This document shows, in pieces, positions 1 through 39,490 of a DNA stretch of 39,490 bases (within the stretch, counting starts at the first letter, position 1; the number at the start of each line of letters is the position of its first letter). The notes under the pieces were generated by a model. The model was not told where the DNA came from. It ran no database searches and was given only the letters and a program-made list of their open reading frames with translations. The DNA is from a virus: the IMG/VR virus record IMGVR_UViG_3300008120_000222, positions 1-39,490 of that record; one strand, given 5' to 3'. A program made the position numbers and the translations under genes.

Positions 1-209
1 ATTCCAGAACAGTTACGATTGTAAGTTCAAGCACGACTGCAGCGACGAATGCCAACAATAGTGCCTCTGCAGGAAGCGGCGCGACAGGCTATGTTTCTGG
101 CGTCGGAACTACCGGCGGAAACGGACAGGTAAGAATAACAGTCGACGCAACTGTTGTAATTAATACAACGTCTGTTTCTGGCAGCCAGCAAACCTACACG
201 ATTACTTGA
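1..209 (+). CDS. C-terminal end of a fibre- or adhesin-like protein (partial)
   Basis: The reading frame is open from base 3 to the TGA at 207-209 and the gene begins outside the window. The visible 68 residues are rich in Ser, Thr, Gly, Ala and Asn, with beta-prone stretches (TVTIVSSST, QVRITVDATVVIN) and a GSGATGYVSGVGTTGGNG glycine segment. This composition is like the C-terminus of phage tail fibres or receptor-binding proteins. The next gene, 9 bp downstream in the same frame, is also a glycine-rich surface-type protein, which supports a particle-surface role. No specific family is recognisable from this fragment. Confidence 0.6.
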   Translation, partial: SRTVTIVSSSTTAATNANNSASAGSGATGYVSGVGTTGGNGQVRITVDATVVINTTSVSGSQQTYTIT

Positions 210-218
210 TGGTGCAAA

Positions 219-1460
219 ATGGCACAATTCCCGACTCAGTCAAGCGCAAGTGGCCTTTGGACTTTGAAAAAAGTCAAAAGAAATGTTCAAGGTGGCAACT
301 GGCCTACGATCCCAGGAGCCCCAACCATTGGAACTGCAACGGGCGGGAATGCTCAAGCGACCGTTACATTTACAGCTCCAACTGACACGGGCGGAAGTGC
401 GATTTCTTCTTACACCGTAACCTCCTCGCCCGGTGGCATCACAGCTTCTGGAGTTTCTTCTCCTATAACAGTAACGGGCCTCACAAACGGAACTTCTTAT
501 ACATTCACTGTTCGTGCGACAAACGCAACAGGAACCGGCCCAGCAAGTTCTGCCAGCAATAGTGTTACGCCCGTTTCATTTACGCCGACGATCCTTGCGC
601 AAGTATACAACACTTCAAACACAACAAACTCCACTGGCTCTTTCACGATACCTGCTGGCACTTCAACGATCACAGTTTTTGCTTGCGGAGGCGGGGGATC
701 TGGAGGCTATACAAATCAACAAGACAACGGCAGCGGAGCGGGCGGCGGCGGAGCTGCGAACATATCAGGGTATCAAATTTCCGTTTCTGGCGGCCAAACG
801 ATTGACTATGTTGTCGGGCGAGCAGGGACAATAGCAAATTCCGGATCTAGCCAAGACGGCGGCGATGCGCAACAAACAACTCTTACCAGATCTGCTGTCA
901 CACTTTTGCGACTTAATGGTGGGGGCGGCGGCGGAGCAAACGGCGGTGCTGGAGGAACAGGCGGTACTGTTACAGTCGGAACAGGCGTTTCTGGAGGCAA
1001 CGGCGGACCCGGAGGGAACAGAGGATCGAACAATGGTGGCAACGGTGGGAATGTTACAAACGGTTGCGCAGGCGGCGGTGGCGGTGGTGCGCACGTTGAT
1101 AATAAAACAGGCGGAACAGGCGGAAGCAGCACAATTAGTGTCGGGCCATTCACTTATGGAAGCATAACTATTTCCTTTACTGGCGGTTCAGGTGGCAGTG
1201 CTGGTACACCAACAAGTTCTGGGGACAGCCCGCCCGGAAATATAGAATTGGCACGTGGCGGCTACGGAAATGCACAGGACGGTAATACGGGCGCAGGCGG
1301 CGGAGCAGGACGCGGAATACGTCCGACTGTCAACGGGTCTCCTGCGACTTATTTCCATGGCGCAGGCGGCGGCGGAAATCGTTCATACGTAAATGCTGTC
1401 ACTACGGCTTATGATGGAAGAGGCGCTGGCGGTTTCTTGATCGTTGTTGCGACAGCTTAA
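219..1460 (+). CDS. FN3-domain, glycine-rich phage surface (receptor-binding-like) protein
   Basis: The protein has 413 residues. A short N-terminal segment with a GGNWP motif (about 25-29) is followed by a fibronectin type III domain at about 30-118 (GAPTIGTA, then SSYTV, then TGLTNGTSYTFTVRA, ending SNSVTP). A linker with a SFTIPAGTSTITVFACGGGG segment leads into a long tract with very many GG, GGG and GGGG runs from about 156 to the end, closing with GAGGFLIVVATA. FN3 plus polyglycine-rich tracts are known in phage tips and adhesins that contact the host surface; that role is inferred here. It follows another fibre-like gene and precedes the lysis genes. The start at 219 has only a weak GGTG upstream. 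The hexamer-rich GGC/GGA coding produces several spurious overlapping reading frames. Confidence 0.75.
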   Translation: MAQFPTQSSASGLWTLKKVKRNVQGGNWPTIPGAPTIGTATGGNAQATVTFTAPTDTGGSAISSYTVTSSPGGITASGVSSPITVTGLTNGTSYTFTVRATNATGTGPASSASNSVTPVSFTPTILAQVYNTSNTTNSTGSFTIPAGTSTITVFACGGGGSGGYTNQQDNGSGAGGGGAANISGYQISVSGGQTIDYVVGRAGTIANSGSSQDGGDAQQTTLTRSAVTLLRLNGGGGGGANGGAGGTGGTVTVGTGVSGGNGGPGGNRGSNNGGNGGNVTNGCAGGGGGGAHVDNKTGGTGGSSTISVGPFTYGSITISFTGGSGGSAGTPTSSGDSPPGNIELARGGYGNAQDGNTGAGGGAGRGIRPTVNGSPATYFHGAGGGGNRSYVNAVTTAYDGRGAGGFLIVVATA

Positions 1461-1475
1461 AATTAAGGAGCAGAA

Positions 1476-1961
1476 ATGAGCCTCGACATTGACCGCATAA
1501 CAAAGTCTGTAGGTGCTGTGACCGCAGTCTTTGCGATGGTCGGTGGCGGCTACACTGTTTCAGATAAATTAGGGCTGTTCCGCAAACCGATCCTTGAGTG
1601 GTCGGCGGAGCATTTCAGCATCACGGATGGCCCTGCCAATGGTGAGTTTGCCGTGGTGGCAGCGCGCCGAAAGATCAGGGACGATTGCTCTGTTGAGCAG
1701 TTCTATCTGGAGGTTCGTGACTCCCGATACATTGTTCACAAAGCTAACCCATCCATAGCCAAATTTTCTGGTCCAGCTAATGATAAGGTGGATAAGTTTG
1801 GCTACACCATAACTATTGAAGACTCTAACAAGGTAGCGCCCGGAAAAGCCACTCTGTTGGCACACATTAAATATAAATGCCCAGAGGGTGAGGTTCTTAT
1901 TAACTATCCAGACCACGCCAACCTGACGTTTAATATTGAAAAGCAGGGGATGGTGAGGTGA
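1476..1961 (+). CDS. Hypothetical protein with N-terminal hydrophobic segment
   Basis: The product has 161 residues and I recognise no family. Residues about 12-28 (VGAVTAVFAMVGGGYTV) form one hydrophobic stretch that could be a membrane anchor, and the rest is soluble, with Cys at two places (DDCSVE, YKCPEG) that could pair if exported. A good Shine-Dalgarno AAGGAG at 1465-1470 lies 5 nt before the ATG. It sits between the surface protein and the lysis genes and is 3 bp from the next gene, so it is probably co-transcribed. A membrane protein of the lysis cassette or a small accessory virion protein are both possible. Confidence 0.7.
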   Translation: MSLDIDRITKSVGAVTAVFAMVGGGYTVSDKLGLFRKPILEWSAEHFSITDGPANGEFAVVAARRKIRDDCSVEQFYLEVRDSRYIVHKANPSIAKFSGPANDKVDKFGYTITIEDSNKVAPGKATLLAHIKYKCPEGEVLINYPDHANLTFNIEKQGMVR

Positions 1962-1964
1962 AAC

Positions 1965-2435
1965 ATGGACCCTGCCACAATTGCTCTGATCTTTGGGGCG
2001 GCAAAGACAGCCTATTCCGCCATTCAGCAAGGCATAAAGTTTGGCAAAGACATCCAATCTATGTGCGGGGATGTTGCCAAACTGTACGGTTCAGTCGCCA
2101 AACTAACGCAAGCAGCGGCCAACCCGCCAAAGCCTAAACTCTTCAGCAAAATAACGGCTGAAGAGATTGCTATGGATATAGTCCAAAAGCGCAAACAAGC
2201 GGAGGAGTGGGCTGAACAAGTTAAAAATGAGTTTGTTGCAGTTTACGGGCTTAAAGGTTGGGAAGAAGTTCAACGCGAAATCATACGAGTTCGCAAAGAA
2301 ATAAGGGTACTAGAAGAGCAAAGACGCCGAGAACAGGAGCAAATGAAAAAGGATTTACTCCTCCTTGGCATAGTAATTCTGGTGGCTTTTGGTCTTATGG
2401 CTACCGTTTTCACGGTTGCCATTTTCATCTACTAG
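1965..2435 (+). CDS. Membrane protein with coiled coil and C-terminal TM helix; holin candidate or structural
   Basis: The product has 156 residues. The N-terminus begins MDPATIALIFGAAKTAYSAI, a hydrophobic/amphipathic segment. Charged helix-forming sequence follows (about 85-130, with EVQREIIRVRKEIRVLEEQRRREQ as a likely coiled coil). A strong C-terminal transmembrane segment at about 133-155 (LLLLGIVILVAFGLMATVFTVAIFI) ends the protein. Proteins starting MDP.TI and having this layout are common in podovirus-like genomes near the lysis genes. Its place directly before the muramidase makes it the best holin candidate here, but the long coiled coil is not typical of small holins, so the function is open. 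Confidence 0.7.
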   Translation: MDPATIALIFGAAKTAYSAIQQGIKFGKDIQSMCGDVAKLYGSVAKLTQAAANPPKPKLFSKITAEEIAMDIVQKRKQAEEWAEQVKNEFVAVYGLKGWEEVQREIIRVRKEIRVLEEQRRREQEQMKKDLLLLGIVILVAFGLMATVFTVAIFIY

Positions 2436-2445
2436 GGAGGCTCTT

Positions 2446-2904
2446 ATGCGTATGTCTGAAGATGGATTGGCGCTGGTTAAGGAGTTTGAGGGCCTGCGCC
2501 TGAAAGCGTACAAGTGCCCGGCGGGCGTTTGGACCATTGGTTACGGCCACACCTCTGCGGCTGGCGCGCCGACTGTCAATCCCGGCATGGAAATCACCAA
2601 AGAGGAAGCCGAAGCTATCCTCAAGCGTGACATGGTGCAGTACGAGGCTGGCGTCGAGAAGCTCGTCAAAGTTGAGCTTACGCAGGGCCAGTTTGATGCG
2701 CTGGTAGATTTTGCCTACAATGCTGGGGTCGGGGCGCTGGCCAAATCAACGCTTCTGAAAAAAGTCAACGCTGAGAATGTCAAAGAAGGCGGCGACATAC
2801 TTTCGGCGATGAGCACTACTGCTTTTGTCTGCCTAGTTATCGTCATCGCTGCGGGCGCAATCTGGTATTTCCGCAAACAGAGACTCGATGAGGAGGGTTC
2901 ATGA
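2446..2904 (+). CDS. GH24-type muramidase (endolysin) with truncated C-terminus joined to a TM helix
   Basis: The N-terminal 110 residues match the T4/P22/P1-type lysozyme fold that cuts peptidoglycan. The catalytic pattern is Glu15, eight residues, Cys24, five residues, Thr30 (E-8-C-5-T, the Cys variant seen in P1 Lyz-type enzymes), followed by IGYGHT, and later FAYNAGVGALAKSTLLKK. Family members normally continue with a helical lobe ending near an RRR.AE motif; here the sequence departs after KVNAENVKEGGDI. It ends instead in a hydrophobic helix (about 124-142, TTAFVCLVIVIAAGAIWYF) with a basic FRKQR flank. No N-terminal signal or SAR segment is visible. The start at 2446 is set by AGGGAGG at 2434-2440. 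The stop overlaps the Rz-like gene. An internal ATG at 2809 could begin a separate 31-residue membrane peptide. Confidence 0.88.
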   Translation: MRMSEDGLALVKEFEGLRLKAYKCPAGVWTIGYGHTSAAGAPTVNPGMEITKEEAEAILKRDMVQYEAGVEKLVKVELTQGQFDALVDFAYNAGVGALAKSTLLKKVNAENVKEGGDILSAMSTTAFVCLVIVIAAGAIWYFRKQRLDEEGS

Positions 2905-3131
2905 TCGGCCTGCTCTTCAGCCCTTTGGGGCGGTACATCGCTATTGGCGGAATAGTTATCCTTGCAATCGGAGCTGCTTACGTAAAGATTCGCTCTGATG
3001 CAATTGCCGAAATACAGGCAAAAGCGACACAGGATGCTCTCAGGAGGGTTCAAGATGCGATCAATGCTGGCGATAACGCTGCTGTTAGTCCTGAGCGGCT
3101 GCTCGAAAATGACGGGCACCGTCGAGACTAA
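2901..3131 (+). CDS. Inner-membrane spanin-like protein (Rz-like)
   Basis: The product has 76 residues with one N-terminal transmembrane helix (about 10-28, RYIAIGGIVILAIGAAYV) and a charged helical periplasmic part (IRSDAIAEIQAKATQDALRRVQDAI) ending SPERLLENDGHRRD. That layout is the usual one for an i-spanin, which joins an outer-membrane lipoprotein to fuse the membranes in the last step of lysis of Gram-negative hosts. The ATG overlaps the stop of the muramidase gene (ATGA), and the downstream lipoprotein gene begins inside this one in another frame, the classic Rz/Rz1 arrangement. It is short for Rz but similar proteins are common in small podoviruses. Function is assigned by layout, not by a catalytic motif. 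Confidence 0.75.
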   Translation: MIGLLFSPLGRYIAIGGIVILAIGAAYVKIRSDAIAEIQAKATQDALRRVQDAINAGDNAAVSPERLLENDGHRRD

Positions 3132-3252
3132 TACGACAGCTTGTGCAGTCTGGCGAGACATCTCTTGGTCGTCAAAAGACACTGCTCAAACGATCACCGA
3201 GATAAAAGTCAACAACGCACGTCGAGATGGTTTCTGCCAAGGAGCCAAATAG
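3055..3252 (+). CDS. Outer-membrane spanin-like lipoprotein (Rz1-like)
   Basis: The product has 65 residues with a signal peptide MRSMLAITLLLVLSGC; the lipobox is LSGC with Cys16 as the lipidated residue. The mature part contains two further Cys residues (TTACAVW and DGFCQGAK) and an ISWSSKDTAQTI motif seen in small phage lipoproteins next to spanins. The start is fixed by a strong AGGAGGG at 3042-3048, six nt before the ATG, and lies within the Rz-like gene in a different frame; the gene runs 121 nt beyond its end. It is not proline-rich as lambda Rz1 is, so the spanin role rests on the overlap and lipobox. Confidence 0.75.
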   Translation: MRSMLAITLLLVLSGCSKMTGTVETNTTACAVWRDISWSSKDTAQTITEIKVNNARRDGFCQGAK

Positions 3253-3354
3253 ATGGCTAAAAACAGTTTCCTCGAAGACAATTTCGAGGCAATAATAGAA
3301 CAATCCATCGACGCATGCTGTAGCAGCTGCTATCTCGAAAAGAGGTCTAAATGA
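3253..3354 (+). CDS. Small Cys-containing ORF, 33 residues
   Basis: This short ORF encodes 33 residues. It has a clear ribosome-binding site (AAGGAG at 3239-3244, 8 nt upstream) and fills the gap between the Rz1-like gene and the head-tail adaptor exactly; its stop overlaps the adaptor ATG as ATGA. Near its C-terminus is a CCSSC cluster followed by basic residues. No family is recognised. The perfect fit between neighbours and the start signal argue that it is translated, perhaps only to couple translation into the adaptor gene. Confidence 0.5.
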   Translation: MAKNSFLEDNFEAIIEQSIDACCSSCYLEKRSK

Positions 3355-3983
3355 GCTACACCATGACGTATGATAGCTTGCTGGTAGATCTCCGGCGCTA
3401 TCTTGAACGTGGGTTCACTGCAGAAAGCGATCAGATCGTTTACGAGCAGCTGCCTCGTCTCGTCACATTGGCTGAACGTCGCATTGCGCGCGAGTTGAAG
3501 ATCGAAGGGTTCATCACCCCGGTCACAACTCCTTTGCAGGCTGGCATGCCGGTTTACATGAAACCAGACCGCTGGCGTGACACAGTTTCGATGTCGGTCG
3601 ACAACGTTCCGATCTTTGCTAGGTCTTACGAATACATTCGCTCCTATTGGCCGAATGAAGCACAGACCGGAACCCCGCAGTTCTATGCTGATTACGACTA
3701 TCAGCATTGGATCCTTGCGCCGACACCTGCAACGGCTCAGACGCTCGAGATCCTCTATTACCAGCAGCCTCCTCTTTTGGGGGACGAATTCCAGACGAAC
3801 TGGCTGACGGAATACGCGCCGGATCTTCTGCTTTATGCATCGCTTCTTGAAGCGACACCTTTCTTGAAAAATGACGAACGGATCCAGACATGGCAAGCCA
3901 TGTATGATCGCGCAGCTCAGGCCATCTCTGGCGAAGACCTGAAGCGCATCATGGATCGCTCGGCTAGCAGGAGCGAAGCCTAA
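3351..3983 (+). CDS. Head-tail adaptor (connector) protein
   Basis: The product has 210 residues. The pattern is that of the adaptor protein of SU10/P22-like short-tailed phages: N-terminal helices (YDSLLVDLRRYLERG), a LVTLAERRIARELKIEGF helix, a beta region with WRDTVSM, a segment PQFYADYDYQHWILAPTP, then EILYYQQPPLL and the C-terminal helix NWLTEYAPDLLLYASLLEA. Such proteins form the ring that joins the portal to the tail nozzle. It is followed directly by a tail fibre-like gene and the nozzle gene (TAATG junction at 3981-3985), as expected for a tail assembly module. Confidence 0.75.
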   Translation: MSYTMTYDSLLVDLRRYLERGFTAESDQIVYEQLPRLVTLAERRIARELKIEGFITPVTTPLQAGMPVYMKPDRWRDTVSMSVDNVPIFARSYEYIRSYWPNEAQTGTPQFYADYDYQHWILAPTPATAQTLEILYYQQPPLLGDEFQTNWLTEYAPDLLLYASLLEATPFLKNDERIQTWQAMYDRAAQAISGEDLKRIMDRSASRSEA

Positions 3984-5176
3984 TGACGACGTACACTAGC
4001 GTCTTCGGAGGCGCAAACATCTATCCGGCGGAAATCAGCTATAGCTCTCTCACGCTGACGGCTGATGTGATCCTGAGTTGGCCGGAAGAAACTTCGACGA
4101 GCGAGAATCTCGCCACTCGGATCATCGACATCTCTGCGGCTGCAGCCGGACGCAGCATCTATCTTCCTCCGGCGAACAAAACTGGCACAGGCCAGACGAT
4201 CCTGTTCAACAACACAGGCGCGCAAACGATCACCATCCGCAATGATGGCGGAACTCAGGTCGTAACGATCGCTGCCGGAACGCTTTGGCAGGTCTACCTG
4301 ACCAACAACAGCACCGCCAACGGCACTTGGCAGTCGCTGCAATACGGCGCGACGACTTCTACTGTCAACGCTTCTTCGCTCGCCGGAACAGGCATTGTCG
4401 CTGTCGGAACTCTGCTCAGCCAGTCTGTCCCTATCACGACCTTCAACAGCAATTACACAGCTGGTGCTTCTGACCGCGCGAAAATGTTCGTTTGGACAGG
4501 GGCAGGTGGAACTTTCACCCTCCCATCAGCAGCGAGCGTTGGCGACAACTGGTTCGTCTATCTCCGCAATAGCGGCTCCGGCGCGATTGTTGCTGATCCG
4601 ACTGGCGCACCGACGATCGACGGTCTTTCTTCTCTCAGCTTCCAGCCAGACGAAAGCGCGATCATCGCGACGGATGGAATCAATTTCTATACCATTGGGT
4701 TCGGCCAATCCGCGACGTTTGCGTTCGATTACACCGTCATCGACGTCAGTGGCTCTGGAAACTACGTCCTCAGCGGCTCGGAGCTGAACCGCATCGCCTA
4801 CAAATTCGTCGGAACTCTGACCGGCAACCGGAACATCATTGTCCCGGCGACTGTCCAGCAGTATTGGGTCAACGACGAGGCGACCGGCGCATATACGTTC
4901 ACAGTCAGAACGCTCGCAGGCACCGGCATCAACTTTACGAGCGGCCAGCGCGCGATTGTCTATTGCGACGGAACGAACGTCGTCGACGCCGACTCGTCTT
5001 CGCTTTCCTTGCCTGTCGGCATCAGCGACGGTGGCACGGGCGCAACAACTGCCTCTGCCGCGCGTATCAATCTCGGGGCGACGGCTGTCGGTGATGCGAT
5101 CTTTACCGCTGCGACGCCCGCTGTTGTTTGGTCGACGCTCGGCAACATCCCGACTGTTGACGGGGGCACTTACTGA
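3983..5176 (+). CDS. Tail fibre-like protein
   Basis: The product has 397 residues, low in charge and rich in Thr, Ser, Gly, Asn and Ala, with many short beta segments and repeated phrases such as LFNNTGAQTITIRNDGG and TFTLPSAASVGDNWFVYLRN. Near the C-terminus is ISDGGTGATTASAARINLGA, a motif found in many phage tail fibre proteins. It lies between the adaptor and the nozzle gene and overlaps both by one base, so it probably belongs to the tail, perhaps as a fibre or fibre-anchor attached at the nozzle. There is no clear receptor-binding tip. Confidence 0.7.
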   Translation: MTTYTSVFGGANIYPAEISYSSLTLTADVILSWPEETSTSENLATRIIDISAAAAGRSIYLPPANKTGTGQTILFNNTGAQTITIRNDGGTQVVTIAAGTLWQVYLTNNSTANGTWQSLQYGATTSTVNASSLAGTGIVAVGTLLSQSVPITTFNSNYTAGASDRAKMFVWTGAGGTFTLPSAASVGDNWFVYLRNSGSGAIVADPTGAPTIDGLSSLSFQPDESAIIATDGINFYTIGFGQSATFAFDYTVIDVSGSGNYVLSGSELNRIAYKFVGTLTGNRNIIVPATVQQYWVNDEATGAYTFTVRTLAGTGINFTSGQRAIVYCDGTNVVDADSSSLSLPVGISDGGTGATTASAARINLGATAVGDAIFTAATPAVVWSTLGNIPTVDGGTY

Positions 5177-7011
5177 TGCCCGACAGCACACTCATTCTAC
5201 GTTCGAAAGCTGGCATCAAACGCGATGGCACAAAGTTTGATGGCGACTTTTACACGGACGGACAATGGGTGCGCTTTCAACGCGGGCTGCCGAGGAAAAT
5301 CGGCGGCTATCGCTCGATCAACAAATACTTGAGTGAGATCTCGAGAGGTTTCACAACATACACCCAGCAGCTCCTGCAGTATTGCCACTCTGGCAGTGCG
5401 AGTTTGCTTGAGCGATTTACGATCGACAATACAAAGAACAGCTCGATCATTTCAAATCGGACGCCTGTTGCGACTGCTGCTTATGGTTCTATCACGTTAG
5501 CTACTGGCGCTGCTGGATCTGTTAATTCTGTGACTGTGAACGGGGTGACGATCACATCTGGCTCTGTTGCTTTCAATACGAGCCTTTCACAGACGGCGAC
5601 TGATTTGGCGTCTAACATCAATGCTTATACGTCTTCGCCAAATTATACGGCAGTGGCAAATGGTGCGACGGTTACCATTACAGCGTCTACGGCTGGATCA
5701 GCGCCAAATGGTTTTGTCGTTAATGCATCGTTGACCACGATCACGGCGACTTATGTGAATATGAATTACGGGTCAGATGGTTTGGATGCGTCCGCTTTAA
5801 ACCAGTGGATGTTCCAATATATGTACGATTCTTCGGGTTCTTCAAACTCGATCATCGCACATGTCGCACCAAACCTTGCTTGCACTTGCAACGACGAGGG
5901 CGGTCAGATATTCATTGGCGACAATCTCGGAACCGCTGCGTTGACCGAGATAACGCTGCCTGCCAGCGGCAACGCAACAGGCGGAATCGTCGTTTTGCAC
6001 CCTTACCTTTTCTATTACGGGTCGGACGGGGTCATAGGCCATTCTGTCGAAGGGGACCCAACAGACCTTGTCGGCGCAGGCAGCAACATAACTCGCCCTT
6101 GGGGTCAAAAGATAATCAAGGGCATGCCTTTGCGCGCAGGCTCGGGCTCGGCTCCTGCTGGTCTGTTCTGGGCGTATGATGCGGTAATTCGTGCTTCTTT
6201 CACGGGCGGTGCGACGACGTTCCAGTACGACGTGATCGCAACTGACACGTCCATCATGAGCAGCCAATGCGTCGTTGACTACGACGGCATCTTCTTCTGG
6301 GCGGGTGTTGACCGATTCTTCATGTTCAACGGCGTTGTGCGCGACGTTCCGAATCAGCTCAACATAAACTATTTCCTTGATGGGTTGAACCGCAACCAGC
6401 AGAACAAAGTTTTCGCTTTCAAAGTTCCTCGCTACGGCGAGATCTGGTGGTGCTATCCGCGCGGCGATGCGACCGAATGCACGCACGCAGTGATCTACAA
6501 TGTGCGGGAGCAAACTTGGTACGACACCGAGTTGCCAGCTTCTGGCCGAGCCTCTGGCCAGTTCAACAACGGATTTTCTGCTCCGCTCTTGACCGACTGC
6601 GTTCCGACGAACTCTGGCTATCGCGTCTGGATTCACGAGCAAGGTGTCGACGAGATCGACGGACAGAATGTTCGCCCGGTGCAGTCTTTCTTCGAGACAG
6701 CCGATCTTTCGTCGCTGCCGAATGGCAAAGATAATTATCTGCGGATCACGAGCATCGAGCCGGATTTCGTTCAGGCAGGGAACATGACTGTCCAAGTCAC
6801 TGGTCGCGCGAACGCTCGTGCGCCAGAAGTTTACAGTTCCTTGTTCAACTTCCCTGCGACTGCAGACACACCCCATCAGCAGATCGTGATGCTGAAAGAG
6901 CAGCGTCGTGAGTTGCGAATCAAATTCCAATCTTTCGAGGTCGGTGGCGATTATCAGATGGGCCAGATCATTGGCCACATCAACTCGGGCGACAAGACGG
7001 TGCTCGGATGA
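5176..7011 (+). CDS. Tail nozzle / tubular tail protein
   Basis: The product has 611 residues. The N-terminus (residues 7-44, with GIKRDGTKFDG, QWVRFQRGLPRKIGGYR) is the typical opening of nozzle proteins in short-tailed phages, where the RFQRG.P.K.GGY pattern is conserved. A beta-rich insertion at about 110-200 (VNSVTVNGVTITSGSVAFNT, ATDLASNINAY, ATVTITAS) resembles the hook IN-type repeat found in flagellar and phage proteins. The second half contains conserved-looking segments (WGQKIIKGMPLRAG, FFWAGVDRFFMFNG) and ends in a beta domain. It starts at a TGATG junction and overlaps the next small gene as ATGA. Confidence 0.75.
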   Translation: MPDSTLILRSKAGIKRDGTKFDGDFYTDGQWVRFQRGLPRKIGGYRSINKYLSEISRGFTTYTQQLLQYCHSGSASLLERFTIDNTKNSSIISNRTPVATAAYGSITLATGAAGSVNSVTVNGVTITSGSVAFNTSLSQTATDLASNINAYTSSPNYTAVANGATVTITASTAGSAPNGFVVNASLTTITATYVNMNYGSDGLDASALNQWMFQYMYDSSGSSNSIIAHVAPNLACTCNDEGGQIFIGDNLGTAALTEITLPASGNATGGIVVLHPYLFYYGSDGVIGHSVEGDPTDLVGAGSNITRPWGQKIIKGMPLRAGSGSAPAGLFWAYDAVIRASFTGGATTFQYDVIATDTSIMSSQCVVDYDGIFFWAGVDRFFMFNGVVRDVPNQLNINYFLDGLNRNQQNKVFAFKVPRYGEIWWCYPRGDATECTHAVIYNVREQTWYDTELPASGRASGQFNNGFSAPLLTDCVPTNSGYRVWIHEQGVDEIDGQNVRPVQSFFETADLSSLPNGKDNYLRITSIEPDFVQAGNMTVQVTGRANARAPEVYSSLFNFPATADTPHQQIVMLKEQRRELRIKFQSFEVGGDYQMGQIIGHINSGDKTVLG

Positions 7012-7238
7012 TCAGAATTACGCTGCCTACGAATTTGGAGTTGTTCGACTGGGCGAACCAGATTGCGTTGGACTTGGATCCTTATGGATCGTTTGGTCGA
7101 CTGGACAACGACAACGAATGGCAGAACTGGGCGATGCAGTTCTTAAATAACACAACCCTCGGGAGGAATTTCCCTGATCCCTATGGGTTCGACGATTGGG
7201 AAGAATGGGCGGAGCGTTTCTGCCAAACGCTGATGTGA
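7008..7238 (+). CDS. Small acidic Trp-rich hypothetical protein
   Basis: The product has 76 residues, acidic, with an unusual number of Trp (six) and Asp/Asn residues: LFDWANQIALDLDPYGSFGRL, then EWQNWAMQFLN, then FDDWEEWAERFCQTLM. The two W..WA.(Q/E)F segments look like a short internal repeat. I do not recognise a domain. The ATG overlaps the nozzle stop (ATGA) and the gene lies between nozzle and internal virion genes, so it is probably a small tail or assembly component. Confidence 0.65.
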   Translation: MIRITLPTNLELFDWANQIALDLDPYGSFGRLDNDNEWQNWAMQFLNNTTLGRNFPDPYGFDDWEEWAERFCQTLM

Positions 7239-7248
7239 TAGGTGGAAT

Positions 7249-8931
7249 ATGGAAAGAGCTATTATTACTCAGCTCGCTAATCGCGACCCCAAATTCCCTC
7301 AGGCAGTCGATGTCATGGAGGAGCAGCTGGCGCGCGAGCCAATGGTCCCGGAAGACATGGACGAGATTATCCAGTTTTTGGAGTTCGTCCTCCAGAACCC
7401 GGACAAATACGAAGAAGTCCGCGCTGCTGCTATCCAGGACGGCGAGATCGACGAGGACATGCTGCCTCCTAGGTTCGATCGTACGTTTATAGTTTCGCTT
7501 CTGGTCTCCCTCTATGGTCTGCAGGACCGGATGAGCGAGCGGGGATATGCGCGCGGTGGGCTTGCGGTGGCCGCCCGTCGGGTGGCAGCGGCTGGCCGGG
7601 GCGGTGACACCCAGCTCGCCCACGTCAACCGTAGAGAGGCGGAAATGCTCCGCCGCGCTGGTGGCTCAGGGACGATCAACCCCGACACAGGTTTGCCCGA
7701 ATATAAAATCTCTTGGAAGTCAATTCTTGGGGCGGTGCTGCCGATCGCCCTCAGCTTCATCGCCCCCGGCATCGGCACTGCAATCGGAACGGCTCTCGGC
7801 GCGTCTGGCACCATGGCGTCAGCGATCGGCAGCGCAGTCATCGGTGGCGCGTCCTCGGCGCTGACGGGTGGCAACCCTCTGCTCGGCGCAGCCCTCGGCG
7901 GAATCGGTGGCGGGTTCGGCCAGATGGCCGGTGGCGCATTGAACAATGCTCTTGGGCTCGGACTCGGGACGACCGGGCAGGCAATCCTCGGTGGTGGTTT
8001 GCTCGGTGCTGGGGCGGGTGCGCTGACTGGAGGCGGCGGAAAGGGTGCGCTGATGGGCGCACTTCTCGGCGGCGCTGGCTCTGGCTTCAATGCCTACATG
8101 GCAGGTGACGGTTCTTCTGCAGCTTCTTCCGGCGAACCGGGCTATTCCGGCGACGCAGGCAAAACGGTCGAAGGAGCCGGAACTGATTACATGAAGGCTG
8201 ACTACGATCAGCTCGTCGCTCAAGGCAAAGCAGGCTCGAGCGTCGGAACTGGCCTGACCGATGTCGCAAAAGCAGCTTCTGCCGGTACGACGGCATCTCC
8301 TTCGAAGTCGGTCCTCGATTCGATCAAGTCAGACGTTGGATCGCTTTTCGGTGGCGGGGATGGAAAAGGCTCGACCCTCGGCTCCCTCGTCAGGCTCGCA
8401 CCGCTGGCTCTGTCTGCAGGCTCTATGCTAAGCAAACCTCCTGAAGCGGAGGAGGCGGTTTCGAAGCTCTCACCAGAGCAGCAGGAATATTTCAATCGTC
8501 CTTCTATCGTCTGGGATTGGGACAAGATTCAAAGCGACGCAAACCGCGCCAACCTTTCCCTTTCGGACTATATGGCTCGTTATTGGCCGCAAGTCAGCTC
8601 TGGCCAGTATAACAAAGAGCCGACTCAGGTCGCAGCGGCAGAGTCACCGACGACGCAGATGGCCCAAGGCGGTCTCAGCAAGATCGCTTATCTCGCGCGC
8701 GGCGCTGGGACGGGTCGCAGCGACGAGATCCCTGCTCGCCTTTCGGACGGCGAATACGTGATCGACGCAGAAACTGTTGCGATGATCGGCGATGGATCGA
8801 CGGACGCAGGCTCTAAGCGTCTTGACGAAATGCGCACTGCAATCCGCAAACACAAAGGTAAGGCTCTCGCAAAAGGCAAGTTCAGCCCCAATGCGAAATC
8901 GCCTCTTGCTTATCTGAAGGGAGTTGCGTAA
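7249..8931 (+). CDS. Internal virion / ejected protein with long Gly-Ala hydrophobic core
   Basis: The product has 560 residues. The N-terminal 100 are acidic and helical (AVDVMEEQLAREP, MDEIIQFLEFVLQNPDKYEEV). A basic Ala/Arg segment follows (GLAVAARRVAAAGRGGDTQLAHVNRREAEMLRRAGG). Residues about 155-300 are a long Gly/Ala/Leu hydrophobic region resembling tape-measure or pore-forming ejection proteins. The C-terminus carries the motif DEIPARLSDGEYVIDAETVAMIGDGS followed by basic residues, which recurs in phage virion proteins next to internal core genes. RBS GGTGG lies at 7241-7245. The likely role is a core or ejection protein that enters the host envelope with the DNA; this is inferred from composition and position. 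Confidence 0.65.
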   Translation: MERAIITQLANRDPKFPQAVDVMEEQLAREPMVPEDMDEIIQFLEFVLQNPDKYEEVRAAAIQDGEIDEDMLPPRFDRTFIVSLLVSLYGLQDRMSERGYARGGLAVAARRVAAAGRGGDTQLAHVNRREAEMLRRAGGSGTINPDTGLPEYKISWKSILGAVLPIALSFIAPGIGTAIGTALGASGTMASAIGSAVIGGASSALTGGNPLLGAALGGIGGGFGQMAGGALNNALGLGLGTTGQAILGGGLLGAGAGALTGGGGKGALMGALLGGAGSGFNAYMAGDGSSAASSGEPGYSGDAGKTVEGAGTDYMKADYDQLVAQGKAGSSVGTGLTDVAKAASAGTTASPSKSVLDSIKSDVGSLFGGGDGKGSTLGSLVRLAPLALSAGSMLSKPPEAEEAVSKLSPEQQEYFNRPSIVWDWDKIQSDANRANLSLSDYMARYWPQVSSGQYNKEPTQVAAAESPTTQMAQGGLSKIAYLARGAGTGRSDEIPARLSDGEYVIDAETVAMIGDGSTDAGSKRLDEMRTAIRKHKGKALAKGKFSPNAKSPLAYLKGVA

Positions 8932-10172
8932 TGGGTAGCTTGTTCCAAGGTTCGCCGCAGACGGCGACTTCTTACGCTACTTCGACGAGCGAGACTCCGA
9001 AGTGGATGCAAGATGCCATCTACAATCAGATTCAGGTGGCTCAAAACGTAGCCAATATGCCTTACCAGCGGTACGAGATGCCGACTGTCGCGGAGCTTTC
9101 GCCTCTGCAGCAGCAGGCCTATTCGCAGGTTCAGGCGGCGCAGGGTGCTTACAAGCCTCAGATGGAGGCGGTTCAGGCTGGGCTTTCTGCTCTTAGCGAC
9201 AAGGGGACCGCAGATCAGTTCCGCGCTGAACAGGCTAAATACCTTCAGCCGGACATGGTCTCCCAGAACCTGCAGCGCGGACAAGATCTTTTCGGTCAGG
9301 CTGCGGGGACGACGGCTCAGGCTCTCAGCGAGCGTGCGCTGCAGGCGGCGAACCCTTATTTGCAGTCAGCGGCTCAGACCTCTGCGAGCCAAGTCGGTCA
9401 ATACATGAACCCCTATCAGCAGGGTGTTCTTGATGTGATCGCAAAGCAAGGCGCGCGCAATTTGAGCGAGCAGCTTCTTCCGCAGGTTTCTGATCAGTTC
9501 ATCCGCGCAGGGCAGTTCGGGTCTGGGCGCATGGGCGAGTTTGGCTCGAGAGCTTTGCGCGACACTCAGGAAGCGATTCTCGACAAGCAAGCTGCCCTTG
9601 CCAGCCAAGGCTATCAGCAGTCCCTGAATGCAGCTCAGAGCGATCTTGCGCGTCAGGCGCAGCTGGCTGGGACCGTTGGCAGCATTTCCGGCGCAGATCT
9701 TTCGCGCATCCTTCAGGGCGGCTCGCAGTACGGCAACCTCGGCCAGATGCAGACGCAGGCAGGTCAGGCGCAGCAGCAGTTCGGGTTGTCTGCAGCCCAG
9801 CAGGCGGCAGCAGCTCAGGCGCAGGACTATGCTCGCCAGCAGCAGGTTCTCAACGACATTGCCAGCGCCACAAAGATGGAACAGGCTATGGGATATGCGG
9901 ACACTGCGGCTCTGGAGGCGGCAGGTCTTGGCCAGCAAACTCAGTTGCAGCGGCAGCTGGATGCGGCGAAGGGTCAGTTCGAAGCAGAACAGCTTTACCC
10001 GAGGCAGCAGCTCGATTTCTTGAGCACGCAGATTCGCGGCATGGCTCCGATCACCCCGCAGACAGAAACGGAACGGAAGACGACCACAGGCGCAACTTAT
10101 TCTGCTTCGCCCCTTTCTCAGCTGGCGAGCGGTCTTGCGCTTTACAAGGGTCTTTCTAACCTGAACACGTAA
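8931..10172 (+). CDS. Gln/Ala-rich internal virion protein
   Basis: The product has 413 residues and is very rich in Gln, Ala and Ser, mostly helical (LQQQAYSQVQAAQGAY, QMQTQAGQAQQQFGLSAAQQAAAAQAQDYARQQQVL split over about 270-310). The N-terminus contains TPKWMQDAIYNQIQVAQNVANMPYQRYEMPTVAELSPLQ, an opening seen in virion proteins that sit in the same three- to four-gene block downstream of the nozzle in podoviruses. It starts at a TAATG junction with the previous gene. Function is not known beyond a probable place in the internal core or ejectosome. Confidence 0.65.
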   Translation: MGSLFQGSPQTATSYATSTSETPKWMQDAIYNQIQVAQNVANMPYQRYEMPTVAELSPLQQQAYSQVQAAQGAYKPQMEAVQAGLSALSDKGTADQFRAEQAKYLQPDMVSQNLQRGQDLFGQAAGTTAQALSERALQAANPYLQSAAQTSASQVGQYMNPYQQGVLDVIAKQGARNLSEQLLPQVSDQFIRAGQFGSGRMGEFGSRALRDTQEAILDKQAALASQGYQQSLNAAQSDLARQAQLAGTVGSISGADLSRILQGGSQYGNLGQMQTQAGQAQQQFGLSAAQQAAAAQAQDYARQQQVLNDIASATKMEQAMGYADTAALEAAGLGQQTQLQRQLDAAKGQFEAEQLYPRQQLDFLSTQIRGMAPITPQTETERKTTTGATYSASPLSQLASGLALYKGLSNLNT

Positions 10173-10181
10173 GAGGACGTC

Positions 10182-12434
10182 ATGGGATACGAACTCAACC
10201 GTCTGATGAAGCAATACGGGATCGGCACCCCGACGATTTCTTCTTACACCGGACAAACGATGCCGACTGACAAGGCGGCGACGGATTACGCACAAAAGCT
10301 CGCGCAATACGAGTCGGACAAAGCAGCCTACGATAAATACGTCGATGAATACAATCGGCGTCTTTCGGGTGCACCGATGTATCTGCAGAGTCAGTTCCAG
10401 ACGAAAAAAGCTGCCGATCTTCCGACGACAGTTGGTGGTCTTTACTCCAGCTTTTTGGCTCGAGACCCTGATGCTACGGGTGCCAAATATTGGAACGAGA
10501 CGTTCGGCAGCAATCCGATTGGCGCGACGCAGATGGCGCAGTTTATTAAAGCTGCGAGGCCAGAGATCGACGCGCAAAATATTCAGAACAAAGTCGGCCA
10601 GAACATTTACAATGCGACCGGCAGCTACTACGGTGATCAGCTGAAATATCCAACTTTCGCTGCTCTGAACAATATTGCGGATGTTGTCAAAACAGACACA
10701 ACCAATGTTGTTAAAACAGACAATGATCGGACTAAAATTGATCTGACTAACACGAATACGAATCTGACTAACACCAACAATAACACCAACAATAACACCA
10801 ACAATAACACAATTGGCAGCAACCTCACGAACGTTGCAACGATGCCAACATACACCTACAATGATAGCGGCTATTACAACGATCAATATGGCAATCGTTT
10901 CCTAAGAGACACCGACACAGGAGAATATTATCCGCAGACAAATTATGCCAAAGGTGGCATGGTCCGCAAATTCTCTCGCGGTGGTGTCAACGATATCCCG
11001 GGACTTTCTCGACTCGTAGAATCCTACGGTCTCGCCAATCCTGCAGAGCTGCCGATGATCGAGGAGCCTGTCCGTCTGGCGTCTGTCAACGCTGCCAGCG
11101 ATGCAGATCCTGAAGGGTTCCCGAAGGGCTCCACGGCGGAAATCGTTGCGCGCGGGAGAGCTGCAGTCGAGCAGGCCAAGGCAAATTCTAGAGCGGGTGT
11201 TCAGGTTGACCCTTCAGTTTATGACGACGACGCGGCAGCTCGTGAAGGTGCCTCGACAACGACCCCGCGCACGACTCCGACCGCAGCACCGGCAACAGCT
11301 CGTCCCTCGATTGACGAGATGATGAAAAGGTATGGGGTTGGCCAGAGCCAGTACGGAGAGCAGATCCGCGCAGCTTCCGAAAAGTCTCGCGCTGAAACCG
11401 AAGCTTTCCGCGAGATGCTGAAGAAGCAGATGGCTGGCGACACCGACAATGCTCCTTCAAAAGCGGAAATGTATTTCCGTCTAGCGGCAGCACTTGCCTC
11501 ACCGACCAAGACTGGCGGGATCATGGAAAATGTTGGTCTGGCCGCCAAAGAGCTCGGCGAATACCAGAAGGACGTTTCCGCTGCAAAAAAGGCCAATCGC
11601 GCTCGCAACCTCGAGTTGATGATGAAAGGCCAAGAGCTTTCCATGCGCTCGGCGAAAGAAGAACTCGACACGCTGCGCGCTTTGGGCGCAGAAGAAAGTC
11701 GCGACCGTCGCCAGTTCATCAGCGAGGCTCTGAGAGAATACATCAGGTCTGGCGAGCCAGAGTCTGCCGCAGGCAAACAGGCCAAGGACGAAGGTTTGGT
11801 GCCCGGCACGCCTGAATTCAAATCCCGCGTCGAGGTGCTTGGGCAGCAAAATGTTGATGCGCGCTTGGCACAGATCAACGCAACTTTGAGCGGCATTCAG
11901 CAGGCTGACACAAAGGCCAAACTTGAACGCGAGAAGTTCGAAGAGAAGAAAAAAGAAGCTGAAGAAAAAGGCAAGCAGCTCACTCCGAAAGAAGTGGATC
12001 TTAAGCTCGAAACAGAAACTGCGATTAACCGCAGAGACTCTGTCATCAGAGCTTTGTCCGAAGCTCTTCAGCACAACGAGAAAGCATTCAGCAACACCAT
12101 CGGTGACAGCATCCAAAGAACCCTCGTTGAAAAGACCAAAGGCAGCTCTGATGCCCGAGTCAATGCTTCTCGTCAGCTCGAAAACATTCTCGGCAGATCG
12201 GCTGTTGAAAAGCTCCGTGAAACTCTCGGTGCTGGCATCACAGACTTCGAGCAGAAGTCTATGCGGGCTCTTGAAGGCATCGAAGCCTACAGCAAAGAAG
12301 AACGCAAACAGATCATTCTGCGCGCACTGAACGACCTTCAGTCCAAAAAGAAGCAGGATGAAGAGCGTCTCAAGCTGATCATCAGCGGCAAGTACAAAGA
12401 AAAGACTCCCGATCAACCTGAAGGAAATGAATAA
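10182..12434 (+). CDS. Large internal virion protein with DUF4214-like domain
   Basis: The product has 750 residues. Residues about 83-130 (GGLYSSFLARDPDATGAKYWNETFGSN, AQFIKAARPE) resemble DUF4214, a repeat domain found in extracellular and phage proteins. Residues about 190-212 are almost all Asn and Thr. A YAKGGMVRKFSRGG motif follows near 260. The C-terminal half is charged, helical coiled-coil sequence (KLEREKFEEKKKEAEEKGKQLTPKEVDLKLE and beyond). It is part of the run of large genes downstream of the nozzle that usually encode ejected core proteins. No enzymatic motif was seen. Confidence 0.65.
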   Translation: MGYELNRLMKQYGIGTPTISSYTGQTMPTDKAATDYAQKLAQYESDKAAYDKYVDEYNRRLSGAPMYLQSQFQTKKAADLPTTVGGLYSSFLARDPDATGAKYWNETFGSNPIGATQMAQFIKAARPEIDAQNIQNKVGQNIYNATGSYYGDQLKYPTFAALNNIADVVKTDTTNVVKTDNDRTKIDLTNTNTNLTNTNNNTNNNTNNNTIGSNLTNVATMPTYTYNDSGYYNDQYGNRFLRDTDTGEYYPQTNYAKGGMVRKFSRGGVNDIPGLSRLVESYGLANPAELPMIEEPVRLASVNAASDADPEGFPKGSTAEIVARGRAAVEQAKANSRAGVQVDPSVYDDDAAAREGASTTTPRTTPTAAPATARPSIDEMMKRYGVGQSQYGEQIRAASEKSRAETEAFREMLKKQMAGDTDNAPSKAEMYFRLAAALASPTKTGGIMENVGLAAKELGEYQKDVSAAKKANRARNLELMMKGQELSMRSAKEELDTLRALGAEESRDRRQFISEALREYIRSGEPESAAGKQAKDEGLVPGTPEFKSRVEVLGQQNVDARLAQINATLSGIQQADTKAKLEREKFEEKKKEAEEKGKQLTPKEVDLKLETETAINRRDSVIRALSEALQHNEKAFSNTIGDSIQRTLVEKTKGSSDARVNASRQLENILGRSAVEKLRETLGAGITDFEQKSMRALEGIEAYSKEERKQIILRALNDLQSKKKQDEERLKLIISGKYKEKTPDQPEGNE
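10770..10810 (+). repeat. 12-nt tandem repeat within coding sequence (Asn/Thr-rich tract)
   Basis: The unit AACACCAACAAT is present three times in a row (10770-10805) plus five bases of a fourth. Just upstream, CTGACTAACAC occurs twice (10743, 10763). The period is a multiple of three, so it encodes an in-frame NTNN repeat in the DUF4214-like virion protein. Slippage would change the tract length without a frameshift. Confidence 0.85.
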
Positions 12435-14572
12435 TGGTTGATGTTCCGCGCAGCCTTCAAGACAAGGCAATTGAAGAGCGTGTAAGGCGAGACATGGAGG
12501 AGAACCTTCCTCCTCCGAGTGTCCCGGTTGGGCTTGCGAGGTCCTTCTTTGGCGAAGGTCTCGGCATGGGCTGGGGAGATGAAGCCGAATCTTGGATCAG
12601 GTCAAAACTCGGCCAAGGGACCTATGAGGACCTCCGCAAAGGCATCACTCGAGAAAACGCTCGGTTCTCAGAGCGATATCCAATTTCTTCTGGGGTGAGT
12701 GAATTCGCAGGTGGTGCTGCTCCTGCGCTTGCGGCTTATTACATGACCCCTGCGACTGGTGGAGCTGCGGCGCCCGTTGCTGCTGCGCAAACTGCAAGAT
12801 CGATGGGAGCTCTCGGCAGGATCGCAGCCAACCCTTACACCCGCGCTGGCGCAATCGGCGCAGGCCAAGGAGCTATCACTGGTGCCGGGCAGGCTGAGAC
12901 CGGCGCTGACATCCCGCTCGGTGCAGCTGGAGGAACGATCCTCGGCGCTGGCATTGGCGCAGCAGCTCCAGTTGCAATCCGCACCGGCAAAGCAGGTCTC
13001 GACTGGCTGCGAGAGCGTGCGCTACCGAGCGATGCGTTTGTTCGCGACAGAGCTTTGCGTCAGATGTCTGGCGCGCTTGAAAGCGATGGCATCAAACCGG
13101 GTGACGTTCTTGCGACTGTCCAGCAAGATCAAGCCATGGGTGTGCCTTCAATGTTCGCGAATGCTAGCCCGAGCCTCGCTCGTCTGGCAGACGTGATCAC
13201 GAATCGCGCTGGCAAAGCTGCCGCTGGCACTCGGCTCGCATTCGAGGAACTCAAGGAAGGTTCTCGCGAGCGTGTAATGCAGCAGGTTCGTTCCGGAGTT
13301 TCGGGTCGGAACTATTTTAAAGACGAATCAGACGCTGTCAATAAACTGCGCACAGAAGCAAAAACAGCTTATGACGACGCATACGCTTTCGGTTCTGTTC
13401 AGGATCCGAGAATTGATCGCGTTCTTCAGAACCCCAAATTCGCTGCTTTCTTCGAGAAAGCGAAACAGATCGCAGACAACGAGGCGACTGCAGCCGAATT
13501 GCGCGGCGAAAATCCTGCGAAATACAAACTGCAGGAGCTTTACCGGACGAAGACCGACAAAGACGGCAATCTCGTGGGTTTCGAGCTTGTTTCTGTTCCG
13601 GACGTTCGCACGCTCGATTACATCAAGCGCGGCATCGACTCTGTCATTGAGTCGGGGTTTGAAGGCAAAGGCATCACCAAGCCTGAAGCGAATTCCCTCA
13701 AAGAGCTGCGCAAAGCCTACATCAGCGCGATCGACGATGCAACGATCGATCCTAAAACTGGCAAATCTGCCTACGCAGAAGCCCGCAAAGATTACGCAGG
13801 CGACATGGAAGTCATCGACGCAATGCGCCTCGGTTTCTCCGACTTCCGCTCATTGCCCAGCGAGCAAGTCTCCGAGCTGATGAAGACAATGAGTACTGCA
13901 GAGAAAGAAGCTTTCCGCACGGGCGCAGCGCGCAGCATTTACAGCATCATCATGGACCCCTCCAACGAGATCGACGCTGCCAAGCGACTCGTTGGCTCGC
14001 CTGAGATGCGGGCAAAGCTCGGAGAGATTTTCGAGACGCCTGCAAAGAGAGATCTCTTCATGGCGGCTGTGAAGCGCGAGCAAGAGTTGTTCCGTCAAGC
14101 TCAAAGAGTTCTCGGCGGATCTCAAACCGCAGAACGTCTCGCGATGCGCGAGAGCTTCGAAGAAGGATCCAACTTTGGCGAAATGGTTGCTCAGGCTTTG
14201 AACCAAGGCGGATTCAAGAATGCTTTGACCGCAATCGCAGCTCGTGCAATCAGCAAGACTAGAATGAACGATGATGTTGCTGAAGAGATCTCCAAGAGGC
14301 TCACCTCTAAAGATCCGAAAGACGTAGCAGCTGCGGTTCAAGAACTCGAAGATTACGCCAAGTCTGTCGCTCCCAAAGAGAAGCGATTGACCTACGGCGA
14401 ACAAGGTGTCGGCTCTGGAACCAACGTCAGCATCTATCCGTCTCCTGTTGACGAAGAAGCTGCAGCGGAAGAAGCGTCAAAATCAATGAAAGGCGAAAGG
14501 CCTGCCCCTGACGTTCAGCTCGACATAGAAGAAGAGCTGAAAAAGTGGCGCGAGAAAAATCTTCCGAAATAA
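12434..14572 (+). CDS. Large internal virion protein
   Basis: The product has 712 residues. The N-terminus has GLARSFFGEGLGMGWGDEAESWIRSKLG, a motif found in phage virion proteins of this position. Residues about 90-190 are Ala/Gly-rich and hydrophobic, like a membrane-interacting segment, and the remaining 500 residues are helical and charged with no enzymatic motif seen. It ends the late gene block: 2 bp after its stop a strong terminator begins. It starts at a TAATG junction with the upstream virion gene. Probably the last ejected core protein. Confidence 0.65.
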   Translation: MVDVPRSLQDKAIEERVRRDMEENLPPPSVPVGLARSFFGEGLGMGWGDEAESWIRSKLGQGTYEDLRKGITRENARFSERYPISSGVSEFAGGAAPALAAYYMTPATGGAAAPVAAAQTARSMGALGRIAANPYTRAGAIGAGQGAITGAGQAETGADIPLGAAGGTILGAGIGAAAPVAIRTGKAGLDWLRERALPSDAFVRDRALRQMSGALESDGIKPGDVLATVQQDQAMGVPSMFANASPSLARLADVITNRAGKAAAGTRLAFEELKEGSRERVMQQVRSGVSGRNYFKDESDAVNKLRTEAKTAYDDAYAFGSVQDPRIDRVLQNPKFAAFFEKAKQIADNEATAAELRGENPAKYKLQELYRTKTDKDGNLVGFELVSVPDVRTLDYIKRGIDSVIESGFEGKGITKPEANSLKELRKAYISAIDDATIDPKTGKSAYAEARKDYAGDMEVIDAMRLGFSDFRSLPSEQVSELMKTMSTAEKEAFRTGAARSIYSIIMDPSNEIDAAKRLVGSPEMRAKLGEIFETPAKRDLFMAAVKREQELFRQAQRVLGGSQTAERLAMRESFEEGSNFGEMVAQALNQGGFKNALTAIAARAISKTRMNDDVAEEISKRLTSKDPKDVAAAVQELEDYAKSVAPKEKRLTYGEQGVGSGTNVSIYPSPVDEEAAAEEASKSMKGERPAPDVQLDIEEELKKWREKNLPK

Positions 14573-14573
14573 T

Positions 14574-14599
14574 AGATCGGGCCAATGGCCCGATCTTTT
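14574..14599 (+). terminator. Rho-independent terminator of the late operon
   Basis: AGATCGGGCC (14574-14583) and GGCCCGATCT (14587-14596) form a perfect 10-bp stem with an AAT loop, followed by a short T-run (14596-14599). It lies between the end of the virion gene on the plus strand and the stop codon of the GcrA-like gene on the minus strand, so it separates two converging transcription units. The T-run fits plus-strand transcription; on the minus strand the trailing sequence is only A/T-rich, so bidirectional action is possible but weaker. Confidence 0.9.
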
Positions 14600-15096
14600 C
14601 ATTTGGCGAACACTAGAGCGTTCTTCCGCAGGAAGATGCCTGACTTCTTCTTTCTTTCTCTTTTTTCTTCTGATCTTGGTTTTATGTAGCACAATTCTGC
14701 GTGAAACTCGCAGTATGAGTTTTTCTTGGCAGGCTGACAGCAGTAGACTGTTTTCTCTGCTGCAACTTCTCCTATCACAAACCGGCAAGAATCTGCTTTA
14801 AGTTCCATAAGAGTGTTCTTTATGGAACTAGTTTTCTGTGGCGTTATTGTCACAGATCTCCTGCGGATCATTTTGCCGTTTACAGCGATTAGTTTTATGT
14901 GCCTTTCTTTTTTCTTCAGAGGTTCTTTTCTGTTATTTTTAACGATACCGGGATTGCGCAAAAGCTTCTTGCGATTGACGTAACCCATAACAGAGCTACG
15001 AGTTGCGCCAATTTCCAAAGCAATCTGGCCCGAAGTGAAATGTTCGGCCCACATCTTTTCTATGCGCCTCTTTTTCTCTTCAGTCAGACTTCTCAT
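14599..15096 (-). CDS. GcrA-family transcription regulator
   Basis: The product has 165 residues with the two-part layout of GcrA, the alphaproteobacterial cell-cycle regulator that binds sigma-70 RNA polymerase and recognises GANTC promoters. The N-terminal DNA-binding helix-turn-helix is at about 4-47 (LTEEKKRRIEKMWAEHFTSG, QIALEIGATRSSVMGYVNRKKL; compare the W..G.SA.QIA..LG.VTRNAVIGKVHRLGL pattern of GcrA). The C-terminal Cys/His part is at about 95-140: TLMELKADSCRFVIGE, then YCCQPAKKNSYCEFHAELCYIKP, matching the CRWPIGDP and PYC..HA..AY core of the family (Cys104, Cys119, Cys120, Cys129, His132). The linker and the tail are Lys/Arg-rich. It is the last gene of the minus-strand block and ends against the terminator. 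Residues are read by eye; the family call is strong, the biological role in the phage is inferred. Confidence 0.85.
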   Translation of the reverse strand: MRSLTEEKKRRIEKMWAEHFTSGQIALEIGATRSSVMGYVNRKKLLRNPGIVKNNRKEPLKKKERHIKLIAVNGKMIRRRSVTITPQKTSSIKNTLMELKADSCRFVIGEVAAEKTVYCCQPAKKNSYCEFHAELCYIKPRSEEKRERKKKSGIFLRKNALVFAK

Positions 15097-15097
15097 T

Positions 15098-15421
15098 TTA
15101 TTTCTCTTCGATCTGATCGATCATTGAAGACATGATCGCCTTGCGATCTTCGTCCGTCAGCTTTCTTCCAGAGACAATCGCCGGAATAGGCTCGTCGGTG
15201 CCATCAGGATCATAGCCTTCTGCATAGCCATCTCTAATTTTCGCAGCCAATGCTGAAAGCAGAACCTGAGTTTGCGAGCGAATGTGATCAAGCTGCCTTT
15301 GCTGCTCTTCCATAGAGGCAGAAAGCTCCATGGAGAGCTGCGCAAGGTCTCTGAGAAGCAAACGCTCGGTGCGAGCCTGCTCTTGAGCGAGTTTGCCGAT
15401 GATGTGGTCTATATTTTGCAT
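15098..15421 (-). CDS. Coiled-coil hypothetical protein
   Basis: The product has 107 residues. The first two thirds are a long amphipathic helix, probably a coiled coil (KLAQEQARTERLLLRDLAQ, LSASMEEQQRQLDHIRSQTQVLLSAL). An acidic Asp/Gly-rich turn region (GYDPDGTDEPIPAI) and a short helix end it. No family recognised. It lies one base upstream of the GcrA-like gene and one base downstream of the next minus-strand gene, so the three are most likely translated from one message. Confidence 0.65.
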   Translation of the reverse strand: MQNIDHIIGKLAQEQARTERLLLRDLAQLSMELSASMEEQQRQLDHIRSQTQVLLSALAAKIRDGYAEGYDPDGTDEPIPAIVSGRKLTDEDRKAIMSSMIDQIEEK

Positions 15422-15422
15422 T

Positions 15423-15785
15423 TCATTCTCCTTTTTCTAACAGCCTATCAAACATATCGAATCCGATACGCCTGATCACGTATTCGTTGCGTTTGGTTGA
15501 GAACCGCGCAACGAAAAATGAGTCATGTTTGTCCGACAGGTAAGCCGCCATCATCGCGAATATCACTGCGTCGCCGTAGAACGCAATTGCGTCGAGTTCG
15601 CTGCTGAATTCGTTAAGATGCTCTACAACCTTGCCTTCAAACTTCTCGACGAACCGCTCATCAGCCATGTCGTCGAACATTGGTGTGTCGCAAACGTAAA
15701 CTATCTCGTCCGCTATATCTAGCAGCGAAGAAGGGCTGAACCGAAAGTTGACATGCGGGACGTATACTTTCCTAAATCGTTTCAT
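15423..15785 (-). CDS. Hypothetical protein, 120 residues
   Basis: I do not recognise the family. The start is placed at 15785 because a TGGAGA Shine-Dalgarno followed by AAAAG sits right before this ATG, matching the leader style (AGATGGAGA..ATG) of other minus-strand genes here; an earlier ATG at 15797 is possible. The N-terminus is basic (MKRFRKVYVPHVNFRF), and the middle is acidic (DTPMFDDMADERFVEKFEGKVVEHL) with a short hydrophobic stretch (DAVIFAMMAAYL). It lies between a winged-helix regulator and the coiled-coil gene. Confidence 0.6.
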   Translation of the reverse strand: MKRFRKVYVPHVNFRFSPSSLLDIADEIVYVCDTPMFDDMADERFVEKFEGKVVEHLNEFSSELDAIAFYGDAVIFAMMAAYLSDKHDSFFVARFSTKRNEYVIRRIGFDMFDRLLEKGE

Positions 15786-15849
15786 CTTTTTCTCCATCTG
15801 GATCTGAAATGGATTTTCTTCCAAAACAGAAATCCTGAAAAGTGAATTC

Positions 15850-16104
15850 TTATAATTTAAGTATTGTTTCATCAACGAAGAAAACAGCTTTGTTTCCGCG
15901 ACCGACTTTGGTTAGCCTGACCAAGATGTTGCCTTTGGCGGAAAGTTTAATCTTAAGACGCCTAACAGAGCACATCAGAGAGTTGTGGAAGCTGAGAGTT
16001 TCTGGCCCAACGAAACTTTCACGTATCGTTTGGAAATGCACAGTCTTGCCTGCATGTGTCTTCAAGAAATCCAGCAATTGCTGCTCGCGTGGGGTGAGTT
16101 TCAT
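15850..16104 (-). CDS. Stand-alone winged-helix DNA-binding protein (OmpR/CtrA-type fold)
   Basis: The product has 84 residues and is all DNA-binding domain. The order of elements resembles the C-terminal effector domain of OmpR-family response regulators such as CtrA: MKLTPREQQLLDFLKTHAGK (strand and helix 1), VHFQTIRESFVG (helix 2), HNSLMCSVRRLKIKLSAKG (recognition helix with the VRRLKIKL pattern that corresponds to V..LRKKL) and a wing LTKVGRGNKAVFFVD (compare V.GRGY.L). There is no receiver domain. Its ATG overlaps the helicase stop (ATGA), so it is co-translated with the helicase and lies three genes before the GcrA-like gene. A phage repressor or activator is likely; the fold call is by pattern only. 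Confidence 0.65.
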   Translation of the reverse strand: MKLTPREQQLLDFLKTHAGKTVHFQTIRESFVGPETLSFHNSLMCSVRRLKIKLSAKGNILVRLTKVGRGNKAVFFVDETILKL

Positions 16105-17774
16105 TCGTCGTCCTCCAGAGCGAACAGTTTGCGATAGTCGTCGAGCGTCATGTCCGAGATGTTCTTTTTGTCACGGAGATTGGCTAAAATCTTGCTGTCT
16201 GGAGATTTCTGTGCGACAAGATCGAAGTATGTCACAGTGCCGACTGTCCCATCGCGCCATGTGCGACCCTCGCTCTGCCACCGGGCGAGAGCGTTGAAGC
16301 TGTTTGAATAGTAGATGTTCGTCTGGCAAAGACCCTGCAAGTTGAGCCCGGTTCCGGCAGCTTCTGGCGAGGCGACGAGGAACCTGACATCAGAATCTTT
16401 GTCCATGAAAAGATCGAGGTTCTTTTTGCGCTGGGCTTCTGGCGTTCGTCCGTAGTAATCGACCGCCTCTTTGCCGAGCTCTTTGATTACAGATTCAATG
16501 TCTTGGTTGAACCGGCACCAGATGATGATCTTGCCAGTGCGCTGCTCGATAACATTCTTCAACTCCTCCATGCGGGGGTTAGGGAATGCCATGAGCCTGT
16601 TGTCATCAGTCGGCAGGAACCCGCAGCTGATCTGCTGCATGCGTGTCAAAAGCGTCGCTGCTGTCGTCACAGACGAGATTTCACCTTTGCCCAAGTCAAC
16701 GAAGAATTGCTGGCGCATCTCTTTCATTGCCTTAAGCTGACCATCAGACAACGCAAATTCTCTGCGCACATAAACCTTTGGAGGCAGATCCAGTGCCTCT
16801 TGGCTCGTGATTCGGAAAATGTACGGGTCTATCTTTTTGTACAGATCCTCGATGTTCTTTGAGCCGGTGATGATACGCCCGAATGGGGTGTCGCGCATGA
16901 CACAAAACTGATTCTTGAAGGCTGTTATGAAACGGAACCCGAGAATGTTGTCGTCTAGGAATTTAAACTGACTGAAAAGATCAATCACGTTTTTAGAGAT
17001 CGGTGTGCCAGTCATGATCATGCGATAGCGACACAGAGATCCAAACTTGATTGCAGCCTTGGTCCTGCTCGCAGAAATGTTCTTGATGTCCTGAGACTCG
17101 TCGACGATCATCGTCGCCCGACCCTTGGCCTGTCTCAAAAAGGCCATGATCGCAGATTCGCCACCGGGCGTAACCAAAGCGTCAATATTGATGGCCATGA
17201 TCTTTAAACCATCGAATGCCAACAACTCGTCAAATTGGCGTTGGGCAGTTTTCGTTTTGCCATAGACCCAAGCCTTCCAAGGGACGACTTCACTCATGTG
17301 TTCTGGGATCTGTTCAGAAACCCACTGACGGTGAACCCCGTTCTTGGCCACCAACAGAACATGGTCAGACTGCCCGGCACACCAACGCTGACCCATGACT
17401 GCAATCGCTGTCCAACTCTTGCCTGTGCCGACGTCCATGAACAGACCGAATGCGGTCAGACCTCTGAGCTTTTCCAGAGCCTGTTTTTGGTGGTCGCGGG
17501 GTGGGGTCTTGAATTGGAAGCTAGGTCGGTCGCCCCCAATGTCGAAAAGTCCATCAGCGACCAAATTTTCGGCCTTAGCTGCTTCGTCCTCCTCGACCTT
17601 ACAGTCTGGGAACACGGAGCGCCAAACTTCGAGGTTGTACGCCGAATAGTCGAACGAGAAAGTTCGGTTGGCACCCCAACGCTTCATCCCCTCAAGCTTG
17701 TTCAAAGCCCGGAGGATCTTTACGTCATATTCGGACGTCGTGCGGACACGCTTGCCTTCAATCTTGATATCCAT
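16101..17774 (-). CDS. SNF2-type superfamily 2 helicase
   Basis: The product has 557 residues. Helicase motifs in order: a Q-like region PPRDHQKQALEKL, Walker A DVGTGKSW (about 114-121), motif Ia LLVAKNGVHRQW, Walker B/DEAH-type box VDESQD (about 224-229), motif III MTGTPISKN (about 254-262), motif IV-V region with IIIWCRFNQDIESVIKEL and FLVASPEAAGTGLNLQ, and motif VI RWQSEGRTWRDG. This is the SNF2-like helicase found in many phages, likely acting in replication, repair or recombination. The ATG at 17774 is chosen over an in-frame TTG at 17786. Directly upstream lies the 115-bp repeat element. The preceding DUF932 gene is separated by about 180 bp, so this gene probably begins a transcription unit. 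Confidence 0.88.
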   Translation of the reverse strand: MDIKIEGKRVRTTSEYDVKILRALNKLEGMKRWGANRTFSFDYSAYNLEVWRSVFPDCKVEEDEAAKAENLVADGLFDIGGDRPSFQFKTPPRDHQKQALEKLRGLTAFGLFMDVGTGKSWTAIAVMGQRWCAGQSDHVLLVAKNGVHRQWVSEQIPEHMSEVVPWKAWVYGKTKTAQRQFDELLAFDGLKIMAINIDALVTPGGESAIMAFLRQAKGRATMIVDESQDIKNISASRTKAAIKFGSLCRYRMIMTGTPISKNVIDLFSQFKFLDDNILGFRFITAFKNQFCVMRDTPFGRIITGSKNIEDLYKKIDPYIFRITSQEALDLPPKVYVRREFALSDGQLKAMKEMRQQFFVDLGKGEISSVTTAATLLTRMQQISCGFLPTDDNRLMAFPNPRMEELKNVIEQRTGKIIIWCRFNQDIESVIKELGKEAVDYYGRTPEAQRKKNLDLFMDKDSDVRFLVASPEAAGTGLNLQGLCQTNIYYSNSFNALARWQSEGRTWRDGTVGTVTYFDLVAQKSPDSKILANLRDKKNISDMTLDDYRKLFALEDDE

Positions 17775-17775
17775 C

Positions 17776-17793
17776 TCAGCCCCCAAAGCGCAT
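17776..17793 (-). other. Five-codon minicistron ending 1 nt before the helicase ATG
   Basis: On the minus strand the last ATG of the 115-bp element opens a short frame MRFGG whose TGA is at 17778-17776, one base before the helicase ATG. In the other copy of the element the same ATG is the start of the nuclease gene. It may couple translation into the helicase or be chance; there is no direct evidence of translation. Confidence 0.3.
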
Positions 17794-17905
17794 TTTCCAT
17801 TTCCAATCCGTTTACGGATTTCACCTATTCCCCTTCTATTATTCTCTCTCTCTTATTTTTCTCTAGAGTGAGTGGAATTCAGGAGAGGAATGGAAATGGA
17901 AAATG
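17791..17905 (-). repeat. 115-bp element, copy A, with 18-bp terminal inverted repeats; probable control region
   Basis: The left end CATTTTCCATTTCCAATC is the reverse complement of the right end GAATGGAAATGGAAAATG except for one base. The 115 bp are closely similar to the reverse complement of 33093-33207: the first 15 and last 29 bases are identical and the blocks CCCCTTCTATT and the CT-repeat are shared. Inside is a perfect dyad AATCCGT-TT-ACGGATT (17805-17820). In minus orientation the element ends about 16 nt before the helicase start. Because both copies sit just before a gene in the same relative orientation, it is best read as a duplicated promoter/operator or replication-control element, not a transposon. 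Confidence 0.85.
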
Positions 17906-17918
17906 GTGGAATTGAGTA

Positions 17919-17938
17919 GGAGGGAATTGCTCCCCTCC
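17919..17938 (-). other. Hairpin downstream of the DUF932 gene
   Basis: GGAGGG (17919-17924) and CCCTCC (17933-17938) form a 6-bp G/C stem with an 8-nt loop, 18 bp past the stop of the minus-strand DUF932 gene. It is not followed by a T-run, so it is a weak terminator candidate or an RNA-stabilising hairpin. It lies between that gene and the 115-bp element. Confidence 0.4.
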
Positions 17939-17955
17939 CACTCTTCTCGTTGTTA

Positions 17956-18912
17956 TCAAACCATTTCCAAGAGCGAATCGCGCACTTCAACCTTCAGGCG
18001 GGCACGTTCGCCGAGCCATGCGTTGAAGAGTCGGGCGTCGCCTTTGGTCCCTGCGACATGGTCCACCCAATGGGTGACGCCATTCAAGACACCCCATGCA
18101 TTGCCTGGAACTGCACCGGGCGCATTGTGGATCGAGTTGAGAACCTGATCAAAATGCTTAGGGCGATAGCTCTGGTCGTTGAGCAGCAGCTCGATGTGGC
18201 TCTCCTCTTTCTGACCCTCGGGAGTCGGAGCGAAGAACTTGGACAAGAACCGCACAGTGTCGAACTCGCTCAGTTTGAGCTGGTCGAGAGCTTTCGCGTC
18301 GAGGTGAGCCTGATGGACCTGCTCACGAGCGAGGCCAATGGTCTGCTTGGCGCGAGAGGCATCGAACACCGAGAGGTGATTCTGGCTGTATTGTGCTTGA
18401 CCCTGAATCGCCATGGCCATTGTGTTGGCGCAAACGACGCGCACCGTCGTGGTGCGGACCGAGATGGCCTTGCCGACCTCGTGGGGCGAGATGAGCAGCA
18501 CATAACCTTTGACGTGGTCTTTGCGGTTGATGGTGAATCCTTCGTTGATCGAGGCGAGAGCCCAGATCACTTTGCCACCACGCAGGGAGCCAGCGGTCTC
18601 GAGTTTAGCGCCGCCCATCTCGGTGTACTCGCGGAAGAACTCCATAGCGTCGCGGTTCTGGAGAGGCTTCCAGAGATCGCCGGTGATGGTCATCACCTTG
18701 TTGTCGCTGGTGCGCATAAGAGCGCGACGCACCGGCAGCCGGATCATCTCGCCGTTGGGAGACTCGGCGTAGATCGGGCGGAGCTCGACCTGCCAATCAA
18801 GACCTGCAGCCACCAGCATCTCGTCAACGCTGACGGAAGGATCAACACGGTTGCCGAGACCGTGCCACGGAACCGCATTCGCGAAAGCCATCGTTTCAAC
18901 TTCGTGTGCCAT
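17956..18912 (-). CDS. DUF932-family (phage/plasmid-like) protein
   Basis: The product has 318 residues. The N-terminus MAHEVETMAFANAVPWHGLGN, with DPSVSVDEMLVAAGLDWQV, is the diagnostic opening of DUF932 (phage/plasmid-like, TIGR03299-type) proteins, and the central TTVRVVCANTMAMAIQGQAQY and HDA-like helix region fit too. The family is widespread on phages and plasmids and its biochemical role is unknown; links to DNA metabolism have been suggested only from genome position. The start has AGGAGAAGCAAAATG, a good ribosome-binding site. It lies downstream of a run of small minus-strand genes and upstream of the 115-bp element. Confidence 0.85.
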   Translation of the reverse strand: MAHEVETMAFANAVPWHGLGNRVDPSVSVDEMLVAAGLDWQVELRPIYAESPNGEMIRLPVRRALMRTSDNKVMTITGDLWKPLQNRDAMEFFREYTEMGGAKLETAGSLRGGKVIWALASINEGFTINRKDHVKGYVLLISPHEVGKAISVRTTTVRVVCANTMAMAIQGQAQYSQNHLSVFDASRAKQTIGLAREQVHQAHLDAKALDQLKLSEFDTVRFLSKFFAPTPEGQKEESHIELLLNDQSYRPKHFDQVLNSIHNAPGAVPGNAWGVLNGVTHWVDHVAGTKGDARLFNAWLGERARLKVEVRDSLLEMV

Positions 18913-18944
18913 TTTGCTTCTCCTGCTAGATTTGGATTTGAGGT

Positions 18945-19214
18945 TTACCAGAGGCCTTCGACCGCACGCTCGAAGGTAGCTTCCTGACGGATGACGTCAG
19001 CCATATGGGTTTCTTCGATGTTGCTCTCGGCGTCCCAGACGAACCAAACCACATCACCGAATCGCGTATGGATCGGGGCGATGGCATAGCGCGACACCTC
19101 ACCGAAAAGAACCTTGGGCGCAGCGAGCTGACCGCGCTTGGAAGGGTCATTGACGATCTCGGCCGGGAAGGCGGAGCGCGAGACGGCGAGGAGGGTCGGG
19201 CGGCGAGCTTTCAT
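18945..19214 (-). CDS. Hypothetical protein, 89 residues
   Basis: The start is placed at 19214 where AGATGGAGATCTGAA precedes the ATG; an upstream ATG at 19235 lacks such a site. The product begins MKARRPTLLAVSRSAFPAEIVND and contains GEVSRYAIAPIHTRFGDVVWFVWDAES, a hydrophobic-aromatic strand, then a helical tail ending FERAVEGLW. No family function is known to me. It is part of a string of small early genes upstream of the DUF932 gene. Confidence 0.7.
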   Translation of the reverse strand: MKARRPTLLAVSRSAFPAEIVNDPSKRGQLAAPKVLFGEVSRYAIAPIHTRFGDVVWFVWDAESNIEETHMADVIRQEATFERAVEGLW

Positions 19215-19265
19215 TTCAGATCTCCATCTAAACAATTTTGGTGGGTTGGGGCTGGTGCCCCAATT

Positions 19266-19487
19266 TTACTCGGATTTGCGGTTGGCGTGATCTTCGAGAT
19301 ATTGGCGGATCGTCAAATCTGAAAGACGCGGAACATAAATCGAAGTTCCGTTAAGCCATTCAGAAGCCTCACCTTCGCACCAGTAAACGTACCCTTCGCC
19401 TTTCACTAGTCGCTCAGAGTGTCCTGTTTTGGCGAGGATGTTGTTGACGTCTGAAACCTTGCGAGCAGGTCGATCTAAGTTGGTCAT
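19266..19487 (-). CDS. Hypothetical protein, 73 residues
   Basis: The start at 19487 is preceded by AGGAGAACGAAG, the same ribosome-binding leader as the gene at 21394. The product begins MTNLDRPARKVSDVNNILAKTG and carries an aromatic-rich centre (GYVYWCEGEASEWLNGTSIYV) and a helical end (LSDLTIRQYLEDHANRK). No family is recognised. It is the first gene of a unit with its own promoter and palindromic leader (19506-19567), so it is probably an early host-interaction or regulatory gene. Confidence 0.7.
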   Translation of the reverse strand: MTNLDRPARKVSDVNNILAKTGHSERLVKGEGYVYWCEGEASEWLNGTSIYVPRLSDLTIRQYLEDHANRKSE

Positions 19488-19505
19488 CTTCGTTCTCCTA
19501 TCTAC

Positions 19506-19520
19506 CCAGCGAATCGCTGG
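19506..19520 (-). promoter_or_regulatory. 15-bp perfect palindrome centred on GAATC in the leader of the 73-residue gene
   Basis: CCAGCGAATCGCTGG is a perfect inverted repeat (7 + 1 + 7) lying between the promoter and the ribosome-binding site. Its centre is GAATC, a GANTC site. As RNA it can form a CCAGCG/CGCTGG hairpin with a three-base loop; as DNA it could be an operator or methylation-sensitive site. The leader of the gene at 21394 has a related palindrome in the same place. Confidence 0.7.
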
Positions 19521-19524
19521 TAAA

Positions 19525-19567
19525 GTTAGTTAACGCCATTTCTAGAAAAAAGAAAACAAGAAAATTG
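19525..19567 (-). promoter_or_regulatory. Predicted promoter with dyad over the -10 box
   Basis: On the minus strand the block CAATTTTCTTGTTTTCTTTT (19567-19548) contains a -35-like TTTTCT (19556-19551), a 17-nt spacer and a -10-like TTAACT (19533-19528). The -10 sits in a perfect dyad GTTA-GT-TAAC (19525-19534). The 20-nt block is identical to that at 21455-21474. Transcription would enter the gene at 19487. Prediction rests on repetition and spacing, not on a start-site map. Confidence 0.6.
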
Positions 19568-19609
19568 AGATGGGGCCAAAATAATTTCGACCCCATCTAT
19601 GGTTCAGTT

Positions 19610-20152
19610 TTAGCCGATCACAATATTGCTGTGGGCCAGATCCCAAGCCAGATCCTGCCGACGCCCGCCCTGACGGATGAATTCCTCGTAGGTGACGCCA
19701 TTCTTGGCATTGATAATTATTTCCATGGACTTGTAGCCATGGGTGCCTTCTCTGCGAGGGTTGGCGTTGATTCCAGGAGCCGCACGGATCACTTTGCCAT
19801 TGAAAGACGAGGTTCGGCCTTTGCGCTTTTCATTCGCTTCTTCTTTTTTGACAGCTGCGTTCTGCATTTCATTCTCCTGTTGATCTGCTGATTTAATCAT
19901 CTTGGCTTTGGCCTCAGCAAGAGCCAAAAGCCTCTCCGCAGCCGTCTTACGGTCGCGGAAACCTTTTATCTGGTTGGCAACGTTGTGTTGGTTGTAGAAG
20001 TTGACCATTTGGTCAATTGAGATGCGCGCGTCAACAAGGTCTGACGAATCTTGCACAAGCACCAACCCATTGCCGAGATTGATCGCCGCGCGCTTTGTCG
20101 CACAGACGAAAATCTCTTTTGTTGCTTGGAAGTCGAAAGCGAAAGTTCTCAT
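19610..20152 (-). CDS. Hypothetical protein, 180 residues
   Basis: The start is set at 20152, six bases after AGGAG; an ATG two codons earlier overlaps the Shine-Dalgarno. The N-terminal 90 residues mix strands (FAFDFQATKEIFVCATKRAAINLG) and helix with basic patches (KGFRDRKTAAERLLALAEAKAKM). A low-complexity charged linker follows (ENEMQNAAVKKEEANEKRKGR). The C-terminus (REGTHGYKSMEIIINAKNGVTYEEFIRQGGRRQDLAWDLAHSNI) looks like a small helix-turn-helix type domain that recurs in phage proteins, so DNA binding is possible but unproven. It has its own promoter at 20178-20215. Confidence 0.65.
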   Translation of the reverse strand: MRTFAFDFQATKEIFVCATKRAAINLGNGLVLVQDSSDLVDARISIDQMVNFYNQHNVANQIKGFRDRKTAAERLLALAEAKAKMIKSADQQENEMQNAAVKKEEANEKRKGRTSSFNGKVIRAAPGINANPRREGTHGYKSMEIIINAKNGVTYEEFIRQGGRRQDLAWDLAHSNIVIG

Positions 20153-20173
20153 CTTCATCTCCTATCTAACACT

Positions 20174-20215
20174 AGTTATTTAACTCTGCTCCTAAAGAAA
20201 AGGAAACAGAATTTG
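20174..20215 (-). promoter_or_regulatory. Predicted promoter with dyad over the -10 box
   Basis: On the minus strand TTCTGTTTCCTTTTCT (from 20211) contains TTTCCT (20206-20201), then a 17-nt spacer, then TTAAAT (20183-20178). The -10 is inside the perfect dyad AGTTA-TT-TAACT (20174-20185). Layout and spacing equal those at 19525-19567 and 21431-21474; the -35 block differs at a few bases. The leader that follows (TTAGATAGGAGATGAAG) resembles the others. Confidence 0.55.
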
Positions 20216-20216
20216 T

Positions 20217-20636
20217 TCAGTCGTTGATGCTTGGGACAGGTCTTTTTTGTTTTTTGGACATTTCCGTCAGTCTTTCTTCCAGCCGCTGGCGATTGATCGC
20301 CATGGCTGCTTCGTCTGGATCCCAGTCATTGAACAGGTGCTTGGGGATTCCTATTGCCAATCCTTCGATTTCTGTCAGGTTGGGGTTGCGCTTGCGCTTC
20401 TTCAACTCTGCGACAATCTGGGCCTGTCTCTTCAGGCAGTAGCCCAGCCGAGTGTAGAAGAATTTGACATGCCCGGTGCCGAGCGTGTATTGCTGGGGAG
20501 CTTCGACCTCTCTCGGATCGACACCTTTCTCGAGAGCCTTGCGCACGAGCCCGAAGACACGCGGCAGCTCGTAGTATTCAGCAGCGAGGTGCTTGTCGTG
20601 CAGCTCCTGCGGCGGGACACAGTTGATCCGGGTCAT
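20217..20636 (-). CDS. denV: T4 endonuclease V-type pyrimidine dimer DNA glycosylase/AP lyase
   Basis: The product has 139 residues, like T4 DenV (138), and aligns to it without gaps over the N-terminal 30: MTRIN, then E11-L12, H16-L17, A19-E20-Y21, E23-LPRVFG. The catalytic residues of the family are kept at the same numbers: Thr2, which becomes the N-terminal nucleophile after removal of Met, and Glu23; Arg3 and Arg26 are kept too. Later it shares ILGAGHV-like YTLGTGHVKFFYTRLGY and a KRQ motif. The enzyme removes UV-induced cyclobutane pyrimidine dimers and nicks the abasic site. The aromatic C-terminus of T4 DenV is replaced by a basic MSKKQKRPVPSIND tail. The start at 20636 overlaps the stop of the upstream gene, excluding the longer frame. 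Confidence 0.93.
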   Translation of the reverse strand: MTRINCVPPQELHDKHLAAEYYELPRVFGLVRKALEKGVDPREVEAPQQYTLGTGHVKFFYTRLGYCLKRQAQIVAELKKRKRNPNLTEIEGLAIGIPKHLFNDWDPDEAAMAINRQRLEERLTEMSKKQKRPVPSIND

Positions 20637-20842
20637 CAGTGATAGTTCTCGATGATGAAGAGACGGGCGGAATCGAGCGAGGGAAAATACTGGATCTTCC
20701 CGTGCACGGTCATGGCGCGATATGCGATGCGTTTGTCTTTGTGCAGTTTGGTCTTGTTGATCCAACCTGCCTCGCTGCTGAAGTAAGTGACACGATAGAA
20801 GTTGGGTTCGATTTGCTCCATGGCGATTGGGTTCTTGCTCAT
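20636..20842 (-). CDS. Hypothetical protein, 68 residues
   Basis: Start at 20842, after GGAGGAAGGACA. The product MSKNPIAMEQIEPNFYRVTYFSSEAGWINKTKLHKDK continues with strands and ends IENYH. It looks like a small alpha/beta protein with several Tyr/Phe residues; no family recognised. Its stop overlaps the DenV ATG and its start overlaps the upstream stop, so it is translated in one operon with DenV, which could mean a partner role, but nothing in the sequence shows one. Confidence 0.7.
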   Translation of the reverse strand: MSKNPIAMEQIEPNFYRVTYFSSEAGWINKTKLHKDKRIAYRAMTVHGKIQYFPSLDSARLFIIENYH

Positions 20843-21126
20843 TGTCCTTCCTCCACGCAAGCGTCGTAGATCGACTGTTGGAGTTTATGGTTCTTAGTGA
20901 TCGTGCGGCGGATGGCAGCATCGAGCCAGTGGCCCTCCGGCAGCACCATCGGTCTGTCGTTCGTGTCGATTTTAATGCAATCGACATACCAATCGTTGAT
21001 TTGGTCGATTTCTATATAGAGCACAGCCTGCATAACAATAACGGTTGGGAAATCGTAGAGTTCTAATTCTTCTACGACATAGCAGGTCGGATAGAGTTTC
21101 GTTTCTGGTTTGTCGGGGTTGAACAT
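20839..21126 (-). CDS. Hypothetical protein, 95 residues
   Basis: Start at 21126 after AGATGGAGATTAAA. The product is acidic at the N-terminus (MFNPDKPETKLYPTCYVVEELELYD), with a beta-strand-like centre (FPTVIVMQAVLYIEIDQINDWYVDCIKIDT) and a helical tail with an acidic end. No family recognised. Its last bases overlap the start of the next gene; the first ATG at 21138 lacks a good ribosome-binding site. Confidence 0.65.
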   Translation of the reverse strand: MFNPDKPETKLYPTCYVVEELELYDFPTVIVMQAVLYIEIDQINDWYVDCIKIDTNDRPMVLPEGHWLDAAIRRTITKNHKLQQSIYDACVEEGQ

Positions 21127-21169
21127 TTTAATCTCCATCTGAGAGAGGGGAGGGAGCCGAAGCTCCCTT

Positions 21170-21394
21170 TTAGTTAGTGACGTAGAGGCCGGAGTGAGCG
21201 TAGGTGCCGACCGCCCAATCGTTGCTGGAGGCTATGATGAGCGGAACGTAGGTGTTGTCGGGCTTGCGGTAGATCATCCACTTTGAACCGTTCTGCTCGA
21301 CCAAATCCATAACCTTGTTCAAGCGCGCCATGGCACCCTTCTCGGTCTTGAGGCCGGGGACATTGTCGAGCCAGTTGTTCAGGTTGGTCATCAT
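21170..21394 (-). CDS. Hypothetical protein, 74 residues, first gene of the minus-strand block
   Basis: Start at 21394 after GGAGAACGAAG, the same signal as at 19487. The product MMTNLNNWLDNVPGLKTEKGAMARLNKVMDLVEQNGSKW is helical, followed by strand-like DNTYVPLIIASSNDWAVGTYAHSGLYV. No family recognised. It is the first minus-strand gene next to the divergent control region, the usual place for an immediate-early gene. Confidence 0.7.
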   Translation of the reverse strand: MMTNLNNWLDNVPGLKTEKGAMARLNKVMDLVEQNGSKWMIYRKPDNTYVPLIIASSNDWAVGTYAHSGLYVTN

Positions 21395-21637
21395 CTTCGT
21401 TCTCCATCTACCTGCCGAATCGGTCAGTAAAGGCATTATGCCTGATTCCATCAGAAAAGAAAACAAGAAAATTGCTCAAATTGAATAAAAATTTCTGCTG
21501 AAAAAACAAACAGTTACGACAATTACGCGGAAAATCCCAAAAAGTCCGTGCTTTTTTCCAAAAGCTGGGGCATAATCGAAAATGTCTCAAAAACGGTTTC
21601 GGAATCGACCGGACCTAAGCAGACAAGGAGCATAGAT
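21395..21637. promoter_or_regulatory. Divergent control region between minus-strand early block and plus-strand replication block
   Basis: This 243-bp gap holds, from left: a minus-strand leader with palindrome CCGAATCGG (21415-21423) flanked by CTG/CAG; a minus-strand promoter (21431-21474); an AT-rich stretch with A-tracts; a possible plus-strand -10 CATAAT at 21571-21576 without a convincing -35; CGGT...ACCG around GAATC (21594-21611); and AAGGAG (21625-21630) for the gene at 21638. Three GANTC sites (21417-21421, 21444-21448, 21602-21606) occur in this gap, where about one would be expected by chance. An origin of replication could also lie here; no iterons were seen. Confidence 0.65.
21431..21474 (-). 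promoter_or_regulatory. Predicted minus-strand promoter with dyads
   Basis: The minus strand carries CAATTTTCTTGTTTTCTTTT (21474-21455), identical to the block at 19548-19567. TTTTCT (21463-21458), a 17-nt spacer and CATAAT (21440-21435) give a sigma-70-like layout. The -10 box lies in the dyad AGGCAT-T-ATGCCT (21431-21443), and CTGAT-TCC-ATCAG (21442-21454) fills the spacer. Dyads over both elements suggest a repressor site. Confidence 0.6.
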
Positions 21638-22423
21638 ATGGCAAAGAAGCAAGAAGTAGCCGTCGCTGAAAAGAGCAATGCCGTCGTCGTGGCGGATCAG
21701 GCTTTTGAGGCTTTCGCGGGGGAGGGTCTTGAGAACGTCACGAGTCGTGACCTCATCATACCTCGCCTGACCATCCTTCAGGCACTCAGCCCGCAGGTCC
21801 AGCCGAAGAAGCCTGAATACATCAACGGTGCTAAAGTTGGGGACATCTGCGATGTTGGCACGCAGGAGATCTTCGAGGCTCCGCTACTGTTCCTCCCGGT
21901 TCACTACATCAAGCAGTACCTGGAGTGGGCTCCGCGCAGCTCTGGCAAGGGTCTTGTCAAGATTCACGACGACGCGTCGATCTTGGACTTGTGCAAACCT
22001 GACGAAAAGAACCGACCCACCACACCGGACGGTAATTATATTGCCGAGACCGCTCAGTTCTTCGGACTCAATATGTCGGCTGGCGGGCGGAAATGTTTCC
22101 TTCCGATGGCTTCCACGCAGCTCAAGAAGGCTCGGCGCTGGCTGACGCTCGCTACATCTGAAAAGGTGCAGCGCGCTGATGGCTCTACGTTCACTCCTCC
22201 GTTGTTCTATCGGGTCTACAACCTTTCGGTTGTCGACGAGAGCAACGCCGAGGGCGATTGGTCGGGCTGGAAGGTCGAGCGTGGTGATCGCCTTCAGGAC
22301 ATGGGCGATAACTGGCGCGATCATTACAATGAGGCGATTGCGTTCCGCGACTCGCTGAAGCGTGGCGAAGTCCGTGGCGACATCGGCGCTGAAGAAGAAA
22401 GCTCTTCCGAAGCAGCTATGTGA
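21638..22423 (+). CDS. Conserved phage protein; candidate ssDNA-binding protein
   Basis: The product has 261 residues and starts at 21638, with AAGGAG seven bases upstream. The segment FAGEGLENVTSRDLIIPRLTILQALSPQV is conserved in the first gene of many phage replication blocks; the role of that family is not established to my knowledge. The middle is beta-rich (FEAPLLFLPVHYIKQYLEW, LFYRVYNLSVVDE, WSGWKVERGDRLQD). The C-terminal tail is acidic (GAEEESSSEAAM), as in single-stranded DNA-binding proteins that use an acidic tail to contact partners. Position ahead of polymerase and primase fits an SSB-like role, but no OB-fold signature can be shown by eye. Confidence 0.6.
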   Translation: MAKKQEVAVAEKSNAVVVADQAFEAFAGEGLENVTSRDLIIPRLTILQALSPQVQPKKPEYINGAKVGDICDVGTQEIFEAPLLFLPVHYIKQYLEWAPRSSGKGLVKIHDDASILDLCKPDEKNRPTTPDGNYIAETAQFFGLNMSAGGRKCFLPMASTQLKKARRWLTLATSEKVQRADGSTFTPPLFYRVYNLSVVDESNAEGDWSGWKVERGDRLQDMGDNWRDHYNEAIAFRDSLKRGEVRGDIGAEEESSSEAAM

Positions 22424-22431
22424 GGTGGGTC

Positions 22432-22989
22432 ATGGCAGACATCGATTTCGACCTCGGTGAAACTGCCTCCGATGAACCCTCTATGGAGCGTTTGGTCTCG
22501 ATGGCAAAGGAAGTCATCGAGACCGAGCGTCTCGTCGAGGATCTGGAGGACAACCTCGCTGACCTCAAGAAGCGTCTGAACAAAATGAAGACAGTCGACC
22601 TGCCTGACATGATGGCAGAGTGCGGCTTGTCAGAGTTCAAGACCGATACCGGGTTCCGCATCACTGTTGACGACTTCGTCTCTGGCTCATTGCCTAAGGA
22701 CGAGCAGCGTCGTGATCAGGCCATCCGCTGGCTCGAATCAAATGGTGCGGAATCTCTCATCAAGACCGAAGTAAATTTGCAGTTTGGCAAATCGGAACAC
22801 AATCAGGCTTTGGCGCTGGTTGCTGATCTGGCCGACAAAGGCTACAATGTTGGTTCGAAGATGGGCATTCATCCCCAGACTTTGATCGCTCACATCAAGG
22901 AGCGTTTGAAGAGTGGCGACGAGGTTCCTCTCGAATTGCTTGGGCTTTATGCCGGGCGAATTGCTAAGATCAAACCAGCAAAGAAGTAG
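22432..22989 (+). CDS. Conserved phage protein with N-terminal coiled coil
   Basis: The product has 185 residues and starts at 22432 after GAGGTGGG. The N-terminal 50 residues are acidic then a coiled coil (MAKEVIETERLVEDLEDNL, DLKKRLNKMK). The rest follows a pattern common in phage replication blocks: DMMAECGLSEFKTDTGFRITV, PKDEQRRDQAIRWLESNG, EVNLQFGKSEHNQAL, GIHPQTLIAHIKERLKSG, PLELLGLYAGRIAKIK. The function of these proteins is unknown. It lies between the SSB-like and FAD-binding genes with 8 bp on each side. Confidence 0.65.
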   Translation: MADIDFDLGETASDEPSMERLVSMAKEVIETERLVEDLEDNLADLKKRLNKMKTVDLPDMMAECGLSEFKTDTGFRITVDDFVSGSLPKDEQRRDQAIRWLESNGAESLIKTEVNLQFGKSEHNQALALVADLADKGYNVGSKMGIHPQTLIAHIKERLKSGDEVPLELLGLYAGRIAKIKPAKK

Positions 22990-22996
22990 GCAGTCA

Positions 22997-23950
22997 ATGC
23001 ACATCATCGGGGCAGGTATGGCGGGACTTCTCGCCGCAGGGATGATCCGTGACAGAGATGTCCGGATCATTGAGGCAGCACCAAAGTTGCCAAACAATCA
23101 TTCAGCCGTTCTGCGGTTCCGTTCTTCGATCGTTGGAGATGCACTGGACATCCAGTTCAAGCAAGTCCAAATGATGAAGGCGGTCCACGAGTGGCGGAAC
23201 CCTGTGGCAGACAGCCTTGCCTACTCGATGAAGTGCAATGGCACAGCAACGCTGCGTTCGATCATGTCCGCTGGCACTGAGGTTCACAAACGCTACATAG
23301 CGCCGAATGACCTTATTCAGCAGATGCACTCACGTGCAGGATGCACAATTGAGTTCGGTCGAGCGATCAACTTGGATGACATCAAAGCAGCGGACGAGCC
23401 GATCATATCGACGGTACCGATGCCGCTGATGATGGACATCTTAGGATGGCAGGAAAAGCCAGCTTTCCGGTTTGTCAACGGCTTCAATGTAAACTGCACA
23501 GTCGAAAATGTAGATGCGTACGTTTCTGTGTATGTTCCTGACCCATTGGAGCTTTTCAACCGTGTGAGTCTGACTGGCAATGTCATGACGGTGGAAGTGT
23601 CGCTGCCCCACATTGGCACCCCACAAGACGTCATGACTTACATGAAAAGTATTCAAGACAGCGAGCGTGAACGGCGCGAGCTGATAAGGAATGCTTTGTA
23701 TGTTCTTGGCATAGACAAGGCGGTCATCAGTGATGAGCGTTGGTCAGTGCAGCGTTATGCCAAGATCTTGCCTATCCCTGAGAACGAACGCAAGCAGTTC
23801 ATCTATTGGGCGACAGACAAATTCAATTTGTACTCGCTCGGCAGGTTTGCCACATGGCGACCTGGCCTGCTGATGGATGATGTGGTGAATGACGTGCGAG
23901 TGATCCGTCGCATTATCAATAACGGATCTTATGACCACAGAAAGAAATGA
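22997..23950 (+). CDS. FAD-dependent oxidoreductase-like protein
   Basis: The product has 317 residues. The N-terminus MHIIGAGMAGLLAAGMIRDRDVRIIE is a clear dinucleotide-binding Rossmann fold: GxGxxG with an acidic residue (Glu) at the end of strand 2. The rest (MPLMMDILGW, AYVSVYVPDPLELFNRVSLT, and C-terminal SLGRFATWRPGLLMDDVVNDVRVI) resembles FAD-binding amine-oxidase/UDP-galactopyranose-mutase-like proteins, where the last segment closes over the FAD. Its substrate cannot be read from the sequence. The stop overlaps the ThyX ATG, so the two are co-translated; a flavin supply or reduction role for ThyX, or a separate nucleotide modification step, are both possible. Confidence 0.75.
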   Translation: MHIIGAGMAGLLAAGMIRDRDVRIIEAAPKLPNNHSAVLRFRSSIVGDALDIQFKQVQMMKAVHEWRNPVADSLAYSMKCNGTATLRSIMSAGTEVHKRYIAPNDLIQQMHSRAGCTIEFGRAINLDDIKAADEPIISTVPMPLMMDILGWQEKPAFRFVNGFNVNCTVENVDAYVSVYVPDPLELFNRVSLTGNVMTVEVSLPHIGTPQDVMTYMKSIQDSERERRELIRNALYVLGIDKAVISDERWSVQRYAKILPIPENERKQFIYWATDKFNLYSLGRFATWRPGLLMDDVVNDVRVIRRIINNGSYDHRKK

Positions 23951-24681
23951 AGATGAACGATCCCAAAGTTTCCCTCCTCTGGTTCACTGGCAAGGGCACT
24001 CAGGACGAGCAACGCTACGCTGCGCGCCTCTTGGCATACACAAAGAACACACGTCTGCAGATGACGCCTGACGGGTTCGAAAAGTTTATGAACATGCCCG
24101 TGGAAGAACTCGACAAAGAATTGCTCTACATGAGCAACACCATTCCCAGCTCTTGGGAGTTCGTCGATGTCATCTTCTCTATCAACAATGTGACGCGCGC
24201 TTGCGCCCAGCAGATCACGCGCACCCGCACAGCGAGCTTTGCGATGCAGAGCCAGCGTGTCACTGACATGTCGCAAGTCAGCTATCACATCCCTGAATCG
24301 GTTCACGACAAGGATGACTATAGTTTGCGCATGCGCATGGCTCTTGAGAGCTACCGTTTGATGGTGAAGGACGGTGAGGAGCTCGAAGACGCGCGCGGGC
24401 TTCTGCCGATGAATGTTCACTGCAACATCATCGCAAAGTACAATCTCCGCTCTCTGGTTGATTTGCTGCGTGCGCGTGACTCGATGCGCGTCCAAGGCGA
24501 GTATCAAACCATTGCTCGTCAGATGCGCGAGTCGGTGTTTGAGGTTTGGCCTTGGGTAAGACCGTTTTTTGAGCCAAAGGACAAAAAGGCCATTGACCTG
24601 ATTGAAGAGGTCGCCCAGCACCTCGGCAGCAAAGAGCTGAAGATGCAACTCGCAAAGGCAGCAGACCTGCTGAAGAAGTGA
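23947..24681 (+). CDS. thyX: Flavin-dependent thymidylate synthase ThyX
   Basis: The product has 244 residues, the usual length. ThyX makes dTMP from dUMP using methylene-tetrahydrofolate, with FAD and NADPH. The signature RHRX7S appears as R92-T93-R94 followed by seven residues and S102 (QITRTRTASFAMQSQRV), so the His of the motif is Thr here. The C-terminal substrate-binding segment YNLRSLVDLLRARDSMRVQGEYQTIARQM is typical. It gives the phage its own dTMP supply independent of host ThyA. The ATG overlaps the stop of the FAD-binding protein, and a HAD phosphatase gene follows after 1 bp. Confidence 0.93.
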   Translation: MKMNDPKVSLLWFTGKGTQDEQRYAARLLAYTKNTRLQMTPDGFEKFMNMPVEELDKELLYMSNTIPSSWEFVDVIFSINNVTRACAQQITRTRTASFAMQSQRVTDMSQVSYHIPESVHDKDDYSLRMRMALESYRLMVKDGEELEDARGLLPMNVHCNIIAKYNLRSLVDLLRARDSMRVQGEYQTIARQMRESVFEVWPWVRPFFEPKDKKAIDLIEEVAQHLGSKELKMQLAKAADLLKK

Positions 24682-24682
24682 A

Positions 24683-25129
24683 ATGCGCTACGTGATCTTT
24701 GACATTGATGGGACAATCGCTGATTGCTCGCATCGGATCCAATTCGCCCAGACAAAGCAGTGGGAGGAGTTTCACAAGCGTTGTCTGGAGGATCCGGTGA
24801 TAGTCAATGTTGCAGACCTCATGTGCTCTTGCAACTTCTACAGCCGTGTTATACTGCTGACAGGACGCCCAGAGAAATATCGTCACCTGACCAAAGAATG
24901 GCTCTCAACGACAAAGCTCGAATTGTTTTATGAAGAGCTGATCATGCGGCCAGATGACGATTGGGCACCTGACCACCAGATGAAGATCAACGCTCTTGAG
25001 CGAAAGTTCGGGAGCAAGGAAAATGTTCTGAAGAATGTTTGGTTCGTTGTTGATGACCGTGAGTCGGTGGTCGAAGGACTGCGCAATTACGGATTGACCG
25101 TTCTTCAGCCAGCAATCGGAGGCTACTGA
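24683..25129 (+). CDS. HAD-superfamily phosphatase (polynucleotide 3'-phosphatase-like)
   Basis: The product has 148 residues. HAD motifs: motif I FDIDGTIADCSHRI (nucleophile Asp8, acid Asp10), motif II LLTGRPEKYR, motif III region MKINALERKF and motif IV VVDDRESVVEGL. The LTGRPE and SHR pattern is that of the phosphatase domain of T4 PseT and related phage enzymes that act on nucleic acid 3' phosphates or on nucleotides. No kinase domain is attached. It lies in the nucleotide metabolism cluster next to ThyX, so a nucleotidase role is equally possible. Confidence 0.82.
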   Translation: MRYVIFDIDGTIADCSHRIQFAQTKQWEEFHKRCLEDPVIVNVADLMCSCNFYSRVILLTGRPEKYRHLTKEWLSTTKLELFYEELIMRPDDDWAPDHQMKINALERKFGSKENVLKNVWFVVDDRESVVEGLRNYGLTVLQPAIGGY

Positions 25130-25446
25130 TGAATGTGCCGGAAATGCTGCGCAATGCAGCAAAGATATATGAAGAGCGGAACAAGCTCTACGGTGACAAT
25201 TACAAACGGTTCGGCGAAATAATGCATTCATTATTTCCGAATGGTTTGACTCTGCACAATGTCGACGATTTTAATAGGTTCGGCGTGTTTGTTCAAATTG
25301 TGAGCAAAATTACACGCTATGCCGAGAACTTTACGCGCGGCGGGCATCCGGACAGCCTTGACGACAATGCTGTGTATTCGATGATGCTTCAGGAGCTCGA
25401 TTATGAATATCTGCATCGCCAGATAAATGCGGAGCGGGGGAAATGA
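25129..25446 (+). CDS. DUF6378-like protein of nucleotide metabolism clusters
   Basis: The product has 105 residues: MLRNAAKIYEERNKLYGDNYKRFGEIM, then FGVFVQIVSKITRYAENFTRGGHPDSLDDNAVYSMMLQELD. The ..R...YG.N..RFG, KI.RY..NF..GGH.DS.DDN.VY..ML pattern is that of a phage family often called DUF6378 and thought to relate to MazG-type all-alpha NTP pyrophosphatases; acid residues E and D on the helices fit a metal-binding site. Function is unproven. TGATG overlap with the phosphatase gene and ATGA with the exonuclease gene place it in one translation chain. Confidence 0.7.
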   Translation: MNVPEMLRNAAKIYEERNKLYGDNYKRFGEIMHSLFPNGLTLHNVDDFNRFGVFVQIVSKITRYAENFTRGGHPDSLDDNAVYSMMLQELDYEYLHRQINAERGK

Positions 25447-25973
25447 AGACGCTAGTTTTTGACACAGAAACGACAGATCTGATCAAGAACAAACTCCAGC
25501 CGCTGGACAAGCAGCCTCACATAATCGAGTTCTTTGGTGTGAGCCTAGACCTCGAAGGCAACGAGCTTGATCACTACCATTTCATGTTCGATCCGGGGTT
25601 CGCCATCTCGGAAGAGGTGACGCGCATAACCAACATCACCCCCGCAATGCTGGCTGGCAAGCCCAAGTTCAAACAGCACGCTGAAGAGATTAAGCGCATC
25701 ATCGAGTTTCACGACGAGGTTGTCGCGCACAATCTGAGCTATGACCGCTCGGTGGTGGACTTTGAGATGAAGCGAGCTGGGGTTGAGGTCGAGTGGCCCG
25801 ATCTTGTTTGCACGGTCGAAGCTACTGAACACATCAAAGGGTTCCGGCTGAATCTGAATGCACTGCACGAGCTCCTGTTCGGCGAGGGGTTCACGGGTGC
25901 GCACCGAGCTGAGAATGACGTTCGGGCGCTGGCCAACTGCTTCCGTGAGCTCCGGACGACAGGGAACGTGTGA
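25443..25973 (+). CDS. DnaQ-like 3'-5' exonuclease (DEDDh)
   Basis: The product has 176 residues with the DEDDh exonuclease motifs: Exo I FDTETTDL (Asp7, Glu9), Exo II in VAHNLSYDRSVVDFEM (Asp), and Exo III GAHRAENDVRALANCF, with His and Asp five residues apart. This is the fold of the DNA polymerase III epsilon subunit, which removes mismatched bases at the 3' end. The DnaE-type polymerase gene lies two genes downstream, so it is probably the proofreading partner of that polymerase. The start overlaps the previous stop (ATGA). Confidence 0.88.
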   Translation: MKTLVFDTETTDLIKNKLQPLDKQPHIIEFFGVSLDLEGNELDHYHFMFDPGFAISEEVTRITNITPAMLAGKPKFKQHAEEIKRIIEFHDEVVAHNLSYDRSVVDFEMKRAGVEVEWPDLVCTVEATEHIKGFRLNLNALHELLFGEGFTGAHRAENDVRALANCFRELRTTGNV

Positions 25974-26224
25974 TGAGCCTAGATGATCCTGACAAGTCAA
26001 TGAAGCTCCATCAGCTCATTTACGACAACAGCAAAGAGATCTCTGCCGAGGACTTTTTGATGGTTTGTGCGGTTGTCGCTTCTGAGAGGATGTGCGCAGA
26101 CTTCAAAGACGCCGATGAACGCAAGCTCATATTGAAAATGTTCTGTCAGGAAACGCGGCGGATCACAGAACAGATGGCAAACGCAATTCAGCACTTCGAG
26201 AAAATGAAGAAGAAGGCGCATTGA
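25973..26224 (+). CDS. Small helical hypothetical protein
   Basis: The product has 83 residues: MSLDDPDKSMKLHQLIYDNSKEISAEDFLMVCAVVASERM, then helical segments ending HFEKMKKKAH. It looks all-helical. No family recognised. The ATG at 25973 overlaps the exonuclease stop as TGATG, and its stop is 1 bp before the polymerase start, so it sits between proofreader and polymerase; a bridging role is possible but nothing shows it. Confidence 0.65.
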   Translation: MSLDDPDKSMKLHQLIYDNSKEISAEDFLMVCAVVASERMCADFKDADERKLILKMFCQETRRITEQMANAIQHFEKMKKKAH

Positions 26225-26225
26225 G

Positions 26226-29066
26226 ATGCTTCGGGTTCGCACTGGATACAGTTTCCGCACTGCTGCGGGCATGCTTGACAGTGTCATGGCGCGTCTGCAG
26301 GAAGTCGGTGCAGCCTATGCGCCGATCTCTGACCGCGCCTCAACTTTCGGCTGGGTGCGATGGAACAAGCTCGCAAAGAAGGCTGGCCTGAAGCCCGTGT
26401 TCGGCGTCGAGCTTGCTGTCACCGGCTCTTTGAACGCTAAAAAGCCAGCAGTCGACTATTGGACCTTCTTTGCCAAGGACGACCTGCGTGACATCAATGA
26501 GCTGATGTATCTCGCTACATCGCAGTTCCGCTACGAGCCGTTGCTGAGCTATGAGCAGGCTTTGCGTGCGGATGGGTTGATCAAGATCGTTGGTTCACGC
26601 TCGCTGCTCGATCAAATCCCGCCGCAGGACGATCTTTACGTCGCACTTTCGCCTTCGGCTGCCAAGGGCTATGTGACTGAAGCTCTCAAGATGGGCCATA
26701 AGTTCGTCGCCAGCTCTGACAATAAGTATGTCAACAAAGACGATGAAGGGTTCTACGAGGTGCTTTGCGGGCGGGGTGCCAGCACACAGACCTACGCCCA
26801 GCATATTTTGTCCGAGGCGGAATGGCGCAAGGCGGTGGCTAGGGTTGCCTCCCCAGAGTTGATAGATCTTTCCTGGACCACGGCAGCCCACATAGCGGAC
26901 GAATGCAAAGCGGCTCTCAAGACCGCAACTTTGCTCAGCCCTGCCAAGCCCCAGACCTTGGAGGAAATGTGCCGGGCAGGAGCCAAGAAGCTCAACATAT
27001 CGCTGGACGATCCGGTGTATGAAGCGCGACTGCAACGCGAGCTCGCACTGATCAAAGAAAAGCAATTCGAGGATTATTTCTACATCATCGCCGACGTGAT
27101 GCAGTTCGCCCGTCAAAAGATGATCTGCGGACCAGCGCGCGGCAGCTCTTGCGGGAGTTTGGTGTGTTATTTGCTAGAGATCACGACCATTGATCCGATA
27201 CCGTTTGACTTGCTGTTCGAGCGGTTCATCGACATCACCCGCAACGACCTGCCCGACATCGACATCGACTTCTCCGATCAAAAGCGCCATATGGTGTTTG
27301 AATATATGGAGAAGAAGTACGGTCGCGATCACATTGCGCGTCTCGGGACAGTCGCTTTGTTCCGCCCGCGTTCGGCGATTGATGAGGCAGGAACAGCACT
27401 GGGCGTGCCCAAGTGGCTATGCGATAAAGTTCTCGACTCTCTGATCGTGCGTTCGGGCGGCGATTCCCGCGCATTGCAGACGCTTGAGGATACATTCAAC
27501 ACAACCCCAGCCGGGAGAGAGTTGCTTGAAAAGAATCCTGAGATACTTATCGCAGCGCGCATGGAGGGTCACCCACGTCACTATTCCCAACATGCGGCAG
27601 GCATTGTGGTCACTGAAACTCCGGTCACAGACTATGTTGCTGTTGATGCGCGTACGGGTGCGACGCATTGTGACAAAAAGGACGCCGAAGACCTGAACCT
27701 CCTGAAGATCGACGCACTGGGCCTTACACAGCTGTCTGTGTTTGAGGATGCGTTGACGATGGCGGGCAAGGACATTCATTTCCTTGAGCGGGTTCCGCTG
27801 AATGATCAGGTGTCGTTCGACGTGCTGAACAAGGGCATGTTCTCGGGCATATTCCAGTTCAATGGGCCTGCGCTTCAGTCCATCTGCAATCAGATCAAGA
27901 TTGAAAGTCTTGATGACATAGTCTCTGTGACTGCGTTGGCGCGTCCGGGGCCGATGGCTTCTGGCGGCACCAATGAATGGACCAAGCGCAAGAATGCTCT
28001 TTCGCCGGTGACTTATCCGCATCCCACCTTTGAGCCATACTTGAAGGAAACACTCGGCATCGTCGCCTATCAAGAGCAGGTCATGCAGATTGGTCGCGAG
28101 ATCGGCGACTTGTCTTGGGAAGATGTGACCGCACTCCGCAAGGCAATGTCCAAGAGCCTTGGCAAAGAATACTTCGACCAGTTCGGTGATCGGTTCAAAG
28201 CTGGCGCCATGCAGAAGGGCATTCCTTCGGCGGTGCTTGAAAAGGTCTGGGACGATCTGTGCGCCTATGGTGCGTGGGCGTTCAATAAGTCGCACTCGGT
28301 GGCATACGGTATCGTGAGCTATTGGTGCTGCTATATGAAAGCGCATTTCCCGTTCGAGTTCGCGGCAGCGACCCTCAGCCACGAGCCTGACCCGGCCAAG
28401 CAGATCATGATCCTGCGAGAGATGGCGGCGGAAGGCATTGAGTACATCCCGGTCGACGCCGAGCTTTCCACCGACAAATGGTCTGCTGGTTACAAAGATG
28501 GCAAGAAGGTTCTTGTCGGTCCGATTCAGAATGTGAAGGGCATTGGCCCAAAGCTCGTTCAGCAGATCATGTCCGCACGAGTGCGCGGCGAACCTTTGCC
28601 TTCACGTGCGGAGAAGCTGCTCACCAACGCAACGACAGACATTGACAGCCTTTGGCCGGTCAAAAATGCATTCCACAGGCTGCTGCCTGATCCGAGCGAG
28701 CGGAACATTCACACTCCGCCGACGCCTGTCTCTAATCTTCAGCCCAACGGCGAAGACTACAAAGCTCTTGCGTTCGTCGTTGTTCAGCAGATCAAGCCTC
28801 GTGACGAGAATGAAGCAGTGAACGTCGCCAAGCGCGGTGGCAAGGTGCTGACTGGCCCGACGCAAAGTTTGAACCTGACAATCGCAGATGACACAGACCG
28901 CATATTCGCCAAGGTCGATCGCTTTGCGTTTGAACGCATCGGTCGCGACATCGTTGAGCGCGGGCGACCGGGCAAAGCTCTTTATGCGATGAAAGGCACT
29001 GTGCCAAGAGGGTTCCGAATGTTACGCGTAGAAGCGGTCCGCTTCATTGGTTTCATGGACGAATAA
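26226..29066 (+). CDS. dnaE: DNA polymerase III alpha subunit (DnaE-type, C-family)
   Basis: The product has 946 residues, about 200 shorter than bacterial DnaE. The PHP domain is at the N-terminus (about 1-70) but its metal ligands are gone: the HxH site reads RVRTGYS and the DH site reads SDRAST, so it is probably inactive, as in E. coli DnaE. The palm has GPARGSSCGSLVCYLLEIT and PDIDIDF (about 342-348) with the two catalytic Asp; fingers have KSHSVAYGIVSYWCCYMKAHFP. A helix-hairpin-helix NVKGIGPKLVQQI follows (about 769-781), then an OB-fold-like part (about 870-945). The C-terminal clamp and tau-binding regions are shortened. It synthesises DNA at the phage fork; proofreading would come from the upstream DnaQ-like protein. 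It uses the phage's own polymerase in place of the more usual phage A- or B-family enzyme. Confidence 0.95.
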   Translation: MLRVRTGYSFRTAAGMLDSVMARLQEVGAAYAPISDRASTFGWVRWNKLAKKAGLKPVFGVELAVTGSLNAKKPAVDYWTFFAKDDLRDINELMYLATSQFRYEPLLSYEQALRADGLIKIVGSRSLLDQIPPQDDLYVALSPSAAKGYVTEALKMGHKFVASSDNKYVNKDDEGFYEVLCGRGASTQTYAQHILSEAEWRKAVARVASPELIDLSWTTAAHIADECKAALKTATLLSPAKPQTLEEMCRAGAKKLNISLDDPVYEARLQRELALIKEKQFEDYFYIIADVMQFARQKMICGPARGSSCGSLVCYLLEITTIDPIPFDLLFERFIDITRNDLPDIDIDFSDQKRHMVFEYMEKKYGRDHIARLGTVALFRPRSAIDEAGTALGVPKWLCDKVLDSLIVRSGGDSRALQTLEDTFNTTPAGRELLEKNPEILIAARMEGHPRHYSQHAAGIVVTETPVTDYVAVDARTGATHCDKKDAEDLNLLKIDALGLTQLSVFEDALTMAGKDIHFLERVPLNDQVSFDVLNKGMFSGIFQFNGPALQSICNQIKIESLDDIVSVTALARPGPMASGGTNEWTKRKNALSPVTYPHPTFEPYLKETLGIVAYQEQVMQIGREIGDLSWEDVTALRKAMSKSLGKEYFDQFGDRFKAGAMQKGIPSAVLEKVWDDLCAYGAWAFNKSHSVAYGIVSYWCCYMKAHFPFEFAAATLSHEPDPAKQIMILREMAAEGIEYIPVDAELSTDKWSAGYKDGKKVLVGPIQNVKGIGPKLVQQIMSARVRGEPLPSRAEKLLTNATTDIDSLWPVKNAFHRLLPDPSERNIHTPPTPVSNLQPNGEDYKALAFVVVQQIKPRDENEAVNVAKRGGKVLTGPTQSLNLTIADDTDRIFAKVDRFAFERIGRDIVERGRPGKALYAMKGTVPRGFRMLRVEAVRFIGFMDE

Positions 29067-29084
29067 CAACCTACGGGGACGAAG

Positions 29085-29300
29085 ATGAAAGAGGAATGCG
29101 CTGAGTGCTTTTTGATCGAAGACATTGGCCGTCTCGAGCAAGAGATCGAAAAGAAAGAAGAACTTATCGAGTATTACATAAGCATTCTCTCAGAGATTGC
29201 TACACTTCCCAACTCGCCTTTCCACAAGCACTACACCCTCAAAGAAAAGATAGACCGCATGCAGCTGATCGCTGAAAAGGCACAGAAGGGAAAGTGGTAA
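29085..29300 (+). CDS. Small coiled-coil hypothetical protein
   Basis: The product has 71 residues: MKEECAECFLIEDIGRLEQEIEKKEELIEYYISIL and a basic tail ending KAQKGKW. The N-terminus has a CAEC pair that may bind a metal; the rest is a coiled coil. No family recognised. It lies between the polymerase and the primase-helicase genes, with one base between its stop and the next ATG. Confidence 0.65.
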   Translation: MKEECAECFLIEDIGRLEQEIEKKEELIEYYISILSEIATLPNSPFHKHYTLKEKIDRMQLIAEKAQKGKW

Positions 29301-29301
29301 G

Positions 29302-31062
29302 ATGAAAGTCAAGTCACTCGCAGAAATCCCTGCAGTTGCGGCATATCTGAAGCGCATCGGCGCAGAGCCAAGATCCCTGCGCACAGCTGTCGTGAAAGAA
29401 AGTCGCGGCCAGTATTGGGAAGACATCGCCATCATCACCCTCAACACCGATGGCACTGTGAAGGCACCCGACCTATACGCACCGACAGAAAAGGAAAAGC
29501 TCGCCATCGAGCTCGATTGTCAGAGTGCTGTATGGCCGCAGATGCGGACGCTTGACCGCTTACGCGACTTGCCTGAAGAAGTCGAGAAGGCCAAGGAAAA
29601 AGATGTCTTCATTTTCAGGAACATGAATGACGAGATCATCATGCTCCAACTCCGGATGGAACGCAAAGGGGAAAAGAGTTACATCCCCTATACCTACTGG
29701 GACGACGGTCTTTGGCGCAAGATGGAGCCTGAAGGACCATTGCCCCTATGGGGCATGGAGCAATTGAAGAACAATGCAACAGTCTTCATCCACGAAGGAG
29801 CGAAGGCTGCACGTGCCATGCGCGAGATGGTCGAGGCCGCAACGCCTGAAATGAAGGCGATGCTTGCGGATCATCCTTGGGGCGATGAGCTTTCGCACGC
29901 GGCACATCTGGGGTGGATTGGCGGTGCGTTGTCACCCTACCGCACGGACTGGTCCATTCTGCAGAAGGCGGGTGTCAAGCGCGCCTACATAGTCTCAGAC
30001 AATGACGCACCGGGGGTGTCGGCTGTTCCGGCGATATCGTTCCACTTGCGCATCCCGACATTCCATGTCCAGTTCACCAGCGAGTGGCCGACGAGCTTTG
30101 ACCTCGCCGACCCATTCCCCAAAGGCATGTTCAAGAAAGTCGAAGGCCACAAATACTACGTCGGTCCCAGCTTCCGTTCATGCTTGCACCCCGCCACATG
30201 GGCCACCGACCAAATCCCCAACCCCAAAGGCAAACCGACCACTGTCCTCCGCAAGAACTTCAAAGACATGTGGTCGTATGTTGAGGAGGCCGATCTGTTC
30301 GTTTGCATTGAGATGCCGGAGATAATTCGCTCCGAGCAGATCATGAACAAGATGCTGGCCGCGTTCAGCCACACCAATCAAACATCGCAGCTGATTGTGA
30401 AAGCCTACACAGGACGTTCAACAAAGCTGTGCTACCGCCCCGACATCAAAGGCAAGGTCGTGACCGACACAACGACCTCTGCAATCAACCTCCACACTCC
30501 ATCGCACATCAAACCAATAGCAGGCAACCCCGAGCCTTTCTTGAAGTTTATGGAATACATGTTCCCTAACCCGGAGGAGCGTGGCGAGGTGCTGCGTTGG
30601 ACAGCGACGCTGATCGCTCGCCCGGAGATCCGCATGGAGTATGGGCTTTTGCTCGTCAGCGAGCGTCAAGGTGTCGGCAAGACGACCCTCGGCAGCTCAA
30701 TACTTGCTCCGCTGGTCGGCACTCAGAACGTGGGCTACCCGACGGAGAGCCAAATCGTGCAGTCTGAATTCAACGGCTGGCTCGCCAACAAACGGCTGTG
30801 TGTGGTGAACGAGATCTACTCCGGCCACAGCTGGAAAGCCTACAACAAGTTGAAGTCTGCCATCACCGATCGTGAGATTGAGGTGAACGAGAAATATCAG
30901 CGGTCCTACACCATCGAGAATTGGTGCCATGTTTTTGCATGCTCTAACTCTATGCGCGCGCTCCGTATTGAAGAGGACGATCGTCGCTGGTTCTATCCCG
31001 AGGTGACTGAGGACAAATGGCCGCGTGAGAAGTTTGAAGATTTCCACAACTGGCTGAAGTGA
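29302..31062 (+). CDS. Primase-helicase (TOPRIM-like N-terminus, D5/DUF5906-type helicase C-terminus)
   Basis: The product has 586 residues. The centre carries TOPRIM-like primase motifs: a glutamate in FIHEGAKAARAM (Glu165) and an Asp pair in IVSDNDAPG (Asp233, Asp235). The C-terminal part is an SF3/D5-type ATPase: Walker A VSERQGVGKTTLGSSIL (near 456), a VVNEIYSGHSWKAYNKLK Walker B-type segment, a NEKYQRSYTIENWCHVFACSN sensor region and DDRRWFYPEVTEDKWP, the pattern of DUF5906 helicases. It would make primers and unwind DNA for the DnaE-type polymerase. The frame stops at WLK and the usual C-terminal continuation begins in the next ORF in another frame. Confidence 0.88.
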   Translation: MKVKSLAEIPAVAAYLKRIGAEPRSLRTAVVKESRGQYWEDIAIITLNTDGTVKAPDLYAPTEKEKLAIELDCQSAVWPQMRTLDRLRDLPEEVEKAKEKDVFIFRNMNDEIIMLQLRMERKGEKSYIPYTYWDDGLWRKMEPEGPLPLWGMEQLKNNATVFIHEGAKAARAMREMVEAATPEMKAMLADHPWGDELSHAAHLGWIGGALSPYRTDWSILQKAGVKRAYIVSDNDAPGVSAVPAISFHLRIPTFHVQFTSEWPTSFDLADPFPKGMFKKVEGHKYYVGPSFRSCLHPATWATDQIPNPKGKPTTVLRKNFKDMWSYVEEADLFVCIEMPEIIRSEQIMNKMLAAFSHTNQTSQLIVKAYTGRSTKLCYRPDIKGKVVTDTTTSAINLHTPSHIKPIAGNPEPFLKFMEYMFPNPEERGEVLRWTATLIARPEIRMEYGLLLVSERQGVGKTTLGSSILAPLVGTQNVGYPTESQIVQSEFNGWLANKRLCVVNEIYSGHSWKAYNKLKSAITDREIEVNEKYQRSYTIENWCHVFACSNSMRALRIEEDDRRWFYPEVTEDKWPREKFEDFHNWLK

Positions 31063-31568
31063 ACATCATCCGCTATTGGGCCGAGAACTTCAGGGAATAT
31101 GTCCAGAAAGGTCAGCCCGCGCCAATGACCGAGCGCAAGAAAGAGCTGATCGTCGCCTCCCGCACAGAAGGCCAGCAGGAGGCAGCGGAGCTCGCTGAGG
31201 CACTCAATCGCCGGGAGGAGCCGGTGGTACTCACGATGAAAGACATCGTCGGGTGGGTTCGGCAGGCTGTGCAGGGCAAGGTTTACGATTCCGACCTCGA
31301 GCTGCGTAAGGCGATGAAAGAGTCTGGCGCAATATGGTATGATGAGAGGTTCTTGATCGGTGGCCGGTTGCAGCTGGCGGCCATGAACAAGTCAGCCTAT
31401 GAGCAATTGAAGAACAATCACTCAATGAAGGTGATCAAGAATGCTGCGAGCTTGATACGTCCGGCAGAAATCTCAGGCGAGGAGCTGAAAGAGCGCAAGA
31501 GTGCACTGTTTGATGATCTGCGGACGATGATGAAACAACCCAACGACATTTTCGAAACGAGGATGTGA
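31059..31568 (+). CDS. C-terminal part of the primase-helicase encoded as a separate ORF
   Basis: The ORF of 169 codons starts with GTG at 31059, whose last two bases and the next base form the TGA of the helicase ORF (GTGA overlap). It begins NIIRYWAENFREYVQKGQPAPMTERKKELI, the sequence expected right after the helicase core in DUF5906-type proteins, as I know them, and continues AASRTEGQQEAAELAEALNRREE-type helices followed by a small mixed domain (VLTMKDIVGWVRQAVQG, GRLQLAAMNKSAYEQLKNNH). There is no good ribosome-binding site, so it depends on coupling to the upstream ORF or on a frameshift. Its separate function is not known. Confidence 0.7.
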   Translation: MNIIRYWAENFREYVQKGQPAPMTERKKELIVASRTEGQQEAAELAEALNRREEPVVLTMKDIVGWVRQAVQGKVYDSDLELRKAMKESGAIWYDERFLIGGRLQLAAMNKSAYEQLKNNHSMKVIKNAASLIRPAEISGEELKERKSALFDDLRTMMKQPNDIFETRM

Positions 31569-31879
31569 TGCTGCTCCAACTCAATCCGCCAATCCCTATG
31601 CAAACGCCCAAAGGCAAGGCGATGGCTCAAATATTGATCGACTATGGGCCAGAGTATGACTTGGTCTGGGTTTGTTTTGGAGAAAATGGGGAGTGCTGGG
31701 CCTATCGCAATCAGGATGTGCGGGCTGACAGCAATTTCACCTTTGGCCGAGCGAGCAATGCTCCGCCACCCAGCGATGCAATCGTCGCGCTGCAAAAGAT
31801 CTATGAAGAAGTCAAAGACCGCAACAATTCGGCAGTTTGCATGAAAGTAAAACAGTTGGCATTGGAGGGATTGATATGA
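31568..31879 (+). CDS. Small conserved phage protein
   Basis: The product has 103 residues starting at 31568 (TGATG with the previous stop). It begins MLLQLNPPIPMQTPKGKAMAQILIDYGPEYDLVWVCFGENGECW and contains DVRADSNFTFGRAS, a pattern (TPKGKG.A...IDYG.E.DL.WVC, NGECW, R..N.T.GR) recurrent in phage accessory genes with no known function. Probably a small beta-rich protein. It overlaps the next membrane ORF. Confidence 0.7.
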   Translation: MLLQLNPPIPMQTPKGKAMAQILIDYGPEYDLVWVCFGENGECWAYRNQDVRADSNFTFGRASNAPPPSDAIVALQKIYEEVKDRNNSAVCMKVKQLALEGLI

Positions 31880-31995
31880 TCGATCCGTTCGTTGTCGCTG
31901 TGACACTCTTTTTGTTTTTGCCTGCTGTGCTGATGCTGGTCTTTGTTGTGGTTGGACATCTTGAGCAGAAAAGGAAAAATAAAGATGAGCGATGA
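31876..31995 (+). CDS. 39-residue membrane protein
   Basis: This short ORF (ATG at 31876, overlapping the previous stop as ATGA) encodes one transmembrane helix: MIDPFVVAVTLFLFLPAVLM, then LVFVVVGHLE, and a basic tail QKRKNKDER. It ends inside the next ORF. The single helix with a positive C-terminus fits a small inner-membrane protein. The function is unknown; the close fit in the gene string supports it. Confidence 0.6.
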   Translation: MIDPFVVAVTLFLFLPAVLMLVFVVVGHLEQKRKNKDER

Positions 31996-32191
31996 TCTTG
32001 TGCAGCGCCTTCGCGCTGAAGACCCTGAAACAGGTTTACGCCATAGCATCGCCTCTGAGGCGGCAGACCGCATAGAGGCGCTGGAGAAGGCGCTATGTGA
32101 GATTGCTGACTGCAAATGCGAAAAGTGGTGTGGCAATTATTTTAATAATTGCATCGCCCGCGCTGCGCTGGAGGGGAAAGATGAGCAATGA
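31985..32191 (+). CDS. Small helical protein, paralogue of the next gene
   Basis: The product has 68 residues, starting at 31985 (MSDDLVQRLRAEDPETGL). It contains EAADRIEALEKALCEIADCKCEKWC and four Cys in total near its centre. The start MS(D/N)DLV(Q/K).LR and the EAADRIEALE segment are also in the gene at 32181. A longer upstream start at 31943 is in frame but would lie inside the membrane ORF. Function unknown. Confidence 0.65.
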   Translation: MSDDLVQRLRAEDPETGLRHSIASEAADRIEALEKALCEIADCKCEKWCGNYFNNCIARAALEGKDEQ

Positions 32192-32420
32192 TCTTGTGAA
32201 ATGGTTGAGAGAAGCCTCAAGCAGGCACAACAACTATCGGTGCGATGAGGCAGCCGACCGCATAGAGGCGCTGGAGCGTCTGGAAAAACAGATGCCGGCG
32301 ATCCTCGAATATCTTGAGGAGCAGGCGGACGTCGTGGACGGCGACAACGGCATCCCGCATCCGAACAAGGCGATGAGTTTGCTGGTTTGGCTGCGGCATG
32401 AGTTGGAGAAAAAGAGGTGA
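32181..32420 (+). CDS. Small helical protein, paralogue of the previous gene
   Basis: The product has 79 residues: MSNDLVKWLREASSRHNNYRCDEAADRIEALERLEKQ, then acidic helix and ADVVDGDNGIPHPNKAMSLLVWLRHELEKKR. The first half repeats the layout of the 68-residue neighbour (MSxDLV.WLR and EAADRIEALE), which points to a tandem duplication followed by divergence. No known function. Confidence 0.65.
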   Translation: MSNDLVKWLREASSRHNNYRCDEAADRIEALERLEKQMPAILEYLEEQADVVDGDNGIPHPNKAMSLLVWLRHELEKKR

Positions 32421-32680
32421 GTGACCGCAACTGGCTCCCGTCTTATCTCAAACAAAAGCCTGAGTTCATTGATGAAACAGGCAAAATTTATGGTCAGCTG
32501 CACGTCATCCGCTATGTGAAAAGTGATGGTGTGGGGCGGCGCAAAAGCGCGATGTTTGAATGCGCCTGTATGTGCGGGGAGATTGTTGTCATAAAAGGGC
32601 AGCACCTGCGCAATGGGCAAAAGACGATGTGTGCTGGTTGTTTTGAATTGGCTAAAGGCAAATCGGAAATGGAGTTTTGA
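32417..32680 (+). CDS. Small zinc-ribbon-like phage protein
   Basis: The product has 87 residues, starting with GTG at 32417 (GTGA overlap with the previous stop). It begins MSDRNWLPSYLKQKPEFID, then ETGKIYGQLHVIRYV, and later FECACMCGEIVVIKGQHLRNGQKTMCAGC. The TG..YG.L.VIR and C.C.CG....G..LR.G...C.GC pattern is a phage zinc-binding module related to those linked to AP2/homing endonuclease proteins. Cys pairs CAC/MCG and CAGC could bind zinc. Function unproven. Confidence 0.65.
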   Translation: MSDRNWLPSYLKQKPEFIDETGKIYGQLHVIRYVKSDGVGRRKSAMFECACMCGEIVVIKGQHLRNGQKTMCAGCFELAKGKSEMEF

Positions 32681-32784
32681 TGCACATCCGGCTGATATAC
32701 TTGGTGTTAGTCAGATTAAGGATTGCGATAGTCGTCGTCGGGATAATCGGTGCACTGTTCGGATGCTCCAAGAAACTTGGTTGA
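32680..32784 (+). CDS. 34-residue lipoprotein/membrane peptide
   Basis: The ATG overlaps the previous stop (TGATG). The peptide has one hydrophobic helix (LIYLVLVRLRIAIVVVGIIGALFGC) and a LFGCS lipobox-like end with a Cys at position 29, followed by KKLG. It could be a small lipoprotein or membrane peptide. Its length makes it uncertain; the support is its start/stop overlap on both sides. Confidence 0.45.
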   Translation: MHIRLIYLVLVRLRIAIVVVGIIGALFGCSKKLG

Positions 32785-32969
32785 TGGAAGAGGGTCGAAG
32801 GATGATCGAGAAAATGAAAGATTATCTCGCGTCGGTGCGCGGTAAGGCGCTGGCTGCTTGGTGGGCGGAGTGGGTGACGATGGTCGTTGCGGTCAGTTTT
32901 GCAGCGTTCATGGTCATGTTCTCGATCGCTCTAGCTTTAGGTTTGGCGGCGCGTATTACAATCGGCTAG
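32784..32969 (+). CDS. 61-residue single-pass membrane protein
   Basis: The ATG at 32784 overlaps the previous stop (TGATG); an in-frame ATG at 32802, with AGAGGG seven bases upstream, is the alternative start. A charged N-terminus (EEGRRMIEKMKDYLASVRGK) leads to WWAEWVTMVVAVSFAAFMVMFSIALALGLAA, a long transmembrane stretch. It is the last gene of the replication block. No family recognised; a holin-like or host-membrane-targeting protein is possible. Confidence 0.6.
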   Translation: MEEGRRMIEKMKDYLASVRGKALAAWWAEWVTMVVAVSFAAFMVMFSIALALGLAARITIG

Positions 32970-33092
32970 AGACGGTGAAAATGGGCTTCTTGTTTTCTTT
33001 TACAGGGAGTTCTGTTTTCTTTTCTATTTGCTCACTGGTGGAATGCGAAACGAAAACACGAAGGAAAACAAATATAAAATAGTTTCCTTCCA
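32970..33092. promoter_or_regulatory. Intergenic control region with two TTCT(T)GTTTTCTTTT motifs and an 8-bp hairpin
   Basis: TTCTTGTTTTCTTTT (32987-33001) is identical to the core of the minus-strand promoter block at 19548-19567, here on the plus strand. A second copy, TTCTGTTTTCTTTTCT (33010-33025), follows 23 bp later. Neither has a clear -10 box 17 bases downstream. GAAGGAAA (33060-33067) and TTTCCTTC (33083-33090) form an inverted repeat whose loop contains TATAAAAT. With the 115-bp element at 33093 this makes about 235 bp without a gene between the early and late plus-strand blocks. Confidence 0.55.
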
Positions 33093-33207
33093 CATTTTCC
33101 ATTTCCATTCCTCTCCTGAATCTAGGGTACTTTCTATAGAAAGAGAGAGAGAGAGTAAATAGAAGGGGAGTTAGGGAAATCGGTGTAACGAATGGAAATG
33201 GAAAATG
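33093..33207 (+). repeat. 115-bp element, copy B, with perfect 18-bp terminal inverted repeats; probable control region
   Basis: CATTTTCCATTTCCATTC (33093-33110) and GAATGGAAATGGAAAATG (33190-33207) are perfect reverse complements. The element is the inverted counterpart of 17791-17905, equal in length. Inside is the palindrome CTTTCTATAGAAAG (33130-33143), an AG-repeat (about 33140-33156) and GTAAATAGAAGGGG. GAATC occurs once (33118-33122). The last ATG of the element is the ATG at 33205 where the nuclease gene starts, so the element forms its whole 5' region. Flanking target-site duplications are not seen. Confidence 0.85.
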
Positions 33208-33645
33208 CGCGAAACAACCCATATGAAGAAATGGATTCGTGACAACTGGGATGGTTGGATCGAGTCGTATGAGCCGAGGCTTGGGTCGAGTGTCGGAATA
33301 CCTGACATCCAAATCGTTGTTGATGGAAAGCTGGTGCCGATTGAGCTGAAGGTTGCAGACCTGAGCGATGGAATTCTTTGCTCGTCTGAGATCAGACCGC
33401 CTCAGATAAACTGGCATCGCAATCTTGCTGCGCATGATGTTCTGTCACTGTTCTTGTTTGGTGTCGGAAAAGGCAATGTGCCAGAAAGGTTGTTTGCTGC
33501 CCGAGGTGACAAAATTGCCAATTGGTCAGCTGGATTTGACATTCGGAATTTGGAAGAGGTTTCTCCTAACAAGAGGAACTTTTCTGGCAGTTTGCGAGAA
33601 TTGATCAGATATATGCTGAGCACAATGGAGGCCAAATCCAAATAA
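33205..33645 (+). CDS. PD-(D/E)XK nuclease-like protein
   Basis: The product has 146 residues. It carries GIPDIQIVVDGKLVPIELKVADL, where Asp34 and the Glu47-Leu-Lys49 motif form the metal-binding core of PD-(D/E)XK nucleases such as VRR-NUC and Holliday junction resolvases; a QINWHRNL segment with a conserved-looking Gln follows, as in VRR-NUC-like enzymes. The start at 33205 is the final ATG of the 115-bp element; ATG at 33223 (MKKWIRDNW) is an alternative. It lies before the terminase genes, where a resolvase or nuclease could prepare replicated DNA for packaging. Confidence 0.75.
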   Translation: MRETTHMKKWIRDNWDGWIESYEPRLGSSVGIPDIQIVVDGKLVPIELKVADLSDGILCSSEIRPPQINWHRNLAAHDVLSLFLFGVGKGNVPERLFAARGDKIANWSAGFDIRNLEEVSPNKRNFSGSLRELIRYMLSTMEAKSK

Positions 33646-33647
33646 GA

Positions 33648-33688
33648 GCTTTCTTTTGCCTCATGGTGAGGAGATAATCTCTTCATCA
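33648..33688 (+). promoter_or_regulatory. Predicted terminase promoter with 25-bp dyad over the -10 box
   Basis: GCTTTCTTTT (33648-33657) is one base different from the GTTTTCTTTT core of the minus-strand promoters. TTTCTT (33650-33655), a 17-nt spacer and GATAAT (33673-33678) follow. The -10 box lies in a dyad centred on 33676: GAGAT-A-ATCTC (33671-33681) is perfect and extends to 33664-33688 with 10 of 12 pairs matching. The layout fits a repressible late promoter driving the terminase and head genes. There is no mapped start site. Confidence 0.55.
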
Positions 33689-33711
33689 CATCGTGGCAAT
33701 AGGAGTTGGCA

Positions 33712-34182
33712 GTGGGTCGCCTTCCCAAAGCGCAATCGAGTGGGTACGTCAGCAAAGAGATAGATCTCGAAGTCTTTGATGGCATTTTGGTCAGAATGGC
33801 CAATGGTGAAACTCTTACTCGAATCCTGAAAGAAGAGAATCAGCCTGACTATTGTGTGTTCATGAATTGGGCGCAAAGCTCGGAAGAGCTTTACAAAAAG
33901 TACGCGCGAGCTCGTCAAATTCAGGCCGATTATTTCGCGGACCAGACTGTTGAGATCTCTGACACAGAGACCGACAACAACCGGGCACGCAACCGCATGG
34001 ACGCTCGGCGATGGCACGCAGCCAAGATCGCACCGCGCAAGTACGGCGACAAGGTCGTTCAGGAGCACACCGGCGAAGGCGGCGGACCGATCGCAATCGC
34101 CTCGCTCAATCTCAAAGGGTTGAACGACGATGAGCTATTGGCCATGCAGAAGATGCTGACGAAAGCTGTGGGCACCGAATGA
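33712..34182 (+). CDS. terS: Terminase small subunit
   Basis: The product has 156 residues, starting with GTG at 33712, six bases after AGGAG (33701-33705); an earlier TTG touches the ribosome-binding site. It begins MGRLPKAQSSGYVSKEIDLEVFDGILVRMANGETLTRIL with a helix-turn-helix-type opening. It contains RARQIQADYFADQTVEISD and ARNRMDARRWHAAKIAPRKYGDKV, the A..MQAD...D.I.EI.D and RIDARKW..AKL.PKKYGDK pattern of phage small terminases. It recognises phage DNA for packaging. The stop overlaps the terL start (ATGA). Confidence 0.87.
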   Translation: MGRLPKAQSSGYVSKEIDLEVFDGILVRMANGETLTRILKEENQPDYCVFMNWAQSSEELYKKYARARQIQADYFADQTVEISDTETDNNRARNRMDARRWHAAKIAPRKYGDKVVQEHTGEGGGPIAIASLNLKGLNDDELLAMQKMLTKAVGTE

Positions 34183-35750
34183 ACGCTCCTCTCAGCCCAG
34201 CAGTCATGCTCGACATGATCAAGCGCGAGCGAGACCGCAGGGCTGCATCAGCATCGCTGTACGAATTCGTCAAACAATCTTGGCATGTGGTCGAACCGGG
34301 CATTGAATTCATCCCGTCTTGGCACATTGAAGAGATCTGCGAGCATCTCGAGGCAGTGACTGCAGGCGAGATCAGAAGGCTGCTGATCAACATTCCGCCG
34401 CGCCATTCAAAGTCAACCATCGTCAGCGTCATGTGGCCGATGTGGGAGTGGCTGACGACCCCACAGCACAAATACCTTTGCGCATCCTACTCGTCGACGC
34501 TGTCGATACGAGACAACCTCAAAGCGCGCCGGTTGGTCCAGTCGCCTTGGTATCAGGAGCGTTGGGGCCATCTGTTCAATCTTGCGGGCGACCAGAACGC
34601 CAAGCAGCGATTCGAGAACGACAAAACGGGCTACCGCATCGCAACGTCCGTTGGCGGAACGGCGACTGGTGAAGGCGGATCGCGCCTGATCCTGGACGAC
34701 CCGCACTCGGCGCAAGAGGCACAGTCTGACGTCATGCGTGAGTCGGCCATTGAATGGTTCAACATGGTCTGGTCGACCCGACTCAACGACCCTAAGCGCG
34801 ATGCGATGGTCACCGTCATGCAGCGTCTCCATGAGCGAGATGTCAGCGGCTTGGTGCTCAACGAGATCGGTGGCTGGGAGCATATCTGCATTCCGGCAGA
34901 GTGGGATGGCAAAAAGCGCAAGACTGTCCTAGGACCATACGATCCCCGCACCAAGGTCGGCGAGCTGATCTGCCCTGACCGATTCGGCGAGAAAGAAATC
35001 GCTTCGCTGAAGCAATCGCTGGGTGCCTATGGAACTGCCGGACAGCTCCAGCAAGATCCGACGCCGTCTGAGGGCGGCATCCTCAAGACTAAGTTCTTCA
35101 ACCTTTGGCCTTCTGAGAAAGGTCTGCCGACATTTGAATACATCCTACAGTCCTACGACTGCGCATTCACTGAGAAGACGTCAGGCGACCCGACTGCCTG
35201 CACTGTCTGGGCAATCTTCACCTACAACGGTGAACGCAATGCCATGCTCATTGACGCTTGGGACGAGCATCTGTCCTACCCTGATCTGCGCACCAAGGCC
35301 ATCAAGGACTGGCAGACTGAGTATGGCGGAATGACCAAGGAATCTCCCCACCACCGGGCGAGACGTCCGGACAGGGTGCTGGTTGAAGCCAAAGCCTCTG
35401 GTCAATCGCTCATTCAAGATCTGCGTCTGGCCAAAGTGCCAGTTGTCTCCTACAACCCCGGAGCAGCAGACAAGGTCAGTCGTGCACATCAAGCTGCTCC
35501 GACTCTCGAATTGGGGTTGCTTTGGATCCCAGAGTCAGGCAAGAATAGAGGAATGCCGGTGAGTTGGGCGGATGCTTTTCTGAAGCAGCTGACCAAATTT
35601 CCGGTGGCGGATCACGATGACTATGTCGACACATTCACACAGGCGGTGATCTATCTGAAGAATGACGGTTGGTTCGAACTTCCAAGAGCTCGGGACATTG
35701 ATGAGCCCAGACAGCCCAAGAGAGAGCGAATCAATCCCTATGCGGCGTGA
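34179..35750 (+). CDS. terL: Terminase large subunit
   Basis: The product has 523 residues. The ATPase part has the Walker A-like PPRHSKST (73-80), a conserved YLCASYSSTLS segment, and Walker B LILDDPHS (about 170). The C-terminal nuclease part of RNase H fold has the Asp in QSYDCAFTEKTSGDPTAC, VEAKASGQSL and DHDDYVDTFTQAVIY. The arrangement is that of Terminase_6-type phage terminases that drive DNA into the capsid and cut it. The ATG overlaps the small terminase stop, and small head genes and the portal follow. Confidence 0.95.
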   Translation: MNAPLSPAVMLDMIKRERDRRAASASLYEFVKQSWHVVEPGIEFIPSWHIEEICEHLEAVTAGEIRRLLINIPPRHSKSTIVSVMWPMWEWLTTPQHKYLCASYSSTLSIRDNLKARRLVQSPWYQERWGHLFNLAGDQNAKQRFENDKTGYRIATSVGGTATGEGGSRLILDDPHSAQEAQSDVMRESAIEWFNMVWSTRLNDPKRDAMVTVMQRLHERDVSGLVLNEIGGWEHICIPAEWDGKKRKTVLGPYDPRTKVGELICPDRFGEKEIASLKQSLGAYGTAGQLQQDPTPSEGGILKTKFFNLWPSEKGLPTFEYILQSYDCAFTEKTSGDPTACTVWAIFTYNGERNAMLIDAWDEHLSYPDLRTKAIKDWQTEYGGMTKESPHHRARRPDRVLVEAKASGQSLIQDLRLAKVPVVSYNPGAADKVSRAHQAAPTLELGLLWIPESGKNRGMPVSWADAFLKQLTKFPVADHDDYVDTFTQAVIYLKNDGWFELPRARDIDEPRQPKRERINPYAA

Positions 35751-35758
35751 GACCAATC

Positions 35759-36001
35759 ATGGAGCTGATGCTTTGGAATACTGTTCTTTCCTTGGTGATC
35801 GGGTTGCTAGGGTTCTTCTTGAGGGAGAAAACTAACGAACTGCACCGTCTTGGCATACTTCTCAATCGGACCAGAGAAGAGATCGCCAAAGAGTATGTGA
35901 CCAAGGTCGACGTTCATAACGACATAAACCGAGTGCTCGATCGACTTGACCGGCTGGACAACAAGCTAGACGCTTTCATCAAGGAGCATCGCAATGCCTA
36001 A
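35759..36001 (+). CDS. Small membrane/coiled-coil protein
   Basis: The product has 80 residues from the ATG at 35759; GTG at 35747 would overlap the terL stop (GTGA). A hydrophobic N-terminal helix (LWNTVLSLVIGLLGFFL) is followed by a coiled coil (LHRLGILLNRTREEIAKEYVTKVDVHNDINRVLDRLDRLDNKLD). Similar short membrane-anchored coiled coils lie between terminase and portal in many podovirus-like genomes, with no known function. Confidence 0.65.
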   Translation: MELMLWNTVLSLVIGLLGFFLREKTNELHRLGILLNRTREEIAKEYVTKVDVHNDINRVLDRLDRLDNKLDAFIKEHRNA

Positions 36002-36161
36002 GAAAGCAAAGCCCATCTGGGACAAGTCTCGGCCATCTTCGCTCGGCAAACCGACCAAGCTTTCCCCGGCCAAGAAGGCCAGTGCCAAAGCATCCGCCAA
36101 AGCTGCTGGCCGCCCGTATCCGAATCTCGTCGACAACATGCGCGCCGCTAGGAGCAAGTGA
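35994..36161 (+). CDS. Small basic Lys/Ala-rich protein, 55 residues
   Basis: The ATG at 35994 has AAGGAG seven bases upstream and overlaps the end of the previous gene. The product is very basic (MPKKAKPIWDKSRPSSLGKP, then TKLSPAKKASAKASAKAAGRPYP). Sequence like this, repeating PAKKA/AKA, resembles histone-tail-like DNA-binding peptides; it may be a small DNA-condensing virion protein. It ends where the next gene begins (TGATG). Confidence 0.6.
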   Translation: MPKKAKPIWDKSRPSSLGKPTKLSPAKKASAKASAKAAGRPYPNLVDNMRAARSK

Positions 36162-36436
36162 TGGTTCAGCGAGTCGACAAAAGCGCAATGGCCTGCAACA
36201 AGCCCAAGCGCACCCCGAGCCACCCGACCAAGTCGCACATCGTCAAAGCCTGCACGAACGGGAGCGAGAAGATCATCCGGTTCGGCGAGCAGGGAGCCAA
36301 GACCGCTGGCAAGCCCAAGGAAGGCGAGTCTGAGCGGATGAAGGCCAAGCGAGCCTCGTTCAAGTCTCGCCATTCAAAGAACATCGCAAAAGGTCCGTCG
36401 TCTGCGGCCTATTGGGCTGACAAAGTGAAGTGGTAG
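36161..36436 (+). CDS. Small basic conserved head-region protein
   Basis: The product has 91 residues, starting at 36161. It contains KSHIVKACTNGSEKIIRFGEQGAKTAGKPKEGESERMKAKRASFKSRHSKNIAKGPSSAAYWADKVKW (36230-36433), the conserved IRFG.QGV.TAG, ESER.KAKR.SFK.RH.KNI, SAAYWADKVKW pattern found in small basic proteins encoded beside the portal in podovirus-like phages. The abundance of Lys/Arg suggests DNA or RNA contact. It is thought to be a virion component, not proven. It is 3 bp from the next gene. Confidence 0.7.
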   Translation: MVQRVDKSAMACNKPKRTPSHPTKSHIVKACTNGSEKIIRFGEQGAKTAGKPKEGESERMKAKRASFKSRHSKNIAKGPSSAAYWADKVKW

Positions 36437-36439
36437 GCC

Positions 36440-39100
36440 ATGGCTGATCGGGACGAATCTCTCACCGACAAACTCATGCGTTACGCCGACAAGGCGACCA
36501 AGTCAGTTTCACAGGCTTGGGACAAGACGATGGGGATGCCGGAGGAGATCGCCCAGCAGACCTACGACTACGTGATCTCGCAAGGCGGAACAGAGGATCA
36601 GGCACAACGTGCTGCTGATCGTTTGGCGGCCAAAGCTGGTCGCACGGTCGGGCTGATCGATCTGATGACACCCCAATCACCCGCAGACGTTGCGTTGATG
36701 GCAGCTGGCCCGTTGGGTCCGGCCACCAAGGCGGGCAAGGCTGCATTGGGCGCTGGCTCGGCGATGATGGTCATGGACCCGAGCGAGGCGGAAGCCAGTC
36801 CGCTCGTTCGCCTTGGTCGAGCCATCAAAGCGTGGCACGGAAGCCCGCACGAGTTTGATAAATTCGATCTCTCGAGGCGCGGAACGGGAGAGGGAAACGC
36901 TGCATACGGCGAAGGTGCATATCTTTCTTCATCAAAGAACGAAGCTCTTGATTGGAGAAACAGACTTTCGGGTGAAGGCAAAGGTCGACTTTACGAAGTC
37001 GATATTCATGCTGACCCAAAATCTCTAATGCACTGGCAATATCCTCTTGATCGTCAGCCTGAGATTTTCGACAAACTTCGTCAGCTCGGAGCAATCGACA
37101 AAGAAGGCAACCTGACCTTTATGTACAACGAGCGTCCGCGCACTGGCGGAGAGTTGTATGGTCGTCTTTCGAGTCCTTTGGCCGATCGGATTACCGGAGG
37201 CGAGGGACAAGAGGCTGCAAGTCGTGTGCTGAAAGAAGCTGGTATTCCCGGAATCACTTATCGCGGCGGATCTTCTTTCAAAGGCACTCCGTACGAAAAC
37301 TATGTAATTTTCGATCCTGATCTGCTCGAAGTCGTCGGCAAATATGCAGAGGGCGGCGCCGTCGACGGATACGCACGCGGCGGTGACGTGACCGACAAAG
37401 ACATCCAAGGTCTTTACGAGACCTACTTTGGTCGCGCCCCAGAGAGCCAAGCAGCGGTCGACTATTGGCGCAACACAGCCAATCAGAACAACTTGTCTTT
37501 GAGCGATATCGGCCAGCAGTTCGCGACGAGCGAAGAAGGCCAGCAGAAGTATGCAATGCTCGACAAGCTGCTGGGCAACCGCGCGCAGCCTGAAGATCAG
37601 AATGTGACGGTGGTCGAGCAGACCAACGCTCCTGATCGCTGGCAGACGTATTGGGGCTACAAGCCAACCCAGCAAGACTACACGATGATGCTGCGCGCAG
37701 GCTTGGGCGAGTACGGCACACCCCAGAGCTACGATCAGTATCGCGCCATCTACGAAGCCATCGGCAACCGCGCTGCCGCCAACACCATCGCTCCGTACTA
37801 TGTCCGTGGCAGCCAGACGCTCGCCGGGCAGATCACCCCGAGTCAGGTCGAAGGCGCATTTGCGACGAGCCGGATCAACTCGTTGATCAACAGCGATGAT
37901 CCGCAAAAGATTGAATCGTTGTACCTCGCACAGAAAGCCCTCGAAGATTATTTCATGGAGGGCAAGAACCGAGTGCTGACCACCCAGACCGACTGGCGTG
38001 GCTTCCAGCAGGGCCAGCCCTCCCCCGGAACAGGATTCACCAATGCATTGGTCCCGGGAGGTGAAGACCTTTCGATCTACAATCGGTTCTACGATGCGCG
38101 CAACAACCCCGATCTGACGCAGAAGCTCTCGCAGCTCCAGAGCCAACGCAATGCTCTTTGGGCTCCGCCGGTTCCGCCCTCTCGGCCGACCGAGCAGGAG
38201 TTCGCCGACTATGCAAAGTCTCAGCAGCCTGATGTCGATCCGATGACCGCTTATCAGACATTCGCTCTCGGCGATCCGATGACGGGCAATCCGTTTGACA
38301 CCAACTGGTTCTCTGGCCCGACTGCGACAACCTCCTTCGAGCAGCAGGCAGCTGATGAGCGCGCGCAAGCTCTCAACAACTCTCTGATGCAGCAGACGCC
38401 GACGACCGTTCCCGACACCTACAATCCCAACTACACGCTGTTCTCCGACGCCAACCAGTTTTACGGCTCGCAGTCCTCGCTGCCGACTCTGGCGGTGAGC
38501 AATGTCGGGCTGAACAATGACTATGGCATGTTCTCGTCGCCCGGTTCGCTCGGCGAAGGTGCCAGTGGCCTGACGTCATTCAGCCCGAGCCTCTCGGACT
38601 ATTCGAGCAGCTGGAGCTCGATGGGCTACAGCCCGATGTCTTGGGACTCGTATTCCAAAGGTGGCAAAGTCAATTTCAAACCCATGTTCGAAGGCGACAG
38701 CCAAGAGCTCCAGGACAAAGCGCGCGAGCTCGCACGCGAGGCCTACAGCCGTGGTCCTGCATCGATGGGCAAGGAGCGGGCTCAGGAGTGGGAGGCTCTG
38801 GCCCGGAAGTACAATCTCCCGCTCACCGTAGGCCCGTACGACAACTACGAGGATCAATACTCTGACGCACTCAGCAACTGGCAGCGCAATGTCTCGCCTA
38901 AGCAGCGCCAGCAGACCTACGCCGAAGGCGGCGCTGTCCGCGCAGCCCGAGAGATGGATAGCCTGACGCAGATCTTGAAAGGTCAGAGCGAATTCGCCCG
39001 GTTTGACGAAGGTGGACCAGTGATGTCCTCTGTCGACCCGATGGGCTCGTTCACCGGAATGGACAGCGTCGAGGCGACTAAAAGGAAACACCATGGCTGA
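36440..39100 (+). CDS. Large virion-type protein with ADP-ribosyltransferase-like and DUF4214-like domains
   Basis: The product has 886 residues. Residues about 130-302 resemble the ADP-ribosyltransferase domain of phage polyvalent proteins: AWHGSPHEFDKFDLSRRGTGEG (His133, the NAD-site H/R motif), NAAYGEGAYLSSSKNEAL, GRLYEVDI, GGSSF and ENYVIFDP (about 286-293). A DUF4214-like segment follows at about 321-375 (DIQGLYETYFGRAPESQAAVDYWR), as in the internal virion gene at 10182. Four YA.GG.V-type motifs (YAEGGAV, YARGGDV, YSKGGKV, YAEGGAV) are spaced along it, with a low-complexity Gln/Pro/Ser part between. If delivered with the DNA it could modify host proteins or nucleic acid; the enzyme activity is unproven. 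A possible cell wall hydrolase-like stretch at 420-470 is too weak to call. Confidence 0.7.
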   Translation: MADRDESLTDKLMRYADKATKSVSQAWDKTMGMPEEIAQQTYDYVISQGGTEDQAQRAADRLAAKAGRTVGLIDLMTPQSPADVALMAAGPLGPATKAGKAALGAGSAMMVMDPSEAEASPLVRLGRAIKAWHGSPHEFDKFDLSRRGTGEGNAAYGEGAYLSSSKNEALDWRNRLSGEGKGRLYEVDIHADPKSLMHWQYPLDRQPEIFDKLRQLGAIDKEGNLTFMYNERPRTGGELYGRLSSPLADRITGGEGQEAASRVLKEAGIPGITYRGGSSFKGTPYENYVIFDPDLLEVVGKYAEGGAVDGYARGGDVTDKDIQGLYETYFGRAPESQAAVDYWRNTANQNNLSLSDIGQQFATSEEGQQKYAMLDKLLGNRAQPEDQNVTVVEQTNAPDRWQTYWGYKPTQQDYTMMLRAGLGEYGTPQSYDQYRAIYEAIGNRAAANTIAPYYVRGSQTLAGQITPSQVEGAFATSRINSLINSDDPQKIESLYLAQKALEDYFMEGKNRVLTTQTDWRGFQQGQPSPGTGFTNALVPGGEDLSIYNRFYDARNNPDLTQKLSQLQSQRNALWAPPVPPSRPTEQEFADYAKSQQPDVDPMTAYQTFALGDPMTGNPFDTNWFSGPTATTSFEQQAADERAQALNNSLMQQTPTTVPDTYNPNYTLFSDANQFYGSQSSLPTLAVSNVGLNNDYGMFSSPGSLGEGASGLTSFSPSLSDYSSSWSSMGYSPMSWDSYSKGGKVNFKPMFEGDSQELQDKARELAREAYSRGPASMGKERAQEWEALARKYNLPLTVGPYDNYEDQYSDALSNWQRNVSPKQRQQTYAEGGAVRAAREMDSLTQILKGQSEFARFDEGGPVMSSVDPMGSFTGMDSVEATKRKHHG

Positions 39101-39490
39101 CGAATTCGAAAAAGAAGACGACGCTGGCGAGGTTGTTCGTCTTGAGGAAGAAATGCTCGAGGTCGAAGACACCGAGGACGGTGGCGCTGTGATCCGACTT
39201 CAGAATGAAGAGGATGAGCAGAAGCATCTCGAGCATTTTGCCAATATCGTTGACGAAGTTGATCAGGCTCTGCTGACCGATATCGTCGATGATCTGATGG
39301 ACAAAATCAGCAAAGACAAAGAAGCTCGCGAAAAGCGCGACAAGCTCTACGAAGAAGGGCTGCGGCGCACCGGGCTCGGCGACGACGCACCGGGCGGCGC
39401 TCAGTTCACCGGCGCTAACAAAGTTGTTCACCCGCTGCTGGTCGAATCCTGCGTAGATTTCTCCGCGCGATTCATGAAAGAGGCTTTCCC
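39093..39490 (+). CDS. Portal protein (partial, N-terminus)
   Basis: The frame is open to the end of the window, giving 132 complete codons. It begins MADEFEKEDDAGEVVRLEEE with an acidic N-terminus and continues SKDKEAREKRDKLYEEGLRRTGLGDDAPGGAQFTGANKVVHPLLVE, the KDKEAREKRD, RRTGLGDDAPGGA.F.GA..VVHP.L.E.CVDF pattern typical of portal proteins of SU10-like podoviruses. A ribosome-binding AAGGA lies at 39082-39086. It forms the DNA entry ring of the head. The rest of the gene lies beyond the window. Confidence 0.85.
   Translation, partial: MADEFEKEDDAGEVVRLEEEMLEVEDTEDGGAVIRLQNEEDEQKHLEHFANIVDEVDQALLTDIVDDLMDKISKDKEAREKRDKLYEEGLRRTGLGDDAPGGAQFTGANKVVHPLLVESCVDFSARFMKEAF

Follow-up and report, generated by a model that had tools for sequence, protein, structure and literature searches.

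Duplicated paired-arm elements recur at operon heads across a large uncultured phage group

Several described systems place hairpins or paired sites next to phage operons. The R-sites of phage T7 are the RNase III processing hairpins of the phage's mRNAs. The put sites of phage HK022, which serve processive antitermination, are double hairpins of about 65–70 nt, in which two adjacent hairpins near a promoter act on RNA polymerase without any phage protein, and the satellite phage P4 possesses two cis replication sites, ori and crr. Finally, the dfn hairpin of LoaP antitermination is small and carries a UNCG loop (PMC12691694).

The element described here, present as copies A and B in the window (the whole 39,490-nt stretch of viral DNA analysed), shares features with each of these systems. 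As with the T7 R-sites, long irregular hairpins lie between genes, pairing outweighs sequence and the copies of one phage are similar, a likeness drawn from predicted folds; in contrast, the elements are longer (~35–50 pairs), occur at operon heads only, number two to three per genome and contain a recurrent core and a purine tract. Similarly to put and dfn, a hairpin common to two or more target operons heads long operons, and a NusG-like gene lies nearby in some relatives, whereas the predicted folds are long, their loops are rich in purines and none contains a small hairpin capped by UNCG as in dfn, and the clade of the window has no NusG-like gene. With P4 ori/crr the likeness consists of two cis sites of ~120 bp and a related primase-helicase family, though the orientation here is mostly operon-bound, no iteron array is evident and some phages have three copies. 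The core ACTCTAGRGA also resembles the CACTATAGGGA of T7-class promoters and their purine-rich start, but a cognate polymerase was not found, only two to three copies are present and the arms are long and inverted. No description of the element was found in the open-access literature searched, and the window gave no Rfam match above the gathering score, only sub-threshold matches to generic hairpins, mostly miRNA models. The element family is previously unnamed.

Two copies of the element in the window

A preliminary description, made from the sequence alone, had reported two 115-bp copies in opposite orientations with 15 and 29 shared end bases, and the copies and their surroundings, listed below, agree with this.

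17791..17905, minus strand: element A (115 nt), flanked by the DUF932 and SNF2-like helicase genes
17891..17905, minus strand: 5' arm of A, CATTTTCCATTTCCA, pairing with 17791–17805
17861..17874, minus strand: core of A, CACTCACTCTAGAG, an ACTCT..RGA core recurrent in relatives
17831..17864, minus strand: purine-rich tract of A (hairpin loop)
17791..17805, minus strand: 3' arm of A, TGGAAATGGAAAATG
33093..33207, plus strand: element B (115 nt), separating the replication operon from the nuclease/terminase operon
33093..33110, plus strand: 5' arm of B, CATTTTCCATTTCCATTC, pairing with 33190–33207
33135..33168, plus strand: purine-rich tract of B (GA repeats)
33190..33207, plus strand: 3' arm of B, GAATGGAAATGGAAAATG, containing the nuclease start codon
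16101..17774, minus strand: SNF2-like helicase gene, after A (Pfam PF00176/PF00271)
17956..18912, minus strand: DUF932 gene, before A (Pfam PF06067)
29302..31062, plus strand: primase-helicase gene (DUF5906/VapE-like), the anchor gene for finding relatives
33205..33645, plus strand: gene following B, nuclease-like, with a PD..ELK motif and without a Pfam match
33706..34182, plus strand: terminase small subunit gene (Pfam PF20901)
34179..35750, plus strand: terminase large subunit gene (Pfam PF17289)

Read toward the following gene, the first 29 bases of A and B are identical (CATTTTCCATTTCCATTCCTCTCCTGAAT, 29/29); since only ~5e-9 such matches are expected by chance in 39.5 kb, this identity is not accidental. 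The copies also have their 3' end, TGGAAATGGAAAATG, in common, with the identity extending into CGC, three bases past the element, and both contain AATAGAAGGGGA and a GA tract. The arms of A pair over 15 bp, followed by a mismatch and three more pairs, and those of B over 18 bp. Each element is predicted to form 33–45 pairs with interior loops, as a single long hairpin or a three-way junction, with z-scores of -5.8 (A) and -5.1 (B) against dinucleotide shuffles and 0/200 shuffles folding as well. The hairpin score alone is borderline in a single genome (21.4 and 21.0, against 21.0 for the best of 20 block-shuffled windows), and the reality of the element is therefore decided by the copy-to-copy match and by conservation in other phages. 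The earlier statement that each copy stands directly before a gene needs correction in detail: the helicase start (17774) lies 16 nt past A, and the nuclease ATG makes up the final three bases of B itself, a start position backed by the sequences of relatives.

An intrinsic terminator was rejected, as the 3' arm is followed by CGC.. in both copies, without a T run, and neither copy figured in the scan that picked out the terminator-like hairpin at 14574–14596. A separate GC-rich hairpin, GAGTGGGAGGGGAGCAATTCCCTCCTACTC, lies between the DUF932 gene and A (17914–17943, minus strand), likewise with no T run after it; two relatives (L005 and L012) have a hairpin of different sequence at the equivalent place.

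Equivalents at operon heads of related phages

Scanning 2.9 million viral contigs for both arms at a spacing of 60–90 nt yielded eleven additional occurrences distributed over nine contigs, each measuring 114 or 115 nt and lying in one of the same two contexts, and a 58.9-kb contig (G001) has both A and B. The B position is also occupied in G010 (L067:533-646), with an additional gene separating element and nuclease, and in L087, where the 5' half of B equals that of the A copy in a contig from the same sample. A helicase search led to relatives at 61–68% identity, in which a hairpin is found upstream of the helicase gene wherever sequence is available there; the arms of several of these hairpins are different ones (TTTCGGTTTC, ACCGTTTCC, AGTTCCGTTTC). 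As a query, the primase-helicase identified 80 loci at 38–97% identity, and many, though not all, of these show a long AT-rich hairpin before the helicase gene or between the primase and packaging genes. Two further phages (G024 and G025) carry A and B, while G028 and G036 each have three copies at the same three places: upstream of the helicase gene, at the late operon and before the baseplate wedge genes. The latter two share the replication module with the window, which encodes podovirus-like genes (portal, ejection protein), and their baseplate genes show that the element crosses tail types. Among named phages only distant relatives were found, such as roseophages CRP-901/902, and primase relatives were absent from the cultured-genome contigs searched. 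The window also carries a GcrA homologue (14599–15096), and this phage-borne gene points to an alphaproteobacterial host.

The family has a common anatomy of 106–165 nt: the inverted arms are pyrimidine-rich and then purine-rich, the core often reads ACTCT with RGA after it, and a purine tract containing GA repeats is mostly found on the same strand as the gene that comes next. A-type copies precede the SNF2-like helicase gene, usually after the DUF932 gene, and B-type copies separate the primase operon from the packaging operon; a third copy sometimes precedes baseplate genes. The orientation of the element is mostly that of the genes that follow, with the A copy of G024 reversed relative to its genes. 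Across 52 loci, some of them near-identical to each other, 22 of 31 AT-rich hairpins above a score threshold fixed after a first look were located 300–3000 nt downstream of the primase gene, a zone comprising 15.6% of the bases. One contig (L159:1-124) ends in a near-perfect 124-nt palindrome, which is probably an assembly or amplification artefact.

The gene that follows B varies, and may encode a nuclease, a terminase small subunit, a NusG-like antiterminator, an ADP-ribosylglycohydrolase or an endonuclease. B thus marks an operon head and not one particular gene, and the controlled unit would be the operon. A, in turn, remains with the helicase gene in three gene orders, despite rearrangement of the module. 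The results demonstrate that A and B belong to a conserved type of duplicated element with paired arms, located at operon heads across a large uncultured phage group. The earlier proposal of a duplicated control element before two genes is backed by these equivalents, which were sought in related phages as it had suggested and were found at the same places; from sequence comparison, we infer that the element controls its operons in cis. The long hairpins, the concerted change of the arms described below and the variable gene after B were missed in that account.

The positional data bear on two other readings raised in the preliminary description. The terminal inverted repeats and the presence of two copies would suit a mobile element such as a MITE, which that description had doubted, naming absence from close relatives together with flanking direct repeats as the signs of insertion. 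Instead, all close relatives carry both copies at the equivalent sites, A and B are not flanked by a target duplication, no transposase was found and there are just two or three copies per genome, so that a mobile element is excluded in practice. The second reading makes A and B two replication origins, or sites used in cis by the DUF5906 primase-helicase for replication, following the logic of P4 ori/crr. The copies do bracket the replication genes in the window, the phage encodes a primase-helicase with a DUF5906/VapE-like domain, and the copies of one phage have sequence in common. This bracketing is not always seen in other phages, however, and the elements follow operon heads through rearrangements, as seen for A and its helicase gene. 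In addition, orientation mostly tracks the downstream operon, third copies precede baseplate genes in some phages, the GC skew shows no switch at the elements and no array of short iterons is evident, with only TTCCRTTTCC repeated within the arms of one clade. Taken together, these observations make an origin pair unlikely.

The spacing to neighbouring genes is often tight. The element frequently occupies the entire intergenic gap, and in G006 and L149 it begins within ~4 nt of the primase stop codon, making read-through transcription natural in these phages. NusG-like genes (phrog_6386) adjoin or closely follow B in five lineages (L113, L114, L120, L134 and L149), and such a gene is present in 6 of 29 relatives. 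It is absent from the clade of the window, including G001, G010 and G000 (the 39.5-kb record, which may be a fragment), and a NusG paralogue as universal partner was rejected given its absence from most relatives. Sequestration of the translation start was likewise rejected as a general function: the start codon falls within an arm in just a subset of members (B of the window, L006, L021, L094 and L106), and is 15–600 nt away in the others.

Concerted arm changes and possible modes of action

Comparing 13 distinct arm pairs, 93.5% of the cells were paired, against 77% in shuffles; as the alignment was made by hand on the arms, this figure favours structure, and the double changes that keep the pairing are the stronger evidence, numbering 27 against 8.8 in shuffles and at most five when the arms were slid. 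Within G028, two copies show changes in both partners of five pairs, each change leading from pair to pair. Copies within a genome are 64–93% similar, compared to a median of 51% between unrelated genomes, and, since loose gap costs were used, this contrast carries more weight than the absolute values. A shared trans-acting factor, gene conversion or recent re-duplication would each suffice to explain the likeness of copies within a genome. The element thereby offers a natural test case in which structure and copy-to-copy similarity are kept while the sequence turns over.

Quasi-palindrome correction can alter both arms of a palindrome together, and functionless palindromes perfected by template-switch repair, without selection, would be in line with the fast drift of the arms. 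This leaves unexplained the constant position and orientation over deep divergence, as well as the recurrent core and purine tract, and we consider it very improbable.

Two readings in which the element is functional deserve closer attention. In the first, A and B would be copies of one cis-acting operon-head element that acts after transcription has started, a model to which we assign close to an even chance. It draws on the maintained pairing of the arms, the position after the primase gene, the varying gene after B, the constant link of A with the helicase gene and the tight spacing to the primase stop codon. RNA polymerase would read through the element, and the RNA would fold into a long hairpin of roughly 35–50 pairs where the upstream and downstream messages meet, determining the fate of the downstream transcript. 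One option is that a double-strand-specific RNase cuts the hairpin, which would separate early from late message and expose the start of the downstream gene; RNase III sites have stems of ~20 bp or more, and the predicted folds reach 33–45 pairs. Another is that the hairpin alters elongation in the manner of processive antitermination signals. Within the loop, the core and the purine tract might give direction or bind a factor common to the copies of a phage. A difficulty for the model is that the stem contains the start codon in B of the window and in several relatives, so that translation would be blocked there unless the stem is cut. NusG-like genes beside B in five lineages speak for the model, and their absence from the clade of the window speaks against it.

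Strand-specific tests lean weakly towards such an RNA. Folding is equally good on the two strands (mean z about -5 for each), G-U outnumber A-C pairs by 65 to 51 on the transcript strand, short of significance (p 0.11), and the sense strand has the better fold energy in 20 of 29 cases. In one clade (L023, L024, L041, L048, L049 and L050), the 5' arm of the element upstream of the helicase gene can alternatively pair with an upstream segment, for example GGCGGGAACGGTAA with TTTACCGTTTCCGCC, and the predicted folds alternate between two forms among close relatives, a likeness to RNA switches. Against an RNA hairpin stand the reversed A copy of G024 and the A-C mismatches in the arms of B in L087, which RNA pairing does not favour, and neither the conserved core nor the purine tract would be needed by a plain RNase III site.

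In the second reading, the element would be a promoter or operator acting as DNA, with transcription starting at the core, between ACTCTA and GAGA.., the arms forming twin sites for a factor encoded by the phage or a cruciform, and the purine tract and 3' arm giving an open, purine-rich 5' leader. Where the element fills the intergenic gap, an operon promoter could only lie inside it or in the upstream gene. A promoter would also be consistent with the recurrent core, the purine tract and the mostly fixed orientation, with the motif TTCCRTTTCC, which the arms of the window's clade and its relatives have in common, and with the arm sequence common to the copies of one phage. A start codon near the 3' arm would then be accessible, and the core is similar to T7-class promoters (GAATTCCACTCACTCTAGAG compared to TAATACGACTCACTATAGGG). 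T7-type RNA polymerase (PF00940) was, however, absent from G000 (possibly a fragment), G001, G010 and G012 in a search that found the T7 enzyme as positive control, and the core, allowing up to three mismatches, is no commoner than chance along the window. A T7-type promoter was therefore rejected in spite of the attractive core match. For sigma-70 promoters, one weak match overlaps A, but convincing boxes did not emerge and such sites showed no excess over shuffles. Operators do not need near-perfect arms of 40–50 bp with compensating changes. A promoter or operator is a serious rival, at well below an even chance.

Of the two, the transcribed hairpin is somewhat more likely. A more specific version of it, in which the elements form a new class of phage operon-head RNAs, with arms that evolve together among the copies of a genome and an ACTCT/GA-rich loop read by a factor from phage or host, switching replication, packaging and baseplate operons via elongation or processing in phages of different tail types, appears clearly less likely than not. 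If the element acts as RNA, it would represent a new family of phage leader, and if it acts as DNA, an unusual promoter type. It also offers an entry point for studying how genes are controlled in this large group of uncultured phages, where the records searched showed no phage RNA polymerase.

Further features of the window

Other sequences in the window could be of regulatory interest. The motif CAATTTTCTTGTTTTCTTTT has two exact occurrences and TTGTTTTCTTTT is found four times in total, including one site with a mismatch; the sites of the two (19548–19567 and 21455–21474 on the minus strand, 32990–33001 and 33012–33023 on the plus strand) each lie upstream of genes on their own strand, and may possibly represent a second regulatory motif or promoter. 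Related TTTTCTTTTCTG copies are located ahead of B in L087. Between convergent operons, a strong bidirectional terminator-like hairpin, AGATCGGGCCAATGGCCCGATCT, occupies 14574–14596. A winged-helix protein is encoded at 15850–16104 and a pyrimidine-dimer glycosylase domain at 20217–20597, and two adjacent small ORFs at 31943–32420 contain repeated DNA (31981–32002/32177–32198 and 32056–32086/32246–32276), the pair probably being a tandem duplication.

Follow-up and report, generated by a model that had tools for sequence, protein, structure and literature searches.

In E. coli a message with a paired 5' end is known to be protected, and the demand of RppH and RNase E for a 5' end that is single-stranded accounts for the stabilisation produced by 5' structures (reviewed in PMC3997798). 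In Caulobacter, promoters activated by GcrA are reported to share the extended motif YGAKTCG, and sites both upstream and downstream can work (PMC7987155). The viral locus described here resembles both systems, as it carries palindromes with GANTC at their centres in the leaders of early genes.

The sequence is a linear viral record of 39,490 bases, the whole of which we call the window. It encodes a terminase, a DnaE-type polymerase, a VapE/DUF5906-type primase-helicase region, a Thy1 thymidylate synthase, a SNF2-type helicase, a DUF932 protein and proteins similar to gp33 and gp34 of Pam3. The gp34-like and DUF932 proteins served as queries in the scans that gathered close relatives, and for the relatives used here identity in the query protein was mostly 53-92%. 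A search of cultured phages by DNA found no near relative of the window, and a search of bacterial genomes for related prophages, as a clue to the host, found none. The host of the phage is likely to be alphaproteobacterial.

A first-pass annotation, made from the sequence alone, had placed the two palindromes between promoter and ribosome-binding site, and both are where it put them. The first, CCAGCGAATCGCTGG, lies at 19506-19520, and the second, at 21412-21427, is interrupted and reads CTGACCGATTCGGCAG on the minus strand; both match their description exactly. On that strand each has a promoter-like motif upstream and a ribosome-binding site downstream, followed by a small gene. One gene encodes a predicted early protein of 73 amino acids (MTNLDRPARK..., 19266..19487, minus strand), which had no match in Pfam. 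The other encodes 74 amino acids (MMTNLNNWLDN..., 21170..21394, minus strand) and shares the frame of an open reading frame of 98 amino acids (21170-21466); its start was taken at the later ATG, which follows a ribosome-binding site. Small early proteins that otherwise differ begin MTNL or similar in the window (19487, 21394) and in two relatives (G017 5338; G004 2281). The likeness of the two leaders, which read TTTAC, palindrome, GGTAGAT, GGAGAACGAAG and ATG on the minus strand, goes further than the annotation had noted, taking in an identical upstream stretch of 20 nt (CAATTTTCTTGTTTTCTTTT) and common first codons (ATGACCAAC). It looks as if the leader cassette and the opening codons of the gene had been copied together.

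A recurrent early-promoter motif, TTGTTTTCTTTT-N9-TGGCG-YWTAAT, precedes 42 distinct leaders in the window phage and its relatives. The position weight matrix was built from a first set of leaders and then used to find the promoter in relatives; its consensus is TTGTTTTCTTTTCTGTCGGAATGGCGCATAAT, and the spacing from TTGTTTTCTTTT to TGGCG is fixed at 9 nt. Both palindromic leaders of the window belong to the training set, and their motifs score 36.0 (TTGTTTTCTTTTTTCTAGAAATGGCGTTAACT, 19528..19559, minus strand, ahead of the 73-residue gene) and 35.0 (TTGTTTTCTTTTCTGATGGAATCAGGCATAAT, 21435..21466, minus strand), compared with a maximum of 13.1 in the shuffled window. A third motif, outside the training set, scores 22.2 (20178..20209, minus strand); although of the same type, it serves a leader, that of the gene at 20158, with neither a clear hairpin nor a GANTC. 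When all viral contigs were searched with a degenerate form of the promoter pattern, most of the matches were due to chance. Directly upstream of the promoter of the 19487 gene there is a strong terminator-like stem, AGATGGGGTC...GGCCCCATCT (19568-19598, minus strand), and the two early units therefore seem to be transcribed separately.

The window has another repeated element. Inverted 16-bp repeats, ATTTTCCATTTCCATT and AATGGAAATGGAAAAT, lie about 97 bp apart and flank GA-rich promoter-like DNA at 17788-17905, before the SNF2 helicase gene and with one arm imperfect, and at 33093-33210, before an open reading frame at 33205. They also occur in L240 (15694), L242 (17782) and L248 (15320 and 15416), and are possibly a paired operator or a second class of promoter.

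Transcription usually starts at a pyrimidine-purine step. Of the 42 leaders, 38 have a pyrimidine at the sixth nucleotide past the -10 box and 39 have a purine at the seventh. Because this signature sits there, we placed the start 7 nt past the -10 box, and on sequence grounds transcription probably begins at that nucleotide. The predicted +1 of the first leader is the A at 19521, leading into the 5'-terminal hairpin CCAGCG(ATT)CGCTGG (19506..19521, minus strand, with the +1), the tip of which is the GANTC; pairing and covariation are the evidence for this element. The single-stranded leader GTAGATAGGAGAACGAAG follows (19488..19505, minus strand), with the Shine-Dalgarno sequence GGAG, and is common to the 21394 leader. 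In the second leader the predicted +1 is the A at 21428 and the hairpin is CTG-A-CC(GATTC)GG-CAG, with a bulged A (21412..21428, minus strand); its predicted free energy is -5.7 kcal/mol for +1 to +34, among the weaker of the set.

Across the phage family the hairpin keeps its position. In 27 of the 42, a stem with 4 or more Watson-Crick pairs begins at nucleotide 7-10 past the -10 box, which would be about +1 to +4, a few nucleotides from the 5' end at most, if transcripts start at nucleotide 7. The mean hairpin score is 11.4, compared with 7.5 ± 0.6 in dinucleotide shuffles, and none of 300 shuffles scored as high. RNAalifold found no consensus structure in an automatic alignment of 22 leaders, probably owing to their differing loop lengths, and we therefore swapped arms between leaders. 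In 32 leaders the own arms scored 13.2 and permuted arms 9.0 ± 0.4, with none of 2000 permutations as good, figures that overstate independence because the leaders of one genome are partly duplicates. The hairpin is optional and not required by all relatives, since in L227, L230 and G013 this promoter is followed by short leaders that lack the hairpin.

Pairing is thus kept while the sequence varies, and the mismatches point to RNA. On the sense strand G.U was tolerated 8 times and A.C twice (p = 0.03), the asymmetry to be expected of RNA; a dyad in DNA would not tell them apart. This bias argues against the palindromes being DNA operators of a phage repressor, as does the difference between half-sites inside one genome: G004 alone has five stems (CCGGCC/GGTCGG, CTGGCCG/CGGTCAG, CTGG/CCAG, CGGTC/GACCG and TGGC/GCCA). 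Operators would account for dyad symmetry adjoining the transcription start, but they were already disfavoured and we regard them as highly improbable.

The first-pass annotation had preferred a methylation-sensitive switch, and had named relatives that keep the hairpin and lose GANTC as the observation that would count against it. Such relatives exist. The hairpin is retained and the tip GANTC gone in G003, G004, L008, L030 and G016. Leaders with a hairpin of this kind read CCGACCG(AGG)TGGTCGG, GTGATC(AGTT)GATCAC, TGGCCG(ATT)TGGTCA, CGGTC(GGTTT)GACCG, GGTTC(GAGG)GAACC, ATCGGTC(AACGG)GACCGAT and GCCAGCG(AGG)CGCTGGC, among others. Several tips have G-U in place of the window's G-C (GAGGT, GATTT, GGTTT), which destroys GANTC and keeps the RNA pair. 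The converse, a leader with the tip GANTC and the hairpin lost, was not seen.

We think it likely that the palindromes are 5'-terminal RNA hairpins of a repeated early-promoter cassette, shielding early mRNA while the ribosome site stays open. The stabilising 5' hairpin, which the annotation had offered as the alternative to its switch, is thus the better supported of its two explanations. The cassette would set the transcription start 7 nt past the -10 box, so that the RNA enters a stem of 4-7 bp within its first one to four nucleotides. A short loop, often beginning with A, would lie behind a closing G-C or G-U pair, and downstream of the stem a short unpaired stretch would lead to the Shine-Dalgarno sequence. 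RppH and the 5' sensor of RNase E would act poorly on the paired 5' end, which would give longer-lived early mRNAs, and the compact hairpin would keep the ribosome site free. A protective role fits, because the predicted stem starts at +1 or +2 with an open Shine-Dalgarno sequence after it; protection is what we infer from that structure. The tip G-(A-N-U)-C would be one of several tips in use, inherited and copied with the cassette, and GANTC would appear for that reason.

An RNA hairpin might instead be bound by a phage or host protein that recognises the GA at the start of the loop and switches early translation. The hairpin does lie immediately 5' of the ribosome-binding site, and many tips begin GA regardless of what comes next. 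The arms and loops vary greatly in length and sequence (AATCAA, AATCGA, GCGA, AACGG), unlike the operator of a protein, and we found no candidate protein; such a switch seems to us improbable.

GANTC itself was counted at several scales. The annotation's three sites in the gap 21395-21637 are present, at 21417, 21444 and 21602, where about 0.7 would be expected at the density of the window (Poisson P of about 0.03, uncorrected). The second (21444-21448) falls between the -35 and -10 elements of the promoter at 21435..21466. Enrichment does not extend to the whole genome, which is depleted in GANTC, with 111 sites against 189 expected from trinucleotides, as are the genomes of relatives; nor does it extend to intergenic DNA in general, where there are 8 sites against 6.7 expected. 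The local excess that the annotation saw does hold in the early promoters of the closest relatives, a single clade, where 26 promoters have 17 sites against 3.1 expected from the rest of the same genomes, about 5-fold, and 16 of the 26 have at least one. Among the 16 palindromes of this form TANTA alone is more enriched, and the AT-rich -10 box favours it. Most of the 17 sites recur at one of two places, either at the hairpin tip or as a GATTC beside the -10 box (G016, G017, L030). To judge from the sequences these copies look inherited, which leaves few independent gains of GANTC, and as most are the inherited hairpin tip the enrichment is not independent support for methylation.

In two relatives GANTC has almost gone, with 12 sites against 182 expected in G026 (40,000 bases read) and 3 against 37 in L229. 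This near-removal suggests strong selection by a restriction or methylation system of the host.

The annotation had also linked the palindromes to a GcrA-like gene beside them. The gene is a genuine homologue (165 amino acids, 14599..15096, minus strand; PF07750, E 8e-16), though it lies about 4.4 kb away and is not adjacent. Its product has the N-terminal DNA-binding and C-terminal sigma-binding parts, and aligns in both with Caulobacter GcrA (7ye1 and 5yiu; in 7ye1, residues 3-45 and 95-146). There are further homologues in G002, G010, G013 and G016. With such a protein a methylation switch can be pictured, in which CcrM of the host marks the promoter GANTC and GcrA, from host or phage, reads the mark and raises early transcription; in a variant, the mark perhaps acts on incoming methylated virion DNA only. 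The CGATTCG at both window leaders fits YGAKTCG (PMC7987155), the promoters hold their excess of GANTC although whole genomes avoid it, the tip shows all four N variants across leaders, and two promoters of G016 that lack a tip GANTC have one beside the -10 box.

These points are outweighed by what happens in equivalent promoters of relatives. GANTC is missing from many leaders that retain the hairpin, as in G003, G004 and L008, the G.U changes at the tip abolish it while sparing the RNA pair, and two promoters of G013, which bears a GcrA, lack it altogether. Away from the tip there are only about four independent gains, near expectation. YGAKTCG occurs 29 times in the window, both strands counted, and mostly in genes, since the intergenic total of GANTC is only 8. 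A search of nine records for a phage-borne N6/N4 methylase of PF01555 found none, which also counts against the switch. We consider it unlikely. It is also unlikely that the tip has a dual use, with virion DNA that the previous host had methylated at GANTC being read by the phage GcrA while the same palindrome protects the mRNA; early promoters would then be active on incoming DNA and silent on new unmethylated copies.

The third GANTC of the gap (21602-21606) belongs to a different element, separate from the palindromes. It falls within a 46-nt leader RNA on the plus strand (21584..21630), GUCU-CAAAAACGG-hairpin-CCUAAGC-AGAC-AAGGAG, ahead of the gene for the gp34-like protein (261 amino acids, 21638..22423, plus strand; PF23977, E 1e-54). 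The consensus is GNNN-CAAAARUGG-hairpin-CCYAAG-NNNC-AGGAG, one per genome. In relatives a 4-bp outer stem runs from the predicted transcript start, the strands CAAAA and YAAG are conserved, and an inner hairpin precedes the ribosome-binding site; the outer stem is 100% paired in all sequences, with compensatory changes in 3 of its 4 pairs. A covariance model (R1) built from ten leaders gives the window RNA, a member of that set, 61.9 bits. In relatives outside the building set it finds one copy in each genome, immediately ahead of the gp34 gene (L009, L014, L224, L227, L228, L230, L233 and L234); genomes with the RNA include L003, L006, L007, L008, L222, L013, L015, L227, L230, L233 and others. 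The GANTC inside it is found in the window only and not in relatives.

Rfam, at its gathering score, holds no family for the region 21380-21700 or for the whole window, and when all viral contigs were searched with a pattern for this RNA, none of the 45 matches fitted the model in full. The RNA is possibly an autogenous translational operator, or else some other cis-regulator. The predicted fold of the gp34-like protein (mean pLDDT 65) is too uncertain to name a function, and a comparison with solved structures gave no match; there were only weak viral matches, one of them annotated as a single-stranded DNA-binding protein. As a candidate for a new regulatory RNA, the gp34 leader, absent from Rfam, is to be preferred to the palindromes.

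If the palindromes are 5'-terminal hairpins, an uncultured group of phages starts many early messages at a paired 5' end, which would be a simple and portable device for strong and durable early expression. It would also mean that a DNA-methylation motif can become enriched in promoters by way of RNA structure.

Comparison with known systems places the elements as follows. The gp34 leader, and only that leader, resembles the autogenous operator of T4 gene 32 in being a structured 5' leader that abuts the ribosome site of a replication-region gene; unlike it, the gp34 RNA has a 4-bp outer stem and conserved CAAAA and YAAG, and any protein that binds it is putative. The phage is like those of the phiCbK type in having a GcrA of its own (the phiCbK case is cited in PMC7987155), but it is different and smaller, with Pam3 gp33- and gp34-like genes. 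GcrA/CcrM promoters of Alphaproteobacteria have GANTC near the start, as here, and a GcrA homologue in the genome, and CGATTCG fits their extended motif; here, in contrast, GANTC is lost in many equivalent leaders and lies within an RNA hairpin, and no methylase gene was found. The 5' stem-loops of E. coli ompA and papA are alike in having a stem a few nucleotides from the 5' end, arms that may vary if paired and an open ribosome site. Unlike them, the hairpins described here, with a putative effect on decay, form a repeated cassette of many early genes in one phage family. The stabilising 5'-terminal stem-loop is already a known kind of element, to which the cassette of this family would add a new case.
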